Source of the DNA: Glaciecola nitratireducens FR1064 | Lineage (GTDB): Bacteria; Pseudomonadota; Gammaproteobacteria; Enterobacterales; Alteromonadaceae | Reading direction: 5' to 3' | Assembly: GCF_000226565.1 (NCBI RefSeq) | Contig: NC_016041.1 | Coordinates: 1,798,001-1,862,000, forward strand | Length of the DNA stretch: 64,000 nucleotides | Shown: positions 1 through 64,000 of the stretch, one piece after another | How positions within the stretch are numbered: the stretch's first letter is position 1 | Layout: each line of letters opens with the position of its first letter | Translations under genes and position numbers: made by a program | The notes under the pieces: model-generated | The model's database searches: none | Seen by the model: only the letters and a program-made list of their open reading frames with translations | Told to the model about the DNA's origin: nothing

Positions 1-1344
1 TTCAATTTTTTCGGCGCACCTTTTTATATGGCTCATAAGCACCAAAGTCTATCAACGCTTCCAAACCGGCACCTCTTCATCGATATGATCGAAGTTGTAG
101 GATCGTCACACCCATATTTTTCCTTAATGTTAGTGGACGTTATGCGTTTTTCTGACGTTTCATCAGCTTTTGATTACAAGGCCGGCGACGATATTTTACT
201 GCAGATAGTGAATCGTATTCACATTATATTCGGCGAGGACCTCATCCTCGGGCGGATCAGCGGAGATATTTTTGGCCTAGTATTTGAAGGTCGCTTAACA
301 GAGTCGGAAATGCAGGCAAAGTTCCAGTGCCTCGTTGAACATTTTAAAACGCCACTTTATACAAATGACACCGCCTTTATAGCTGACTTCAATGTGGGTA
401 TTGCGAGTCGAACACGAAGAAGTGTGACAGCGACAAAGATAATTTCTCTTGCCGAAGCCGCGCTAAAACAAGCTAAAAATAACCAGCATCAAAACTGCAG
501 TTTCGTAAACGATAACGAAAACTCAGTAACAGGCAGAGGCCTAGCATTGAAGGCGGACTTAACGCGTGCAATGAAAAATGATGAGTTAGAACTGTACTTT
601 CAACCAAAAGTGAACTTGGTCACCACAGAGATAATTGGCGCTGAATGCTTACTTAGATGGAATCACCCACTAGACGGTGTATTGTTTCCAGGTACGCTTA
701 TTGAGGCGGCAGAATCATATAACATGATGAACGAGTTAGGGCATTGGACAATATTACATGCTTTTAAACGAGTAAGATGCCTAAATAAGAAAGGAATAAA
801 TATAACCGTCTCGATAAATTTATCACCCAGTCAGTTGTATGACAGCGGGCTACCAAGACTTCTATCAGATTTACTTCAAGAATATGAAATTCAAGCAAAT
901 ATGATAGAGCTTGAGTTAACCGAAGATGTCGTATTATCAAATTCGTTGATGGTGAAGCGACAGCTAGATGAAATTCGCGCCATGGGCGTTAAGATATCTA
1001 TGGATGATTTTGGTAAAGGTTATTCGAATTTATCGTTCATACGCGATTTACATTTAAGTGCAATAAAAATTGATAAAACCTTTGTTATGGACCTTGAAGA
1101 AAACCCTGTCAACAAAGCGATTGTTAAAGCGACTAAACTCATCTGTGATGCAAAAAATGCTGAAGTGGTTGCAGAAGGTATAGAGACGGTTCAGCAATTA
1201 AACATCTTAAAAGACATTAATATACTCAGTGGGCAGGGCTTTTTGTTTTCGCCAGCTGTAAAATTTGATTCTTTTGTAGCTCTTTGTGAAACCGGAAATT
1301 TTAAACAGTTATTGGCAGATAAGGTGCGAAGCGCGGCAAGTTAA
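1..1344 (+). CDS. GGDEF-EAL protein, probably a c-di-GMP phosphodiesterase; 5' end cut by the window
   Basis: The reading frame is open to base 1. The first ATG (base 28) has no ribosome binding site and falls only a few residues before the LPNR motif that opens a GGDEF domain, so the true start and any sensor domain probably lie outside the window. The GGDEF half is degenerate: the signature reads SGDIF. The EAL half keeps most catalytic features: ECL in place of EAL (metal-binding Glu kept), SINLS, ELTED, MDDFG, IKIDK, AEGIE and the late GQG. By family knowledge this fits a phosphodiesterase with an inactive or regulatory cyclase domain. Activity is inferred. It is followed 41 bp later by astE on the same strand. 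Confidence 0.85.
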   Translation, partial: FNFFGAPFYMAHKHQSLSTLPNRHLFIDMIEVVGSSHPYFSLMLVDVMRFSDVSSAFDYKAGDDILLQIVNRIHIIFGEDLILGRISGDIFGLVFEGRLTESEMQAKFQCLVEHFKTPLYTNDTAFIADFNVGIASRTRRSVTATKIISLAEAALKQAKNNQHQNCSFVNDNENSVTGRGLALKADLTRAMKNDELELYFQPKVNLVTTEIIGAECLLRWNHPLDGVLFPGTLIEAAESYNMMNELGHWTILHAFKRVRCLNKKGINITVSINLSPSQLYDSGLPRLLSDLLQEYEIQANMIELELTEDVVLSNSLMVKRQLDEIRAMGVKISMDDFGKGYSNLSFIRDLHLSAIKIDKTFVMDLEENPVNKAIVKATKLICDAKNAEVVAEGIETVQQLNILKDINILSGQGFLFSPAVKFDSFVALCETGNFKQLLADKVRSAAS

Positions 1345-1385
1345 TGTTATGATTTAGTGGTCTTTACTAATTCGCAAAAGAAGTC

Positions 1386-2408
1386 ATGTCAACAAATCCA
1401 ATAAGCTTTTTAGCACAATCAAGATTCTCTCCTGAGACCATACAAGCTCAACAAAGATTTCAATTAAGCAATGGTACGACAGTGGAAACCTGCTGTCCCG
1501 GCGTCATTACGTTTGAGCCTGCGTCGTTGCATGCAGCAAAGTCTATCTTGCTCTCGTCAGGTGTTCACGGAAATGAAACTGCGCCCATAGAAATTTGCGA
1601 AGCCTTAGTTGAAGACTTGCTGCAAGAAAAAATTAAGACTCAACACCGTGTTATGTTCATTTTTGGTAACTTGCCGGCAATGAATATTGGTGAGCGCTTT
1701 GTTGAAGAAAATTTAAACAGATTATTTAACGCGTCGGTGTCTATCGATAACCAAGAGCAAGTGCGAGCGCAAGAACTAAAACGTGAAGTACATCGGTTTT
1801 TCGAGAGTGACTCTGCAGCACCGTCTTCACATTCTGACTCCAAGCGTATTCACTACGATTTGCACACAGCAATTAGAGAATCAAAAAACGAGAAATTCGT
1901 TGTTTACCCTTTTCTTCACGGACACGAATATAGCAAACAGCAGCTGCGTTTTTTGTCAGCGTGTGACGTGAACACGGTCCTGCTTTCACAATCGCCGACA
2001 TCAACTTTTAGCTACTACACTTCACGTAATTATAATACCCACGGTTTCACTGTAGAGCTGGGAAAAGTTAAGCCTTTTGGTGAAAATAATATGGCTAGCT
2101 TTAGGAATGTGAACGAGATGTTGACGCAACTTATTACACGCCAAGAACCTATTTTGCCGCCTCTTGATGAATGCCCGCTAGATGTGTTTGACGTTAAACA
2201 GGTTATTGATAAACACACTGACGATTTTAAACTACATTTCGCGGACAACATCCCAAATTTTACTGGCTTTCCAAAAGGAACCTTGTTGGCGACAGATGGT
2301 GACAAAGAATATCGAGCTCTTGAAAACGATGAAGCAATTGTATTTCCAAATGCTAACGTCGCCCTTGGTCAGCGAGCGCTATTAACGGTGGTCCGTTGTG
2401 AAATTTGA
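1386..2408 (+). CDS. astE: Succinylglutamate desuccinylase
   Basis: 340 residues, the usual length for AstE, the last enzyme of the arginine succinyltransferase pathway, which hydrolyses N-succinylglutamate to succinate and glutamate. The zinc-site motif SGVHGNETAP is near residue 60, a second metal ligand region (HYDLHTAI) is near residue 156, and the late catalytic-Glu region TVELGKV is present. It stands alone rather than in an astCADBE operon. Its 3' end overlaps the downstream HIT gene by 11 bp, so the two are probably translated together. Confidence 0.9.
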   Translation: MSTNPISFLAQSRFSPETIQAQQRFQLSNGTTVETCCPGVITFEPASLHAAKSILLSSGVHGNETAPIEICEALVEDLLQEKIKTQHRVMFIFGNLPAMNIGERFVEENLNRLFNASVSIDNQEQVRAQELKREVHRFFESDSAAPSSHSDSKRIHYDLHTAIRESKNEKFVVYPFLHGHEYSKQQLRFLSACDVNTVLLSQSPTSTFSYYTSRNYNTHGFTVELGKVKPFGENNMASFRNVNEMLTQLITRQEPILPPLDECPLDVFDVKQVIDKHTDDFKLHFADNIPNFTGFPKGTLLATDGDKEYRALENDEAIVFPNANVALGQRALLTVVRCEI

Positions 2409-2820
2409 ACTAGATAAACGTTTACAAAATGACAGCCATTTTGTGTGTAAATTACCACTTTCTCAGGTTAGATTGATCGACGACAGTCAGTTTATCTGGT
2501 GTGTGTTAGTACCTGAAATAAACACAGTCACAGAAATTATAGATCTGAGTGAATTACAGCAACGTCAGATGTGGTTGGAGTCGGCACTTCTCAGCAAAGC
2601 ATTGAAAGAAGGTTTTATTCCAGACAAACTGAACGTCGCAGCAATCGGGAACGTGGTTTCTCAGCTGCACGTACATCATATTTGCCGTTTTAAAACAGAT
2701 GTAGCCTGGCCTGCGCCGGTTTGGGGGCGCCAAGCGATGGTAAATTATCAGGAAAGTGACCGTTTAATGCTAATTAAAAAAATTCATGATTTACTAAAAG
2801 ACCAGGGTGCATTTAAATAA
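2398..2820 (+). CDS. HIT-family nucleotide-binding protein
   Basis: 140 residues starting at GTG and overlapping the end of astE. The histidine-triad region reads QLHVHHICRF near residue 91, so the first His of the usual HxHxH is Gln while the middle (nucleophilic) His remains. It is followed by the AWPAPVWG segment typical of short proteobacterial HIT proteins. Such proteins hydrolyse or transfer nucleotidyl groups, but the substrate cannot be told from sequence. The overlap with astE suggests co-expression rather than a shared pathway. Confidence 0.82.
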   Translation: MKFELDKRLQNDSHFVCKLPLSQVRLIDDSQFIWCVLVPEINTVTEIIDLSELQQRQMWLESALLSKALKEGFIPDKLNVAAIGNVVSQLHVHHICRFKTDVAWPAPVWGRQAMVNYQESDRLMLIKKIHDLLKDQGAFK

Positions 2821-2919
2821 GAATTGCTCTTGCAAGGATACCCTTAAATAAGAACGTCGGTATCAATAACCCTGCTTTTAAGAGCGCTCGAAAGTAAGAC
2901 TAGATAAATGAGACAGTAC

Positions 2920-3090
2920 TCAAATTAAACCAGCACTATCATCATCATCTTTATTGTTCGATTTTTGTCTTTGCGCCTCTTCAAACTCTTCGGAAAAATG
3001 AAACGGCTTAGATTTGAGCAGTGCTGTTATGGTGCTGATGATAAAAGCTAATACAATCACGATAATAGTAACAACAATCCAAGTGCTCAT
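2920..3090 (-). CDS. Small DUF2897-like membrane protein
   Basis: 56 residues. It starts [10 protein letters not shown], has one hydrophobic segment at about residues 4-25, then a charged tail rich in Glu and Lys ending in a run of four Asp. Its start overlaps the stop of the M15 peptidase gene by 4 bp (ATGA), which supports translational coupling and real coding. Small membrane proteins of this kind are assigned to DUF2897 in Vibrio and Alteromonas relatives; the assignment is from memory of the family. Function unknown. It is the last gene of the yffB-like/dapE/M15 operon. Confidence 0.7.
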   Translation of the reverse strand: MSTWIVVTIIVIVLAFIISTITALLKSKPFHFSEEFEEAQRQKSNNKDDDDSAGLI

Positions 3091-3764
3091 TTTTTTCCTC
3101 GATTTAAGGTGTAACGTTCAAATAACGAATTGAGGTGCAACAATACAGTATCCAAACCCAAAATACCTGATTCAATTAATTGCTCTCGCAATAAATCAAC
3201 AGAAAATGAGCTAATGATCTGCTCCGCTATCGGAGAGAAGGATAGGTGCCAAGGTTCAGCCGCTACTCCACCGGCGTATTTGGCATAAGGTCGGTGAAAG
3301 CCAAACTTAGACGCGTTGATTTCTACCCATCTCGCTAGCGCGGCACATGGGCCGTTACCCTCATATTCTTCAGTAACAAGTTCAAAAGGTACACCGCAAG
3401 CAGCCACTTTTGTGCGGTCGTAAATATCAAAGTCAGTTCCCCAATGGTGACGACTTCCCCCTGGAAGCGCTGACCAGAGAAGAATTGCATGCATTTTCTG
3501 AACATTGTTTAAGGACGCAGTATCGAGAACGTGACCATCAAGTGAGTTTAATTTTAGTTCGCCGCTCCATTTACGATCCCAAATACTTGCTTGCTTCGCA
3601 AAACTACGATAACTGCTCGCGATTTGTAAATCATGACCCTCAAGGCTTGCCGCTTCTTGCATTGCCAAAAACGCATCTTTGACTGCCGGCTGTAGCTGGT
3701 GTTTATCATCAACCTGAACAACATGTTCTTCATTTAAACCGAGTACTTGCTGTGCTGAAATCAT
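3087..3764 (-). CDS. M15-family D-alanyl-D-alanine carboxypeptidase
   Basis: 225 residues with the zinc carboxypeptidase pattern of the VanY/M15B group: SSYRSFAKQ near residue 46, the metal motif [10 protein letters not shown] near residue 104, and the third ligand region EPWHLSF near residue 170. No signal peptide is visible, which is unusual for a cell-wall enzyme and suggests a cytoplasmic or peptide-recycling role. It overlaps dapE upstream by 4 bp and the small DUF2897 gene downstream by 4 bp. With DapE, which makes diaminopimelate, the context is cell-wall peptide metabolism. Confidence 0.87.
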
Positions 3765-4891
3765 GCGAGAACACGCACTAATGTAGCGTAATAAATGTTC
3801 TCTAATGCTTTTATATTTTCAATATTAACGCGCTCATCTACTTTGTGAATGGTGGCGTTTTCTGGCCCTAATTCGATAACTTGAGCACCGGTAGGCGCAA
3901 TAAATCGTCCATCCGAAGTGCCACCAGCGGTCGATAATTCTGTATCTATGCCAGTGACTTCTTTTATGCTTTCGACAACGGCATCAACGAGTGTGCCTCG
4001 TTCAGTGATAAATGGCTGTCCATTAAACGTCCAAGCAATATCATACTCGGTATCGTGTTTTGCGAGTACTGCGATAACCTTATCTATCAATTGCTGGTCA
4101 GTTACTTCTGTTGAAAATCGAAAGTTAAAGCAAACCTCAACTGCTCCGGGGACAACATTTCCAGCACCGGTCCCAGCATGTATATTTGATACTTGAAAGC
4201 TAGTTGGTGGAAAAAACGCGTTACCTTGATCCCATGTCGTTGACGCTAATTCTGCTAATACAGGCGCAACGGCATGTATAGGATTTTTCACTAAATGAGG
4301 GTAGGCTACATGTCCTTGAATGCCCTTCACTATAAGGTCACCTGTTAATGAACCTCGTCGACCATTTTTAATTACATCACCGGTGTTGACTGTGCTTGAA
4401 GGTTCACCAACGATACAGTAGTCAATCTTTTCATTGCGTGCTTCTAAAGTGTCAATGACCCTTGTCGTACCATTTATGAATGGGCCTTCTTCATCACTAG
4501 TAATTAGATATGCAATAGAGCCTTTATGATTCGGATAATCTTTTACAAAGCGTTCGGTAGCGCATAGCATTGCCGCTAAACTTCCTTTCATGTCTGCGGT
4601 GCCACGGCCATATATAAATCCATCTGCAATAGTGGGTTCAAAAGGAGGGTACTTCCATCTTTCAGCGGGTCCTGTTGGCACGACATCTGTATGGCCTGCA
4701 AAGCAAAAAACAGGTTTGTCGGTGCCTTTGCGTGACCACATATTGGTAGTATCGTCGAAAACCATAGATTCATTATTGAAACCAAGAGGTCCTAAAATAG
4801 CATCCATATAGACTTGGCAGCCTCTATCTTCTGGTGTGACTGATTGACGCGAAACCAGATCCAAGGTTGTCTGAACAACGTCGCGTATCAT
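3761..4891 (-). CDS. dapE: Succinyl-diaminopimelate desuccinylase
   Basis: 376 residues, the normal DapE length. The M20 metallopeptidase ligands are in order: [35 protein letters not shown] and the late ATIHKVDE. The enzyme removes succinate from N-succinyl-LL-2,6-diaminopimelate in the lysine and peptidoglycan pathway. It starts at ATG, overlapping the end of the upstream reductase gene by 4 bp, and its own end overlaps the M15 peptidase by 4 bp. All four minus-strand genes here form one tightly coupled operon. Confidence 0.95.
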
Positions 4892-5232
4892 GCGAAGACC
4901 TCGCTGTAGTTTTGCGCACTAAATCCGACATAATAGTTACCTTCAGTGACCAGAATAGGTCGCTTTATCATGGCTGGATATTCAAGCATCAGTGCCAGAG
5001 CGGTTTGTTTATTGATCGCATCTTTTTGCTCTTCCGGCAATTTTCGAAAAGTTGTTCCGCGCTTATTTAGCATATTTTCCCAACCCACCTTTGCTTCAGT
5101 GTCTGCGAGCCATTTGGCATCTAATCCATCTTTTCTGTAATCATGAAATTGATATTCTATTTGGTTCGAGTCGAGCCACTTCTTGGCTTTTTTGATGGTG
5201 TCACAGTTAGGTATGCCGTATAGCTTTGTCAA
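4888..5232 (-). CDS. ArsC/Spx-family protein, YffB-like
   Basis: 114 residues starting at TTG, with an AAGGA ribosome binding site about 8 nt upstream. The N-terminal sequence [12 protein letters not shown] carries the single Cys of the YffB/ArsC thioredoxin-like fold, and RPILV near the C-terminus is the conserved cis-Pro region. YffB-like proteins usually sit directly upstream of dapE in gammaproteobacteria, as here. A glutathione-dependent thiol reductase activity has been proposed for the family; it is not shown by the sequence. First gene of the minus-strand operon. Confidence 0.85.
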
Positions 5233-5280
5233 TTTTTTTATCCTTGTATTTAATTACGTTCCAATATTAACGAAAATTAC

Positions 5281-5664
5281 TTATTGGATTATGTCGTAGC
5301 GAGCTTTTTGTAATGCCGCAACGGCTTTTGATAATGTATTTGATTTGACCAAAAAGTAATCTGTTTCGAATGTGGAGACAACAAATATGCTTATTTTGGC
5401 TGCGGCGAGAACCGCGCCAATTTCAGCCATAATGCCAACCATTGAGAGGTTGAGTGGGCCTAGTACCTCAAGCACTCGCCAATCGTAGTCTGACTCAATC
5501 GCTTCAATTTGGATATCTTGTTTCACCACTAATGACAATTCGTCGTGGGTTTTGCCGATAAAATAGAAATCGCTACTTAATACCGATGGAGGTATTGACT
5601 GCTCTTCACTCAATGAATGAATTGCAAACGTAGGCTCTAAAACCGAAAGTGTTTGTTTTCCCAA
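5281..5664 (-). CDS. ACT-domain protein
   Basis: 127 residues from a TTG start; no in-frame ATG lies nearby and a purine-rich GAGAG stretch precedes it. The C-terminal half (about 55-125) matches the ACT fold: WRVLEVLGPLNLSMVGIMAEI, then alternating strand and helix ending in a short tail. It resembles the small stand-alone ACT proteins of COG3603. These usually bind amino acids, but ligand and partner cannot be assigned. It is separated from the YffB-like operon by about 50 bp and probably has its own promoter. Confidence 0.75.
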   Translation of the reverse strand: MGKQTLSVLEPTFAIHSLSEEQSIPPSVLSSDFYFIGKTHDELSLVVKQDIQIEAIESDYDWRVLEVLGPLNLSMVGIMAEIGAVLAAAKISIFVVSTFETDYFLVKSNTLSKAVAALQKARYDIIQ

Positions 5665-5905
5665 TGGTATTCTCTCTTATCCACTAAAGTTGTGGATAAC
5701 CTTGTGTGCGACTTATGCCTAAGTGTATAACGCCATGTTTTAAATAGTAAATATTAATTGGCTATATAACGTGCACATCGATTATTAATCGTTAAATTAC
5801 ATATATTAACTGAAATAAAAAGCTTAATTGGACTGTATTTACGTGCTGTTTTCACGCAAACTATACACCGAAATTGTATACACTGAAAAGGATGATCGGG
5901 CCTAG

Positions 5906-6985
5906 ATGTCTTCACTCAATATTTATGCGGGCAGCGTTGCACGCAAAAGAATTCAAGAAGAAGGGTTTCACGCCGGACTATTTGGCGGCTTTTTAGGTGC
6001 ATCTGGAGGACCGAAGTGGTTCGTACTAGCAGGTTTAGATAAAGTTATTTTTCCTGAGTTTCTCGATTCGAGTTCATCGTCAATTGATATTATGGGAAGT
6101 TCTGCAGGGGCCTTTCGTGCCGCTTGCTTAGCTCAAGACAAACCGGCTGACGCCATTGAACGACTCGCCACTAACTACGCACAAACTGTGTATTCAGCAA
6201 AACCTAAGGCCAAGGAAATTACTGAAAAGGGATATGACCTTTTGTACCGGATGCTTGGTGAAAATGGTATTACTGAAGCCTTGAACTCAACTAAGAAGAA
6301 TGTGCATTTTTTCGTTCAGCATTGTCACGGTCTTGTTGGTTCTGAAAGAAAAGCGTCACAGCTATTAGGATTGTCAGTTGCCGCAGCAAGGAACATGGTA
6401 AAAAGGAAATCCATCTCAAGGCAATTTACGCGAGCCGTGTTTTCATCTAAGCCAAAACAAGATTTATTCGTTGACCCATATCATTTCCCAACGGATTATT
6501 ATTTGTTGGAAAAGGATAATTTTGTACCGTCATTAATGGCTTCGGGCTCAATACCTATCGTATTAGAAGGGATAAAAGACATACCTCATGCTAAGCCCGG
6601 AGTTTATCGTGATGGCGGCATTATTGATTATCATTTTGACCTGGCTTTTCAACAATCGGATCTGGTGCTTTATCCTCATTTTTATAATACGCCAACGCCA
6701 GGGTGGTTCGATAAAAATGTGCCCAGTAGGCAGTGCCACGAAAGTAGCTACGAAAATGTCGTTATGTTGGTGCCAAGCCAAGAATTTGTTGCTAGCCTTC
6801 CGTATTCAAAAATACCCGATAGGCAAGATTTTAAAGACATGGAGGCTGAGCAAAGGATCAAGTACTGGCTTGAAACGATAAAACAGTCAGAACGTCTTGC
6901 TGAAGACTTTATACAGCATTTAGAATCTGACAATATATTGTCGAGCATCAAACCGATAGACTTGAAGAGAAATAGAAAGGGTTGA
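5906..6985 (+). CDS. Patatin-like phospholipase
   Basis: 359 residues. The patatin elements are in order: oxyanion-hole glycines in GASGGPKW (about 30), the nucleophile elbow GSSAG (about 65), and the second member of the Ser-Asp dyad in RDGGIIDYHFD (about 234). No signal peptide is visible, so the enzyme is probably cytoplasmic or secreted by another route. Family members hydrolyse acyl ester bonds of lipids; the substrate is not predictable. The ATG at 5906 gives the full N-terminal strand before the oxyanion loop. It stands alone, flanked by minus-strand genes. Confidence 0.87.
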   Translation: MSSLNIYAGSVARKRIQEEGFHAGLFGGFLGASGGPKWFVLAGLDKVIFPEFLDSSSSSIDIMGSSAGAFRAACLAQDKPADAIERLATNYAQTVYSAKPKAKEITEKGYDLLYRMLGENGITEALNSTKKNVHFFVQHCHGLVGSERKASQLLGLSVAAARNMVKRKSISRQFTRAVFSSKPKQDLFVDPYHFPTDYYLLEKDNFVPSLMASGSIPIVLEGIKDIPHAKPGVYRDGGIIDYHFDLAFQQSDLVLYPHFYNTPTPGWFDKNVPSRQCHESSYENVVMLVPSQEFVASLPYSKIPDRQDFKDMEAEQRIKYWLETIKQSERLAEDFIQHLESDNILSSIKPIDLKRNRKG

Positions 6986-7425
6986 TGCTCGCAAGTGTAG
7001 AGTGATAAAACATTCACCTTTGCCAATACCTCAACAAACTATTGAACAATGCTTATTGGGCAAGAATCAATAAACCGTTCAATATCTATTCCAAAACCCA
7101 CTTTATTCCCTGCCATTGTTAAGTGAATATATTGTTGAATTGTCTTTTTTGGCAAAGGCAAAAGTGACAAAAATCCATTGTGTAATTTTGTTTTATTTCC
7201 TTGTTTTTAAAGTATTGGCTATATAAATCAGTTGGATGTATGTATAGCGATTCTGGCATGGTTTGTGATAAACACAAATGCCATACATAGCCTGGATTAG
7301 TAAGCTTATCTTTCAATAACGAGAAATATTACGCCCGCTTTCTGTGAACGACGCTCGCGAGCAAAGACAAGCGAGGAGGACAGCATAAACTAGGTGTCTC
7401 GGCTCAAGGAAAATTGATAACAAGA
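6986..7425. other. Gene-free interval of 440 bp between convergent genes
   Basis: AT-rich stretch between the patatin gene and the response regulator. Short open frames here have no recognisable motifs or convincing ribosome binding sites. The only clear structure is the bulged inverted repeat at 7239-7289. A 10-bp GC-rich palindrome, GCTCGCGAGC, lies near 7350. No terminator with a T tract was found for either flanking gene. Confidence 0.5.
7239..7289. repeat. Long bulged inverted repeat, possible structured RNA
   Basis: The right arm (7273-7289) is continuous and pairs with three blocks on the left: TATGTA (7239-7244) with TACATA, TGGCA (7254-7258) with TGCCA, and TTTGTG (7262-7267) with CACAAA, around a five-base loop. 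That gives 17 base pairs with bulges on one side only. No T tract follows on either strand, so it is not a standard terminator. Role unknown. Confidence 0.4.
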
Positions 7426-9228
7426 CTAAGGACGAAAGTTACTTAAACTTTCAGGTATATGGGCATAATAGCCTTGGTAATAATCTATTTTTAGCTTTCT
7501 TAAGATATCCAAAGACTCAGCAGTTTCAATACATTCAGCGACTACTTTAATGCCTTTTGCTTGAGCTATCCCAGCAATCGACTCCACCATTTTCTGACTT
7601 ATTTCGTCTTTATCGACATCACGTACAAACATGCCATCGATTTTGACATAGTCGACCGCTAGCAATTTCAAGTACTCGTATGATGATGTGCCTGTGCCGA
7701 AATCGTCTAGTGCAAACTTAAAACCGAGCTGCTTCAATGAGGAAATTAGCGCTTGTGTACTCTCTAAGTTTGAAATAGCGGATGTCTCCGTAATTTCAAA
7801 GCAAATTTGTGAAGGCGATACCTTATATTCACTGACGTAGGTCTTTATCACAGCGTCGGCGTTTGATTTAGCAATAAAGTCACCAGATAGATTAATAGAC
7901 ATTTCGACGTTAGTTGGCATTTTAGCGAGTGCACTAAAAGCATTTCGCAAAACCCATTTGTCTATTTCGGTAATAATATGAAACTTCTCAGCTACTGGAA
8001 TGAACTGGCCAGGAGGCTTAATTTTTCCATCACTCCCCATCAATCTAATGAGTACCTCAATTTTCTTGCCATTTTCTGCATTTATTGGTGTTATTTCTTG
8101 ATAATACAGAGTGAAAAGATCTTTCTCTAAGGCTTGATGAATCAACGGAATAATACGCATTTGCTGATGTGTTTTATCGATGTGTTGTTTCGTGAAGTTG
8201 TACACGGACACTTCACTACCGCCTTTTCTTTTGCTTTCAAAACAGGTTCGTTCTGCAATACTCATCAAATGTGACACAGAATCGATACTTTCATCAATCT
8301 CGACAAGCGCTGCACTTAGGGTATGCTTATACGCTTCTTCTCCCCACTCAAAACGATAACTTTCAATGGCGTCTTTGATCGTAGCGGTTCTTCTAATTGC
8401 ATGGTCAAGCGAATCAAGAGAGAAAAGCACCGCGAATTCGTCACCGCCTAATCGAGCAATGATATCATCTGATGAAAATAAGCTTCGCAAGAGGTCTGCC
8501 ATTTGTCTTAATAACTCATCACCTGCAATATGACCGCAGGTATCGTTGATAACTTTAAATTGGTCTAAATCGATAAACAGAAAATAGTAATGAGTGTTGC
8601 GGGGAACTGATAATTCGAGAACATTCTTTAACTCTAGTTCCATTGATGTTCTGTTAAACATGCGTGTTACAAAGTCATGGTTAGATAAATAGGTAATCTT
8701 ATCTTGAAGCCGTCTACGTTCATCTACTTCTCGGCGCAACCTCGCGTTGGCTGCCACTAACTCTTTTGTTCTTTCATTAATCTTAATTTCAAGGCTTTCG
8801 TTGGCACTCTCTAACATTGCGTTCGCTCTATCTAACGATTCTACCAGATTGCTGAGTGTTAAATGCGTATTGACTCGTGCGACTAACTCTTCTGAGCGGA
8901 CTGGTTTCACAATATAGTCAACACCCCCGGCGGCAAATGCCTCGCTGCTGTCGTTTTCGCTACCAGTTAAAAAGAGTATCGGAATATGTTTGTTTTTAGG
9001 GTCTTCTTTAATGCGTCGACAAACCTCTATACCGGTCATATTTGGCATATTGATATCAAGTATAATGAGATCTGGAGGGGTGCTATTGACAATTTCTAAG
9101 GCCGCTAGCCCTGAAGTAGCTATTAACATTTGTGCATTTAACGGTTTTAAGTGACTGATGATCACATTGATAGTTGTTGGGTCATCATCTACCGCTAGTA
9201 TTCTGAATGTCGCATTTTTATTAATCAT
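7426..9228 (-). CDS. Response regulator with GGDEF and EAL domains
   Basis: 600 residues. A receiver domain (about 8-122) has the acidic pair in VDDDP, phospho-acceptor Asp58 in LDINMP and the conserved Lys in VKPV. A coiled-coil linker follows (about 125-175), then GGDEF (about 180-345; GGDEF at 261-265, no RxxD inhibitory site since that position reads SSDD) and EAL (about 360-600; EVL at 391-393, with SINLS, FEITET, LDDFG, VKIDG and AECIE kept). It should make or break c-di-GMP under phosphorylation control. Its start overlaps the stop of the hybrid kinase gene by 4 bp, so that kinase is the likely partner. Confidence 0.92.
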   Translation of the reverse strand: MINKNATFRILAVDDDPTTINVIISHLKPLNAQMLIATSGLAALEIVNSTPPDLIILDINMPNMTGIEVCRRIKEDPKNKHIPILFLTGSENDSSEAFAAGGVDYIVKPVRSEELVARVNTHLTLSNLVESLDRANAMLESANESLEIKINERTKELVAANARLRREVDERRRLQDKITYLSNHDFVTRMFNRTSMELELKNVLELSVPRNTHYYFLFIDLDQFKVINDTCGHIAGDELLRQMADLLRSLFSSDDIIARLGGDEFAVLFSLDSLDHAIRRTATIKDAIESYRFEWGEEAYKHTLSAALVEIDESIDSVSHLMSIAERTCFESKRKGGSEVSVYNFTKQHIDKTHQQMRIIPLIHQALEKDLFTLYYQEITPINAENGKKIEVLIRLMGSDGKIKPPGQFIPVAEKFHIITEIDKWVLRNAFSALAKMPTNVEMSINLSGDFIAKSNADAVIKTYVSEYKVSPSQICFEITETSAISNLESTQALISSLKQLGFKFALDDFGTGTSSYEYLKLLAVDYVKIDGMFVRDVDKDEISQKMVESIAGIAQAKGIKVVAECIETAESLDILRKLKIDYYQGYYAHIPESLSNFRP

Positions 9229-12200
9229 AAAGTCCCTTCGATTAACTTCTTTGTCTTTTCATAATCAAACTCTTCCAAAGCATTCACTATAACATGAAGG
9301 ATAAGGTCGTCATCGTGATCTTTTGCAATATCGGCAAGCTCATCTACTAGTTCAAAAGGTACTAGTTCGCTTCGTGAAACCAAAGGCATAATTTCGTTTA
9401 AAATGTCTTTAACAAGGCGTTTCGTATCTGATTCAAAATTGTCTTTTTTATTTATTTCTAGCACATTATCAATGTCGGAAATGGCATCACCAAGCAAAAG
9501 GTTAAAGCGCTTTAAATCGGAAGAGATTAATTTGTTTTCACTAATCTTTTCTTCAAGCACAATTGCTAATCGATAGAGCTTTATTAGACCAACATTGCCT
9601 GAGCTCCCTTTGATTGTGTGTAACTTATCTCGCAACAAATCCATATCGACTCGGTTAGTTGGGAAGACAAATGATGTGTCGCCATGCTGCTTTTTAAATA
9701 AAGCTAAACTTTTAAGATAAATAGTTGGTTGATTAATAAGGATAGGGGGAGCAGACTCCCAATCCATCGTTAACAAATTATTTGGAATGATAATTTGTGA
9801 GTCAGTAATCATATTTTTATCTACGCTGCCGAGCATATGAAAATTAAGCAGTGGTTTGGGAGTTAAACTAAATCCGCTCACTAATGCTTTTTGCAATACG
9901 CCAACATCAATAGGTTTTGGAACATAGTCGTTCATACCGCTCTGCAAACACTTTTCTCTGTCGCCTTTCATTGCGTTGGCTGTCATAGCAATAATCGGAA
10001 TATTTTTATAGCGTTCACCAGCATCCCCTTGACGAATTTTTGCAGTGGCCTTGTATCCGTCTAATACGGGCATTTGGCAATCCATCAAAATCAATGTGTA
10101 GGGTTGATCAAGTTCGCTTTGTATCAGGGTTTGTATAGCAATACTGCCGTCAATAGCAACGCCATACTGTAGCCCAAACTTCTTCAATAGCCCTTCAGCC
10201 ACGAGCTGATTAACTGAATTATCTTCTACAATAAGGACTTTATGGTAGCTGGGCCACTTTACAATTTCTGGCAGTTGGTTGTTAGCGTTTACTGCTTTTA
10301 TATTGTTGCTTGCAGTGCTCTCATCACCTGACATTAGTGCTATCGTATTAAATAGTTCTGAGGAGCCAACTGGTTTCATTAAACAAGAGTCTAGTCCCAA
10401 TGAACCAAATTCTGCAACCGACATTTGAAATGACATTGAACTGAGCATCAGTATTTTTATGTCTTTGTAGCGGTCAATCATTTTTATGTCTGCTACGAGC
10501 GATAGACCATCCTTATTTGGCATGTTCATGTCAGTAATTATTAAATCGAGTTCAAGTGGCGCGGAGTTGAGTTTGTCTAGCGCGTCAAAAGCGTCTATAG
10601 CTAGGATCGGTTTAACGCCCCAATTCTCTAACTGGCTTGCTAATATTTCTCGATTCGTTTCGTTGTCATCAACAACCAGTATTTGCCAATCGACGATATT
10701 CGATCTCGCTTGAGGCTTGTCCTCTAGTAAACTGGTTTTCAAGTTGATATCGAAGCTGAATATGGTGCCTTTATTGATGCTTGAGGATACCTGTATTCTT
10801 CCTCCCATTAATTCAATCAGTCGCTCACAAATTGCTAGTCCCAATCCTGAACCACCATATACTCGCGTGGTAGATGTGTCGACTTGCATAAAGGACTCGA
10901 ATAAATGCTCAAGTTTGCTATCGGGTATACCAATCCCAGTATCTTCAACACTGCACTCAAGTCGTGTTGTGTCACCTTGGTTAATTGTTTTAGCCCTAAC
11001 CACAATTTGACCAACTTCAGTAAACTTAATTGCATTGCTGATAAGATTAGTAAGAACTTGGCGTAATCTAACAGCATCACCAACAACCATCTTTTGCTGA
11101 ATGTCTGAGACATCTACAATTAACTCTATCCCCTTGGCATCACTTCGTATTGCTAATGTTTGCGCAACATTTTCGATTTGTTGAGGGAGGTTAAAGTCGA
11201 GCGATTCAATTTCCATCCTTCCAGCTTCAACCCGCGAAAAATCTAAAATATCGTTTATGATGGTCAACAAACTAGAGGCACTGTTTTTCGCGACTTTAAG
11301 CTTATGAGTTTGATCGCTTGTCAGTCGTGTGTCGAGCAGCAAATCAATCATACCTAAGACGCCGTTCATAGGGGTGCGTATTTCATGCGACATCCGAGCA
11401 AGAAATTCACTTTTTGCGTTACTTGCTTCTTGCGCTGCTTTTGTAGCGTTGAGCATTGCACCTTCATATCGCTTTCTATCAGTGATATCTCGACTGATAC
11501 CCAAAATTCCAGCTTTGTCTTCACCAGCATAATGGATTAATGTTTTTCGAGTTTCGAACAACAGTTCTTTGCCCGTAACATCGATAGTGTTACGTTCCAC
11601 AATATGGGCTAATCCGCTCGATAAGAGCTTTTCATCATCCTTAGTAAAAAACTCTGCTTCATCCTTATCGTATAATTCATAGTCGGTCTTATCTACAATG
11701 AAAGCTTGTGAGTAGCCAGTTAACTTAGCGAACGACTTGTTTATTTGGACGTACCTTCCATCACTATCTTTACAAAATATAGGATCAGGAATGTTGTCCA
11801 GAATACTCTGCAAGGTCATTTTTTGGCTCTCGAGTTCCTTTGCTATCTTTAACAATTCGTGCGTTCGGCTGTCGACAGTTTCTTCCAAAATACTGGCAGA
11901 TTTTCTTAGCTTTCTATTTGTCGTATTCGACATGACAAAAAAGACAATAGAAGTAGATAGGGCAATGCCAATATTAACGGCTACAAGCGCAATTATTGTG
12001 TTCTTTGCTTTTTCAAACGGTAAATTTGCTTCAGCAAAGCTAATCTCCGTTGCAATACCTAAATGTAATTCCGGCAACCATTTCCAAGTACCTATAACTT
12101 GAGCACCCCGATAGCCAACATAGCCGCCTAAATTTTGACTTGACTCAAATTGCGTGATGCTTTTGGCCATTTCAGTCAGTTGAGTGTTTGCCGGAGCATC

Positions 12201-12362
12201 TTTACTTGGCACCGTCAATTGAACAGCGAGAATTTCAGATTCACTGCCGGCTATTTTGTCAAGATTGATTAAGGTTTCTTTGAATCTTGAAAGGGATACC
12301 AGCAGGCCTTGTTCGTTTATAATATAGGACTCACCAGACTCTCCAATCCGACCTAATGACAT
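9225..12362 (-). CDS. Hybrid sensor kinase, C-terminal part after a frameshift (TM-PAS-HisKA-HATPase-REC-REC-HPt)
   Basis: 1045 residues in this frame, but not a natural start: the protein begins inside a Cache-type sensor domain whose first half is encoded in another frame at 12362-13003. Visible parts are the end of the sensor, a membrane segment (about 122-145), PAS (about 185-295), HisKA with His326 in SHEIRTP, HATPase with NLISNAIKF, DTGIGIP and GGSGLGLAI, two receivers (Asp611 and Asp761) and an HPt domain with His915 in HTIKGSSG. One extra T in the T7 run at 12444-12450 (minus strand) joins both pieces into a 1259-residue kinase. It probably passes phosphate to the adjacent GGDEF-EAL regulator. 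Confidence 0.85.
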   Translation of the reverse strand: MSLGRIGESGESYIINEQGLLVSLSRFKETLINLDKIAGSESEILAVQLTVPSKDAPANTQLTEMAKSITQFESSQNLGGYVGYRGAQVIGTWKWLPELHLGIATEISFAEANLPFEKAKNTIIALVAVNIGIALSTSIVFFVMSNTTNRKLRKSASILEETVDSRTHELLKIAKELESQKMTLQSILDNIPDPIFCKDSDGRYVQINKSFAKLTGYSQAFIVDKTDYELYDKDEAEFFTKDDEKLLSSGLAHIVERNTIDVTGKELLFETRKTLIHYAGEDKAGILGISRDITDRKRYEGAMLNATKAAQEASNAKSEFLARMSHEIRTPMNGVLGMIDLLLDTRLTSDQTHKLKVAKNSASSLLTIINDILDFSRVEAGRMEIESLDFNLPQQIENVAQTLAIRSDAKGIELIVDVSDIQQKMVVGDAVRLRQVLTNLISNAIKFTEVGQIVVRAKTINQGDTTRLECSVEDTGIGIPDSKLEHLFESFMQVDTSTTRVYGGSGLGLAICERLIELMGGRIQVSSSINKGTIFSFDINLKTSLLEDKPQARSNIVDWQILVVDDNETNREILASQLENWGVKPILAIDAFDALDKLNSAPLELDLIITDMNMPNKDGLSLVADIKMIDRYKDIKILMLSSMSFQMSVAEFGSLGLDSCLMKPVGSSELFNTIALMSGDESTASNNIKAVNANNQLPEIVKWPSYHKVLIVEDNSVNQLVAEGLLKKFGLQYGVAIDGSIAIQTLIQSELDQPYTLILMDCQMPVLDGYKATAKIRQGDAGERYKNIPIIAMTANAMKGDREKCLQSGMNDYVPKPIDVGVLQKALVSGFSLTPKPLLNFHMLGSVDKNMITDSQIIIPNNLLTMDWESAPPILINQPTIYLKSLALFKKQHGDTSFVFPTNRVDMDLLRDKLHTIKGSSGNVGLIKLYRLAIVLEEKISENKLISSDLKRFNLLLGDAISDIDNVLEINKKDNFESDTKRLVKDILNEIMPLVSRSELVPFELVDELADIAKDHDDDLILHVIVNALEEFDYEKTKKLIEGTL

Positions 12363-13003
12363 TATTTGCGAGATTTTATCCTCGGGGTTATGCGATGACG
12401 CAATGACACCAATAACTTTTTCTTCGAATACAATGGGAGCAATAAAAAAACAAAGGTTTCAAATGTACTTGGTCCCGTTTTAATTTTCATAGGCGGAATA
12501 AAAGCTGCTTTTCCTTGCAGAGCATCCTGAAATAAACGAGGGGAAGTCCTAGCTATTGCACTTTCTTGAGAGTTGAAAAGTGGTCGGCTAGAATAAAGAT
12601 ATTTACCTTCGGTTGAGATAAGGTGATATTCAGTTTTTGTTTGCAATGCATCTAACGAGTTTAGATAAACCGCAGTCGACTCTCTGTAGGCCGCTAGGTT
12701 TCTAGCTTCTTGGTTCTCAAATGCTTCCTTTAAATTTAAAGTAATAGATTGAACAATTTCGTTTTCAGATAGCCTTAGCAATTCCGATTTTCGTTGTTCC
12801 GTCCAAAACCTAAGAGCTGCTTCTGTCGTATTCATTACTGCATTTAAAGATGCTCCATATTCAGCTCTGACGCTGGACTCTGTGGTCTTGATAGCGGCTC
12901 TTGTCAACCCGATTGTGATCACTGCGACTAATATCAAACATAAAATAACAAGGGTTATTCGCTTTGAATTTGAAGACTTAGCATTGCGGTTTGATTCAGG
13001 CAA
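12362..13003 (-). CDS. Hybrid sensor kinase, N-terminal part before the frameshift
   Basis: 213 residues: a membrane segment at about 15-36, then a periplasmic Cache-like region (YLNSLDALQ, YHLISTEGKYLYSS). After the ETFVF stretch the frame runs into a basic, unrelated tail and stops. The +1 frame of the same DNA reads FIAPIVFEEKVIGVIASSHN, a natural continuation of the sensor fold that leads straight into the downstream 1045-residue frame. The break is therefore a one-base deletion in a run of seven T (plus-strand A, 12444-12450). It could be a sequencing error, a real mutation or a phase-variable site. Confidence 0.8.
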   Translation of the reverse strand: MPESNRNAKSSNSKRITLVILCLILVAVITIGLTRAAIKTTESSVRAEYGASLNAVMNTTEAALRFWTEQRKSELLRLSENEIVQSITLNLKEAFENQEARNLAAYRESTAVYLNSLDALQTKTEYHLISTEGKYLYSSRPLFNSQESAIARTSPRLFQDALQGKAAFIPPMKIKTGPSTFETFVFLLLPLYSKKKLLVSLRHRITPRIKSRK

Positions 13004-13111
13004 ATTACAGCTCCCTTGGTCTTTGCTTTAAAAGTGTTTGATAAGTTAAGCTTTTAAAATACAACTAAATTTATATTAGTTTCTGAAAATGAAAATATTT
13101 TGAAAAAGCGC

Positions 13112-13140
13112 TTGCGCAATCCCATGTGCATCGTTATTAT
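13112..13140 (+). promoter_or_regulatory. Promoter of tRNA-Val
   Basis: TTGCGC (13112-13117), a 17-bp spacer and TATTAT (13135-13140), followed by a GC-rich discriminator (ACGCGCCGC) just before the tRNA at 13160. A GC-rich discriminator is typical of stringently controlled stable-RNA promoters. Confidence 0.75.
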
Positions 13141-13159
13141 ACGCGCCGCTTACAGCGAT

Positions 13160-13236
<77 letters not shown>

Positions 13237-13943
13237 AATCTAAAGGCTTTCAGCCTTAGTGACTACTAACAATATCCGAATTAAATAAAAGTGGGGCCAA
13301 ATGGGACTACTTGCACTTTTCTATATTTTTCACTGCTAAAAAATCAAATTTTACATTGCACTTCTTTAGAAAAATAAAGACCTAATAATCAAAAGTCGCA
13401 CATAAAATTTGCCTGAATTTTGATGATATATGTTGTTTGGGATAAGTACAATAAACTAAATAATTCCGAGTGCCCAACTTGTGCCCCGATAGATTTTAGC
13501 TAGTCAATTTCGCACATATTACTTTAGATACTAATTATTCCAAGATTTTCATACAGGTTTAGCTCTTGCACTTCCATCATGTAAACATGAAACGCGTTTA
13601 TCAATCCAATAGCAAGATCAATCTTATTAGGTGACTTTGCTTTGTTCGGCTTTATATCTTGCTTGATGATATTAGTGGGGCGGTTTTAAATGTTAAATAG
13701 TAAGGTTCTGTTTTAATTAATATTTTAGTGAATCGTAATCGTACAATAATCCCGCGGTTTAGTGTCGGGTTCCTATACATACCTTTTACCTAAGAGTTTT
13801 TCATTATCATAATCTGTTGTTATTTATAGCTAAAAATACATGGCTTGATTAGTGCTTACATAAAATTATTTAATTTGGAATTCTCTAAAATAATAATAAT
13901 AAACCTGATTATGCAGGCGATGTGTTCAAAACAAGGTAGTGTA
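13237..13943. other. Gene-free interval downstream of tRNA-Val, possible old attachment region
   Basis: About 700 bp, AT-rich, with no supported gene on either strand. It holds an imperfect inverted pair, GTGGGGCCAAATGGGACT (from 13291) and GTGCCCAACTTGTGCCCC (13470-13487), of the kind seen as integrase arm-type sites beside tRNA genes. It also has a 23-bp segment at 13390-13412 that recurs imperfectly at 15464-15485, beyond the phage-like genes. No integrase frame was found and no clear copy of the tRNA 3' end was seen. Confidence 0.4.
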
Positions 13944-14531
13944 ATGAAATTTAAAATGTTAAAAGCGGCGTTTGCTGGATTGGTATTAACGGTGAGTGGT
14001 TTTGCTAATTCCGCAGTTATTTTGAGTGGTGACGTGACCGCTGGTTCTGGTGTGCTAAAGCTTACCACAGATTACAGGTTTGAAGTTACCTCTGCGGGCA
14101 TAGTGCGAATTATGGTTTTTGACGAATGGGCGGTGACTTCGGGTATTAGGAGATTATCGATACTTTCGGGGCCATTCAGTTTATTGGTTAACGGAGTAGA
14201 TGCTGGTGTTGCGGCAGCTGGAATGTATGATTCTTTCAGTTTTACAAGTAATGACGTCTCTCCTGCTGACACGTATATGTACTGGAATAATAATATAAGC
14301 GTGACAATAGGGGACATTTTAACTATAAAAGCGGGCTCATGGGATTTATCGGCAATTGCAGGTTGGAATACCAATGTTAGTGGGCAATTCGATGGAGAAT
14401 TATTTTTGACCGATGATGTTGGTGTAAAACGTACTGGAAATGGTGTAGCCGTCCCAGAGCCATCAACACTAGCCATTCTAGCATTGAGCTTAATTGGTTT
14501 AGGCGCACGTCGCTTCAAAAAGTTAGTTTAA
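13944..14531 (+). CDS. PEP-CTERM sorting-domain protein
   Basis: 195 residues from the ATG at 13944, which has an AAGG ribosome binding site and opens directly into a Sec signal peptide (MKFKMLKAAFAGLVLTVSG); a longer upstream frame is less likely. The mature part is a small Ser/Thr/Asn-rich domain of unknown function. The C-terminus has the full PEP-CTERM signal: VPEP, a hydrophobic stretch, then ARRF-KK. Such proteins are cut and anchored or exported by an exosortase, with exopolysaccharide. No exosortase gene is in the window, so it would have to be elsewhere. A terminator follows at 14545. Confidence 0.85.
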   Translation: MKFKMLKAAFAGLVLTVSGFANSAVILSGDVTAGSGVLKLTTDYRFEVTSAGIVRIMVFDEWAVTSGIRRLSILSGPFSLLVNGVDAGVAAAGMYDSFSFTSNDVSPADTYMYWNNNISVTIGDILTIKAGSWDLSAIAGWNTNVSGQFDGELFLTDDVGVKRTGNGVAVPEPSTLAILALSLIGLGARRFKKLV

Positions 14532-14544
14532 TAGTTTTCTGAAA

Positions 14545-14576
14545 AGCATCTTCCATTCGGTAGGTGCTTTTTTTTT
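14545..14576 (+). terminator. Intrinsic terminator of the PEP-CTERM gene
   Basis: AGCATCT (14545-14551) pairs with AGGTGCT, with one G-T pair, around a short loop and is followed by a run of T. It starts 14 bp after the stop codon. Confidence 0.75.
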
Positions 14577-14631
14577 ACATACCATACTTTTTCAAAATTT
14601 CATCTGCTGGATCGCGAACCTCTAGTTTTAG

Positions 14632-14961
14632 TTAAGTTCGGCTTTCAGGCGTTAAATACAAATCTGAAGCAATACCTCTTAATTGTCCGTGTAACGAAGC
14701 TGAGAAGCCTTGCGGATCTGCTCTTAATTTGGATAAAAGAAAACAATATTGCTCTAAAATAGGGCTGTCTGCGCCTGTAATAAGGCTGTATTGATTCATT
14801 TCTCGCTTTACCTGTGACCAAATGCGCCTTGTTTCACCTTGTAAATGTTTAGGGCATTCCGGGAAACGATAATGCTCGTCTGGCTTATGATTCGGGGCTT
14901 CTCTGTCCTTTCTCAATGTTCCTGCTATTATCTTTTCTGCTGTTGATTTGCCAGTGTTCAT
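14632..14961 (-). CDS. Phage terminase small subunit, P27-like
   Basis: 109 residues. The N-terminal GTLRKDRE, the middle CPKHLQGETRRIWSQV and SLITGADSPILEQYC, and the C-terminal LYLTPESR ending follow the pattern of P27-family small terminases, which recognise phage DNA for packaging. Length and ending suggest a complete small gene rather than a fragment. No large terminase, capsid or integrase gene is near, so this is part of a decayed prophage or phage satellite. It may be non-functional. Confidence 0.65.
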   Translation of the reverse strand: MNTGKSTAEKIIAGTLRKDREAPNHKPDEHYRFPECPKHLQGETRRIWSQVKREMNQYSLITGADSPILEQYCFLLSKLRADPQGFSASLHGQLRGIASDLYLTPESRT

Positions 14962-15106
14962 AACTTTTTATTGCCTTGTGTTTGCCGTTCTTGCGATTTC
15001 TGAAGTGACGGTGTGTAAATAAGTGTAGGCGGCGGTATAGATACTCAAAGCCCCTAGTCTTTGTTTAGGGGGGAGGGGCTGAGTGTAAAAATAATATTTA
15101 ATCCGT

Positions 15107-15319
15107 CTAGCTTTCTGTTGTTTGCTCACTGCTACCGTTCCAAGTCTGCGAGAATTGATCACTCGCTTCTCCTGGTGCTAAGTTCTCTCTGGCTCTGCAT
15201 TCGTTAGAACACATTAATCCATTCTTGATAGCCAGATCATAAATGTCATAGCGCTCTCTTGGTGTGATTCCGAGTATGTCGTTAGTCTCGAATTGAATTT
15301 TAGTTGCAGTTGTAGTCAC
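15107..15319 (-). CDS. Short phage-like ORF resembling the C-terminus of a portal protein
   Basis: 70 residues from a GTG start. The segment IYDLAIKNGLMCSNECRARENLAPGEASDQF resembles the end of HK97-type portal proteins, where a G-hydrophobic-NE-R-EN-P pattern precedes a glycine/aspartate turn; the identification rests only on this pattern. An in-frame stop lies just upstream of the GTG, so no longer portal frame exists here. It sits upstream of the small terminase gene on the same strand. Best read as a remnant or a small satellite gene. Confidence 0.4.
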   Translation of the reverse strand: MTTTATKIQFETNDILGITPRERYDIYDLAIKNGLMCSNECRARENLAPGEASDQFSQTWNGSSEQTTES

Positions 15320-15525
15320 ATTTCACTCTGGTAATAACTTCATCAGCAACGATGATTCGATATTCTCTAACCAGGGTTTTAATGTTTGTTTTAGATAAGC
15401 CTTGAGCGCATGAACAGAGAAAAGTTTATTATTTAGTTCAGGCATAAAAGAGACGCAATACCCAAAAGCGTGCACATAAATTGCATGCATTGCACTAAAT
15501 AAGTTACTTAAACAGAAGAATATTT

Positions 15526-18500
15526 ATGGATTACGGCTGGTTGTTACTATCATCAATGTTGGTATTTTTGATGCAGGCTGGGTTCTTATGTCTTGAGACG
15601 GGTAAAATTCGTAGTAAAAACAGCATTAATGTCGCAGCAAAGAATATTTCTGATTTTATTATTGCGGCAATAATATTCTGGTTGTTCGGTTTTGCTTTGA
15701 TGTTCGGTGATTCATTTAACGGTTTTATCGGTACGTCTACGCTCTTTTTTGGTGCAAACAATTCACCTTACCAAATCAGTTTCTTTATTTTTCAAATGAT
15801 GTTTTGTGGTACAGCCGCCACTATCCTCTCTGGTGCAGTTGCCGAGAGGATGTCTTTTCGGGCATATCTTTATGCAACCATCTTGCTGACTTCTATTATT
15901 TACCCGATTTCAGGTCACTGGGCATGGGCATCCTTTTACAATGAAAATAATATAGGTTGGCTACAAGCTTTAGGTTTTGTCGATTTTGCAGGGTCGACAG
16001 TGGTGCATTCTGTCGGCGGTTGGGTGGCGCTTGCAGCAATTATTATTATTGGTCCGCGCTTAGGCCGTTTTGATTCAGCCATCCCTTTCCCTATCGGCAG
16101 CAATATTCCCTTGTCGGTTCTAGGCACATTGTTAATTTGGCTTGGTTGGTTCGGTTTCAATGGCGGCAGTACTTTAGTCTTTGGCGATCAGGTACCGGGG
16201 ATCCTATTGAACACTACGTTGGCCGCTGCATGGGGTGGAATTTCAGCAGCCGCGTTTCATTATTATGTGTATAGATATGTAGATGTCACATTTATTATGA
16301 ATGGTGTTATCGCTGGGCTAGTGGCAATTACAGCTTCATGTCACGCCGTCAGCCCACAAGCGTCTGCGATTATCGGTGGTATCGCTGGCGTTATTTTGGT
16401 CTCAGGTACGCTTTGGATAAACAAACTAAAAATTGACGATGCGTTGGGGGTTGTGCCAGCGCACCTATTTGCTGGAATATGGGGGACCATAGCGGTAGCG
16501 ATCTTTGCAGATCTCAGCTTACTCGATACTGGTTTAAGCCGACCTGAACAATTATTCGCTCAGTTAGTCGGCATAGCAGCAATTGGTGCGTACGCTTTTG
16601 TGATTGGTTTTGTTGGATTAAAGGTGATTAATAAAATTCACCCCCTGCGAGTGTCGGCTGAGTATGAACTGCAAGGCATGAACGTGAGTGAGCACAAAGC
16701 GTCCACCGAATTAGTCGACTTACTGAATAATATGCATAGCCAGGAAACCAGAGGAAATTTCTCGGAGCCGGTCCCTGTCGAACCTTTTACGGAGGTAGGA
16801 CAAATTGCTAATCAGTACAACAATGTCATTCAACGTGTTACTGACGAAATAGGAAAACGGGACAGCGCTATCGATCGTTTTCGTTCCAGTGAAAAGCGTA
16901 AAAGTGCCATTCTTGATTCTTCAATGGATAGCATCTTGTCTATCGATTTTAAGGGTAATATCATCGAGTTTAACCATGCTGCAGAACTTACATTCGGCTA
17001 TCTCAAGCAACAGGTGGCAGGTAAAAACATCCTAAGTTTGTTTATTCCAACGGAACAGCAACAAAAATTTGTAATGAGCCTAGAGCATAAGTTTGCAGCT
17101 GCTGATGGTCTGCTTATCAACCGTCGAAATTCCTTCAGGTTGCAGGGGCATTCTGGTCACCTTTTCCCAGCCGAGATTACGATTACCAGCACTAATGTTA
17201 ACGATGATTTAAGAAATGAATATACTTGGCATGTCAGGGATGTAACACGAGAGGTTAAGCTGCAAACGAAACTGAAACAATTGGCCTACAGTGATCCTCT
17301 AACAGGGCTATATAACCGGACATTTCTGCTACAAACCTTAAGCAGAACATTAAGCTATCAGATAAAAAGTGAAGGTATAGTGGCCGTTTTTTTTATGGAC
17401 CTAGATAAGTTTAAGAAGATAAATGACACTCTGGGTCACAAAGCTGGAGACCAATTGCTAAACGAAGTTGCACACCGACTTACACAATCGACGCGAAACT
17501 CTGACACTATTGCGCGCTGGGGTGGAGATGAGTTTGTAGTAATGATAGCTGGAGATGTCAACATCGCCCTAATTCACGCCAAAGCCAGGGAATTTTTAAA
17601 GGTTATGCGTGAACCTATGGACTTGGCCGGAAGGCAAATTAATATTCCCGTTAGTATAGGAATAGCGGTGGCAATAGATGAAGATATTACTGCTGAACAA
17701 CTGATTCAACATGCAGATATTGCTATGTATAGCGCAAAGCAGAAGGGACGAGACCACTTTCAATTTTTTCATCCTGACATGGCGCACAAGGCACTCAAAC
17801 AATTTAATTTCGAACAGTCGATTCGCCAAGCGCTTCAAGAGTCTGATCAGTTCTTTTTAAACTACCAGCCAAAAATAGATGCGCAACGTTCTATCATCGG
17901 TTTTGAAGCCCTTGTTCGCTGGCTGCATCCTGAAGAAGGCTTGATAATGCCTGGCGAATTTATTCCTTTAGCAGAAGAATCAGACTGCATCATTTTGTTA
18001 GATAAGAAGGTGATCCACCAAGCTATTGAGCAGTTGCAAGTCTGGCGCGAGCAAAACTTAAAGCTTTTGCCTGTATCCATCAATATTTCAGGCAAGCATC
18101 TTATTTCAGGCAATTTGGTAAGTTTTATTCAAGCTGAATTAGAGCGAAGTGGACTTGATGGAAGCCTAATCGAATTAGAAATTACCGAAGGCGTGCTGCT
18201 AACAGATTTTGAGCGCTGCATAACGGTAATGACGGAATTAAAAACACTCAACATTAGCTTATCTATTGATGATTTTGGTACCGGTTATTCATCCTTAAAT
18301 TATTTGAAACGATTACCGATAGATATCCTTAAAATAGACCGTTCTTTCGTTGAGGAATGCGACACACTAAAAGAAGATGGGCAAATTGTATCAACAATTA
18401 TCAGTCTTGCGCATAACTTGGAATTAAAAACTATTGCTGAGGGCGTAGAAACCCTTGAGCAATTCAATTTCCTGCTGAGCAAGGGATGCGAAGCATTCCA

Positions 18501-18576
18501 AGGGTACTATTTTTACCGGCCACTTAGCTCAGCTGATATATGCACTTTACTAAAGGCACTTGGCAACTCGCATTAA
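15526..18576 (+). CDS. Ammonium transporter fused to PAS, GGDEF and EAL domains
   Basis: 1016 residues. Residues 1 to about 372 form an Amt/Rh channel with eleven likely membrane helices. The twin pore histidines are His161 (FAGSTVVHS) and His313 (VPAHLFAG), and the WFGFNGGS signature is near 208. A linker (about 375-455), PAS (about 460-575), GGDEF (about 585-745; GGDEF at 666-670 with an RxxD inhibitory site, RNSD, at 657-660) and EAL (about 765-1010; EAL at 794-796 with SINIS, LEITEG, IDDFG, LKIDR, AEGVE, FQGYY) follow. Both enzyme domains look intact. The protein probably ties ammonium uptake or sensing to c-di-GMP. No glnK gene is adjacent. Confidence 0.93.
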   Translation: MDYGWLLLSSMLVFLMQAGFLCLETGKIRSKNSINVAAKNISDFIIAAIIFWLFGFALMFGDSFNGFIGTSTLFFGANNSPYQISFFIFQMMFCGTAATILSGAVAERMSFRAYLYATILLTSIIYPISGHWAWASFYNENNIGWLQALGFVDFAGSTVVHSVGGWVALAAIIIIGPRLGRFDSAIPFPIGSNIPLSVLGTLLIWLGWFGFNGGSTLVFGDQVPGILLNTTLAAAWGGISAAAFHYYVYRYVDVTFIMNGVIAGLVAITASCHAVSPQASAIIGGIAGVILVSGTLWINKLKIDDALGVVPAHLFAGIWGTIAVAIFADLSLLDTGLSRPEQLFAQLVGIAAIGAYAFVIGFVGLKVINKIHPLRVSAEYELQGMNVSEHKASTELVDLLNNMHSQETRGNFSEPVPVEPFTEVGQIANQYNNVIQRVTDEIGKRDSAIDRFRSSEKRKSAILDSSMDSILSIDFKGNIIEFNHAAELTFGYLKQQVAGKNILSLFIPTEQQQKFVMSLEHKFAAADGLLINRRNSFRLQGHSGHLFPAEITITSTNVNDDLRNEYTWHVRDVTREVKLQTKLKQLAYSDPLTGLYNRTFLLQTLSRTLSYQIKSEGIVAVFFMDLDKFKKINDTLGHKAGDQLLNEVAHRLTQSTRNSDTIARWGGDEFVVMIAGDVNIALIHAKAREFLKVMREPMDLAGRQINIPVSIGIAVAIDEDITAEQLIQHADIAMYSAKQKGRDHFQFFHPDMAHKALKQFNFEQSIRQALQESDQFFLNYQPKIDAQRSIIGFEALVRWLHPEEGLIMPGEFIPLAEESDCIILLDKKVIHQAIEQLQVWREQNLKLLPVSINISGKHLISGNLVSFIQAELERSGLDGSLIELEITEGVLLTDFERCITVMTELKTLNISLSIDDFGTGYSSLNYLKRLPIDILKIDRSFVEECDTLKEDGQIVSTIISLAHNLELKTIAEGVETLEQFNFLLSKGCEAFQGYYFYRPLSSADICTLLKALGNSH

Positions 18577-18659
18577 GCGTTGAACGTTTTTTTATTTTAT
18601 TCACTATTTGAAGGGAAGACGCAATAATGAAGCTGTTCGATTAACCAGAGAACGATAAA

Positions 18660-19691
18660 TTATCTGCATAACGACGTAAAATAATCGATGATTTCTTGGT
18701 CACTGATTGCTTCATGATTGGCACCAACTTGAATTTCCATCATTAATTTTTTTGACTTGGGAAAGGGGGAGAGTTGATTAAAAAGCTTGATGCCCATTAC
18801 TTCGTTTAGTTGTATGGCTTTTCTAGTAAGTTCGTCAATATCACCTTCGATAAAAACAAAAAAACCGTTTGTCTGTGGAGTGTTTACTTCTAATTGAGGG
18901 AAGACTTTAAGGAGCGTTGCGATTTTTTTTGCCCGAAGCACAAACTCAGGTATACGTTTAAGTCTATTATCCAGGCCATCCAATGCGCCAATTACCATGG
19001 GAAAAGAGGTGAAAGAATTGCCGCCTAATCGACTTCGCCAAACTTTGCATTGTTCAATGAAATTTGTTTCACCAGCTAGAACAGCACCTCCCATAGCACC
19101 CAAGCCTTTGTAAAGCGATACATAAACGGAGTCGAATAATGCACTAATATCGGCTTCAGATTTTTGGTAATGTGACGTTGATTCCCACAATCGAGCTCCA
19201 TCCATATGGAAATGAATTTGCTTTGTTTTACACCATTGGCTCATCGCCTCCAACTGTTCCCACTGAGTCAATTTAAATCCAGCACGGCGGATTGGTAATT
19301 CAACAGAAAGCGTTGCAAATTTTTCAGTGATTGCTGCTATATCTTGCATATTAAATGGACTGCTGTGGTCACCAATCGGAATTCCCTTTAAGCCTAAGAG
19401 GGTTTGATAAGCGTCATCTTCGTCTAAAACCATGTGCGACATTGAGTGAAGGACAACGTTATTATTTCTGCGCTGTTCAGCCGATACCTTGAGTGCGCAA
19501 AATTGAGCAATCGTCCCTTTTGGAAAAAATAGACATGCAGGTTTATTCAGAAGTGCTGCTACTCGCTCCTCAAGCTCAAGAACGCGACCATTTTGATTAT
19601 AAACATCAACTGGCCCGTCCGCATATTTAGAGCCTTGTAATTGAGTTAACCATTGTTTTTGTGAGTAGCTTGGCATACCCAAATTTCTCAT
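18660..19691 (-). CDS. Threonine-aldolase-like PLP enzyme
   Basis: 343 residues from the ATG at 19691, which has a strong GGGAGAG ribosome binding site; a TTG start 27 bp upstream is less likely. It is a fold-type I PLP enzyme of the beta-eliminating lyase group: HFHMDGARLWES supplies the Asp that holds the pyridine nitrogen, and SLYKGLGAMGG carries the PLP lysine. This matches low-specificity threonine aldolases, which split threonine to glycine and acetaldehyde. Exact substrate unproven. It converges on the Amt fusion gene. Confidence 0.82.
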   Translation of the reverse strand: MRNLGMPSYSQKQWLTQLQGSKYADGPVDVYNQNGRVLELEERVAALLNKPACLFFPKGTIAQFCALKVSAEQRRNNNVVLHSMSHMVLDEDDAYQTLLGLKGIPIGDHSSPFNMQDIAAITEKFATLSVELPIRRAGFKLTQWEQLEAMSQWCKTKQIHFHMDGARLWESTSHYQKSEADISALFDSVYVSLYKGLGAMGGAVLAGETNFIEQCKVWRSRLGGNSFTSFPMVIGALDGLDNRLKRIPEFVLRAKKIATLLKVFPQLEVNTPQTNGFFVFIEGDIDELTRKAIQLNEVMGIKLFNQLSPFPKSKKLMMEIQVGANHEAISDQEIIDYFTSLCR

Positions 19692-19758
19692 GTTCTCTCC
19701 CGAAGAATCATTGCTCAACTAAACTTAGGTACTAGCACCTCGTTAGTAGTCGAAATTT

Positions 19759-22104
19759 TTAAATTTCTTGTTGTTGAGTTAGGAAATTCTCTATTTCATC
19801 AAATGGCATTGGCTTCGCTACGAGGTAACCTTGAGCGGTCTGGCAACCCATCTCTTTGAGCAGTGCTAATTGTTCTTCACTCTCAACACCTTCAGCAACA
19901 ACATTCCGACAAAAAGCAGCCGCCATGTTTATTATTGCTTTTGTTATCGCTACATCTTGAGGGTCGGTTAATATATCCGCAATAAATGTTCTATCTATTT
20001 TAACTTCGTCGGCGGGCAAACTTCTAAAATATGTCAATGAGGAGAAACTCGTACCAAAGTCATCTAACGAAATACGGTAACCTAATTTTTTACAATAATG
20101 TAAACGTTCAACTGCGCTATCTAAATCGCCAAGGGCTGTTGATTCAACTATTTCCAGAATCAAGTAGGAGACTTTATTTGGATGTTCGCATGCAATTTTT
20201 TCTATTCTGCTGAGGAAGTCTTCACTGTTAAAGTACTCAGGAGAAACGTTAATGTTTAAGGTGAATTGCGCATCAAGTTTATGTAAGTTATCTAATAAAT
20301 CGGGTACTAGAGTAAAGATAAATTCGTCAAATGCGACTTGAACATGCGTCTCTTGAATGCTCGGAAGAAAAAAAGCAGGGGACAGAATACCCTTTTCTTT
20401 ATGTGCCCATCGACTCAATATTTCAAAACCTAATATTTGTTTACTCGTAACTGAGAATTTGGGTTGAAAATATGGCTTTATTTCATTATTTATAAGTGCT
20501 TGTGCTACCTCGGTCATCGCTTCTGATTTGCGCTGTTCTTCTCGATATAGGTTGACATTAAAGTGTACGGCTTGATTTTTTCCCTTGTGTTTCGCAATGT
20601 ACATCGCCTGATCTGCATACCGCAATAACTGGTCCATATCAGACCCATCGTCTGGATATTTAGCAATTCCCATACTCGCAGACACTTTGACAATACCTCG
20701 TTCAAGTTGGAATGGGGTATTAATTGCTTCCAAAATGCGCTGATATATTTCGACACTAGCGTGATGCAAAACAACCACGAATTCATCGCCGCTGATGCGC
20801 GCAACAAAATCCTCTTTTCTTGTTACTTGCTCAAGTTTTTCACCTATGATTGAAAGTAATTTATCACCATCATGATGACCATAGGTATCATTTATCAACT
20901 TGAAACCGTCTAAATCTAAAAAGCATATAGAGAAGGTACTGGGTCCGTTGGAACCACTCACAATTGTATCAAGGTAATCAGATAAAGAGCGCCTATTAGG
21001 TAAGCCTGATGTTTCATCAATATGCGCTGCATTATAAAGTCTGCGTGTATAGTTCTGTTTTTCTTGTAATAATTTTGAGCGTTCAATTAATACGCCGACG
21101 GTATAGGTGATTGCCTCGATTGTGTTTATAAACGCTTTTGAGTAGCCTTTTTTTCGGTTGGCCAAACCTATTTGACCTATGATCGTGTTTTTTGAACGGA
21201 TCGGAATTGCGCAATAAGAAGTAACCATAATATCTTTAAGGGCTGGCGCTTTTGTGTCCGCCACGGCGCTGAAATCATTAATAATAAGGTTTTCACCGGA
21301 GGTAAAAGAAAATCCGAGTAAATCTTCAATATCACGCAAATTTAATGCATTTTTGTCAGCATTATTATAAGGAACGTTGATTTCATCATTCGATGTAATC
21401 TCGCAAACGCTTTTCATTTCCAAATATTGGCGCTCTGATGACTCGTCAGCGCTATATTTTACTTCACCTATGTAGCCAAAGTCGCTTTCACTGAGCTCTA
21501 GTAAGTCATTAAGTAAAATGTTGAAGGTTAATTTTTCATTGTCCGTATCAAGAAAAACATGTTGTGCTCTGAAAACCGCCTTATTAACTTGTTCAGCTGT
21601 AGGAGAATTAACGTTGTGAGTGTGACTTAAGTTATCTAGCTCTATTTCAACAAGTCTGGCAAACTTCGCTTGTAGGGCAACATCTTCTTTTGAAAATATT
21701 TTTGGCTCATTATGGATCAAGCAAAAAGCGCCTAACTTGTGGCCGGTTGAAGACCTGATGGGTATGCCGCTGTAAAAACGGATATGAGGATAATCAGTGA
21801 CCAAAGGATTATCGATAAACACTTCACTTAATTTTGTGTCCTCAACGATCATTGCTATATCTTGTTTGATAGTGTGATCACAAAATGATATTTCTCTAGC
21901 TGTTTCGCAAATATTTATGCCAACTTTAGCTTTAAACCATTGCCTTTCCTTATCGATTAGGGATACAGCGGCTATATTTACCGAGAAAGTTTCTTTCGCA
22001 ATTTTTAATAATGTATTCAATACTGGACTTGAAGGTGTATCTAGCAAATTACTTTCTGTAAGTGCTTGTAGTCTTGCCAATTCTTGATGATCAACACTAT
22101 TCAT
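19759..22104 (-). CDS. GAF-GAF-GGDEF-EAL protein
   Basis: 781 residues, no membrane segment. Two GAF domains occupy about 25-160 (AAVSLIDKERQWFKAKVG) and 185-345 (SYCAIPIRSKNTIIGQIGLANR). GGDEF follows (about 355-520; SGDEF at 438-442, preceded by an RKED inhibitory site at 429-432), then EAL (about 535-780; EIL at 561-563, with INVSP, LEIVES, LDDFG, VKIDR, AEGVE and AQGYL). It is probably a soluble bifunctional or switchable c-di-GMP enzyme tuned by small ligands or redox state. It lies downstream of an Aer-like receptor gene but is cut off from it by a terminator. Confidence 0.92.
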   Translation of the reverse strand: MNSVDHQELARLQALTESNLLDTPSSPVLNTLLKIAKETFSVNIAAVSLIDKERQWFKAKVGINICETAREISFCDHTIKQDIAMIVEDTKLSEVFIDNPLVTDYPHIRFYSGIPIRSSTGHKLGAFCLIHNEPKIFSKEDVALQAKFARLVEIELDNLSHTHNVNSPTAEQVNKAVFRAQHVFLDTDNEKLTFNILLNDLLELSESDFGYIGEVKYSADESSERQYLEMKSVCEITSNDEINVPYNNADKNALNLRDIEDLLGFSFTSGENLIINDFSAVADTKAPALKDIMVTSYCAIPIRSKNTIIGQIGLANRKKGYSKAFINTIEAITYTVGVLIERSKLLQEKQNYTRRLYNAAHIDETSGLPNRRSLSDYLDTIVSGSNGPSTFSICFLDLDGFKLINDTYGHHDGDKLLSIIGEKLEQVTRKEDFVARISGDEFVVVLHHASVEIYQRILEAINTPFQLERGIVKVSASMGIAKYPDDGSDMDQLLRYADQAMYIAKHKGKNQAVHFNVNLYREEQRKSEAMTEVAQALINNEIKPYFQPKFSVTSKQILGFEILSRWAHKEKGILSPAFFLPSIQETHVQVAFDEFIFTLVPDLLDNLHKLDAQFTLNINVSPEYFNSEDFLSRIEKIACEHPNKVSYLILEIVESTALGDLDSAVERLHYCKKLGYRISLDDFGTSFSSLTYFRSLPADEVKIDRTFIADILTDPQDVAITKAIINMAAAFCRNVVAEGVESEEQLALLKEMGCQTAQGYLVAKPMPFDEIENFLTQQQEI

Positions 22105-22181
22105 TGTGCAGCTCTTCTATTAAGACGATCGATTATCACTTCCTTGTTATGGTGCGTTAAATAGTGACGATATTCAACAGT

Positions 22182-22220
22182 AAAAAACATTTGCAGGCTT
22201 CGCTAATGCTAGCCTGCAAA
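22182..22220 (-). terminator. Intrinsic terminator downstream of the Aer-like MCP gene
   Basis: Read on the minus strand, TTTGCAGGCT (22220-22211) pairs perfectly with AGCCTGCAAA (22199-22190) around an 11-base loop and is followed by TGTTTTTT. It separates the MCP gene from the GAF-GGDEF-EAL gene. Confidence 0.75.
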
Positions 22221-22290
22221 ATTAACACGTTTATCGCTATTTCGATATAATCTAATGGTCTACTTTGCTAACTTAATTTCAATGTTTTAC

Positions 22291-23853
22291 CTATGAAAAA
22301 CGAGCAATGATAGAGCGCAGGTCTACCACCGTTTGCGCTAAGCGTTGACTTGCATCCAATGCCGATGTGGCGGACTGTTGCGTTAAGGAAGTATTATCTG
22401 CAATTTCTACTATCTGCTCATTTATATGCTCAGAAACAGCGCTCTGTTCCTCTACTGCAGACGACATCATCTCGGTCAATTCGGTAATAGTTCGCACAGA
22501 ATCACGAATATTGCTAAGTGCATTTCTAGTATGGTTAACCGTTTCAACTCCGTGTTGAGCCGCTTTCTCACCTTTTTCTGATGTACCAACAGCGCTCATT
22601 GCTCTTGTCGTTAATACGTCTACAATTTTATGAATTCTGTCTGTTGATTCCCGAGTTTTACCAGCCAGAGCTCTAACTTCGTCCGCTACAACGCTAAAAC
22701 CACGACCTTGCTCACCTGCACGAGCCGCTTCAATAGCCGCGTTGAGTGCCAGCAAATTCGTTTGATCGGCAATGGAGGAAATTAGATTCGCGGCCTGGCC
22801 AATTTCGTTGGTAGAGTCTGCCAATTCGCGCACTGTTTCTGCAATGCTAGCCACGGAGCTGCTTAGAGCATCAATAGCGGTCTTGGCATCATCCGCTAAT
22901 TTCGCGCCATCGTCGACACTGCCTAGAGCGTCCCGTGCACTGACGGCGTTGTTTTGAACGTTACCTGCCACTTCCTGTATAGCCGCTGACATTTCAGTAA
23001 TGGCCGACGCAATCTGCTGTGTTGCGTGACTCTGATGTGCTACAGCTGCAGAGGTAGACTCAGATTCTTTTTGCGTATTTTGTACTATTGTGTCCAATAC
23101 TGATGCGGCATCAGCAATACGCGTCAATGCTGTTCGGCTTCTAGCTATCTCACAGGCTAGCACCAATTTAGCCTGTGCTTTGCTTCCTGCATCGTCGAAA
23201 TACGTTTGTGCAACCATCGTGTCTGAGTAGGAATCAGGACTAATGCTAATAATGTCCTGTAGTTGTTCTTTTTGAAGGTGTGACATCCATAACGCAGAAA
23301 GTAGGGTAGCGCCAAGCACTGCACCGCTCATTAATAGGCCTGACATGCCATAAGCGATAGCGGTGACTATAAGCCCAGGAACAATAATAGGGGAAAGGGA
23401 CTTCAGCATTTTTAACGCGCGATAAAGCAATGATAAGCTCGACTTGCCTTCTCGCACTCTTGCATAAGCTGCTTCGGCACGTGCTTTTTCTTCACTTAGC
23501 GGCAGCACTCTCACGGATTCATATCCAACCACTTTATTGGCTTCGAGTACTGGCGTAACGAAAGCACTGACCCAATAGTGGTCGCCATCTTTACGTCTAT
23601 TTTTGACCAAGCCCATCCATACATGCCCTGACGAAATGGTTTGCCACATCTCTTTGAATACTGCTGGGGGCATATCAGGGTGCCTGATCATATTGTGAGG
23701 TTGACCGATCAATTCCTCTTTTGCATAACCACTGACCTCAACAAAGGCGTCATTGCAATAAGTGATATTACCTTTGGCATCTGTACCTGATATGAGTCGG
23801 TCAGCTGCTTTGAATACATACTCTTTTTGTGTAACTGGTTGATTGTTTCTCAT
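22291..23853 (-). CDS. Aer-like methyl-accepting chemotaxis protein with PAS domain
   Basis: 520 residues from the ATG at 23853; a GTG two codons upstream is possible. A PAS domain (about 10-125, with [21 protein letters not shown] and [11 protein letters not shown]) resembles the FAD-binding PAS of Aer. Two close membrane helices (about 152-198) with almost no periplasmic loop follow, then a cytoplasmic signalling region with the hairpin tip [20 protein letters not shown]. This layout is typical of energy-taxis receptors that sense cell redox state from inside. A sigma-28 type -10 box lies 38 bp upstream and a terminator follows. Confidence 0.9.
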
Positions 23854-23896
23854 TGTCACGCCCTGTGTGAAGTACTTTTATCACTTATATACAAAT

Positions 23897-23904
23897 TTAT
23901 CGGC
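23897..23904 (-). promoter_or_regulatory. Sigma-28 (FliA) type -10 element
   Basis: GCCGATAA on the minus strand, an exact match to the flagellar sigma-28 -10 consensus, 43 bp before the MCP start codon. The matching -35 position reads GTCA instead of TAAA, so the promoter is only half convincing, but motility-class expression fits a chemoreceptor gene. Confidence 0.45.
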
Positions 23905-24041
23905 CAAATCTCAAAAAGATGACTAAATAATTCAGTTTGCGTTAAAAAGTTCTCGGTACAATTTGTTAAAAGTGCTATGTTCGAATTTTATGCTTATAGG
24001 CACCTGAGCAATATAAGGGTTCTTATTTTTAGGATACTGTT

Positions 24042-25268
24042 ATGTGGAAGAGCAAAGATCGTTCAATAAATGAAACACTCAATTTATTGGAATTAGCTAT
24101 CGATGGGGCGAAAGAGGGCATCACTATTTCAGATATGAAAGATCCCCAAAGGCCTTTGATTTTTGTTAACGAGGGATTCGAATATACCACCGGTTATCAG
24201 CATCAGGAAGTGTTAGGAAAAAACTGCCGTTTTTTACAAGGCCCTCACAAAGACCCTGATAATGATCTCCCATTGAGTGAGTTGAAACAAGCACTTGACC
24301 AAGCGAAACCCTGCACAGTTCTGCTAAAAAACTATCGTAAAAGTGGTGAGCTTTTTTGGAATAGATTGTCACTGACGCCTATTTTCGACGATGACAAAAG
24401 TTTAACGCATTTTGTTGGCGTGCAAACAGATGTCACAGCAGAGATTTTAGCGAAAGAAGCTGCTGCTATAAGTTATAAAAAATTAAAAGAAAATTTTGCG
24501 TTAATGGAACAAGATTTAGCACACGCTAGTTTTGTTCAACAATCGATATTACCGACTAAATTTCCAGACAGTAAATCGCTCAAATTTTATGCGAAATTTG
24601 AACCGATGACCCATATTGGAGGTGACTTTTACGACGTATTCCAGATAAACCCCGATCTCTTTGGTGTAATGATTGCTGATGTCACAGGGCATGGCGCCTC
24701 AGCTGCGTTACTAACGCTGATGGCTTCTCATGTTTTTAAAGAAGCAGCAAAAAATAGTTCCAACCCTGAAGATGTCTTACGTAAAACTAATCAAGCACTA
24801 TACAAAAAAATTCCGCCAGGAAAATTCATAACAATGTTTTATGGTGTTGTTGATGAGGTCGGTAAAACGTTCAGCTATTGTCAGGCTGGCCATCCTTGCG
24901 CTTATTTAATTAGGGGAGACGACCAGACGGTGCACGAACTAACGACTAACTGTTCACTGCTAGGCGTATTTGACGATTCGATGGCAAGGTTTGAGCAAAA
25001 AACAATATCACTCGCGCAGGGCGATAAAGTAGTGCTCTATACAGATGCCTTAGTTGAGGCGAAGGCGCAAGATAAAACGTACCTTGGCAGTGAACAATTG
25101 AACAGCTTGCTATCTGAATCTGCGAGTTGCCCCATTGACCAGTTATTAGAAAAACTGTATCGCAGTGGTTTATTATTCATTGAAGGTGCTGAGAGTCTCG
25201 CGGACAATCCGATTTCTGTAAGTTACCAAGATGATATGACTTTGTTGGGCTTTGAAGTGATTGCATAG
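24042..25268 (+). CDS. LOV-PP2C: blue-light sensor fused to a SpoIIE/RsbU-type phosphatase
   Basis: 408 residues. A LOV domain (about 12-135) contains GKNCRFLQG with the photoactive Cys62, plus FVNEGFEYTTGY and NYRKSGELFWN, all typical of flavin-binding LOV domains. A short helical linker (about 140-165) leads to a PP2C/SpoIIE phosphatase (about 185-405) with metal motifs GGDFYDVF, IADVTGHG and the late YQDDMTLL. Such phosphatases dephosphorylate STAS-domain switch proteins. A STAS gene follows 250 bp downstream at the head of the chemotaxis cluster, and another STAS gene lies at its end. No RsbW-type kinase domain is in this protein. Confidence 0.9.
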   Translation: MWKSKDRSINETLNLLELAIDGAKEGITISDMKDPQRPLIFVNEGFEYTTGYQHQEVLGKNCRFLQGPHKDPDNDLPLSELKQALDQAKPCTVLLKNYRKSGELFWNRLSLTPIFDDDKSLTHFVGVQTDVTAEILAKEAAAISYKKLKENFALMEQDLAHASFVQQSILPTKFPDSKSLKFYAKFEPMTHIGGDFYDVFQINPDLFGVMIADVTGHGASAALLTLMASHVFKEAAKNSSNPEDVLRKTNQALYKKIPPGKFITMFYGVVDEVGKTFSYCQAGHPCAYLIRGDDQTVHELTTNCSLLGVFDDSMARFEQKTISLAQGDKVVLYTDALVEAKAQDKTYLGSEQLNSLLSESASCPIDQLLEKLYRSGLLFIEGAESLADNPISVSYQDDMTLLGFEVIA

Positions 25269-25284
25269 CTTAGCTTCAGTCTCG

Positions 25285-25309
25285 TAAATAGGAGAAAGTT
25301 TACCGATAA
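25285..25309 (+). promoter_or_regulatory. Possible sigma-28 promoter before the chemotaxis cluster
   Basis: TAAA (25285-25288) and ACCGATAA (25302-25309), seven of eight matches to the sigma-28 -10 box. The spacing is 13 rather than 15 bp, so this is weak. It would give a leader of about 200 nt before the STAS gene at 25520. Confidence 0.3.
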
Positions 25310-25519
25310 ACCTCGGGCTTGTTTAATCTATAGTTATTTATTTATTTGATTTGAATCACGCTTTTTATACATAGGTATAAAGTTAGGTAAATAAAACCTA
25401 AACCTTTTCAGCAATACTCCGATACATTCTTTAGAGTCCCAATGTATGCAATAAGATACTGCTTTCTACAAAAATTTCAGTGGCTTATCGCTTAGCATTA
25501 TATATGTAAATGAGGATGT

Positions 25520-25792
25520 ATGAAGCCAAATCCGATATTAAAATTGCCAGCCGAATTAACGATTTCTGAAGTATCTGAATTCAAGTCAGAGTTTATTGCG
25601 TACATTGACGACAATGAAGAAATCATTCTTGATGGTAGTGAAGTTAATCGAATTGATACGGTGGGCATACAGCTGCTGCTCAGCGCATTGATGTATGTTT
25701 CAAAGCAAAAAAAGTCTTATATCTGGCACACGCCATCATCAATTATTTATCAGAGTGTCAAACAGCTAGGTATGAAAGGCTTCTCGTTTTAG
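25520..25792 (+). CDS. STAS-domain protein (anti-anti-sigma-factor type)
   Basis: 90 residues, a single STAS fold with a GAGGA ribosome binding site. The usual phospho-Ser position in the DSSGL motif reads DTVGI, with Thr47 as the possible phospho-acceptor. Small STAS proteins often precede cheY-cheA in this type of cluster. It may be a target of the LOV-PP2C phosphatase upstream, of the HATPase domain encoded at 36421, or both. Which partner it binds is not visible from sequence. Confidence 0.82.
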   Translation: MKPNPILKLPAELTISEVSEFKSEFIAYIDDNEEIILDGSEVNRIDTVGIQLLLSALMYVSKQKKSYIWHTPSSIIYQSVKQLGMKGFSF

Positions 25793-25876
25793 TGAACGCA
25801 AAATATGCTAACTCAAAGCACGGCGGCTTTAATGATTCTTTAATTTTATTTTAATTTGTAAAAAGGGAACAGACCA

Positions 25877-26239
25877 ATGACCAAAATTTTGGTTGTAGAT
25901 GACTCTAACTCAATCCGAGACATGGTGAGTTTTACTCTAAAAAGTGCAGGCTTTGAAACTGCAGAGGCGAAAGATGGTCTTGAGGGCTTAACAAAAGCAA
26001 AATCATCTAGCTTTGATTTAGTTATTTCAGACGTAAACATGCCTAATATGGATGGCATTACTTTGTGTCAGGAGCTACGCAAATTACCCAGCTTCAAATT
26101 CACTCCAATTCTCATGCTAACGACTGAAAGCTCGACCGAAATGAAGATGCGTGGCAAGGCTGCTGGCGCAACGGGATGGTTAGTAAAGCCATTTAACCCA
26201 GAGAAATTGCTGGCGACTATAAAACGTGTTGTGAGGTAA
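25877..26239 (+). CDS. cheY: CheY-type single-domain response regulator
   Basis: 120 residues, a receiver domain only: acidic pair in VVDDSN, phospho-acceptor Asp in ISDVNMPNMDG (about 53), Thr in MLTTESS, and Lys in VKPFNPEKL. The AAGGGAA ribosome binding site is good. It lies four bases before cheA and is the likely phosphorylation partner of this CheA. Whether it acts on the flagellar motor, or as a phosphate sink for a non-motor pathway as proposed for Che2-type clusters, cannot be told. Confidence 0.92.
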   Translation: MTKILVVDDSNSIRDMVSFTLKSAGFETAEAKDGLEGLTKAKSSSFDLVISDVNMPNMDGITLCQELRKLPSFKFTPILMLTTESSTEMKMRGKAAGATGWLVKPFNPEKLLATIKRVVR

Positions 26240-26243
26240 GGCT

Positions 26244-28328
26244 ATGAGTGTCGATCTGTCTCAATTTGTTCCTAGTTTTCTTGAAGAAAGCTTTGAAGGA
26301 CTTGAATTAATGGAGTCAAGCTTGCTGAATTTAGACGCAGGCGACAATGAAACCATTCATTCTATCTTTCGAGCTGCGCATTCTATAAAAGGTGGGGCCG
26401 GCACTTTTGGATTTAATAATGTTACAGAGTTTACCCATTTAGTCGAAACTTTGCTAGATGAGATCAGAGACGGTCGACGAGAGATTACGCCTAAAGATAC
26501 CGAATTATTGCTGGTTGCCGTTGACTGTATGCGTCTATTGATTGAAGCAGCCAGAGATGACGCTGACTATGATGAAAACAAAGTAAGTGAAACTACCCGC
26601 CTTTTAGAACTGACCTTAGAAATGAAAACGCCATCTAGCGATAGTGAAATGGTCGATATTGAGACGGATACGAAAAAGCCAGCAGGAAAAATTTGGCACA
26701 TCACCTTTATTCCAGAACATCATTTGGTGCAAACCGGCAATGACCCTTTATTGTTATTTAATGCGTTGGCAGATCTCGGTGAATTGACCTTAAAAGCAAA
26801 AACTGACCTGATTCCACCGATAGCAGAAATGGATGCGACAGAGCTGTATATTAGTTGGGAGTTATCATTAATTTCAGAGGCTAGTGAAGCAGACATTCGA
26901 GAAGTTTTTGAATGGGTAGAGGATGAATGCACATTAGAAATTGTAAGTACTGAGTTATCGCCTGAACCTGTTGAACCGAACGCCAGTTCTGATATTGCAC
27001 CAACATCCGACTCCGAATTATCAATTAGCCCAATTGCTTCAGCCATTGAAAAACCAGCAAATGCTGTTCAAGCCGCCGAGAAGTCAGATAAGAATAAAAC
27101 AAAATCAAAACAAGATGTAGGCTCTATTCGGGTCGGGGTTGATAAAGTAGATTCGCTCATTAATTTAATGGGAGAGCTTGTTATTACCCAATCAATGTTG
27201 TCAGAACTAGGCAACGATTTTGAAATATCTAAGCTTGAAAAACTAAAGAGTGGCTTAGACCAATTACTGCAAAACACCAAAGAACTGCAAGAAAGTGTGA
27301 TGAAAATTCGCATGTTGCCTATTAGTTTCGCCTTTAACCGCTTTCCTCGTTTAGTGCATGATTTATCAATTAAAACGGGTAAAGAGATGAACTTGGTAAT
27401 AAGAGGTGAGCAAACAGAACTTGATAAAACCGTCATGGAGCAAATTGGTGACCCCTTAGTGCACCTAGTCAGAAATGCGGTTGACCATGGTATTGAATCT
27501 TCAGATATTCGCGTAGCAAACGGTAAACCTAAGTCAGGCACTATTACATTAGATGCTTATCATCAAGGCGGAAACATCATCATTGAAATTAGTGATGATG
27601 GTGGTGGTATTAATCGAGAAGCCGTTTTGAGCAAAGCCATTGAAAAAGGCTTGGTAGATAGCAATGCCACACTAAGCGATAGCCAAGTATTTGATTTACT
27701 GTTTGAGCCAGGCTTTTCAACGGCAAAAGAAATAAGTGATATTTCTGGACGCGGCGTTGGCATGGACGTGGTCAAAAGAAATATTCAATCGCTAGGGGGA
27801 AGAATTCAAGTTGAGTCGGAGCCCGGCAAAGGCAGTAAGTTTAAAGTTAACTTACCGTTAACGCTAGCCATATTAGATGGACAACTAGTCCGTGTTGGTA
27901 CCGAAGTATATATTATTCCGCTCATCACTATTGTTGAATCGTTGCAGGCTAAAGCCGAGTTTATTAATAAAGTTTCTGGGGATATGACCCTTTACCGATT
28001 GCGGGAAGACAATGTGCCCGTTATCCCAATATACCAATTGTTCGATTTACCCGCCGATACTAAAGACGTCAATAACGCACTATTAGTTGTGGTCGAGGCT
28101 GATGGTCAAAAAGTTGGTTTGATGGTTGATGATTTATTGGCTCAGCAACAGGTTGTTATAAAAAGCTTGAAGGATAATTATCAACAAGTTGAGGGGATTT
28201 CCGGAGCCACTATTTTAGGTGATGGGTCGGTTGCCATGATCATTGATGTCCCAGGCATGATAGAAATGGCGATAGAAAGAGCACAAGAAAAGCAAAACGA
28301 ACATACTCTTGATGGAGCATTGGTTTAA
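26244..28328 (+). CDS. cheA: Chemotaxis histidine kinase CheA
   Basis: 694 residues with the standard order. P1/HPt has His46 in RAAHSIKGGAGTFG, a P2-like region spans about 155-240, and a low-complexity linker (about 240-290) follows. P3 dimerisation starts near 295 (VDSLINLMGELV). The P4 ATPase contains HLVRNAVDHGIE, DDGGGI and GRGVGMDVV, and P5 (CheW-like) runs from about 550. All catalytic motifs are intact. Its stop codon shares one base with the start of the first cheW, so the two are translationally coupled. Confidence 0.96.
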   Translation: MSVDLSQFVPSFLEESFEGLELMESSLLNLDAGDNETIHSIFRAAHSIKGGAGTFGFNNVTEFTHLVETLLDEIRDGRREITPKDTELLLVAVDCMRLLIEAARDDADYDENKVSETTRLLELTLEMKTPSSDSEMVDIETDTKKPAGKIWHITFIPEHHLVQTGNDPLLLFNALADLGELTLKAKTDLIPPIAEMDATELYISWELSLISEASEADIREVFEWVEDECTLEIVSTELSPEPVEPNASSDIAPTSDSELSISPIASAIEKPANAVQAAEKSDKNKTKSKQDVGSIRVGVDKVDSLINLMGELVITQSMLSELGNDFEISKLEKLKSGLDQLLQNTKELQESVMKIRMLPISFAFNRFPRLVHDLSIKTGKEMNLVIRGEQTELDKTVMEQIGDPLVHLVRNAVDHGIESSDIRVANGKPKSGTITLDAYHQGGNIIIEISDDGGGINREAVLSKAIEKGLVDSNATLSDSQVFDLLFEPGFSTAKEISDISGRGVGMDVVKRNIQSLGGRIQVESEPGKGSKFKVNLPLTLAILDGQLVRVGTEVYIIPLITIVESLQAKAEFINKVSGDMTLYRLREDNVPVIPIYQLFDLPADTKDVNNALLVVVEADGQKVGLMVDDLLAQQQVVIKSLKDNYQQVEGISGATILGDGSVAMIIDVPGMIEMAIERAQEKQNEHTLDGALV

Positions 28329-28852
28329 TGGATATACAAGCGTTGGCCAAAGATATTCCCGCGGAAGGAGAATATTCGTTAGAGGGAATTGACTTTATTA
28401 CGAGCGGTAAGCAATACCTAACATTCTTGTTAGGAGATGAGCAGTACGCCGTTGATATTTTATGTGTGGAAGAAATAAGAAGTTGGGAGCAACCGACAGT
28501 TATTCCCAATGCGCCGAAATATGTCAAGGGTGTTATTAATATGCGCGGCATTATTGTGCCGATTATTGACTTACGTTTAAAGTTTAAAGTTTGCGATGCA
28601 ATCTACAATGAATTCACTGTAGTCATTGTATTGACAGTGGAACTTGATGAGCACACTAGAACAATTGGTTTTGTGGTTGACGCTGTATCTGATGTGCTGA
28701 ATGCAGAAGATAATGAGATTAAAAAATCACCTTATTTTGGTGGCTGTGTTCCCCAAGCTTACATAGATGGCTTGATAAATGTAGGTACAAAAGTAGTTAC
28801 TTTGTTGAACGTCGAAACATTGCAGCTCATTGAAAAACACAAAGTAGATTAG
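28328..28852 (+). CDS. cheW: CheW adaptor protein (first copy)
   Basis: 174 residues with a CheW fold at about 30-170: YLTFLLGDEQYAVDILCVEEI, VKGVINMRGIIVPIIDLR and the closing INVGTKVVTLLNVE. Unlike the second copy it has an N-terminal extension of about 25 residues. CheW couples receptors to CheA. Two adjacent, clearly different CheW proteins may let the same kinase serve two receptor types, such as the globin receptor and the membrane-bound MCP-like protein. That division of labour is inference. Confidence 0.93.
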   Translation: MDIQALAKDIPAEGEYSLEGIDFITSGKQYLTFLLGDEQYAVDILCVEEIRSWEQPTVIPNAPKYVKGVINMRGIIVPIIDLRLKFKVCDAIYNEFTVVIVLTVELDEHTRTIGFVVDAVSDVLNAEDNEIKKSPYFGGCVPQAYIDGLINVGTKVVTLLNVETLQLIEKHKVD

Positions 28853-28863
28853 GTGAATTAGAC

Positions 28864-29355
28864 ATGTCTGAATTAGAGCAAGAGTATCTTACCTTTATGC
28901 TGCAAGGCGAAGAATATGGCGTCGACATTTTATGTGTGCAAGAAATAAGGGTATGCAGTCAAGTCACAGAATTGCCTAATAAACCTAACTATCTAAAAGG
29001 CGTTATCAATCTGCGAGGTGTGATTATTCCAATCATCGATTTACGTCTGCGTTTTGGCCAAAGTTCATTAGATTATAACGAAAATACAGTCACTATTATT
29101 TTACGCACTCAAGAGAAAATAAAACCCATGGTTGTTGGGATTATTGTTGATGCAGTCTCTGAAGTTTATAAATTTTCTACAAATGCAATTCGGAAAGCGC
29201 CATCGTTTGGTAACAAAATTGATAGCTGTTTCCTAAAAGGTATCGCTAACATTGAAGAAAAACTGATTATTTTGCTCGATACACAAACCTTATTGAATGA
29301 GGATGAGTTATTTGTCACCGAGCCGAGGCCACTTGAAAAAAATGTATCAGAATAA
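28864..29355 (+). CDS. cheW: CheW adaptor protein (second copy)
   Basis: 163 residues: YLTFMLQGEEYGVDILCVQEI, LKGVINLRGVIIPIIDLR and ANIEEKLIILLDTQ mark a complete CheW fold without the N-terminal extension of the first copy. It lies 11 bp after the first cheW and 54 bp before the soluble receptor gene. The two copies share their core motifs but differ across most of the length, so the duplication is old. Confidence 0.93.
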   Translation: MSELEQEYLTFMLQGEEYGVDILCVQEIRVCSQVTELPNKPNYLKGVINLRGVIIPIIDLRLRFGQSSLDYNENTVTIILRTQEKIKPMVVGIIVDAVSEVYKFSTNAIRKAPSFGNKIDSCFLKGIANIEEKLIILLDTQTLLNEDELFVTEPRPLEKNVSE

Positions 29356-29409
29356 CAGTAGCAGCGAGATGAACATTCAGCTTACCGCAAACAAGATAGG
29401 AATACGGCG

Positions 29410-32214
29410 ATGACAATAAAACAGAGTATTGTAGTTCAAAAAAGTTGGCAAAAACTTAAGCCAATCGCGCCTCAAGCAGCGAAAATCTTTTATGAAACAC
29501 TATTTGAAATGGACCCATCGCTTAAACCTATGTTCAAAGGCGATATGGTTGAGCAAGGTAACAAGCTGATGTCGATGCTTGATGCTGCAATAAAATTACT
29601 TGATGACCCAGATAAACTGATTCCAGCAGTGCAAAAGCTAGGGGAACGCCATGTGAGCTATGGTGTTAAACCTGAACACTACAGCACTGTTGGAGCCGCA
29701 TTGCTAAAAACTGTTGAAACCGGTTTAGGTGATGAATATACAACAACAGTAAAAAGAGCGTGGACAGCGGTTTATAAAACATTGGCAGACACTATGATTG
29801 TTGCAGCCGATGCAGCGACAGCACCCGCGAAAAAAACAGAATTAGACAACAAAGGTAATAAAGAAATCATGGATACTAAAAACACTAACAATGACTTAGC
29901 CGTGCGCCTTCAAGGGGCTTTGGATCAATCCGCAACACCAATTATGATGGTAGACCGTGACTTCATTATTACCTATGTGAACGCTGCTACTTTGAAGTTG
30001 CTGAAGAGTAATGAGGAAACTTTTGTAAAAGTTTACCCAGGCTTTAGTGCTGACAAAGAGAAAGTATTAGGCGCCTGCATTGATATGTTCCACAAAAATC
30101 CAGCACATCAACGAAAGCTTCTTGATGATGTCAATAATTTACCATGGAGCACCGATATAAATGTTGCGCACCTAACGTTCTCTCTTAATGTCACGGCAAT
30201 ATTAGATGCATCAGGCAACTACATAGGCAATTCTCTTGAGTGGCAAAATGTTACCGAAACCCGTATGCAAGAAAATAAAGCGGTGCAGCTGCAAGGAGCT
30301 TTAGATCAATCGGCAACACCAATCATGATGGTAGACCGTGATTTTATTATCACCTATGTCAATGCCGCTAGTTTATCTCTTCTCCAAAACAATGAAGCTA
30401 CATTTGCAAAGGTGTTTCCTGGCTTTAGTGCAAATAAAGAGAAAGTACTAGGTGCCTGCATTGATATGTTTCATAAAAATCCGGCACATCAACGCAAGCT
30501 TCTTGATGATGTCAATAATTTACCATGGAGCACCGATATAAAAGTTGCGCATTTAACATTTTCACTAAATGTAAGTGCAATATTAGACGCCTCAGGCAAC
30601 TACATAGGTAACTCGCTTGAGTGGCAAGATGTAACGGATGCGCGCACAAAAGCAACTGAAGTTGGGCGTTTGTCTTCCGCAGTAGAGGGTATGACGACTA
30701 ACCTTATGATGGCAGATACAGACGGCAATATCGTATATTGTAATCCGGCTGTGATTAAAATGTTGGCGCGCAGAGAGACAGAGTTAAGGTCAGTTTTACC
30801 TGCTTTTTCGGTAGCCACTATAGTTGGTAGCAATTTCGATAGTTTTCATAAAGATCCATCTCATCAGCGCAACATACTTGGGAACGTCGCCAACTTACCT
30901 TTTACTAGTGAAATTAAGGTTGCTAGCTTAACTTTCCAGTTAATTGCAATTGCACTCAAAGACGAAAACCAAACTCATGTTGGGACCGCAGTCCAGTGGT
31001 TAGATTTGACTGAGGAGAAAGACGCTCAAGCTCAAGTTGAAGGCTTAATTACTGCTGCGATCAGCGGTGAGTTAGACCGTCGTATCGAAACATCACAGTA
31101 CAGCGGCTTTATGTTACAACTGGGTAATAATATAAATGAGTTGATGGAAGCCATTGTTGAACCGATTAACGACGCCATTAATATTGCTCAAGCATTAGCT
31201 GATGGTGATTTAACGCAGAGTATGGACAGTAAATACGGTGGGCAGTTCTTGCTTCTGGCCGAAGCAATGAATGGTTCTATCGAAAATCTTGGCAACATGG
31301 TTGAAGAAATTCGCAACGCATCAACAAATGTGTTTGATGCAGCAAGAGAGATTGCTGAAGGTAACAATGAATTAAGCCAGCGCACTGAAACACAAGCATC
31401 AAGTCTTGAAGAAACTGCTTCAGCGATGGAGGAGCTTACGAGTACAGTGCAGCAGAATGCCGAAAACACGACTGAAGCTAGTAAACTTTCTTCTGGTGTA
31501 ATGGAGAAAGCAACTAATGGCGGTGAGGTTGTTAAAAATGCTATCGAAGCAATGAGTGATATTAATAAGTCGAGCAAGAAAATTGCAGATATTATCAGTG
31601 TTATCGATGAAATTGCATTCCAAACTAATTTGTTAGCGCTTAACGCAGCGGTAGAAGCAGCAAGAGCGGGTGAGCAAGGAAGAGGCTTTGCGGTTGTTGC
31701 AGCAGAAGTTCGCAACTTAGCGCAACGTTCTGCAGGTGCAGCGAAAGAAATCAAAGGACTCATAAATGACAGCGTTGAAGCCGTCGGTCAAGGGACTAAA
31801 CTGGTTGACGCTACAGGCCAAACTTTTACTGAACTTGTCAGTGCCATTGCCGAAGTAGGCAAAATGCTACAAGACATTGATAGCGCAGGTAAAGAGCAGT
31901 CGGCAGGTATCGGTGAAGTGAGTGAAGCCGTTAGTCAGATGGATGAAATGACGCAGCAAAATGCCGCGTTAGTTGAGGAAGCCTCAGCATCAAGCAAATC
32001 AATGGAAGAGCAAGCACAAGGCTTATTGGAACAAATTAGCTTCTTCAAAAATGGAGAGCAAGAGACTCAAGCGGTTAATAGCCGAGCAGCATCAAGACAA
32101 GCGCCAGCAAGATCAGCACCAGTAAGAAAAGCGTCAAACACAGCAGCGCCAGCGCCACGTAGTCAACCAGCACGTCGTGCAACAAAACCGGATGACGAGT
32201 GGAAAGAGTTCTAG
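29410..32214 (+). CDS. Soluble globin-PAS3-MCP chemoreceptor (Aer2-like position)
   Basis: 934 residues, no membrane segment. Residues 1 to about 135 form a haemoglobin-type globin: CD-corner Phe42 (KPMFKGD), distal-side Gln49 and proximal His81 (GERHVSYGV), followed by [14 protein letters not shown]. Then come three PAS-like units of 127 residues starting at 167, 294 and 421, the first two nearly identical. A HAMP-like segment (about 575-640) leads to the MCP signalling domain with tip [21 protein letters not shown] Pro/Ala-rich tail ends in EWKEF, matching the xWxxF docking pentapeptide for CheR/CheB. It holds the same place as aer2/mcpB in P. aeruginosa Che2 and probably senses oxygen, NO or redox. 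Confidence 0.92.
29908..30669 (+). repeat. Tandem duplication of a 381-bp PAS-coding unit
   Basis: Two copies, 29908-30288 and 30289-30669, encode nearly identical 127-residue units: shared blocks include [19 protein letters not shown] and [18 protein letters not shown]. They also remain similar in DNA, with long identical stretches. A third, older unit (30670 to about 31050) keeps the same length but is much more divergent. Confidence 0.88.
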
Positions 32215-32260
32215 TGAATGCTGAAATATTTGTCTTTAATTATTTGGAAGGTTGAATGCA

Positions 32261-33142
32261 ATGGCTGATGAGCGTCACGAAGATCATAGTTTATCGAGCA
32301 AGGAATTTAAGTTTGTTTGTGAATATGTTCATACTAAAACAGGAATATTACTCAATGAAAGTAAGCGAGAGATGGTTTATCGCCGTTTCTCGCGCATTAT
32401 CAGAGAGCGCAAACTAAATAGCTTTAGTGACTACTGCCATTTATTGCAGACAAAACCCGATGAGGAAGAGAATTATTTTATTAATGCGATCACAACCAAT
32501 CTGACCAGTTTTTTTAGAGAAAAGCATCATTTTGATTATTTACAAGCGCATGAAATACCAAAAATACTTTCTCAACAAAAAAAATCACGAGAGCAAAAGA
32601 AGTCTATCAGGATCTGGTCTTCAGCATGCTCTACTGGCGAGGAACCATATAGCATCGCGGTTACATTGCTAGAGTCTATGGAAGCTCAGTTGCAAGAATG
32701 GGATGTTAAGATTCTTGCAACTGATATTGATAGCAACGTACTAGCTAAAGCTGCTGAAGGTATTTATGACCAAAGTCGCATTGATGATTTGCCAAAGGAG
32801 ATACAACAACGGTATTTTATTAAAGGAACGGGCAGCAATAGTAAGAATATTAAGGTGAGCAAAAAGTTACGAGATTTAATCACGTTTAAACAGTTAAATT
32901 TGTTACATGATTGGCCAATGACTGGGCTTTTTGACGTGATTTTTTGCCGCAATGTGATTATTTACTTCGACAAACCGACGCAACAAGAGTTATTTGCGAG
33001 GTATTACGAATACATAAAACCAGGTGGCTTATTAATATTAGGGCACAGCGAGAACTTAGGCGCCTATCAAAAATACTTTTCTAACGGTGGACGGACTATT
33101 TTTAGAAAGCCTGAAGTTTGTGACCAAGTTGCGGCAGGTTAA
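32261..33142 (+). CDS. cheR: Chemotaxis protein methyltransferase CheR
   Basis: 293 residues from the ATG at 32261. The GGAAGG ribosome binding site ends 10 nt before it, whereas an in-frame TTG at 32252 is too close to that site. The N-terminal all-helical domain (about 10-75) is followed by the SAM-binding methyltransferase domain with WSSACSTGEEPYS, ATDIDSNVL and DVIFCRNVIIYF. It methylates receptor glutamates. The neighbouring receptor ends in a CheR-type docking pentapeptide, which fits a dedicated pair. Confidence 0.94.
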   Translation: MADERHEDHSLSSKEFKFVCEYVHTKTGILLNESKREMVYRRFSRIIRERKLNSFSDYCHLLQTKPDEEENYFINAITTNLTSFFREKHHFDYLQAHEIPKILSQQKKSREQKKSIRIWSSACSTGEEPYSIAVTLLESMEAQLQEWDVKILATDIDSNVLAKAAEGIYDQSRIDDLPKEIQQRYFIKGTGSNSKNIKVSKKLRDLITFKQLNLLHDWPMTGLFDVIFCRNVIIYFDKPTQQELFARYYEYIKPGGLLILGHSENLGAYQKYFSNGGRTIFRKPEVCDQVAAG

Positions 33143-33147
33143 TCACT

Positions 33148-33807
33148 GTGGAACGGAATAAAAGTATAGAAGTGCAGCGATGCATCTCTCGATGCCTGCC
33201 GGAATTCAGTCATGTCAATCATTATTGGGATAGAAGTAGGCAGGTTGTCGTCGCCAAAATTTTACCTGGTGAGTTTTATATGACACGAGACAACGTCACA
33301 ATCGCTACGACTCTGGGTTCTTGCATCTCGGCGTGTATCTGGGATAAAGAGGCAAATATAGGTGGTATGAATCACTTTATGTTGCCCTTAACGGATAAAA
33401 AGGCACATGAAGTGAATTGGGGTAAACGAGGCATTGCCTCAGATGCCACGCGGTACGGTAATTTTGCTATGGAACACCTGATTAACGTGATATTAAAAAA
33501 TGGTGGAAAGCGAGAGAATTTATTGGCAAAAGTCTTTGGCGGCGGAAAAGTGTTAAACCAAATGACGGATGTAGGAAAGCGCAATATTGATTTTGCGATG
33601 CATTATTTACAAATGGAAAACATCACAATTGATACTACTGATGTAGGTGATTTGTACCCAAGGAAAGTGATTTTTGAGCCAACGGGAGGAAGAGCTTTCG
33701 TTAAAAAACTATACAATTTACAGAATGATACCATTGCACAGAGAGAGAAGGATTATTCTAAAAATATTGAAAAAGATAACGTTGATGGCGAAGTTGAATT
33801 ATTTTAA
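33148..33807 (+). CDS. cheD: Chemoreceptor glutamine deamidase CheD
   Basis: 219 residues from a GTG start 5 bp after cheR. The catalytic Cys lies in TTLGSCISACIWD (about 54) and the catalytic His in GGMNHFMLP (about 73). CheD deamidates receptor glutamines and can be regulated by CheC/CheX in other systems, but neither is visible here. An extra C-terminal tail of about 35 charged residues ends in GEVELF, nearly the same as the end (GDIELF) of the MCP-like protein encoded at 34904. Confidence 0.94.
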   Translation: MERNKSIEVQRCISRCLPEFSHVNHYWDRSRQVVVAKILPGEFYMTRDNVTIATTLGSCISACIWDKEANIGGMNHFMLPLTDKKAHEVNWGKRGIASDATRYGNFAMEHLINVILKNGGKRENLLAKVFGGGKVLNQMTDVGKRNIDFAMHYLQMENITIDTTDVGDLYPRKVIFEPTGGRAFVKKLYNLQNDTIAQREKDYSKNIEKDNVDGEVELF

Positions 33808-33831
33808 CGTGGCAAAAGGGTGGGATAGAAT

Positions 33832-34917
33832 TTGAGAAAAATAACCGTATTAGTTGTCGACGATTCATCGGTAATACGTAACATCGTTAAAGACACCCTA
33901 AAGGATGAGCTCGACATTGAAGTAGTCGGTGAAGCTGAAGATCCCATTATTGCGCGCGACTTAATTAAAAAACTTAATCCAGACGTTCTGACGCTTGACG
34001 TTGAAATGCCAAATATGGACGGGATCACGTTTCTAAAAAACTTAATGCGATTAAGGCCAATGCCGGTAATAATGCTATCGACGCTAACGACTAAAGGTGC
34101 CGATATCACTTTGGAGGCTTTAGAAATAGGGGCTGTCGACTTCATTGCAAAACCCAGCGTGGCAGAGTTACTCGCGACTAAAAATAGTTTTAAACAAACC
34201 TTGGTACGAAAAATCAAGCAAGGGGTAACTATTGAGCAAAGAAATTTCAAGCTCTCCAATGCGCTAGCCGGTAAAACCGAAAATCAAGTTTTGCGCTTTA
34301 ACGGTGTAAAAAGAGCGGATCATTTGATCGCGATTGGAGCCTCTACAGGAGGGACGGAAGCAATCAAAAAAGTACTGATAAATTTACCCGAAAACTCTCC
34401 TCCTATTGTCATCACTCAGCATATTCCTAAATCCTTTAGTGGTCGTTTTGCTGAGCGCCTTGATAGCTGTTGTAAAATAACGGTTTTTGAGGCTCAACAT
34501 GGACAAAAAATCAAGACGGGCCACGCTTATATTGCGCCCGGAGATATGCATTTAAAAGTAGTGAAAAGAGGCGCGGGACTTTTTTGTACTTTAGAAGATT
34601 CAGCTGAAGTTAGTCGGCATAAGCCGTCAGTAGACGTTTTATTCGATTCACTCATTCCGTTTGCCGACAATGTTCAGGCGGTTTTATTAACCGGGATGGG
34701 AAGAGATGGGGCACAAGGTATGTTGAATTTGAAAGAGTCAGGAGCTCGGACGTTAATTCAAGATAAGAGCAGTAGTTTGATATGGGGTATGCCAGGCAAA
34801 GCTTATGCGCTTAACGCACACTGCGAAGAGCTTCCTTTAGATAATATAGCAAACAGCCTAGTTAACTTTGCATCATTAAATAAAGCGGAGATGAAGAAGA
34901 AAAATGATGAATATTGA
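33832..34917 (+). CDS. cheB: Chemotaxis methylesterase CheB
   Basis: 361 residues from a TTG start with a GGGTGGGA ribosome binding site. The receiver domain (about 1-125) has VVDDSS, Asp in LTLDVEMPNMDG and Lys in IAKPS. The methylesterase domain (about 165-350) has the catalytic Ser in GASTGGTEA, His in ITQHIPKSF and Asp in LLTGMGRDGAQG. It removes receptor methyl groups when phosphorylated by CheA. Its 3' end overlaps the next MCP-like gene by 14 bp. Confidence 0.95.
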   Translation: MRKITVLVVDDSSVIRNIVKDTLKDELDIEVVGEAEDPIIARDLIKKLNPDVLTLDVEMPNMDGITFLKNLMRLRPMPVIMLSTLTTKGADITLEALEIGAVDFIAKPSVAELLATKNSFKQTLVRKIKQGVTIEQRNFKLSNALAGKTENQVLRFNGVKRADHLIAIGASTGGTEAIKKVLINLPENSPPIVITQHIPKSFSGRFAERLDSCCKITVFEAQHGQKIKTGHAYIAPGDMHLKVVKRGAGLFCTLEDSAEVSRHKPSVDVLFDSLIPFADNVQAVLLTGMGRDGAQGMLNLKESGARTLIQDKSSSLIWGMPGKAYALNAHCEELPLDNIANSLVNFASLNKAEMKKKNDEY

Positions 34918-36085
34918 TAAAATTATTATGTTTCGGACAAGCTTTGGCTTAATTATCTTGTTGTTAGTGAATGCAATTTTATTTGACGTTGCTTTTCTGA
35001 CCATTTTAATTTCCCTTGCTCTGCTCGCGCTATTATTTTTGCAGCATAAGCAAACATCTGATAACGCGAACCAGATAAAACCTCAGGATAAAGTAAGTCA
35101 TATATCTTCAATGGTACCCATCATTCAGGATTTACAGGCGTTCTACGAACACGAAGTTCAAATAATAGATAATGAAATCGATCGCACGAGTGATTTGGTC
35201 GGTGATGCTGTTTTAGGCATTTCTGACTGTTTTAAAAACTTGCAGCAACTCAGTGAAGATCAACAAGTGATGATTTCAGAATTAATAGCGCAAAGTCAAA
35301 GTATTGGTGATGGTAAAGGCACTACGCTGGCTGATTTTGTTCAAGAATCGAATAGAACCTTAGACAACTTTGTGAGTGTCATTGTGAATACGAGTAAGCA
35401 AAGTCTTCAAACGATGGCGTTTACTGACCAAATGGTGAAACAGTTTGATAGTGTGTTTGCTTTGCTAGAACAAGTAGAAAATATTGCATCTCAAACCAAC
35501 CTATTGGCGTTAAATGCAGCGATCGAGGCAGCGAGGGCGGGTGATGCCGGTCGTGGCTTTGCGGTAGTGGCAAATGAAGTAAGATCACTTTCTGTTAATT
35601 CAACGGAATTAAATGAAAATATTCGCAGAGAGATTAACCTAGCAAAAGGTACAATAAGTAAGCTAAGAGAGGCGGTAGAAGAAATTGCCTCTGCTGACAT
35701 GACCCCTATATTGCAAGCGAAAGAGCATATAGGAGTAATGGTAAGACATATTGAAAGTGCGAATGAGGATGGTAAAGCGAAGGTTCAGGAGCTTTCTAGT
35801 CTTTCACCGCAAATAGCCAATGCGGCAGCCTTAGGCATTCGCTCTTTGCAATTTGACGATTTAACTTATCAATCCCTCAATTCGCTAAAAAGTAATACAA
35901 GCAGTATTCGTCAGGTAAACGAAAACCTTGATGAATTTTGCAATCAAAACGAAGCGCACACGCAAGAACAAATTGATAGCTTGAGAAATCGGTGCCAGGA
36001 AATAATAGTCAAAAGCAAAAATGATAGTGAACATCGCAGCGTCAGTCAAGATTCTATGGATGAAGGCGACATTGAGTTATTTTAA
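34904..36085 (+). CDS. Membrane-bound MCP-like protein without a sensor domain
   Basis: 393 residues. Two hydrophobic segments (about 8-26 and 28-46) are separated by only one or two residues, so no periplasmic sensor exists. The rest is coiled coil with the MCP hairpin tip ([22 protein letters not shown]) but a shortened signalling region. The C-terminus ends in GDIELF, like CheD's GEVELF. It may act as a scaffold or as an MCP-derived regulator rather than a ligand receptor. It overlaps cheB by 14 bp and is followed at once by STAS and HsbR-like genes. Confidence 0.85.
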   Translation: MMNIDKIIMFRTSFGLIILLLVNAILFDVAFLTILISLALLALLFLQHKQTSDNANQIKPQDKVSHISSMVPIIQDLQAFYEHEVQIIDNEIDRTSDLVGDAVLGISDCFKNLQQLSEDQQVMISELIAQSQSIGDGKGTTLADFVQESNRTLDNFVSVIVNTSKQSLQTMAFTDQMVKQFDSVFALLEQVENIASQTNLLALNAAIEAARAGDAGRGFAVVANEVRSLSVNSTELNENIRREINLAKGTISKLREAVEEIASADMTPILQAKEHIGVMVRHIESANEDGKAKVQELSSLSPQIANAAALGIRSLQFDDLTYQSLNSLKSNTSSIRQVNENLDEFCNQNEAHTQEQIDSLRNRCQEIIVKSKNDSEHRSVSQDSMDEGDIELF

Positions 36086-36103
36086 TAATGGGGTGGAAAT
36101 AAA

Positions 36104-36412
36104 GTGACAGTTAAAACGCATCTTTCAGACGATAAAAAAGTATTGACGATTGCTATCCATGAAAGCTTTGAATTTTCTCAATACCAAAGCTTCAGAGACG
36201 CCTACAGTGAGGTTGATATTAAGGGCATTAGAATCACCTTAGATTTAAGTAAGGCTGACTACATGGACAGCTCTGCGTTGGGCATGATTCTCTTGTTAAA
36301 AGATCATGCCGATGAGCTTTCAGGTGAGCTCATTATTCTTAAACCCAGTGCGATGGTAAATCAGATATTAGAGATAGCCCAATTTGATAAACTATTGACG
36401 ATTCAGCACTAG
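36104..36412 (+). CDS. STAS-domain protein, HsbA-like anti-sigma-factor antagonist
   Basis: 102 residues from a GTG start with a GGGGTGGA ribosome binding site. The STAS phospho-site motif is complete: YMDSSALGM, so a Ser can be phosphorylated by an RsbW/HsbR-type kinase. Size and neighbourhood match HsbA of P. aeruginosa, which sits beside HsbR and in different phosphorylation states binds the anti-sigma factor FlgM or a diguanylate cyclase. The next gene, 8 bp on, encodes the matching kinase/phosphatase. The HsbA role is by analogy. Confidence 0.83.
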   Translation: MTVKTHLSDDKKVLTIAIHESFEFSQYQSFRDAYSEVDIKGIRITLDLSKADYMDSSALGMILLLKDHADELSGELIILKPSAMVNQILEIAQFDKLLTIQH

Positions 36413-36420
36413 CTAACGAT

Positions 36421-38121
36421 ATGAAACTTGCTCTAGTTGTAGATGATTCAAGAGTACAGTGCCAAATTCTCTGTGCCTTTTTGGCCAGTGAGGGCTACGA
36501 CGTAGTGATTGCTAGTAATGGGGCTCTTGCAATTGAAATGTGTTTGGAACACCAACCTGACTTAATATTAATGAATATTAATATGCCTGTCATGAATGGT
36601 TTTGATGCATGCAGAAAAATTAAGTCATATCACAGTGAAAACGCAATTCCGATTGTTTTTATTACGGCTGACAATTCCGATAAAGCGTTTATCGACAGCG
36701 TTGAGGCAGGCGGCGATGGCATACTGGTTTGGCCATTTTCTTATGACGTCTTCAAAGCAAAGATAAAATCCATTCAGCGTACAAGTGACCTATATCATAG
36801 AGTAAAACTGTTACAAGAAGAGCAGCAAAAAGATGCTGAGATAGCAGAAAACTTAATGTCAGGTGTTATTGAATCGAAAAATTTTGGCACGGATAAAATT
36901 TGTATAGTGAAGCAAGCTGCAGATGTATTTAGTGGCGATATTCATTTAACGGCTCAAGCGCCTAATGGCGATATTAATATATTACTTGGCGATTTCACCG
37001 GGCATGGCTTACGATCTACGATTGGCGCCGTTCCGTTATCTGAAACCTTTAGAGCAATGACAAGTAAAGGTTTCTCATTGTTCGAAATAATATCTCAAGT
37101 GAATCGTCAGTTACATAGTTTGCTGCCAAGAGATTTGTTTTTAGCTGCCACTTTGCTTACCATTTCCAACCATCAAAAGACGGCATATATATTCAATGCT
37201 GGTTTACCGGATGCTTATATTTTTGACGAAAATGCGCAAATAAAACATAAGGTAGCTTCATGTCACCCTCCCTTAGGTATTCTTTCTGAGTTATTGCCTA
37301 ATTCAAAACTCACCATAACCTCAATAAAAAAAGCAGATCGTATCGTGTTAATAAGTGACGGTATTATTGAAGCAAAAAATAGTGCTGGTGAGATGTTTGA
37401 TTATTTTAGATTCGAAAGTGCTGCTGCGGTGGGTGTAAAAAACGGGGATGTGGCAAAAACGGTAATGAAAGAAATAAAATTGTTTTGTGGATCAACTCCT
37501 CAAAGCGATGATATCTCATTAATCGACATTCCATGTGGTGGCTGGGACGACGCTAATATCACACATAGCAGTATCAATAATTCAGTTTTAAATTCTGAGG
37601 ATGAATGTTTATCAGAGCAAAACCCCGCGTGGGAATGGCAATTAAGGTTGTCTGCTGAGCGTTTAAGGCATGTTAACCCGATACCCATTATCATGAATCA
37701 AGTCAATGGAATTGAGGGTGCTGCGCAACAGTGGCAAAGTTTAAATGTAATCTTAACTGAGTTATTTGTTAATGCGCTTGATCATGGGGTTTTGGGCTTA
37801 AGTTCTACATTAAAAAGCGCTGAAGAAGGTTTTGTTTTATATTTTAATGAGCGCGAGAAAAGACTGCGCGACATGAAGAAGGGATTTGTTGACATATCAT
37901 TGAAGTATTTCACTTCAACGGTAGGTGGCAAAATGGTGATTAACGTTAAAGATAGTGGTGAAGGATTTGATGTTGTAGGTGTCACTAAAAGTCTTTCAAT
38001 GACCGACGAAAGCAAACGAGCGTACACTGGAAGAGGTTTACAGCTAGTCAATCAGCTTTGCGACGATGTAACGTTTGAAGAGCAAGGCTCGCGAGTCAAG
38101 GCAATCTATCTTTGCGTGTAA
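36421..38121 (+). CDS. HsbR-like REC-PP2C-HATPase switch protein with a degenerate receiver
   Basis: 566 residues, close to the length of P. aeruginosa HsbR. The receiver (about 1-122) keeps the acidic pair (VVDDS) and Thr82, but the phospho-acceptor is Asn52 (LILMNINMP) and the conserved Lys is Trp104 (LVWPF), so it cannot be phosphorylated in the normal way. A PP2C/SpoIIE phosphatase (about 150-375) has FSGDIH, LLGDFTGHG and SDDISLI. An RsbW-like HATPase (about 415-565) has ELFVNALDHG, DSGEGFD and GRGLQLV. It can be expected both to phosphorylate and to dephosphorylate the STAS protein encoded just upstream. Confidence 0.9.
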   Translation: MKLALVVDDSRVQCQILCAFLASEGYDVVIASNGALAIEMCLEHQPDLILMNINMPVMNGFDACRKIKSYHSENAIPIVFITADNSDKAFIDSVEAGGDGILVWPFSYDVFKAKIKSIQRTSDLYHRVKLLQEEQQKDAEIAENLMSGVIESKNFGTDKICIVKQAADVFSGDIHLTAQAPNGDINILLGDFTGHGLRSTIGAVPLSETFRAMTSKGFSLFEIISQVNRQLHSLLPRDLFLAATLLTISNHQKTAYIFNAGLPDAYIFDENAQIKHKVASCHPPLGILSELLPNSKLTITSIKKADRIVLISDGIIEAKNSAGEMFDYFRFESAAAVGVKNGDVAKTVMKEIKLFCGSTPQSDDISLIDIPCGGWDDANITHSSINNSVLNSEDECLSEQNPAWEWQLRLSAERLRHVNPIPIIMNQVNGIEGAAQQWQSLNVILTELFVNALDHGVLGLSSTLKSAEEGFVLYFNEREKRLRDMKKGFVDISLKYFTSTVGGKMVINVKDSGEGFDVVGVTKSLSMTDESKRAYTGRGLQLVNQLCDDVTFEEQGSRVKAIYLCV

Positions 38122-38150
38122 ATTGACAATATTCCCTCGGGCGTATGTAC

Positions 38151-38176
38151 CTAAACTTCATGTAGTTTAGTGTTTA
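38151..38176 (+). terminator. Probable terminator at the end of the chemotaxis cluster
   Basis: CTAAACT (38151-38157) pairs with AGTTTAG (38164-38170) around six bases, followed by TGTTTAT. It lies 30 bp after the last gene. The T tract is broken, so it is of moderate strength. Confidence 0.45.
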
Positions 38177-38196
38177 TACCGATAAATTCAGCACGC

Positions 38197-39234
38197 CTAG
38201 TCACATTTTTTAAAAATATCCTGCCACATCTCAATATGAGCTAGCATTGCATTTTGGTAGTCATCGAATCCTAATTGACTATATTGCTCGACGGTTGATG
38301 TAAAGTTGTGGGGCAGGTGATTGTCATCAATAAGTTTCAAAAACTCAGGCTTCAGAGCATAATGATATTGATTCATTTGCGCGCCAATGCCCTGTATTTC
38401 ATCGATAAAAAATAGTGTAAATACATTCCTAATAATGGCTAACTTTTCCTTGTCTTTGCGAGTTTCACACGTAAATGTCGATGCCCAAACTGATATGTCA
38501 ATTGTCATTTGCTGAAGATAGTCACGTAATAATAATTGAGAGCGCCAAAGTCGAGCATAAATGCGGTGTTGTTGGATAGACTTTAAGCTCGCTTCCATTG
38601 AAGCAATATTAGCGGCCGGGTCTTCTTTTATGCCAATCAAATTTTTTAAATCAAATAGGCCGTCAGTAAAGTTGTCGTTCTCATTACCATCAATAAATCC
38701 GGCAGATGAGCTTATACCCAGGTAAAATTCGTCGCTCTGTGTCAGCATGTTCGACCATATCAATGGAAATATTGCTTGTTTTTGCGAAAGCCAGTCGCGC
38801 ATTTTCACAGCGAGCGTCTTGTTTTCTGAATTTACATTGCTGTCAATACACTTTCGCAAAAGATCAATGAGCGTCCATTCGTAACCAAGACGAACCGAGG
38901 GTAATTGAATTTTACCCAGTGCTGTGTTGCGTTCTGCAATCAACTGTTTGATCGCACAACCTTCGATCGCATAAAACTCTCGCATTTTAATATTTAACTC
39001 AGGAACGTCGATAGCCAAAGCTATCTTGTCTTGAAATGCTAATGTTGCCGTTGTTGGGATGTTTTTTTGTTCAAGCTCCAAAACCTTGTACATTCGGTCG
39101 CTATAATTCTCTAAAGCATTTGGTAGGGTTTGATGGCGTTGGCAGGCTTGTAAAAACAACAAAAAAGACGCTACACAAATTAAGCGAGCCATTGTTGTTT
39201 TGCTGATTTTCTGCCTACTCATTTTACTGCGCAT
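38197..39234 (-). CDS. DUF3080-like lipoprotein
   Basis: 345 residues with a lipoprotein signal ending LFLQAC near residue 31, so the mature protein is probably membrane-anchored in the periplasm. The rest is largely helical with several Cys (GCAIKQL, RKCIDSN, TFTCETR) and a final Cys. The assignment to DUF3080, a family of gammaproteobacterial lipoproteins of unknown role, is from memory. A second ATG at residue 5 could also be the start. It overlaps the START-like gene upstream by 11 bp, so the two are likely co-translated. Confidence 0.72.
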   Translation of the reverse strand: MRSKMSRQKISKTTMARLICVASFLLFLQACQRHQTLPNALENYSDRMYKVLELEQKNIPTTATLAFQDKIALAIDVPELNIKMREFYAIEGCAIKQLIAERNTALGKIQLPSVRLGYEWTLIDLLRKCIDSNVNSENKTLAVKMRDWLSQKQAIFPLIWSNMLTQSDEFYLGISSSAGFIDGNENDNFTDGLFDLKNLIGIKEDPAANIASMEASLKSIQQHRIYARLWRSQLLLRDYLQQMTIDISVWASTFTCETRKDKEKLAIIRNVFTLFFIDEIQGIGAQMNQYHYALKPEFLKLIDDNHLPHNFTSTVEQYSQLGFDDYQNAMLAHIEMWQDIFKKCD

Positions 39235-39859
39235 CCTTTATTTTACTTAGTGATAAGCGATAGATATTTTCGAAGGTTTTTTGTGTGGCACTTAACAAGG
39301 TATGTTTTAGCAAAAATGCTGGAATAGCAATATCTGCGTCGGCTGAACCGATATAACTTAATTCATAGTGCTCGCCTACTCGTGATACCCGCCATGTGCC
39401 TTTGGGGTTTTTTACTAGTACCGTATTATTCAGTTCATCTGCTGATGGTAGCAAACCGGACTCACTCACGTATACTGCTACTTCCGAATGGTCTTGATTA
39501 TACTCAATCACCGATTTGGTCAGCATCAAGCGGTCACTAAAAGGCCAAGGACTGTCGAATCGTGTTTGAATTTCTCTGACATTTTCTTCTGATTTTTTGA
39601 GAAGGGTAACCGACTTGCAATTGTGCATCCAAGAGCAATTTTTTGGCGCACTATCTAATAGCTTAATAAAATCGACAGCAGACAACTGAATCTGCATCTT
39701 AGCTTCAACTTGCCATTGTCCGTCAATATCGATAATCGAAATATCTATTGCTGGCTGCTCCTTCGCGGCGTTGACTAGTGGGGCAAAAGCCACAAGGAGC
39801 AAAATCAGCCATTTCGACCCCTTGCTGATAATATCTTTTGCAACTAATGACTTATTCAA
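39224..39859 (-). CDS. Secreted START-domain-like protein
   Basis: 211 residues from a TTG start, with a signal peptide (hydrophobic about 17-28, cleavage after VNA). The mature part has a START/SRPBCC-like pattern: an early segment with two Cys (NCSWMHNC), then FDSPWPFSDRLMLT and a GTWRVSRVGEHYELSY strand pair. START folds bind lipids or other hydrophobic ligands; no ligand can be named. It is the first gene of a two-gene unit with the DUF3080-like lipoprotein, divergent from thrS. Confidence 0.65.
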   Translation of the reverse strand: MNKSLVAKDIISKGSKWLILLLVAFAPLVNAAKEQPAIDISIIDIDGQWQVEAKMQIQLSAVDFIKLLDSAPKNCSWMHNCKSVTLLKKSEENVREIQTRFDSPWPFSDRLMLTKSVIEYNQDHSEVAVYVSESGLLPSADELNNTVLVKNPKGTWRVSRVGEHYELSYIGSADADIAIPAFLLKHTLLSATQKTFENIYRLSLSKIKDAQ

Positions 39860-39924
39860 ATTACATAACTCTCTTGATGTAGTGGCTTAGGTTCTGTTGA
39901 TAATGAATTAACCTGAGTTAATAA

Positions 39925-39954
39925 TTGCATGTTAGACAGTCATATCGGTATAAT
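39925..39954 (+). promoter_or_regulatory. Promoter of the thrS operon
   Basis: TTGCAT (39925-39930), an 18-bp spacer and a perfect TATAAT (39949-39954). Transcription would begin near 39961, just before the long hairpin at 39965, giving a leader of about 160 nt. Confidence 0.6.
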
Positions 39955-39964
39955 TTCGTTTTTT

Positions 39965-40005
39965 AGGTGTTTAGTGGATTCCTAGTGAATAGCCAGTAAA
40001 CACCT
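39965..40005 (+). promoter_or_regulatory. Hairpin at the 5' end of the thrS leader
   Basis: AGGTGTTTA (39965-39973) pairs perfectly with TAAACACCT (39997-40005). Inside, ATTC pairs with GAAT around CTAGT. No T tract follows, so it is not a terminator. Its position could correspond to the upstream structured domain of the E. coli thrS operator. Confidence 0.5.
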
Positions 40006-40082
40006 GCTCGAGTTCGGTAGCTACTTTTCAAAAGTAACGCATCGATGTTTACTATACGTCATTTTAGACAATTTATATCAAG

Positions 40083-40101
40083 TGGCACATCGTAGGTGTC
40101 A
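40083..40101 (+). promoter_or_regulatory. thrS translational operator: tRNA-Thr anticodon-arm mimic
   Basis: A 6-bp stem, TGGCAC (40083-40088) with GTGTCA (40096-40101), closes a 7-base loop ATCGTAG. CGT stands exactly in the anticodon position (40091-40093), which is a threonine anticodon (CGU). The ribosome binding site TAAGGA and the ATG at 40120 follow directly. In E. coli the thrS operator has the same kind of arm with CGU upstream of the start, where ThrRS binds and blocks ribosome entry. Confidence 0.65.
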
Positions 40102-40119
40102 CCACTGTTAAGGATTTTT

Positions 40120-42036
40120 ATGCCAATCATTACCCTTCCTGATGGAAGCCAGCGCAGTTTCGATAACCCAGTTTCAATTGTAGACGTTGCCATGGACATT
40201 GGTCCAGGCCTAGCCAAGGCAACTATTGCCGGTAAAATTAATGGTAAATTAGCAGACGCATGCGACATGATAAATACAGATGCAACTCTGCAAATTATCA
40301 CTGCAAAAGATGATGAAGGTTTAGAAATTATACGCCATTCTTGCGCACACTTGATTGGACATGCAATTAAGCAACTTTATCCCGATGTAAAAATGGCGAT
40401 AGGGCCAACTATCGACAATGGATTTTATTACGACGTTGATCTAGACCAGCCTTTAAATCAGGACGATCTTGAAAAGATCGAAAAACGTATGTTGGAGTTG
40501 GCTAAAACAAGCTACCCGGTCATTAAGAAAGTAGTGAGCTGGCAAGAAGCAAGAGATACTTTTGAATCTCGCGATGAAATGTACAAAATGCAGATACTCG
40601 ACGAAAACATTGAAAAAGATGACAAACCTGGTTTGTATCATCATGAAGAATATGTCGATATGTGTCGCGGACCGCATGTGCCAAATATGAAATTCTGCCA
40701 ACATTTTAAACTTATGAAAGTTGCCGGTGCATATTGGCGTGGTGATAGCGACAATAAGATGTTGCAACGCATTTACGGCACAGCTTGGGCTGACAAGAAG
40801 CAATTGAAAGGTTATTTACAGCGTCTTGAAGAAGCTGAAAAGCGTGACCACCGTAAAATTGGTAAAACCTTGGATCTCTGGCATTGGCAAGATGAAGCCC
40901 CCGGTATGGTCTTCTGGCACAACGATGGCTGGACTATTTATACTGAATTAGAAAAGTTTGTGCGCCAAAAGCTACGCGAATATGACTATGACGAAGTAAA
41001 AGCACCATTGATGATGGACCGCTCACTTTGGGAAAAATCAGGTCATTGGGATAAATATGCTGAAAATATGTTCACTACTGAATCTGAAAAACGTGAATAT
41101 GCAATTAAGCCGATGAACTGCCCTGGTCATGTTCAAATATTTAATCAAGGTCTTAAGTCTTATCGTGATTTGCCGCTGAAAATGGCTGAGTTTGGCTGTT
41201 GCCACCGTAATGAACCAAGTGGTTCGTTGCACGGTCTAATGCGAGTTCGTGGCTTCACTCAAGATGATGCGCATATCTTCTGTACTGAAGACCAAATACT
41301 TGCGGAAGTAAGTAAATGCATCCAAATGGTTTACGATACTTACGCTGCGTTTGGTTTTACAAACATTGCAGTGAAACTATCTACACGACCTGAAAAGCGT
41401 GTGGGCTCTGATGAAGTTTGGGATAAGTCAGAAAAAGAGCTAGCTGAAGCGTTAAAAGCAAATAACATCGAGTTTGAATACCTGCCAGGCGAGGGTGCTT
41501 TTTATGGTCCTAAAATTGAATTTACTTTGTACGACTGCCTAGAAAGAGCATGGCAGTGTGGTACAGTGCAACTCGATTTTTCAATGCCAGGCCGTTTAGG
41601 CTCGACTTATGTTGCTGAAGACGGTGAACGCAAAACACCGGTCATGATCCACAGAGCTATTCTAGGTTCTCTCGAGCGCTTTATTGGCATTCTAACCGAG
41701 GAGTTCGCCGGAGCTTACCCGTTGTGGCTAGCACCAACTCAAGTGGTTGTTGCGAATATCACAGACAGTCAGTCAGAATACGTTAAGTCGGTCGTTGCAG
41801 AATTGAAAGCAGCTGACATTAGAGTGAAATCCGATCTACGAAACGAAAAAATAGGCTTTAAAATACGTGAACATACTTTGCGTAAAGTACCTTATTTTTT
41901 AGTGGTTGGTGATAAAGAGAAAGAGACCGGTATGGTCGCTGTCAGAACCCGTAAAGGTATCGATTTGGGCACGATGTCGGTAGCCGATTTTACGATTCTT
42001 TTACAAGAAGAGATTAAAAGTAAGAAAATTCCATAG
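40120..42036 (+). CDS. thrS: Threonyl-tRNA synthetase
   Basis: 638 residues from the ATG at 40120, which has a TAAGGA site and gives the standard N-terminus [10 protein letters not shown]; a GTG 24 bp upstream is rejected. Domains: TGS (about 1-63), the editing domain with [10 protein letters not shown] (about 75) and RGPHVP, the class II catalytic core with the zinc-site and aminoacylation motifs MNCPGH (about 335) and [13 protein letters not shown], and the anticodon-binding domain (about 540-638). It heads the operon thrS-infC-rpmI-rplT. The leader carries a likely autoregulatory operator. Confidence 0.97.
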
Positions 42037-42071
42037 CAGGAATTTTAAATATAGGTATAATATGCTCGATT

Positions 42072-42110
42072 CGAGGAGCTAACACATAAAACAGCTTCTC
42101 GGTTTTTTTT
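42072..42110 (+). terminator. Terminator or attenuator between thrS and infC
   Basis: CGAGGAGCT (42072-42080) pairs with AGCTTCTCG (one G-T pair) around a 12-base loop and is followed by GTTTTTTTT. It ends only 8 bp before the infC ribosome binding site, so it probably lowers, rather than fully stops, read-through from thrS. A TATAAT at 42056-42061 just upstream lacks a good -35. Confidence 0.65.
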
Positions 42111-42131
42111 AATGTTTTGGAGGAAATGCAA

Positions 42132-42671
42132 ATTAAAGGCGCTAATAATAAAGCACAGAGCGACAAAGCTCGAATTAATGATGAAATAACAGCCACTGAA
42201 GTTAGATTAATAGGCAAAGACGGTGAACAAGCAGGAATCGTCTCATTAGCTGAGGCTCAAACTATTGCTGTTGAAGCTAGTTTGGATCTAGTAGAAATTA
42301 GTCCCAATGCAGCCCCGCCCGTATGTAAGGTAATGGATTACGGGAAGTTCTTATTCGAAAAGAGTAAAGAACAGAAAGAACAGAAAAAGAAACAAAAGCA
42401 AATTCAGGTCAAGGAGATTAAATTTCGCCCTGGCACTGATGAAGGCGATTACCAGGTAAAACTGCGCAACCTGCGTCGCTTTTTAGAAGGCGGTGATAAA
42501 GCTAAGGTAACGATCCGCTTTCGCGGTCGTGAAATGGCTCACCAAGAGATCGGCATTGACTTACTAAAACGCGTTAAAACCGATTTAGAAGACATTGCTA
42601 ATTGCGAATCTTTCCCCCACAGGGTAGAGGGTCGTCAAATGATCATGGTGCTTGCCCCACTCAAGAAGTAG
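42132..42671 (+). CDS. infC: Translation initiation factor IF-3, AUU start
   Basis: 179 residues if started at ATT (42132). The GGAGG site (42119-42123) is 8 nt from this ATT but only 2 nt from the in-frame ATG at 42126, and the ATT-initiated protein begins like the E. coli one (Met-Lys-Gly). E. coli infC uses AUU so that IF-3 can repress its own synthesis. The protein has the RINDEI N-terminal domain, the lysine-rich helix ([12 protein letters not shown]) and the C-terminal domain with [14 protein letters not shown] and [12 protein letters not shown]. Confidence 0.93.
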
Positions 42672-42782
42672 TAATGGTCTAAAGTAGATTAAGCTGCACA
42701 CTTAGTCTCACCTTGCTGCTAAATATGAACCACTAACAGGGTCTGCAACCTCGTTAGACATTAACAATGCGGAGTTTTAGCA

Positions 42783-42980
42783 ATGCCTAAAATGAAATCC
42801 CACAGCGGAGCTGCCAAGCGTTTTAGAAAAACTGCTTCTGGTCGTTTCAAAAGTAAACAGTCTCACTTGCGTCACATTTTAACCAAGAAGAGTTCTAAGC
42901 GTAAACGTCATCTACGTGCTAAGAAGCTTATTCACACCAGTGATACAGCTCTTATCCAACGTATGTTGCCGTACGTATAA
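42783..42980 (+). CDS. rpmI: 50S ribosomal protein L35
   Basis: 65 residues: [20 protein letters not shown] at the start and the basic [18 protein letters not shown] core are diagnostic for bL35. A 111-bp leader separates it from infC. In E. coli this leader holds the site where L20 represses rpmI and rplT; the structure could not be confirmed here by eye. Confidence 0.97.
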
Positions 42981-43000
42981 CCTTAGAATTAGGAGACTGA

Positions 43001-43360
<360 letters not shown>

Positions 43361-43410
43361 TTCATTAACCAAGCTAACATATGTTAGCGAGTTTAAGTTC
43401 TTTTTGAAAA

Positions 43411-43434
43411 AGCGAGCAGGATGCTCGCTTTTTT
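43411..43434 (+). terminator. Intrinsic terminator after rplT
   Basis: AGCGAGC (43411-43417) pairs perfectly with GCTCGCT (43423-43429) around AGGAT, with a run of T at the end and A-rich sequence in front, so it could work on both strands. It ends the ribosomal operon before pheS. Confidence 0.85.
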
Positions 43435-43560
43435 GATCCTAAAGAAAACATGTTTAAGTACCCAACTTAAATTTTCCTCTATGCATGCGCTCTGAAACAA
43501 ACACACTTAATCCACAATAAACCTCACTTTTCTTCAAAAATCCTGCGTAAATTCAAGTAA

Positions 43561-44625
<1,065 letters not shown>

Positions 44626-44650
44626 GACAGATTTTAATAAGAGCTTAATA

Positions 44651-47038
44651 ATGAAATTCAGTGAACAGTGGTTAAGAGAATGGGTTAATCCTGCAATATC
44701 AACAAATGAGCTGTCAGAGCAGTTGAGCATGGCCGGTCTTGAAGTTGATGACGTTTCGCCAGTTGCAGAAGCATTCACCGGCGTTGTTGTTGGTGAGGTT
44801 GTTGAGTGTGAACAGCATCCTGATGCAGATAAACTGCAGGTAACAAAGATTAACGTCGGTGGCGACGAGTTACTTGATATTGTTTGTGGTGCACCCAATT
44901 GCCGTTTAGGCATCAAAGTAGCGGTTGCTATGGTTGGCGCGGTATTACCGGGCAACTTCAAAATTAAGAAAGCAAAGCTGCGTGGTCAACCGTCCTTTGG
45001 CATGCTTTGTAGCTTTTCGGAACTTGGTATGGGTGACGATCACAGCGGCATCATGGAATTGCCTCTTGATGCGCCAATTGGTGCTGATTTAAGAACATAC
45101 TTGGATTTGGATGATAAAAGTATTGAAGTTGATTTAACACCAAACCGCGCAGACTGCCTTGGCATGAAAGGTATTGCTCGTGAAGTAGGTGTGCTAAATC
45201 AATTAGACGTAACAGAACCGAAAATTCCAGCTGTGCCTGCAACAATAAACGATGCTCGTGACATCAAATTGGCCGCTCCTCAGGCGTGTCCACGTTATTT
45301 AGGTAGAGTTATTAAAGGCGTTGATTTGTCTCGTCCGAGCCCATTGTGGATGCAAGAGAAATTGCGTCGAAGCGGCACGAGAAGTATTGATGCAGTGGTA
45401 GATGTTACCAACTATGTTTTACTTGAGTTGGGCCACCCAATGCACGCATTTGATAACGCTAAGTTGGAAGGTGATGTGGTTGTTCGAATGGCTGAGGAAG
45501 GTGAAAAACTGACCTTGCTTGACGAAAATGAGGTGAGCCTAAAAGCAAACACCTTGGTAATTGCAGATTCGACAAAAGCACTCGCAATGGCTGGTATATT
45601 TGGTGGCTTGGATTCAGGCGTGACCTCTTCTACGACTGATATTTTCTTAGAAAGCGCTTTTTTTGCTCCGGATGCCATTATGGGTAAAGCACGTCAATAT
45701 GGACTGCACACCGACGCATCGCATCGTTACGAGCGCGGGGTTGATCCATCATTACAGCTTCAGGCTATGGAAAGAGCAACTCAGCTTCTCATTGATGCTG
45801 TTGGCGGCAGCGTAGGGCCCGTGATTGAAGCAAAAGATGAGACACATTTACCAAAAGCAAAGGCTATTACGCTAAGAGCAGCAAGACTTAGCCATGTTCT
45901 TGGTATCGACATTGCGCCAGATAGAGTGACTGATATACTAAATCGATTAGGACTGGAAGTCACTTCGAAAGACGGTGCTTGGGAAGTAGTTGCCCCTTTA
46001 TACCGCTTTGACATGAACATTGAAGAAGACTTGATTGAGGAAGTCGCCAGAGTTTACGGCTATAACAATATTCCAAATCAAGCACCGGTTGCGAGTTTGC
46101 AAATGAGAGAGAGCAATGAAGCAAACGTTGCCACTTCTCGCTTTAAAGACCTGCTAATTGATCAAGGTTTTCAAGAGGCGATTACGTACTCTTTTGTTGA
46201 CCCTAAAAAACAAACCATGATGTTCCCGGACGTTGAAGGCTTGGCTTTACCTCATCCTATTTCTGCGGATATGTCCGTAATGCGCGTAAGTTTGTTGCCG
46301 GGTTTATTATCTGCTCTGTCATACAATCAAAAACGCCAACAAAGCAACATTAAGTTATTTGAAACTGGCTTGCGTTTTACGCCAGACGCAGCAGAAAAGT
46401 CGGGCGTGCAACAACAAGAAATGATTGCTGGTGTTATGTCTGGTAATGTTGCTGGTGAGCATTGGACAATTCCGTCGCTTGCTTTGGATTTCTTTGATGT
46501 TAAAGCCGTTACTGAAGAGCTGATTGGTCTTAGTATAGATGCCCAAGACATTGAATTTAGAGCTGAAAAGCATACAGCCTTTCATCCGGGTCAGTGTGCT
46601 GGTGTCTATAAAAACGATAAATGCATTGGTTTTGTAGGTGCAATCCACCCAAAATTAGAAAAAGGGCTAGGTTTAAGCGGTAAGACCTTTGCTTTTGAGC
46701 TGGAATTGGTTAGTATTTCAACAAGGGCATTGCCTTGGATAAAAGCAATTTCTAAATTTCCAGTGAATAGAAGAGATATTGCTGTTACAGTAGAAGACAG
46801 TGTCGATACAGGTAACATATTAAAATGTATCGAAAAACTTGGCGTAACCGATTTGATTGACCTAAACTTATTTGATGTATACAAAGGGAAGGGGATTGAG
46901 CCTGGCTTCAAAAGCTTGGCACTTTCAATTTGGTTGCAAAGCTCAGAACGAACACTAGAAGATGCAGATATACAAAAATCTGTCGATACAGTAGTTCAAG
47001 CGCTGGAAGTTAACTTTAGTGCATCTTTGAGAGATTAA
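44651..47038 (+). CDS. pheT: Phenylalanyl-tRNA synthetase beta subunit
   Basis: 795 residues from the ATG at 44651, the same length as in E. coli; upstream in-frame codons overlapping pheS are rejected. The N-terminal tRNA-binding (EMAP-like) domain has [17 protein letters not shown]. The B3/B4 editing region follows (about 215-370), then B5, the catalytic-like core and the C-terminal anticodon-binding domain ([12 protein letters not shown]). It is 25 bp after pheS and 4 bp before ihfA, so the three form one unit. Confidence 0.96.
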
Positions 47039-47042
47039 TCGA

Positions 47043-47336
47043 ATGGCATTGACCAAAGCCGAAATGGCTGAACATTTGTTTGAAAAGTTGGGTTTAAATA
47101 AAAGAGACGCAAAAGACTTGGTCGAAGCGTTTTTTGAAGAAATAAAATCCTGTCTAGCAGCCGGAGAGCAAGTAAAACTCTCGGGCTTTGGTAATTTCGA
47201 TCTTCGAACTAAAAATGAGCGTCCTGGTCGAAACCCGAAAACTGGCGAAGATATCCCAATCAAAGCTCGTCGTGTGGTCACTTTTAGACCGGGTCAAAAA
47301 CTAAAAAGTCGTGTTGAAAACGTCAAAGTTGACTAG
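47043..47336 (+). CDS. ihfA: Integration host factor alpha subunit
   Basis: 97 residues. [21 protein letters not shown], the DNA-bending arm with [11 protein letters not shown], and [15 protein letters not shown] are diagnostic of IHF-alpha. It sits 4 bp after pheT, the standard pheST-ihfA order. IHF bends DNA for recombination, replication and promoter control. A strong hairpin with a T-rich tail (47400-47426), inside the next gene, may be its terminator. Confidence 0.96.
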
Positions 47337-47370
47337 TAGAACAGGGCTTAACGCGCTTACTTTGAAAAGA

Positions 47371-47991
47371 ATGCATTGCTCAAGCGTGACTAAAATTCTA
47401 AAACGCTCGCTGTATGCGGGCGTTTTCCTTTCTTTGATGGGATGTCAACCAGAAGAAAGCAACACCACCAAAACCGATACTTCAGCACCCTCACCAGTAA
47501 AAACCGCGGAACATGACAGCGCTGTGCCGCCCTTACTTACCTTAGACGAATTACTCAACGCAAGTGATTTCCAGGCAGGTATTAAGCAATCAGTCCTTAA
47601 TGACGATAGTGCCGCACTCAAAGACTGGCAAGATCAACTGCTAGCAGTAGCAAAAGAAGTTCACTTAGCTCCTCGTGACGTTAAACTTATAAGCGGTCAG
47701 CAGGGATTACTTTTTATAGAATTTGAGGCTAAAAAGCAGCTATTTAATGATGAGTTCATTGAACTGTTTATGAATTTTCAAAGCATTGACGATCTTATTC
47801 AAAAATATCCTCACTTAACTGGCGTGCATAAAAGAGCGCAATCCCTGATTGATGCGCGTGATGTTGCAATAGAACGTGCTGCAACCATGCTATCTGAAGA
47901 AGGGGTAGAGGGCGACGCTACTCAGCAGGCAAGGGCACAGTGGCAAGACTACATGATAAACAGCGGTAGGCTTGAAACATTAAGAAACTAG
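47371..47991 (+). CDS. Lipoprotein of unknown function
   Basis: 206 residues from the ATG at 47371; a longer frame from 47311 would overlap ihfA and is less likely. A basic N-region and a hydrophobic stretch end in LSLMGC, a lipobox, so the protein is predicted to be lipid-anchored. The mature part starts with a Thr/Ser/Pro-rich linker (about 28-50) and continues as a mostly helical domain (LDELLNASDF, RAQSLIDARD). I do not recognise the family. A terminator-like hairpin covers the signal-peptide codons. Confidence 0.65.
   Translation: MHCSSVTKILKRSLYAGVFLSLMGCQPEESNTTKTDTSAPSPVKTAEHDSAVPPLLTLDELLNASDFQAGIKQSVLNDDSAALKDWQDQLLAVAKEVHLAPRDVKLISGQQGLLFIEFEAKKQLFNDEFIELFMNFQSIDDLIQKYPHLTGVHKRAQSLIDARDVAIERAATMLSEEGVEGDATQQARAQWQDYMINSGRLETLRN
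47400..47426 (+). terminator. Terminator-like hairpin inside the lipoprotein signal-peptide codons
   Basis: AAAACGCTCGC (47400-47410) pairs with GCGGGCGTTTT (47416-47426), 11 bp with one G-T pair, around TGTAT, and is followed by CCTTTCTTT. It is 63 bp after the ihfA stop and 29 bp into the lipoprotein gene. It may end most pheST-ihfA transcripts. Confidence 0.55.
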
Positions 47992-48040
47992 TTGTGCAAA
48001 ACTTGCGTTAGCCCGATGTCTTTTTCTCTCAACTTCGCTA

Positions 48041-50371
48041 TTAGTTTGTTGCGGTAGGCAAAATATTGATAGTGTGTATCGCAGTTCCTGGTAATAGAGG
48101 TGTATTATCCGCCTCTGCGTAATCGCTAAAACCAGCACTAAAAAATTCAGATAAAGGATGACCAGACTGTCCTCCTGGCACAGTTAAAATTGCCTTGTCT
48201 TCATTTCCCGGCCTCACTATCAGTCGCTGCGATGCGCCAAACTTAGGTAGTTGGACAGCAGGCATGTAGCTATCTCCAAATCCATCTACTTCTGGCATAT
48301 TGAGTAAGCCGGCAAGCGGGCCTAATTGAGCAGCAAAGGGATGTTGTACCTTAAGCTTGTTTACCTCACCCCATTCGAGACCCTCTAATGTTTCGGCATC
48401 TGCGTTATACTGCTTGATTAGGTCTGCTTTTGTACTTTCATAACTTGCGATGAGAAACTCGTCATAGGAAGTAAATTCACTTGGCAACCACCCCTGTGCT
48501 TCTTTGTCTAATAGCTGCCAAACTGCTGGTTCTATGCTGCGCAATGCGGTTCCTAAAGAGAGCTTGTTGTCTTGCATTCTATTGTAAATTGGAGCTAGCA
48601 GTGAGTTGATTACTGTTGAACGGTAGCGTCGCGCTAGGGTGTATCCAATCGACTCAGGGCATGCGCAGTTTTTCCACTGCATTAGTATTTTAATATCGTT
48701 CGCGTATCGTTTCTCGTTATTGCCTAGTAGGTTAATCAGTTTTGTATGCCATGGCATAATAAATCGAGCATCGTTGTCCATTTGTATTGAATAAAAATCC
48801 TGTTCGTTAAACCGCTGTTTTTCAAACAGGCGATCTCTAATTTGCAATCCTCTGGCACCAACTGCATAGCCGCCATCACCGTACCTCAGAAAATCATCTG
48901 CGGAAATAACCCGTGCATTTGCCGTCCATAATCGTCCGTGACTAGGATTAATATAAGTTGGCAATGCTGCTTCTTGCGCCAACCAGAGTTCAGAGTAGTC
49001 CTTCTCATCGATCGCAAAAAGAGTCGGTGTTGTTCTAGCTGCTACTGCACCAATCGGGCGCCAGCCAGCGTTGCCTTGTGAATCTGCTAGCATGAAATTT
49101 TGTACTGGAATACGCACTTTGTCTGCAATAGCAAAAGCCTCGGTCAAATTTTTAGCCTCAGCCATTTCCATGATTGACATGTTGACTGCGTAGTCTTGAT
49201 GAGCAACCCACGCCAAGGCATAGCGACTTCCATTCATCGTCTTTACCGGGCCATATTGACTCATTTCAATTTCGAGTACTTCTTCGCTATTTTTTAACTT
49301 AATGACTTCGCGTACGACGCGAGTTTTTGTGCTCTCGTTCAGTCTCACCCAATCAACATTATCTAAGTTTGCATTGGTAAAGCCCCAAGCAACATAGCCG
49401 TTTGAACCAACGATAATGATAGGGGTTCCGGGTAATGAGACACCAGTGATAGTTGTATTATTTCCATCGGTTTTATAATTTAACTGAGCTCGATACCAAA
49501 TCGGTGGCACTCTTAGACCCAAGTGCATATCGTCGCTGACCATCGCGCTGTCGGTATCGGTTAAGTTCCCGGTAACGGCCCAATTGTTACTGCCAATATC
49601 TAGGGGTTCTGGAATACTGTTGTATGCTAGCAAGCCGTTTTGGGCATCTGTAGTAATTCCTGTTTTACTCGAATTAAGGTTCAAGTTTGGAATGTCAGGA
49701 TTTTCTCCGCGAACAATAGTGCCGTCTAAAGGTGCTTGATAAGGGCTTGGCATATTAAAAAAATCTAATAGGCCATAACCAAATTCCTCAACTAAAAATG
49801 TATTTACTAAATCCCTTTCTACCTGATTGCCCTGCAAATCAAGATACATGCTATAACTAACTAGCAAGCTATCCTCAGGCAGCCAGTCTCTAAATTCCGT
49901 GCTAGTTAGCAAATATTCAAAAGGTCTTGCGGTATATTCACTAGCGGCTAGGTTGACGCCTTTTGCATAACTTTCTAGTAATATTTTTTGATCTTCAGGC
50001 AGGTTCTTAACTGCTTTTTTTGCGCGTTGGCGGAACTGATGAAAGCGCGCTTTTTTATCTACGTTAATAGCAATATTACCTACAATCTCGGAGAGCTCAC
50101 CTGCAGCGCTACGACGCAGTAGGTCCATCTGAAATAAACGATCCTGCCCATGTGCATAACCCAGAGCGAAAACTGCATCAGAATGCGATGATGCTGTAAT
50201 TTTAGCAACGCCAATACTGTCTCGTTCAATTGTTGTAGCAGCTTTTATCCACTGTGTTGAAAATTCTTTATCCAACGAGGGTAAACTTGCACGCAAAATA
50301 AAATAAGCGACAAGGAAAATCAGGATGACGACAGAAAAAATAGTAAAGAGGAGAGGTTTGACGTACTTCAT
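48041..50371 (-). CDS. Penicillin-acylase-family N-terminal-nucleophile hydrolase
   Basis: 776 residues. A hydrophobic N-terminus (about 6-28) directs export. A helical alpha part (about 35-225) contains ALGYAHGQDRLFQMDL. The self-cleavage and nucleophile site is GSNNWAV, with Ser261 as new N-terminus of the beta chain. The C-terminal region has the family ending with the PGGQSGHPLSEFF motif. Relatives cleave acyl chains from beta-lactams or from acyl-homoserine lactone signals, so quorum quenching is possible; the substrate cannot be read here. It is divergent from nagZ. Confidence 0.9.
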   Translation of the reverse strand: MKYVKPLLFTIFSVVILIFLVAYFILRASLPSLDKEFSTQWIKAATTIERDSIGVAKITASSHSDAVFALGYAHGQDRLFQMDLLRRSAAGELSEIVGNIAINVDKKARFHQFRQRAKKAVKNLPEDQKILLESYAKGVNLAASEYTARPFEYLLTSTEFRDWLPEDSLLVSYSMYLDLQGNQVERDLVNTFLVEEFGYGLLDFFNMPSPYQAPLDGTIVRGENPDIPNLNLNSSKTGITTDAQNGLLAYNSIPEPLDIGSNNWAVTGNLTDTDSAMVSDDMHLGLRVPPIWYRAQLNYKTDGNNTTITGVSLPGTPIIIVGSNGYVAWGFTNANLDNVDWVRLNESTKTRVVREVIKLKNSEEVLEIEMSQYGPVKTMNGSRYALAWVAHQDYAVNMSIMEMAEAKNLTEAFAIADKVRIPVQNFMLADSQGNAGWRPIGAVAARTTPTLFAIDEKDYSELWLAQEAALPTYINPSHGRLWTANARVISADDFLRYGDGGYAVGARGLQIRDRLFEKQRFNEQDFYSIQMDNDARFIMPWHTKLINLLGNNEKRYANDIKILMQWKNCACPESIGYTLARRYRSTVINSLLAPIYNRMQDNKLSLGTALRSIEPAVWQLLDKEAQGWLPSEFTSYDEFLIASYESTKADLIKQYNADAETLEGLEWGEVNKLKVQHPFAAQLGPLAGLLNMPEVDGFGDSYMPAVQLPKFGASQRLIVRPGNEDKAILTVPGGQSGHPLSEFFSAGFSDYAEADNTPLLPGTAIHTINILPTATN

Positions 50372-50494
50372 TTGTTTTTCTTTTTATGTTTAACCTTTAT
50401 GATGGTTAAGGCTAAGCGAAACCTACTTCGCTTACAAGTTTTATCCCTAACGCGGTTTTTGATCATCGCAAAAAAATTGTTTACAAGGAACATT

Positions 50495-51517
50495 ATGTCA
50501 GCGGTTATTCTTGATGTGCACAGTTTTGAACTCAGTTCAGTTGAACGAGAAATGTTACAGCATCCACTATGTGGAGGAGTGATATTATTTAGTCGCAATT
50601 ATGCTGAAAAGCGACAATTGTCAGAATTGATTAAAGACATAAGACGAACTGTGAATAAGCCTTTCCTCATTTCTGTTGATCATGAAGGTGGTCGAGTTCA
50701 GCGTTTCAGAGACGGATTTACGCAAATTCCGGCAATGGCGAATATTGAAAAGTTTGAAAAATCGCACAGTGCTCAGCTTGCCTTGGCACAAAGCATGGGC
50801 TTTTGCATGGCTCATGAACTATTGCAGTTGGATATCGACATTAGCTTTGCACCGGTGCTAGACCTTAATGGTGTAAGTGAAGTTATTGGTAGTAGAGCAT
50901 TTTCATCGGATCCAGACCAAGTAATTTTGTTAAGTGGCGCTTATATAGACGGAATGCATAAGGCGGGTATGAAAAGTACGGGCAAACATTTTCCAGGTCA
51001 CGGCTCCGTCACAGAAGACAGTCATATTGCGATGCCAGTTGATAATCGCAGTTTTGAAGACATTCAACAGCAAGATATGCGAGTGTTTCAGCAACTTATT
51101 AAAGCGAAAAAAGTAGATGCAGTTATGCCTGCGCATGTCATATATCCTCAAGTAGACGATAAACCTGCAGGCTTTTCTGAAATTTGGATACAGCAAATTT
51201 TACGTAAGCAACTCGGTTTTGAAGGCGTCGTATTTTCAGATGACTTGTCAATGCAGGCAGCAAGTGTTGCTGGAAGTGTGACCGAGCGGGCAGAGCAAGC
51301 AATTGAAGCTGGTTGTGATATGGTTTTAGTATGTAATTCGCCCTCACAGGCGGAGAAAGTGCTAGATGGATTGAGTCAACTTAAGGTCTATAGTCAACGA
51401 TGGCGTGAACTGTTGCAAAAAAACAGCCAGCAGCGCGACGTAGATAAGCATCAACGAGACGCCACTTACCTTTCGAGTAGTCAGCTCATTAATCGCCTAA
51501 ATGAGCAGTTTTCTTAA
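50495..51517 (+). CDS. nagZ: Beta-N-acetylhexosaminidase NagZ
   Basis: 340 residues from the ATG at 50495, with an AAGGA site and the normal NagZ start MSAVILDVHSFEL; the longer frame from 50372 overlaps the divergent gene's promoter region and is rejected. Family 3 glycosidase motifs are LFSRNY, SVDHEGGRVQRF, the catalytic His loop KHFPGHGSV (about 163) and the nucleophile VFSDDLSM (about 248). It removes GlcNAc from anhydromuropeptides in cell-wall recycling in the cytoplasm and can affect AmpC induction where ampC exists. Confidence 0.95.
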   Translation: MSAVILDVHSFELSSVEREMLQHPLCGGVILFSRNYAEKRQLSELIKDIRRTVNKPFLISVDHEGGRVQRFRDGFTQIPAMANIEKFEKSHSAQLALAQSMGFCMAHELLQLDIDISFAPVLDLNGVSEVIGSRAFSSDPDQVILLSGAYIDGMHKAGMKSTGKHFPGHGSVTEDSHIAMPVDNRSFEDIQQQDMRVFQQLIKAKKVDAVMPAHVIYPQVDDKPAGFSEIWIQQILRKQLGFEGVVFSDDLSMQAASVAGSVTERAEQAIEAGCDMVLVCNSPSQAEKVLDGLSQLKVYSQRWRELLQKNSQQRDVDKHQRDATYLSSSQLINRLNEQFS

Positions 51518-51562
51518 AGCTACCGCTATGTGCATCAATGTGAACAAACGAGCGACTTTTAA

Positions 51563-51602
51563 TTTATAAAAACACTGCCATTCGATAAATGAAAGGCAGT
51601 GT
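51563..51602 (-). terminator. Intrinsic terminator downstream of the adenosyltransferase gene
   Basis: On the minus strand ACACTGCC (51602-51595) pairs perfectly with GGCAGTGT (51579-51572) and is followed by TTTTTATAAA. It lies 9 bp past the stop codon and between convergent genes. Confidence 0.72.
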
Positions 51603-51610
51603 GAATTTCT

Positions 51611-52153
51611 TCAGACTTCAATATCTGCAATTTTCGATCGAAAGTTTAATGCTCTAGCAGCAACGAAAAAGTAATCCGACAAGCGGTTTAAATATTGAAT
51701 ACAAATATCAGGCACGTTTTGCTGTTGCGCAACACTAACAATAGTGCGTTCAGCTCTTCTAGTGACGGTTCTACATATATGCGCTTGAGCTGCTAACTGA
51801 CTGCCGCCAGGTAAAATAAACTTGGTCTGCGGCGGCAGTTCTTGCTGTAGTTTATCAATCGCCTCCTCGAGAAGCTGCGTCGCATTGTCATCAATTTGTG
51901 GCTTGTCAGAAATAGCGAAACCAATGCTGAACAGGGTTTTCTGAATGCCAAACATAAACGCTTGACTCAAGCAGGGCTCTGCCTCGTCGAATTTGTCGGT
52001 AATTAACAACGCACTTAACATTCCAATGTGGCTGTTTAATTCGTCAATAGAACCATAGCACTCTAAAATAGCATCGTTTTTATTTAGTCTGAGTACTTCA
52101 GAGGTATAGACTTGCGTCGTCCCTTTGTCACCGGTTTTAGTATATATCTTCAT
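51611..52153 (-). CDS. Cob(I)alamin adenosyltransferase, PduO type
   Basis: 180 residues. The ATP-binding N-terminus YTKTGDKGTTQVY and the C-terminal helices CRTVTRRAERT and LNRLSDYFFVAAR define the PduO-type ATP:cob(I)alamin adenosyltransferases, which make coenzyme B12. It overlaps csiV upstream by 17 bp and is last in the mfd-csiV unit. A CbiM-like membrane protein is encoded 8 kb away, so the cell may take up cobalt or corrinoids, but no B12 synthesis gene is in the window. Confidence 0.9.
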   Translation of the reverse strand: MKIYTKTGDKGTTQVYTSEVLRLNKNDAILECYGSIDELNSHIGMLSALLITDKFDEAEPCLSQAFMFGIQKTLFSIGFAISDKPQIDDNATQLLEEAIDKLQQELPPQTKFILPGGSQLAAQAHICRTVTRRAERTIVSVAQQQNVPDICIQYLNRLSDYFFVAARALNFRSKIADIEV

Positions 52154-53447
52154 CGTCTACTTCTTTTGGCTTTTCATAGCGTTCTAGTCTAATAATTATC
52201 CCGATTTTAGGATGATCAAAATAATGTATCTGCTTACTAATAACACGTCTTCGTTGCTTAAACGGGTATTGTTCGATTTCAGCTTCACCAAACGTGTTTA
52301 GCTGCAGCTCATTGAAGCCAAACTCTGAATCAATATGCAAATAGGGAACTCGGTTAATATAATTCAAGTAAACCTTTACTTTACCATCCAATTCCCAGAC
52401 GTCGTCAGTTGAGGGCTTTGTCTCGGAGCCGCTGGCTTTGATATTCTCTCTGTCTTGCCAATTAACAGGCTTCGCATCGACTAATTGCTGCTTTAACTCA
52501 GCAAAAAATGTTTCCGAATTTTGATCGATAACGTTGTTGAGCTCAGGATCGTATTTTTGCTTCAATACGGCATAAGATGGTGAAGGTTCAGGGGGAAGCA
52601 ATAACTTGTCACCAGAAAATACGCGATAAAATTTTGCGTTATCTTCTCCAAAGACAACGGGTTGACGCCATGCCATATGACTTAGTGGAGTGATGTCACG
52701 TTGAGCAAACAGCCTCTTAGCATAGTCAATTAGCGTCAGCTGTTTGTCAGCTAACAAATGTGCATTCTCAGAAATAGTCATTATGGGTTGTTGTAAATAC
52801 GTTGATGTTTTATTGACGCTATTGATAGCTAGGAATGAGCTAGCTATCTCTTTTTTAGCTGCACCGCAATTTTGCTTGTCTAGCAGGATCGCAAAACGTT
52901 CCTCAGTAGTTAATACGGGCTGACGTGTTTTAAACTGTTTAGCAACATCATCGTTGTTTTTTTCTTCTGTCTTTATTTCTAGTTCACCGCTATCGCTCGT
53001 AAGCGCGAAAATGTCGAAAGCGGAGAGATTCGACTGAAATATTGAATGATTCGCTGAACATTCGTAAAGCATTTTTTGTAAATCAATTAGTGGGTTTGCT
53101 TGGCGATATAAAGGCAGGCTGATTAAATCAGTGACATTTTCAAGAGATACTTCCAATCCAGTGTAGCTGAAGTCTTCCTCAAGCGGTGTGCTTGAGGTGT
53201 TGCGTTTAAAGGTAATCACTTCAACGTCAAACCACCAGTCCTCGTCTTCTGCCGACGATGTTTGTGAAGATGCATGCATCGGTGCTGATAGCATGGACAG
53301 TGCAAAAGTTAAGGCTGTGATAGTTGATAAACGCTGTTTTGTATTGGCAACGCAGCTTGCAGCAGTTTTTAAACCCGCAATGACATTGCGCCGAACATTT
53401 GCGACGCGATTACTGCAGAGATTGATAACTATAGCGCTAGCTTGCAT
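52137..53447 (-). CDS. csiV: CsiV-like peptidoglycan-binding protein
   Basis: 436 residues with a long N-terminal export region (hydrophobic about 44-55, cut near MHASS). The mature protein begins WWFDVEVITFKRN and ends with the KVYLNYINRVPYLHID strand and the IHYFDHPKIGIIIRLERYE tail, both typical of CsiV. In Vibrio cholerae CsiV binds peptidoglycan and activates LpoA/PBP1A for wall synthesis. The middle part (about 110-330) is poorly conserved and low in motifs. It overlaps mfd by 11 bp and the adenosyltransferase by 17 bp. Confidence 0.78.
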   Translation of the reverse strand: MQASAIVINLCSNRVANVRRNVIAGLKTAASCVANTKQRLSTITALTFALSMLSAPMHASSQTSSAEDEDWWFDVEVITFKRNTSSTPLEEDFSYTGLEVSLENVTDLISLPLYRQANPLIDLQKMLYECSANHSIFQSNLSAFDIFALTSDSGELEIKTEEKNNDDVAKQFKTRQPVLTTEERFAILLDKQNCGAAKKEIASSFLAINSVNKTSTYLQQPIMTISENAHLLADKQLTLIDYAKRLFAQRDITPLSHMAWRQPVVFGEDNAKFYRVFSGDKLLLPPEPSPSYAVLKQKYDPELNNVIDQNSETFFAELKQQLVDAKPVNWQDRENIKASGSETKPSTDDVWELDGKVKVYLNYINRVPYLHIDSEFGFNELQLNTFGEAEIEQYPFKQRRRVISKQIHYFDHPKIGIIIRLERYEKPKEVDDEDIY

Positions 53448-56400
53448 GGCATTCCTTTAATAGTTTGTTGAGTAATTCTCTAACATGATCCAGTTTTTGC
53501 TGGGCACTGTCGAGCTTTTTCATAAATCTTAGCTTTTGAGGGCCTTCAAACTTGTATTGACTGGGATGCTTTTGGATAAGCTGTATTAAAAAGCCAGCAT
53601 CAATGGTTGTCGTCTGATCGAAATCAATAAGACCGCCAGTCTGCGTTGCTTCGATTTTTCGAATCCCAATTTTTTGGGCCGTTAATTTAAGACCTGATTG
53701 TTTGACCAAATTCTTTGCACTATCAGGCAGTAAACCGAAGCGATCGATTAGCTCAATTTGGTATTCATCAATCTCGTTTTGATTTTTACAACCAGCCAGT
53801 TTCTTATAAAGCGATAAACGTGTATTTACATCGCCGATATAATCATCAGGAAGTAGGGCGGGTATGCGCAAGTCAACCTCAGTCTGAGCGGCAAGTACGT
53901 CATCTAATGATGGCTCTCGGCCTTCTTTCAACGCTTCGACAGCTTGCTCAAGCATTTCCATGTAAAGGCTAAAGCCAATAGTATTGATTTGTCCAGACTG
54001 GTCGTCACCTAATAGTTCACCCGCCCCACGAATTTCTAAATCGTGCGTTGCAAGTGCGAATCCTGCGCCAAGATCCTCGAGTGATGCAATAGCATCAAGG
54101 CGTTTGGCTGCATCCTTAGTCATGCGTTTTGGATGTGGCGTTAATAAGTAAGCATAGGCCTGGTGGTGCGAACGGCCAACACGACCTCTAAGCTGATGTA
54201 ATTGTGCCAGGCCTAAATGGTCTGCTCTGTCCATTATGATGGTATTTGCGGTAGGGACATCGATGCCTGTTTCGACAATAGTGGTACATACCAATACATT
54301 GTAGCGCTGGTGATAAAAGTCATTCATCACGTTTTCGAGTTCACGCTCACGCATCTGACCGTGACCGATAGCAATCCTGGCCTCAGGAATGATGTCTTCG
54401 ATTTCTTTAGCTGTTTTCTCAATCGTTTTCACTTCGTTGTGCAGGAAGTAAACTTGGCCACCGCGCAAAATTTCGCGCATGATAGCTTCGCGAATAATGT
54501 CAGTTTGACGCACTTGCACAAACGTTTTTATGGCAAGTCGTTTGGCTGGCGGTGTTGCGATGATAGATAAATCACGCATGCCGCTAAGCGCCATATTCAA
54601 CGTTCGAGGAATAGGGGTAGCAGTTAGTGTGAGAATATCTACATCGGCTCGCAATGCTTTAAATTTTTCTTTTTGACGAACGCCGAAGCGATGTTCTTCA
54701 TCGATAATGACAAGGCCTAAGTCTTTAAACTTGACGTCGTCTTGCAGCAGTTTGTGGGTGCCGATAACAATATCACCCTGTCCGTCGGCAAGATCTTCAA
54801 TGACGGCTTTTTGTTCTTTGGCAGAACCAAAGCGAGAGATAACCTCTATTTTAAATGGCCACTGTGCAAAACGATCTTTAAAGTTTTCATAATGCTGTTG
54901 TGCTAACAGCGTTGTTGGTACCAAAATAGCGACTTGTTTTCCTGTTGATGCTGCAATAAACGCTGCGCGCATGGCCACCTCGGTTTTACCGAAACCGACA
55001 TCGCCACATACCAATCTGTCCATTGCATTTGGGCTGCCCATATCTTGCAGGACTGCATTGATAGCTGTTTTTTGATCTATGGTTTCCTCAAACGGGAAGC
55101 TGTCTTCAAATGCTTTATATTCATTCCAATCAATAGGGTATGCATAGCCAGGTTTTGCTGCTCGTTTTGCATAAACGTCCAAAAGTTGTGCCGCAACATC
55201 TCTGACTTTTTCAGCCGCTTTGCGTTTAGCCTTGCTCCAAGTGTCGTTTCCAAGATTATGCAAAGGCGCGTGGTCAGGATCGCCACCACTAAAACGGCTA
55301 ATGAGATGAAGACTAGATACAGGCACATATAACTTCGCTTGTTTTGCATAAGCGATGGCTAAATATTCGGTGGTAACACCGCCAGCGTCAAGCGTTTGCA
55401 ATCCTAAGAAACGACCAACGCCGTGATCAATATGCACAACCGGCTGGCCCTCCGTTAGCTCTGCTAAATTTCTAACAATGGCGCTTTCGTCATTAGCCTT
55501 GCGTTTGTCTTTTAATTTTCGTTTGCTAACTTTATGGCCGAGCAACTGTGTTTCAGTGACAAATAAGAAAGCATGTTTTTTATCGCTAAACTCAAAACTG
55601 TTCTCGACCATCCCGACACAGATAAAAACAGAATGTGTTGACTCATTCAGCGCAGCATCAAAAGTCGGGCTATTGACTGGAAATATCTTTGCTTTGTGCA
55701 ACACATCCATTAAGTTTTCTTTGCGGCCCTGTGATTCAGCGCAAAAAATTACTTTTTTGTTTTTTTCTTTTGCCTTTTTAACTTCAGCTTGAATAGCTTG
55801 GTAGGGATTTGTTGCCGTTAAGTCAATGCCAATACCTTCTATTGGACGGCATTCAAAATTATGCTTTCCCGCTTTTTTCGGCAATGACTCACTCATTATC
55901 TGAGCGCTTGGCCACTGTTTAAGTCTGCTCATTAGCTCATTCGAGTCGAGATATAAATCGATAGGCGACAGTAATGGTCTTGCTAAGTTGTAACGGTACT
56001 GTTCGTAGCGCTGCAATAAATCTTTGTTGAACCGTTCAGATGCCTTATTTAGGTCGCCATAATAAAGCATTAAGGCATCATCATTCAGGTAATCAAATAA
56101 GGTGGATGTTTTTTCAAAAAACAGCGGTAAATAATATTCTATACCGCTGGGCATTGTGCCTTTGCTAACTTGATAAAAAATAGATTCTTTGTCTGCGGTA
56201 TTACTGCGCTCAAACTTGTCTAGGTAACGTTCTCTGAAGCCAGTGATTGAATCTTTATCTGTTGGAAATTCTCTAGCAGGCAGCAAACGTATTTCTTTAG
56301 TTTCCTCTAAGCCACGCTGAGTGTCTGGATCAAAGTAGCGAATCGAATCAATTTCATCATCAAACAAATCAATTCTAAACGGTTGGTCACTTCCCATAGG

Positions 56401-56946
56401 AAACAAATCGATAATGCTACCGCGCACCGAAAATTCACTGTGAGTCATTACCTGGCTTACATGCAGGTATCCTGACTTTTCAAGCTTGCGTTTAAATTCA
56501 TCGGTATTAATCGTTTCGCCAACTTTCAAATACATTAGATGTTGACCAACATAGTCAACTGGCGCTAAACGCTGCAGGATCGTATTAATGGGAACTATGA
56601 ATATACCGGGCTGTTTTTTACTCAGCAAATAAAGTGTTTCTAGGCGCTGCGAAACAATATCTTGATGCGGCGAGAAACCATCATAAGGTAGCGTTTCCCA
56701 GTCAGGAAATAGTTGAACGTGCACTTTTTGATTACGGAGGAAAAAGGCGAGCTCTTTTTCTAGTTTAATTGCACTTGGGCTGTCCTCTATCAATACTAGT
56801 AGAGGTCCATTGTGTTGTTTTGCTGCGTTCGCAATACTGAGTGCTTGGCTGGCACCTTTTAGTTCGCCCCATTGAATATGATCAATAATGTTTGAGCTAT
56901 TCAGTGATTTTGCCTTTGGTAAAGGCACAGAAAATAGATTCGACAT
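53437..56946 (-). CDS. mfd: Transcription-repair coupling factor Mfd
   Basis: 1169 residues, full length. It has a UvrB-homology region (about 15-350), the RNA-polymerase-interacting domain (about 480-560, with VHIDHGVGRFLGL), a RecG-like translocase with Walker A GDVGFGKTE (about 652), DEEH box (about 752), LTATPIPRT and QLRGRVGRS, and the C-terminal TRCF domain. It removes stalled RNA polymerase and recruits UvrA. It is first in a minus-strand unit with csiV and the adenosyltransferase. Confidence 0.97.
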   Translation of the reverse strand: MSNLFSVPLPKAKSLNSSNIIDHIQWGELKGASQALSIANAAKQHNGPLLVLIEDSPSAIKLEKELAFFLRNQKVHVQLFPDWETLPYDGFSPHQDIVSQRLETLYLLSKKQPGIFIVPINTILQRLAPVDYVGQHLMYLKVGETINTDEFKRKLEKSGYLHVSQVMTHSEFSVRGSIIDLFPMGSDQPFRIDLFDDEIDSIRYFDPDTQRGLEETKEIRLLPAREFPTDKDSITGFRERYLDKFERSNTADKESIFYQVSKGTMPSGIEYYLPLFFEKTSTLFDYLNDDALMLYYGDLNKASERFNKDLLQRYEQYRYNLARPLLSPIDLYLDSNELMSRLKQWPSAQIMSESLPKKAGKHNFECRPIEGIGIDLTATNPYQAIQAEVKKAKEKNKKVIFCAESQGRKENLMDVLHKAKIFPVNSPTFDAALNESTHSVFICVGMVENSFEFSDKKHAFLFVTETQLLGHKVSKRKLKDKRKANDESAIVRNLAELTEGQPVVHIDHGVGRFLGLQTLDAGGVTTEYLAIAYAKQAKLYVPVSSLHLISRFSGGDPDHAPLHNLGNDTWSKAKRKAAEKVRDVAAQLLDVYAKRAAKPGYAYPIDWNEYKAFEDSFPFEETIDQKTAINAVLQDMGSPNAMDRLVCGDVGFGKTEVAMRAAFIAASTGKQVAILVPTTLLAQQHYENFKDRFAQWPFKIEVISRFGSAKEQKAVIEDLADGQGDIVIGTHKLLQDDVKFKDLGLVIIDEEHRFGVRQKEKFKALRADVDILTLTATPIPRTLNMALSGMRDLSIIATPPAKRLAIKTFVQVRQTDIIREAIMREILRGGQVYFLHNEVKTIEKTAKEIEDIIPEARIAIGHGQMRERELENVMNDFYHQRYNVLVCTTIVETGIDVPTANTIIMDRADHLGLAQLHQLRGRVGRSHHQAYAYLLTPHPKRMTKDAAKRLDAIASLEDLGAGFALATHDLEIRGAGELLGDDQSGQINTIGFSLYMEMLEQAVEALKEGREPSLDDVLAAQTEVDLRIPALLPDDYIGDVNTRLSLYKKLAGCKNQNEIDEYQIELIDRFGLLPDSAKNLVKQSGLKLTAQKIGIRKIEATQTGGLIDFDQTTTIDAGFLIQLIQKHPSQYKFEGPQKLRFMKKLDSAQQKLDHVRELLNKLLKECHAS

Positions 56947-56973
56947 GCTGCTAAATTGCTTCTCTATGGTTGG

Positions 56974-57576
56974 TTAACGATTGTTTCGCAATTGATGGGT
57001 TTGCAAATGAAGGCTAGCCCGAACAAGCAGTTCTTGGTCTTGCTCGCGGATGTGCGTATAAACGTAGCTAACGTGATAAAGATCATCTACCGCCTCTACG
57101 TTAATCACTTCTGCGAGACAATATATTGCCGCAGCCTCTTGTTCGAGAAAGATTTTTACCTCTGCCGTTGTGCCAATATCGATAGCTGATGAGTGACTCA
57201 CAATAATACCGCCGCCCCCAAATTTAACAGCCTCAGCACGACTATTCTCGTCATCTTGCTGAATCAAAATATAGGACATCATAAGATCTATTTTTCGAGC
57301 TTGAAGTTGCAAATATTTAACGAGCTCTTCGAGCTTTTCACCCATTGAACGCAATGGTTTTAAGGCTTGTGACTCAATTTCCGAAAGTTCAGATGCTATC
57401 TTGAAGGCATACGGCATATTGCTTTCAAACTCCTGCATAGTCTGCATTGCCTGCTTTCCATCAACAATGCTGACGTTGACTTTAGTTGGATGTTTGATTA
57501 AGAAAAATGACTCAAATCGCTGCTTTTTTTCTTCTAATGAGTTCAAATGCAATGTCCTATGCAATATGTCTGACAA
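56974..57576 (-). CDS. PilZ-like c-di-GMP-binding protein
   Basis: 200 residues. The N-terminal part (about 1-110) is helical with FESFFLIKHPTKVNV. The C-terminal part (about 112-195) resembles a PilZ barrel: RAEAVKFGGGGIIVSH followed by GTTAEVKIFL and VYTHIREQDQELL. The normal PilZ RxxxR and D/NxSxxG motifs are not clear, so c-di-GMP binding is uncertain. It is 27 bp upstream of mfd on the same strand; PilZ genes at this place are common in Alteromonadales. It fits the many c-di-GMP enzymes in the window. Confidence 0.65.
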   Translation of the reverse strand: MSDILHRTLHLNSLEEKKQRFESFFLIKHPTKVNVSIVDGKQAMQTMQEFESNMPYAFKIASELSEIESQALKPLRSMGEKLEELVKYLQLQARKIDLMMSYILIQQDDENSRAEAVKFGGGGIIVSHSSAIDIGTTAEVKIFLEQEAAAIYCLAEVINVEAVDDLYHVSYVYTHIREQDQELLVRASLHLQTHQLRNNR

Positions 57577-57838
57577 TGTGAGTTTTATTCACAGATTATT
57601 AATCTTTTAGGATAAATTGTTACTATCTTGCATCAGATGTTTATAATAACGACGTCTGAAACAATGTCATAGACAAGACAAATGCAGCAACGCTGCCAAC
57701 TTACCGTTTGTGACTTTACCAAAAAACGACTCAGGTTTCACTCAGGTTTGCGATCCTTTGTCTTTATATGAAATAAATTACGCTGAGCATCGTTTAATCG
57801 AGGGGCAGCTTAATAAAATAGAGCACAAAACTAAGCTT

Positions 57839-59059
57839 ATGCGTTTTTCCATACTTCCTTCATTGCCCATATCTGCCTTTATTGGTTTACGATATTCGAA
57901 AACCTCAAATAAACGCAGCTTTGTTTCCTTCATCAACTTATTTTCGGTCGTTGGTATCGCCCTTGGTATTGCTTCATTAATAACGGTGCTCTCGGTTATG
58001 AATGGCTTAGAAGGGCAGTTGAAACAGAAAATTTTGGGCATTTTGCCGCATATTGTTGTGGATAACAGAGGACCTATACTACTGCCAGAAGGTTTACAGA
58101 GCGAGGTTTTAGCCACCACAGACTTTGTGGAACAAGAAGTCATTGTGCAATCGAGTAAATTGATTAAGGGTTTATTTTTACAAGGAATCGATACCTCGGT
58201 CGAAAAGCGCCACTCTATCATCGCCAAAAACGTGATCGCGGGTGAATGGGACGCGCTGCAAAGCGGCAGTTTCAACGTGCTAATTAGTCAGTCCTTAGCT
58301 AATCAACTGCGAGTGTCGATAGGGCAAAGATTGCGAGTGATAAGCCCTTCGGCAAGTACCTATACTCCTCTAGGGCGAATGCCTAGTCAACGCTTAGTCA
58401 CTGTTGCCGGCATGTTTCAGCTAGATTCAGAAGCCGACGACAAAGTCATGTTAATGAACATAAATGATGTCGCAAAGCTATCGCGTCAGAGAGATTTATC
58501 TTTTGTCGGCACGCGCTTGTATTTACAAGATGCTTTCCAGTATCAAGCTATCGTTGATGAATTAGACAAGCAGGGACTGAAATACACCACATGGCGAGAG
58601 AGGCAAGGCCCTCTCTTCGATGCTGTCGGTATGGAAAAAAACATGATGTCCCTCATGTTATTTTTAATCATAGCGGTCGCAGCATTTAATATCGTGTCGG
58701 CATTAGTCATGGTAGTAACAGAAAAAACCGCCGATATTGCAATTTTACAAACTCAAGGATTAGTGCCGACAGATGTGATGCTGATTTTTGTTCTTAACGG
58801 TATTTTTAACGGCATAAAAGGGGTCATATCAGGCGTTTTGATTGGCTTAATCGTCGTGTTTTTCTTGAATGATATTTTAGCCGCATTGGGTTCTGGACTG
58901 GCTTTTGGTCCTAATGGTGCAGGCTTACCAATTGAAATGAATCTGTCTGAAATTATCATTATATCTGGCGGTTCACTCGCCTTGTGCATACTCGCCACTT
59001 TGTATCCAGCGTATAAAGCGGCATCTATTCAACCGGCAAATAGCTTACAAACACAATAA
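57839..59059 (+). CDS. LolC/LolE-type lipoprotein-releasing permease
   Basis: 406 residues from the ATG at 57839, which gives the family N-terminus (ISAFIGLRYSKTSNKRSFVSFINLFSVVG is normal for LolC/E); a GTG at 57710 would add 43 unlike residues. Four membrane helices are seen: one after the N-terminal amphipathic segment, then a large periplasmic domain (about 45-265), and three C-terminal helices from about 265 on. The closing ATLYPAYKAASIQPA is typical. It takes lipoproteins from the inner membrane to LolA with the ATPase LolD. No lolD or second permease gene follows, which is unusual. Confidence 0.88.
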   Translation: MRFSILPSLPISAFIGLRYSKTSNKRSFVSFINLFSVVGIALGIASLITVLSVMNGLEGQLKQKILGILPHIVVDNRGPILLPEGLQSEVLATTDFVEQEVIVQSSKLIKGLFLQGIDTSVEKRHSIIAKNVIAGEWDALQSGSFNVLISQSLANQLRVSIGQRLRVISPSASTYTPLGRMPSQRLVTVAGMFQLDSEADDKVMLMNINDVAKLSRQRDLSFVGTRLYLQDAFQYQAIVDELDKQGLKYTTWRERQGPLFDAVGMEKNMMSLMLFLIIAVAAFNIVSALVMVVTEKTADIAILQTQGLVPTDVMLIFVLNGIFNGIKGVISGVLIGLIVVFFLNDILAALGSGLAFGPNGAGLPIEMNLSEIIIISGGSLALCILATLYPAYKAASIQPANSLQTQ

Positions 59060-59197
59060 ACGCTATAATCCGCGTAACAATTCGTTTCAAGCTGTGGTGG
59101 CTGAATATTTTGCTTCAAGGAAGAGCAGTAGTAAGAATGAATTTACGTCAATATACCGTTAATAAATTTATTGATACATAAAAAGAGAATCTATACT

Positions 59198-59758
59198 TTG
59201 AGTAAAAATTACATCAGCTCTCAATCATTATTAGAAGACAGTTTTCGTCTTGCATCTAAAGTTTTCAAAGATGGCTTTCGTCCAGACTTTATCATTGGAA
59301 TTTGGCGTGGTGGTGCTCCAATAGGAATTGCAGTACAAGAGTTTTTCGAATACAAAAATACGCCCACGGACCATATCGCTGTTAGAACTTCTTCTTACTA
59401 TGGCATCAACAAACAATCAAAAGAAATAAAAGTACACGGTTTGCATTATCTTATTGAGAATGCAAATGCAGGAGATAGCCTGTTGATTGTTGATGACGTT
59501 TTCGATTCAGGGCGAAGTGTGGAGGCATTGATAAAGCAAATTGAAGTGCTCATGCGCTTGAATACGCCGAAAGAAATTAGAATAGCGACGCCTTGGTATA
59601 AGCCTGCCAATAATAAAACAGATATCGTGCCTGACTATTTCGTTAATGAAAGTGATGAGTGGTTAGTATTTCCGCACGAGCTAGCTGGCTTGAGTAAAGA
59701 AGAAATTATAGAAGGTAAGTCTGAGCTATCTAATATTTTAGATGTGATCTTTGATTAA
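59198..59758 (+). CDS. Hypoxanthine-type phosphoribosyltransferase
   Basis: 186 residues from a TTG at 59198 (AAGAGA about 9 nt upstream), giving the start MSKNYISSQ; another TTG at 59171 is possible. The PRPP-binding motif LLIVDDVFDSGRSV (about 101), an early GIWRGGAPIG loop and the closing WLVFPHELAGL mark a type I phosphoribosyltransferase. Relatives are annotated as purine (hypoxanthine or xanthine-guanine) salvage enzymes. The exact base is not certain. It ends before a strong bidirectional terminator. Confidence 0.82.
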   Translation: MSKNYISSQSLLEDSFRLASKVFKDGFRPDFIIGIWRGGAPIGIAVQEFFEYKNTPTDHIAVRTSSYYGINKQSKEIKVHGLHYLIENANAGDSLLIVDDVFDSGRSVEALIKQIEVLMRLNTPKEIRIATPWYKPANNKTDIVPDYFVNESDEWLVFPHELAGLSKEEIIEGKSELSNILDVIFD

Positions 59759-59902
59759 GACTTCAGTTTTCCAGATATCTTGAAAAGTTAAATTAGTGCG
59801 GATGCCTTGCGCTGTAACGCAAGTGTATAGCAAATAGTTAAACTGGCCAGCCTAGTTGCGTTACATAAACTAGCTACATAGCGTTTGAGTTACAACGATA
59901 AG

Positions 59903-59938
59903 AAAGACAATGATGATTCATCGTCATTGTCTTTTTTT
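59903..59938. terminator. Bidirectional intrinsic terminator between convergent genes
   Basis: AGACAATGATGA (59905-59916) pairs with TCGTCATTGTCT (59921-59932), 12 bp with one G-T pair, around TTCA. A run of T follows on the plus strand. It serves the phosphoribosyltransferase gene (+); on the minus strand the T-rich side is shorter, so the effect there is weaker. Confidence 0.8.
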
Positions 59939-59971
59939 GCATTTGAACTATCTGAATAACAATATCGGTAA

Positions 59972-60616
59972 CTATTTTCCATCAATATAAAACTTATCAT
60001 GAAAAGTATAAACCCACTTAGGTTTGTGCACGACCAAAGATGTCATCGTAAACCCATTGAAAAAGGCCTCTGAGAAGAGTAAAAGTGGTATCAGCAACAC
60101 ATAGTTTTGGAAAATCACATCCCAACCTAAATCAGTATCAAGCTGAAAATAACCCGCCATCATGAGTATTTTAAGTGAAACCGTTATCGCTCCTGGAAAG
60201 AAAGCGCAAACAAAAAGATAGACAAATAGATTCTTAGGCAGCTTGTGGAATGACCAACTGAAGATTGCATAGGTAACTGAAATTGGCATGAGTGTGCCTA
60301 AAAGCCAATTTACGCCTAACATTGAAAATTTTTCATAGCCTACAACGGTAACACCAATTAAAACGATGCTGGAAGATATGATAGCCCATCTGAAGCCTAA
60401 AATTAGTGCCAGTGATGTCAACCAAATGAAGTGAACCTGGAGCTCATCGACAATACCCACACGAAAGATCCAAAGAACAAATACTGCCGCAGTTGCACCG
60501 AAAAACCGATGTTGGAAAGCTGCATCGTCAACGAGCTGTTTGAATTCTGTGTTTTTAATAATGATCGCCAAACCAATTGCACTGGCTATGGCGCCTAGTA
60601 TTTGTAGTTCAGTCAT
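59972..60616 (-). CDS. CbiM-like integral membrane protein (ECF-transporter permease family)
   Basis: 214 residues with about six membrane helices. HFIWLTSLALILGFRWAIIS and VNWLLGTLMPISVTY resemble the predicted membrane protein family COG3235, often annotated as energy-coupling-factor permease or CbiM-like. No ATPase or CbiN/CbiQ partner is adjacent, and no cobalamin riboswitch was seen in the 145 bp upstream. Transport of cobalt or another ligand is therefore only a family-level guess. Confidence 0.65.
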   Translation of the reverse strand: MTELQILGAIASAIGLAIIIKNTEFKQLVDDAAFQHRFFGATAAVFVLWIFRVGIVDELQVHFIWLTSLALILGFRWAIISSSIVLIGVTVVGYEKFSMLGVNWLLGTLMPISVTYAIFSWSFHKLPKNLFVYLFVCAFFPGAITVSLKILMMAGYFQLDTDLGWDVIFQNYVLLIPLLLFSEAFFNGFTMTSLVVHKPKWVYTFHDKFYIDGK

Positions 60617-60761
60617 GCATATTCATAATATATTATTGCCTGTTTTGTTATAAATCTCGCTAATCATCGAGAAATTATATCTTAATACCTTTATTATAGT
60701 GTGAACGGTTTAATATTCTTTTAGTATTTTTACATTAACCAAAATGATGTGAAGGGTTTAC

Positions 60762-62582
60762 GTGTTCAAAAATCAATTTCCATTTTTTACCAACAAACCT
60801 GAACAGGTCTATTTAGACAGCGCCGCAACAACGCAAAAACATGATTCAGTTATTCAAGCGGTAAATGACTATCATTGCTCCTGCAATGCGACGGTGCATC
60901 GCAGTGCTTATGCTATCGCTAATGAAGCGACAAAACTTTACGAGGATGCTCGTGACTCAGTGGCACAACTTATTAATAGCGCCTCAAGTGCACAAGTTGC
61001 GTTCAACAGTGGAGCAACTGAATCGATTAATACCATTGCTGCTGGCCTGCAGCCTCACATGATAAGTGGGAATAAAATACTGATTTTGGCCAGCGAGCAT
61101 CATGCTAATATTCTACCATGGCAGCGTCTAGCCAAGAGACTAGGGCTAAGCATACAAGTGGTTAATATCTCGCTTCAGGGCCAATTCATGCGAAGCGATT
61201 ATGAAACCCTGCAAAAGCAGCTCAATAAAGATGTGGCTATTTTAGCAATGGCGCATGTCTCCAATGCTTTAGGAAATATATATCCCGTAGAGGAAATCTG
61301 TCGAATTGCCATTCAACAGAATATATTAACCGTCATCGATGGCACTCAAGCTATTGCTCATATGACGGTTGATGTGCAAAAAGTTAACTGTGATTTCTAC
61401 GTATTCAGCGGTCACAAAATGTATGCACCGACGGGCGTTGGTGTTTTATACGGAAAAATCGAACTGCTAGATGCTTTGTTGCCACTTAGGCTAGGTGGTG
61501 AAATGATAACTCGAGTTTCGTTTACAGACGCTGAATATCAAGCACCGCCGTTAAAGTTTGAAGGAGGCACGCCCAACGTGACTGGGGTAATTGGAATTGG
61601 CGCTGCAGCTAAATTTTTGATGGCAAACATGGACGAAATTAAGCGTCATGAAGGGGCATTATTTGAGTCACTTAGCCGGGGCTTATACAATCGAGATGAT
61701 ATTCGCATATTCGGCAACGTTGGTGCCAACAACATTTGTGTATCTGACTCCATAAGTGCGAGTAAAACCTCGACAATTTTTAACCAGTCAATCGGTCTGT
61801 GCTCTTTTGTTTTTAACAAGCATCACCTAAATGACGTAGCGGCGTTATTGTATCAAGAAAATATCGCCGTCAGAGTAGGGCATCACTGTGCAATGCCGTT
61901 GATGAATCTATTAAACATTGGCGGAACGATGCGGGTTTCAATCGCTTGCTACACCACTGAGCAAGATATTCAATATTTTTTGGAAACGCTAAATCGTGCT
62001 TTGAACAGCTTGTGCAACAGCGAATTAAATCTTGATAACAGCGCAGCTGCAGCGGATGCAGGGTTAATATGTAAAGAGATAGAAAACTCGGACGTAGGAG
62101 CACGAGTTAATGCGACCCCAAATGATCTCAATAAGGGCGACACGCTTGCTATTAACGAAAATCAATCATTAGCGATTGCACAAAAGGTGAGTCAGGCGAG
62201 GGGCTGGGATAATCAATATCGACAGCTACTTTTGGCGAGTAAGGATTTAACAATATTGCCGCTTGAAATGCGGACAGACGAAAATGCAGTACTTGGTTGC
62301 GAGTCAGAGTTATGGATTGCCTATACTAACCATAAGCTGTGTGCCTATTCTCAAAGTAAGATCATTAGGGGAATATTAGCTGTTGTTATAGAGAAAGCGA
62401 CGCAATTAAATGAGTCGCTGACAGTTGACAGCAATCAACAGAAACGTAACGCGGCCGTTGCCTTTGACTATTTTGCCTATTTAACTGAATTAAACCTAAC
62501 GCCGTTTTTTAGTGTGGGTAGGCGAGATGGTATTCAGAATGCTATATTAACTATAAAAGCGAAGTTAGGAAACTTGTATTAA
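60762..62582 (+). CDS. Cysteine desulfurase fused to a SufE/CsdE sulfur acceptor
   Basis: 606 residues, about 200 longer than SufS or CsdA. Residues 1-415 are a class V aminotransferase-fold desulfurase with YLDSAATTQK, PLP Lys219 in FSGHKMYAPTG and the persulfide Cys376 in GHHCAMPL. A variable linker (about 420-475) leads to a SufE-like domain (about 478-606) with GWDNQYRQLL, the acceptor Cys513 in LGCESELW and the closing SVGRRDGIQNAI. All active residues are present, so the enzyme should pass sulfur to its own acceptor domain. No sufBCD genes are adjacent. Confidence 0.92.
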   Translation: MFKNQFPFFTNKPEQVYLDSAATTQKHDSVIQAVNDYHCSCNATVHRSAYAIANEATKLYEDARDSVAQLINSASSAQVAFNSGATESINTIAAGLQPHMISGNKILILASEHHANILPWQRLAKRLGLSIQVVNISLQGQFMRSDYETLQKQLNKDVAILAMAHVSNALGNIYPVEEICRIAIQQNILTVIDGTQAIAHMTVDVQKVNCDFYVFSGHKMYAPTGVGVLYGKIELLDALLPLRLGGEMITRVSFTDAEYQAPPLKFEGGTPNVTGVIGIGAAAKFLMANMDEIKRHEGALFESLSRGLYNRDDIRIFGNVGANNICVSDSISASKTSTIFNQSIGLCSFVFNKHHLNDVAALLYQENIAVRVGHHCAMPLMNLLNIGGTMRVSIACYTTEQDIQYFLETLNRALNSLCNSELNLDNSAAAADAGLICKEIENSDVGARVNATPNDLNKGDTLAINENQSLAIAQKVSQARGWDNQYRQLLLASKDLTILPLEMRTDENAVLGCESELWIAYTNHKLCAYSQSKIIRGILAVVIEKATQLNESLTVDSNQQKRNAAVAFDYFAYLTELNLTPFFSVGRRDGIQNAILTIKAKLGNLY

Positions 62583-62589
62583 CGGGGCG

Positions 62590-63909
62590 TCAATCTGAGC
62601 GCTGAGCCTGCTGTAAACGGGTTTTGGCTTCAATCCACTGACTCATGTATTTAGTGCTATTAAGGGTGTGGTGCTGCAGCACTTGGCCGATGAAATGCTG
62701 ATGCCGGTGCTTAGTCAAATTGGTTCGGATCGTAGCAATTGAATCGCTTAGCTCTCTTGACTGTCGTTCATAATTAAAAATAGACGAATACAAAGTGTGA
62801 CATCGCATGCTGGCTTGTGTCCACTTATCTTCGTTGGCGTATAGTGCAATACATGATTCTATAAATGCGTCACATGACTTCTGGATATTGTGAATAGCAC
62901 CAGGCCATAACTCTCTTACATTATCGATATTATCTGCTAAAGGTAAAAGCCCCTCGGAACCAATTTCGGTGGTGATTGATGGGGTATAGCACTGCATTGC
63001 ATCTACTAGCTTACCCTTAATACCTGCTCCAAAATTCAACGGAGCTAGCAATATGCGGGCGTTTCCAATTACCTCTTTTGCATCTTCAACAAAGCCATGC
63101 ACTAAAAAGCCCTGCTTTTTATTTTCAAGTTGTTTGGCTTTCGGTGTTAAGTATGAACCATAAATATGGCACCGCGCATGCGGTAGCGCCCTAGTAATTG
63201 TTGGCCATATTTTTTGCTTTAACGTAAGTACAGCATCCCAATTAGGAGCATGCCGGAAGCTTCCTATGCTAACAAAGTCAAAGCGCTGCTCGTATGTCTT
63301 GGTCGCTTTATTATCAACATCAGAGAGCAAAAAAGGGCAATAGTGGAGAAGCGTTTCTGGAACCTTGAAGATGCGCGTGAGTAATTTGTATTCGTACTCT
63401 GAAAGCAAAATACTTAGATCACAACGCCAAATAGACGCTAATTCTCGCTTGCACATATCACTGTACAAATACGCGTTATCAACATCATTGCAAACAACAT
63501 TGTTGCCGCGCTGATTAATATCTTTATATGCTTGATGTCTAGCATCACGCAGAAAGTGCAGGTCTTCGCAATCCAGTATTTTCATGCACATCGGTGCAGC
63601 CAAAGAAACGCGCCAGCCAAATTGTTCTTCACTAATAAAACGATCGAAAACAGTAATGTCAGGTGCAAGTTGATTCACAAAAGTATCAAAGCTACTGTCA
63701 TTTAGGGTAATTGCTTGCTCTTTTACACCAAGGCTTGTCAACGGCGCGGACTGCTCTGTTTGCTCAGCAGCACAAGCGAACGTTACCTCGTAGCCACTGG
63801 CGATAAACAAATTGATATAGCTTAGTATGTTTTGGCCTGCAGCAGTTGACTTAGGTTCAGGCCACACTAAACCAACAAACAGAACTTTATGTTTGCGCTG
63901 TTCTAACAC
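62590..63909 (-). CDS. Glycosyltransferase, GT1/GT4-like
   Basis: 439 residues of GT-B type. The N-terminal half (about 8-200) begins VLFVGLVWPEPKSTAAGQNI and has ITVFDRF and CMKILDCEDLHFLRD. The C-terminal half (about 215-400) has FVSIGSFRHAPNWDAV, FLVHGFVED and the donor-site segment APLNFGAGIKGKLVDAM. Such enzymes transfer sugars to lipids or polysaccharides; substrate unknown. Its start overlaps the end of the GGDEF gene upstream by 23 bp. No polysaccharide cluster is visible in the window. Confidence 0.82.
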   Translation of the reverse strand: MLEQRKHKVLFVGLVWPEPKSTAAGQNILSYINLFIASGYEVTFACAAEQTEQSAPLTSLGVKEQAITLNDSSFDTFVNQLAPDITVFDRFISEEQFGWRVSLAAPMCMKILDCEDLHFLRDARHQAYKDINQRGNNVVCNDVDNAYLYSDMCKRELASIWRCDLSILLSEYEYKLLTRIFKVPETLLHYCPFLLSDVDNKATKTYEQRFDFVSIGSFRHAPNWDAVLTLKQKIWPTITRALPHARCHIYGSYLTPKAKQLENKKQGFLVHGFVEDAKEVIGNARILLAPLNFGAGIKGKLVDAMQCYTPSITTEIGSEGLLPLADNIDNVRELWPGAIHNIQKSCDAFIESCIALYANEDKWTQASMRCHTLYSSIFNYERQSRELSDSIATIRTNLTKHRHQHFIGQVLQHHTLNSTKYMSQWIEAKTRLQQAQRSD

Positions 63910-64000
63910 AGTTTCGTCCGCCTTTTTTCGCCTTGTACAACGCAGAGTCGGCTCGCTTTATAGCTGCTTTAAAGTCGCTACTGCCGAGCATGCTTTCTGC
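63887..64000 (-). CDS. C-terminal end of a GGDEF-domain protein, cut by the window
   Basis: 37 residues and a stop codon at 63887-63889. The sequence FKAAIKRADSALYKAKKGGRN is the last helix of a GGDEF domain, so a diguanylate cyclase gene enters from the right on the minus strand. Its active-site motif lies outside the window. It overlaps the glycosyltransferase start by 23 bp, which suggests coupled translation. Confidence 0.8.
   Translation of the reverse strand, partial: AESMLGSSDFKAAIKRADSALYKAKKGGRNCVRTAQT

Follow-up and report, generated by a model that had tools for sequence, protein, structure and literature searches.

Judged by its sequence, the chemosensory cluster of Glaciecola nitratireducens FR1064 is a stage 1 F7 system with a built-in partner switch of the HsbA/CrsA type, and its novel element is a gene for a LOV-bearing phosphatase (LOV-PP2C) added to that known arrangement. 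Light may partly have taken over the stress switch, here and in one related marine bacterium, while the usual control part decayed. The cluster lies in the window, meaning the whole 64,000-nucleotide stretch of DNA that was analysed. All 13 of its originally predicted open reading frames were recovered in place on the + strand, and their names were right:

24042..25268, + strand: LOV-PP2C, with a LOV domain, a helical linker and a SpoIIE/RsbU-type PP2C bearing its Asp motifs (Pfam PAS_9 and SpoIIE)
25520..25792, + strand: STAS1 (Pfam STAS_2 matches better than STAS), with Thr47 at the usual phospho-site (D-T-V-G)
25877..26239, + strand: cheY of the F7 system (Pfam REC)
26244..28328, + strand: cheA of the F7 system (Pfam Hpt, H-kinase_dim, HATPase_c and CheW; sequence searches)
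28328..28852, + strand: first cheW (Pfam CheW)
28864..29355, + strand: second cheW (Pfam CheW)
29410..32214, + strand: Aer2-type receptor, with N-terminal globin, PAS repeats, HAMP, MCP and a C-terminal DDEWKEF tether
32252..33142, + strand: cheR (Pfam CheR)
33148..33807, + strand: cheD (Pfam CheD; NCBIfam PRK13487 above cut-off), with C-terminal tail DGEVELF
33832..34917, + strand: cheB (Pfam CheB)
34904..36085, + strand: McpA-like protein (Pfam MCPsignal), with a hydrophobic N-terminal segment by hydropathy and an MCP tip; a CheZ-like FDDLTYQ (residues 317-323) and the C-terminal tail EGDIELF are assigned from invariant columns and a model
36104..36412, + strand: STAS2, HsbA/CrsA-type (Pfam STAS; NCBIfam ant_ant_sig below cut-off), with predicted phospho-site Ser56 (MDSSALG)
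36421..38121, + strand: HsbR/CrsR-type REC-PP2C-HATPase (Pfam REC, SpoIIE and HATPase_c_2; 57-row alignment)

A stage 1 F7 cluster and its added phosphatase

From STAS1 through the serine phosphatase, the content and order of the genes are those published as stage 1 F7, STAS-cheY-cheA-cheW-cheW-aer2-cheR-cheD-cheB-mcpA-STAS-phosphatase, as in Vibrio cholerae cluster III and Methylomicrobium alcaliphilum (PMC7184735). The placement of cheA in F7 comes from sequence searches and a tree of near relatives. The likeness extends to the Aer2-type receptor, the McpA-like protein and a separate che system that includes cheZ, located here at 2.59 Mb (cheZ by Pfam, the adjoining cheY- and cheA-like frames named by eye). 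The 12-gene order without LOV-PP2C is exactly intact in 28 of the 120 other loci examined. The chemosensory genes and the partner-switch module are thus one conserved unit, as had been proposed, but their joining is not new as was supposed: it equals the stage 1 F7 order, and in Shewanella the RpoS-acting pair CrsR/CrsA had already been placed in Che1 (PMC9855816). Since the 12-gene order recurs, and the adjacency of LOV-PP2C, STAS1 and cheY recurs in Glaciecola pallidula, the arrangement is more than chance.

Three features set this cluster apart from published stage 1 F7: LOV-PP2C upstream, a degenerate receiver in the phosphatase, and a globin at the N-terminus of the receptor. The original prediction had the receptor gene but left this globin unnamed; it occurs in 61 of 106 receptor-bearing loci, and the word globin is absent from the main text of PMC7184735. 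The receptor has the PAS-HAMP-MCP architecture and C-terminal CheR tether of Aer2, and the NCBIfam Aer2 model matches it with 1057 bits over residues 148-934, under the 1200-bit cut-off. The short gaps described between the genes hold from STAS1 onward (-14 to +84 nt), but 251 nt separate LOV-PP2C from STAS1, and 720 nt do so in G. pallidula. LOV-PP2C may therefore be its own transcription unit, and the 251-nt gap allows for its separate expression. A scan for promoters and terminators near LOV-PP2C gave counts under the shuffled means.

The PAS stretch of LOV-PP2C carries GKNCRFLQG, with a Cys of the LOV type. It has the GxNCRFLQ with adduct Cys and the flavin-pocket residues of LOV domains, and the best 60 of 129 PDB matches over this stretch include blue-light photoreceptor and phototropin chains. 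This PAS is a LOV domain, a predicted light sensor. The same pairing of LOV with SpoIIE is found in photoreceptor phosphatases, SpoIIE-type phosphatases being among the effectors tied to prokaryotic LOV and BLUF domains (PMC4844311). Unlike those, LOV-PP2C is tied to an F7 chemosensory cluster; literature searches that covered few subscription papers returned no report joining LOV-PP2C with che or STAS.

Of 121 loci, only this one and that of G. pallidula showed LOV-PP2C upstream of STAS1, which rules it out as a widespread F7 component. The expectation that linkage would persist in relatives was borne out for the STAS genes, which stay tied to che, but LOV-PP2C was unseen in 119 of the 121 loci, two of which (L056 and L123) show less than 1.5 kb upstream. 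Both genomes that have it show it linked to the che/STAS cluster. These two genomes are sisters and count as one evolutionary event. The two proteins are 73% identical and conserved, with a dN/dS of about 0.07 at saturated dS. In a capped match list for 246 family genomes, ranked by E-value, the first two entries alone cover full-length LOV-PP2C; at least 173 genomes match partly. A class-level scan of 369 genomes matched its own genome and one other. The latter match was rejected: it is a PP2C rich in PAS domains, by eye there is no Cys motif in its LOV-like domain, and the 4 kb inspected show no che genes next to it. A scan of genome contigs with two peptide patterns, reaching only close relatives, gave 3 loci, 1 of them a true orthologue.

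The partner switch and its receiver

STAS2 and the last gene resemble CrsA and CrsR of Shewanella oneidensis and HsbA and HsbR of Pseudomonas aeruginosa, in which the same serine-site STAS stands beside a REC-PP2C-HATPase; CrsR/CrsA, like the genes here, sit inside an F7 che cluster. STAS2 has the phospho-serine site of such switches, and its DSSA with serine is present in 58 of 58 alignment rows. Ser56 of STAS2 presumably corresponds to Ser56 of HsbA, a match made by residue number and motif. The phospho-serine of HsbA is Ser56, and HsbR is a kinase when unphosphorylated and a phosphatase when phosphorylated (PMC6482189).

In STAS1, 87 of 108 rows, those of this genome and G. pallidula among them, have Thr at the site; the remaining 21 have Ala, Gly, Ile or Cys. 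We therefore do not treat STAS1 as a phospho-switch by default, and it was set aside as an obvious one. The prediction of two partner-switching modules is thereby doubtful.

As in HsbR and CrsR, REC, PP2C and HATPase are joined in one protein in the last gene. The domains named for it are present, but its receiver is without the phospho-Asp, which is kept in 53 of 57 rows and is Asn here; a conserved Lys/Arg of the receiver has become Trp. The cluster differs from CrsR/CrsA and HsbR/HsbA both in this and in having a second, LOV-bearing PP2C. On its domains and alignment, the protein is a relative of HsbR and CrsR by descent that is not expected to be controlled alike. With Asn for Asp in the receiver due to take the CheA phosphoryl, the case for the single circuit originally envisaged, leading from CheA to STAS, loses weight. 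The protein is full length, the PP2C and HATPase residues checked are intact, and the receiver keeps its acidic pocket and Thr. Its divergence is marked in the receiver (z -2.1), linker (-2.3) and HATPase (-2.0), and unmarked in the PP2C (-0.5) and in the che genes (-0.2 to 0.5).

REC-PP2C-HATPase is impaired in all three members of one clade (tree support 1.0). The G. pallidula gene has an interrupted receiver and no PP2C, and in the nearest outside relative (G130) just a scrap of the gene is left. LOV-PP2C was seen in 2 of these 3 members, whereas the same annotation showed it at no locus among the other 118. Such decay needs no replacement, since the receiver or PP2C has also decayed without LOV-PP2C at L116, L124, L126, L137, L139 and L077, and G130 lost REC-PP2C-HATPase without gaining LOV-PP2C.

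Light and the stress switch

The globin/PAS receptor with CheA and CheW would make up an oxygen- or gas-sensing array, with adaptation by CheR, CheD and CheB. By analogy with the Shewanella and Pseudomonas homologues, Ser56 of STAS2 would be phosphorylated by the HATPase domain of REC-PP2C-HATPase, and the state of STAS2 would set whether that domain holds sigma-S; the genome encodes both RpoS and FlgM, the putative partners of the regulator and of the HsbA-type STAS. A phosphorylated receiver would, in ordinary members, turn REC-PP2C-HATPase from its kinase to its phosphatase mode. With no phospho-Asp in the receiver here, CheA should no longer command the dephosphorylation step. Blue light would activate LOV-PP2C, STAS2 would be dephosphorylated, and the switch would flip; with LOV-PP2C as the replacement, light and not the array would now drive this arm. 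We rate at a little short of an even chance that light-gated LOV-PP2C supplies the dephosphorylation of STAS2 once commanded by CheA, which is our best reading. Several points count against it. The PP2C of REC-PP2C-HATPase is still conserved here and may be constitutively active, and some divergence is seen in the presumed substrate STAS2 too (z -1.4). G. pallidula holds a second, unlinked STAS/REC-PP2C-HATPase pair, whose PP2C rules out LOV-PP2C as the sole PP2C there. Another possible substrate is STAS3, likewise of the DSSALG type, which is encoded away from the cluster in the G. nitratireducens genome with no adjoining kinase gene.

Indeed, LOV-PP2C could be a neighbour with its own target, for instance STAS3, and the receiver decay unrelated drift. 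The gaps before STAS1 in both genomes, the retention of STAS3 and the decay at loci without LOV-PP2C would all fit. We consider this unlikely, in that LOV-PP2C occupies the same spot in both genomes having it, and a search of the genome found just one protein combining PP2C with HATPase_c_2. One other HATPase_c_2 match above cut-off lies in a 902-aa frame, and the two SpoIIE-family matches in the genome are both within the cluster. LOV-PP2C could instead dephosphorylate Thr47 of the neighbouring STAS1, giving a second, light-only partner switch beside che, much as the original prediction pictured. STAS1 is the next gene after LOV-PP2C in both genomes, where the site is Thr, as in most rows. 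The 21 rows with other residues, the retention of STAS1-type genes at most loci showing no upstream LOV-PP2C, and the failure to see a separate STAS1 kinase gene in the cluster make this decidedly improbable. That the Asn receiver is regulated without phosphorylation, for example by binding, with the two phosphatases simply adding, would suit an intact, full-length protein with its acidic pocket and Thr, but is very unlikely with the acceptor Asp and conserved basic residue both gone and the receiver diverged more than the PP2C.

The chemotaxis machine of E. coli descends from F7 arrays. Here the wire from CheA to sigma-S has seemingly been cut and a light-driven phosphatase put beside it, and the output of the pathway would be testable with a lamp. 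The defining paper calls F7 function in stages 1 and 2 unclear (PMC7184735).

The McpA-like protein and the CheD tail

Separately, a CheZ-like FxDxxxQ is present in 51 of 51 rows of McpA-like proteins picked by label, length and tail, and a C-terminal tail G(D/E)(I/V)(D/E)LF is common to McpA-like proteins and CheD (92 of 103 CheD). The McpA-like proteins have the DxxxQ described as the CheZ phosphatase motif (PMC7750401). As in CheZ, F-x-D-x-x-x-Q is followed after about 70 residues by an acidic-hydrophobic C-terminal peptide; unlike CheZ, the McpA-like protein also carries an MCP tip and a hydrophobic segment. In some loci, small soluble DxxxQ proteins with the tail stand in for it. At 63 of 121 loci, some ended by contig ends, neither a tailed McpA nor a small DxxxQ protein was seen, so the motif protein is not universal.

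Tentatively, and with rather more doubt than belief, we propose that the McpA-like "chemoreceptor" of ancestral F7 systems acts on F7 CheY as a CheZ-type phosphatase bound to the membrane, and that the tail shared with CheD and the small soluble proteins docks phospho-CheY. In stage 1 and 2 F7 genomes, cheZ is only in the F6 clusters, and the role of the conserved McpA tail is called unclear by its discoverers. If true, the proposal would explain F7 clusters of these stages without cheZ and give the tail a function; the observation turns both puzzles into direct binding and phosphatase assays. Literature searches covering few subscription papers found no report of the idea.

Kinship of McpA to CheZ by profile is weak. 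For 3 McpA-like and 4 small proteins, the Pfam matches listed down to a limit of E 10 did not include CheZ (PF04344). With hhalign, the C-terminal part of McpA (E 0.01, probability 4%) and the whole protein (E 0.045, probability 1%) were both placed on the catalytic motif of CheZ, and an Aer2 control elsewhere (E 0.36). For CheZ, 13 of 18 fetched loci were chosen by the pattern DLTGQ, so the motif is there by construction. The McpA structure model matches MCPs, with CheZ not among the listed fold matches. The model of a small DxxxQ protein is a long helical hairpin, with CheZ not among the best 50 fold matches, and a PDB search by its sequence gave nothing useful.

The tail could possibly be a CheR tether instead of a phospho-CheY dock: a Vibrio review of 2025 discusses E-W/V-E-X-F as a candidate tether, but the Val form prevents CheR binding according to Ortega et al., citing Garcia-Fontana. 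The strict CheD tail pattern, whose link to cheY is confounded by kinship, occurs in 96 of 96 CheD with cheY just upstream of cheA and in 0 of 6 without, 3 of which carry a looser (T/A)VELF.

The cluster and its distribution

The + strand carries thirteen ORFs between 24042 and 38121, and each gene name assigned in the original prediction is backed by Pfam. From STAS1 onward, the intergenic gaps are -14 to +84 nt, while LOV-PP2C stands 251 nt ahead of STAS1. The receptor (29410-32214) has an N-terminal globin ahead of its PAS repeats. Minus LOV-PP2C, the cluster has the stage 1 F7 gene set, given by Ortega et al. 2020 (PMC7184735) as STAS, cheY, cheA, two cheW-like genes, aer2-like, cheR, cheD, cheB, mcpA-like, STAS and a serine phosphatase. 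The same paper places Shewanella Che1 in stage 2, and PMC9855816 describes Che1 as carrying CrsR and CrsA, both of which control RpoS availability. Since both arrangements are published, the joining of che genes to partner-switching modules, originally read as one circuit, was already known. The observation itself is accurate, for a cluster of known kind, and LOV-PP2C is a rare light-sensing addition to it.

CheA searches matched 110 of 369 genomes of the class (E up to 1e-120) and 86 of 246 of the family (E up to 1e-150), own genome included in both. With strong, full-length matches preferred, we sampled the other matching genomes, 59 of 85 in the family (60 regions) and 60 of 109 in the class (a further 60 regions), and annotated these regions with HMMs made from the window's own domains. 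At least 1.5 kb of upstream DNA is visible at 119 of the 121 loci. Of the 120 other loci, 28, all within the family, keep the strict 12-gene order unbroken; of the 106 loci showing a receptor, 61 have a globin at its N-terminus. PAS repeat number in the Aer2-type receptors (loci L052-L171) is highly variable. A PP2C upstream of cheA occurs at three loci: the window, Glaciecola pallidula and L111, where it is a REC-PP2C-HATPase in a stage-2-like order. The predicted linkage of LOV-PP2C to this cluster thus stands in the window and G. pallidula, where it precedes STAS1, but extends to only these 2 of the 121 loci; among the loci examined, LOV-PP2C is confined to one clade.

Genome G130 has two F7-like clusters (L053, L067); Ortega et al. 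(PMC7184735) report no second cluster in any genome of their set. In L114, and by size also L110, L122, L124 and L129, a ParA-like ATPase of ~250 aa (identified by eye for L112 and L114), together with a longer STAS1, is inserted between receptor and cheR.

LOV-PP2C and decay of REC-PP2C-HATPase

LOV-PP2C consists of a LOV adduct motif, a linker and PP2C motifs. The window and G. pallidula proteins are 73% identical, with dN/dS of ~0.07 (crude, as dS is saturated), and therefore the gene is maintained. The own genome (4,134,229 bases, one contig) has two SpoIIE-family matches, both inside the cluster.

The other phosphatase is decaying within the clade of the window, G. pallidula and G130, which the CheA tree groups with support 1.0, the two LOV-PP2C carriers being paired at 0.999. 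Of 57 aligned rows of REC-PP2C-HATPase or HATPase-only proteins, 53 have Asp at the receiver acceptor position, two have Asn (window, L124) and two have a gap. The window receiver also has Trp in place of the Lys/Arg of most rows; elsewhere this position is Trp in L077, Met, Ile or similar in four rows and a gap in three. Its PP2C and HATPase residues are intact in this alignment. Identity to relatives is low in the window's receiver (z -2.1), linker (-2.3) and HATPase (-2.0), reduced in STAS2 (-1.4), and near normal in PP2C and STAS1 (both -0.5); for the che and mcpA genes, z lies between -0.2 and 0.5. In G. pallidula, there is an in-frame stop in the receiver, and the later receiver part and PP2C are missing; the HATPase frame persists, with a pN/pS of 0.30, the highest among the genes compared. 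The next closest cluster, in G130, retains only a scrap of the gene. This evolutionary setting suggests that LOV-PP2C replaced a CheA-driven step. A tight causal link is weakened, however, because G130 lacks LOV-PP2C despite its loss of REC-PP2C-HATPase, and because receiver or PP2C decay occurs without LOV-PP2C at L116, L124, L126, L137, L139 and L077.

The STAS proteins and a possible light input

STAS2 has D-S-S-A in 58 of 58 aligned rows, its Ser being residue 56; the HsbA phosphorylation site bears this number too in PMC6482189, a match by number. At the matching position, STAS1 has Thr in 87 of 108 rows; the other 21 have Ala, Gly, Ile or Cys. Since the site is constant in STAS2 and varied in STAS1, STAS2 is the more credible phospho-switch. 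STAS1 scores better against Pfam STAS_2 and on this basis may resemble MlaB. STAS matches in the own genome, which encodes RpoS, FlgM and CheZ, number eight, and four of them fall in short frames: STAS1, STAS2, one MlaB-like (by eye) and, at 3.87 Mb, an orphan of DSSALG type:

L179 (own genome, ~3.871 Mb), 5171-5452: STAS3, beside a DsbD-like gene (by eye)

No kinase gene adjoins STAS3 in the own genome; its G. pallidula counterpart adjoins its own REC-PP2C-HATPase.

A mechanism can be built on what is observed, namely the cluster's parts, gene order, and intact and lost residues. HsbR is described in PMC6482189 as a kinase when unphosphorylated and a phosphatase when phosphorylated. With Asn in its receiver, REC-PP2C-HATPase would be stuck in kinase mode, or its phosphatase would be ungated, and LOV-PP2C would supply regulated, light-dependent dephosphorylation of STAS2. 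We hold this reading tentatively, as nearly an even call. The sign of the RpoS output is left unfixed because the Shewanella and Pseudomonas models, as presented there, are opposite on which STAS form frees RpoS.

The McpA-like protein and a shared tail

The McpA-like protein (34904-36085) has F, D and Q of a CheZ-like F-x-D-x-x-x-Q motif in 51 of 51 rows selected by label, length and (E/D)LF end. When 22 rows are aligned, the columns invariant beyond the MCP tip are those of the motif, the tail and a single Phe. The pattern QFxDxxxQ is present in 59 of 61 McpA-labelled ORFs, compared with 4 of 129 other MCP-type ORFs, 3/918 kept ORFs lacking a domain and 6/3371 of the ORFs remaining. The median distance from motif to end is similar: 71 residues in CheZ (from 13 of the 18 loci fetched, chosen with a DLTGQ pattern), 70 in McpA (n=51) and 78.5 in the small proteins described below (n=4). 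The CheZ structure and DXXXQ motif are treated in PMC7750401, and Ortega et al. (PMC7184735) find cheZ only within F6 systems in stage 1 and 2 genomes. Profile and fold comparisons leave CheZ kinship of the McpA-like protein unproven.

Across L052-L171, a G(D/E)(I/V)(D/E)LF tail is common to the McpA-like protein and CheD (33148-33807), the (E/D)LF end being present in 55/58 McpA and 92/103 CheD proteins. We take the tail to be similar to the FliM peptide. A competing reading of it, as a CheR tether, is already in print. Ortega et al. (PMC7184735) regard the role of the conserved McpA C-terminus as important but unclear. Small soluble DxxxQ proteins of 170-198 aa occur in six loci without McpA (L114, L122, L142, L156, L161, L171); of the 121 loci, 51 have McpA alone and 63 have neither. 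The sole joint call, in L073, is a chance match inside a STAS gene. Four of the six small proteins have the same tail, L161 has the variant VEFF and L156 has none. A response regulator of 385-409 aa, 3' of the cluster in L053, L078, L079 and 19 other loci, has an uncharacterised C-terminal part and a related acidic ...LF end in 22 of 22 listed cases.
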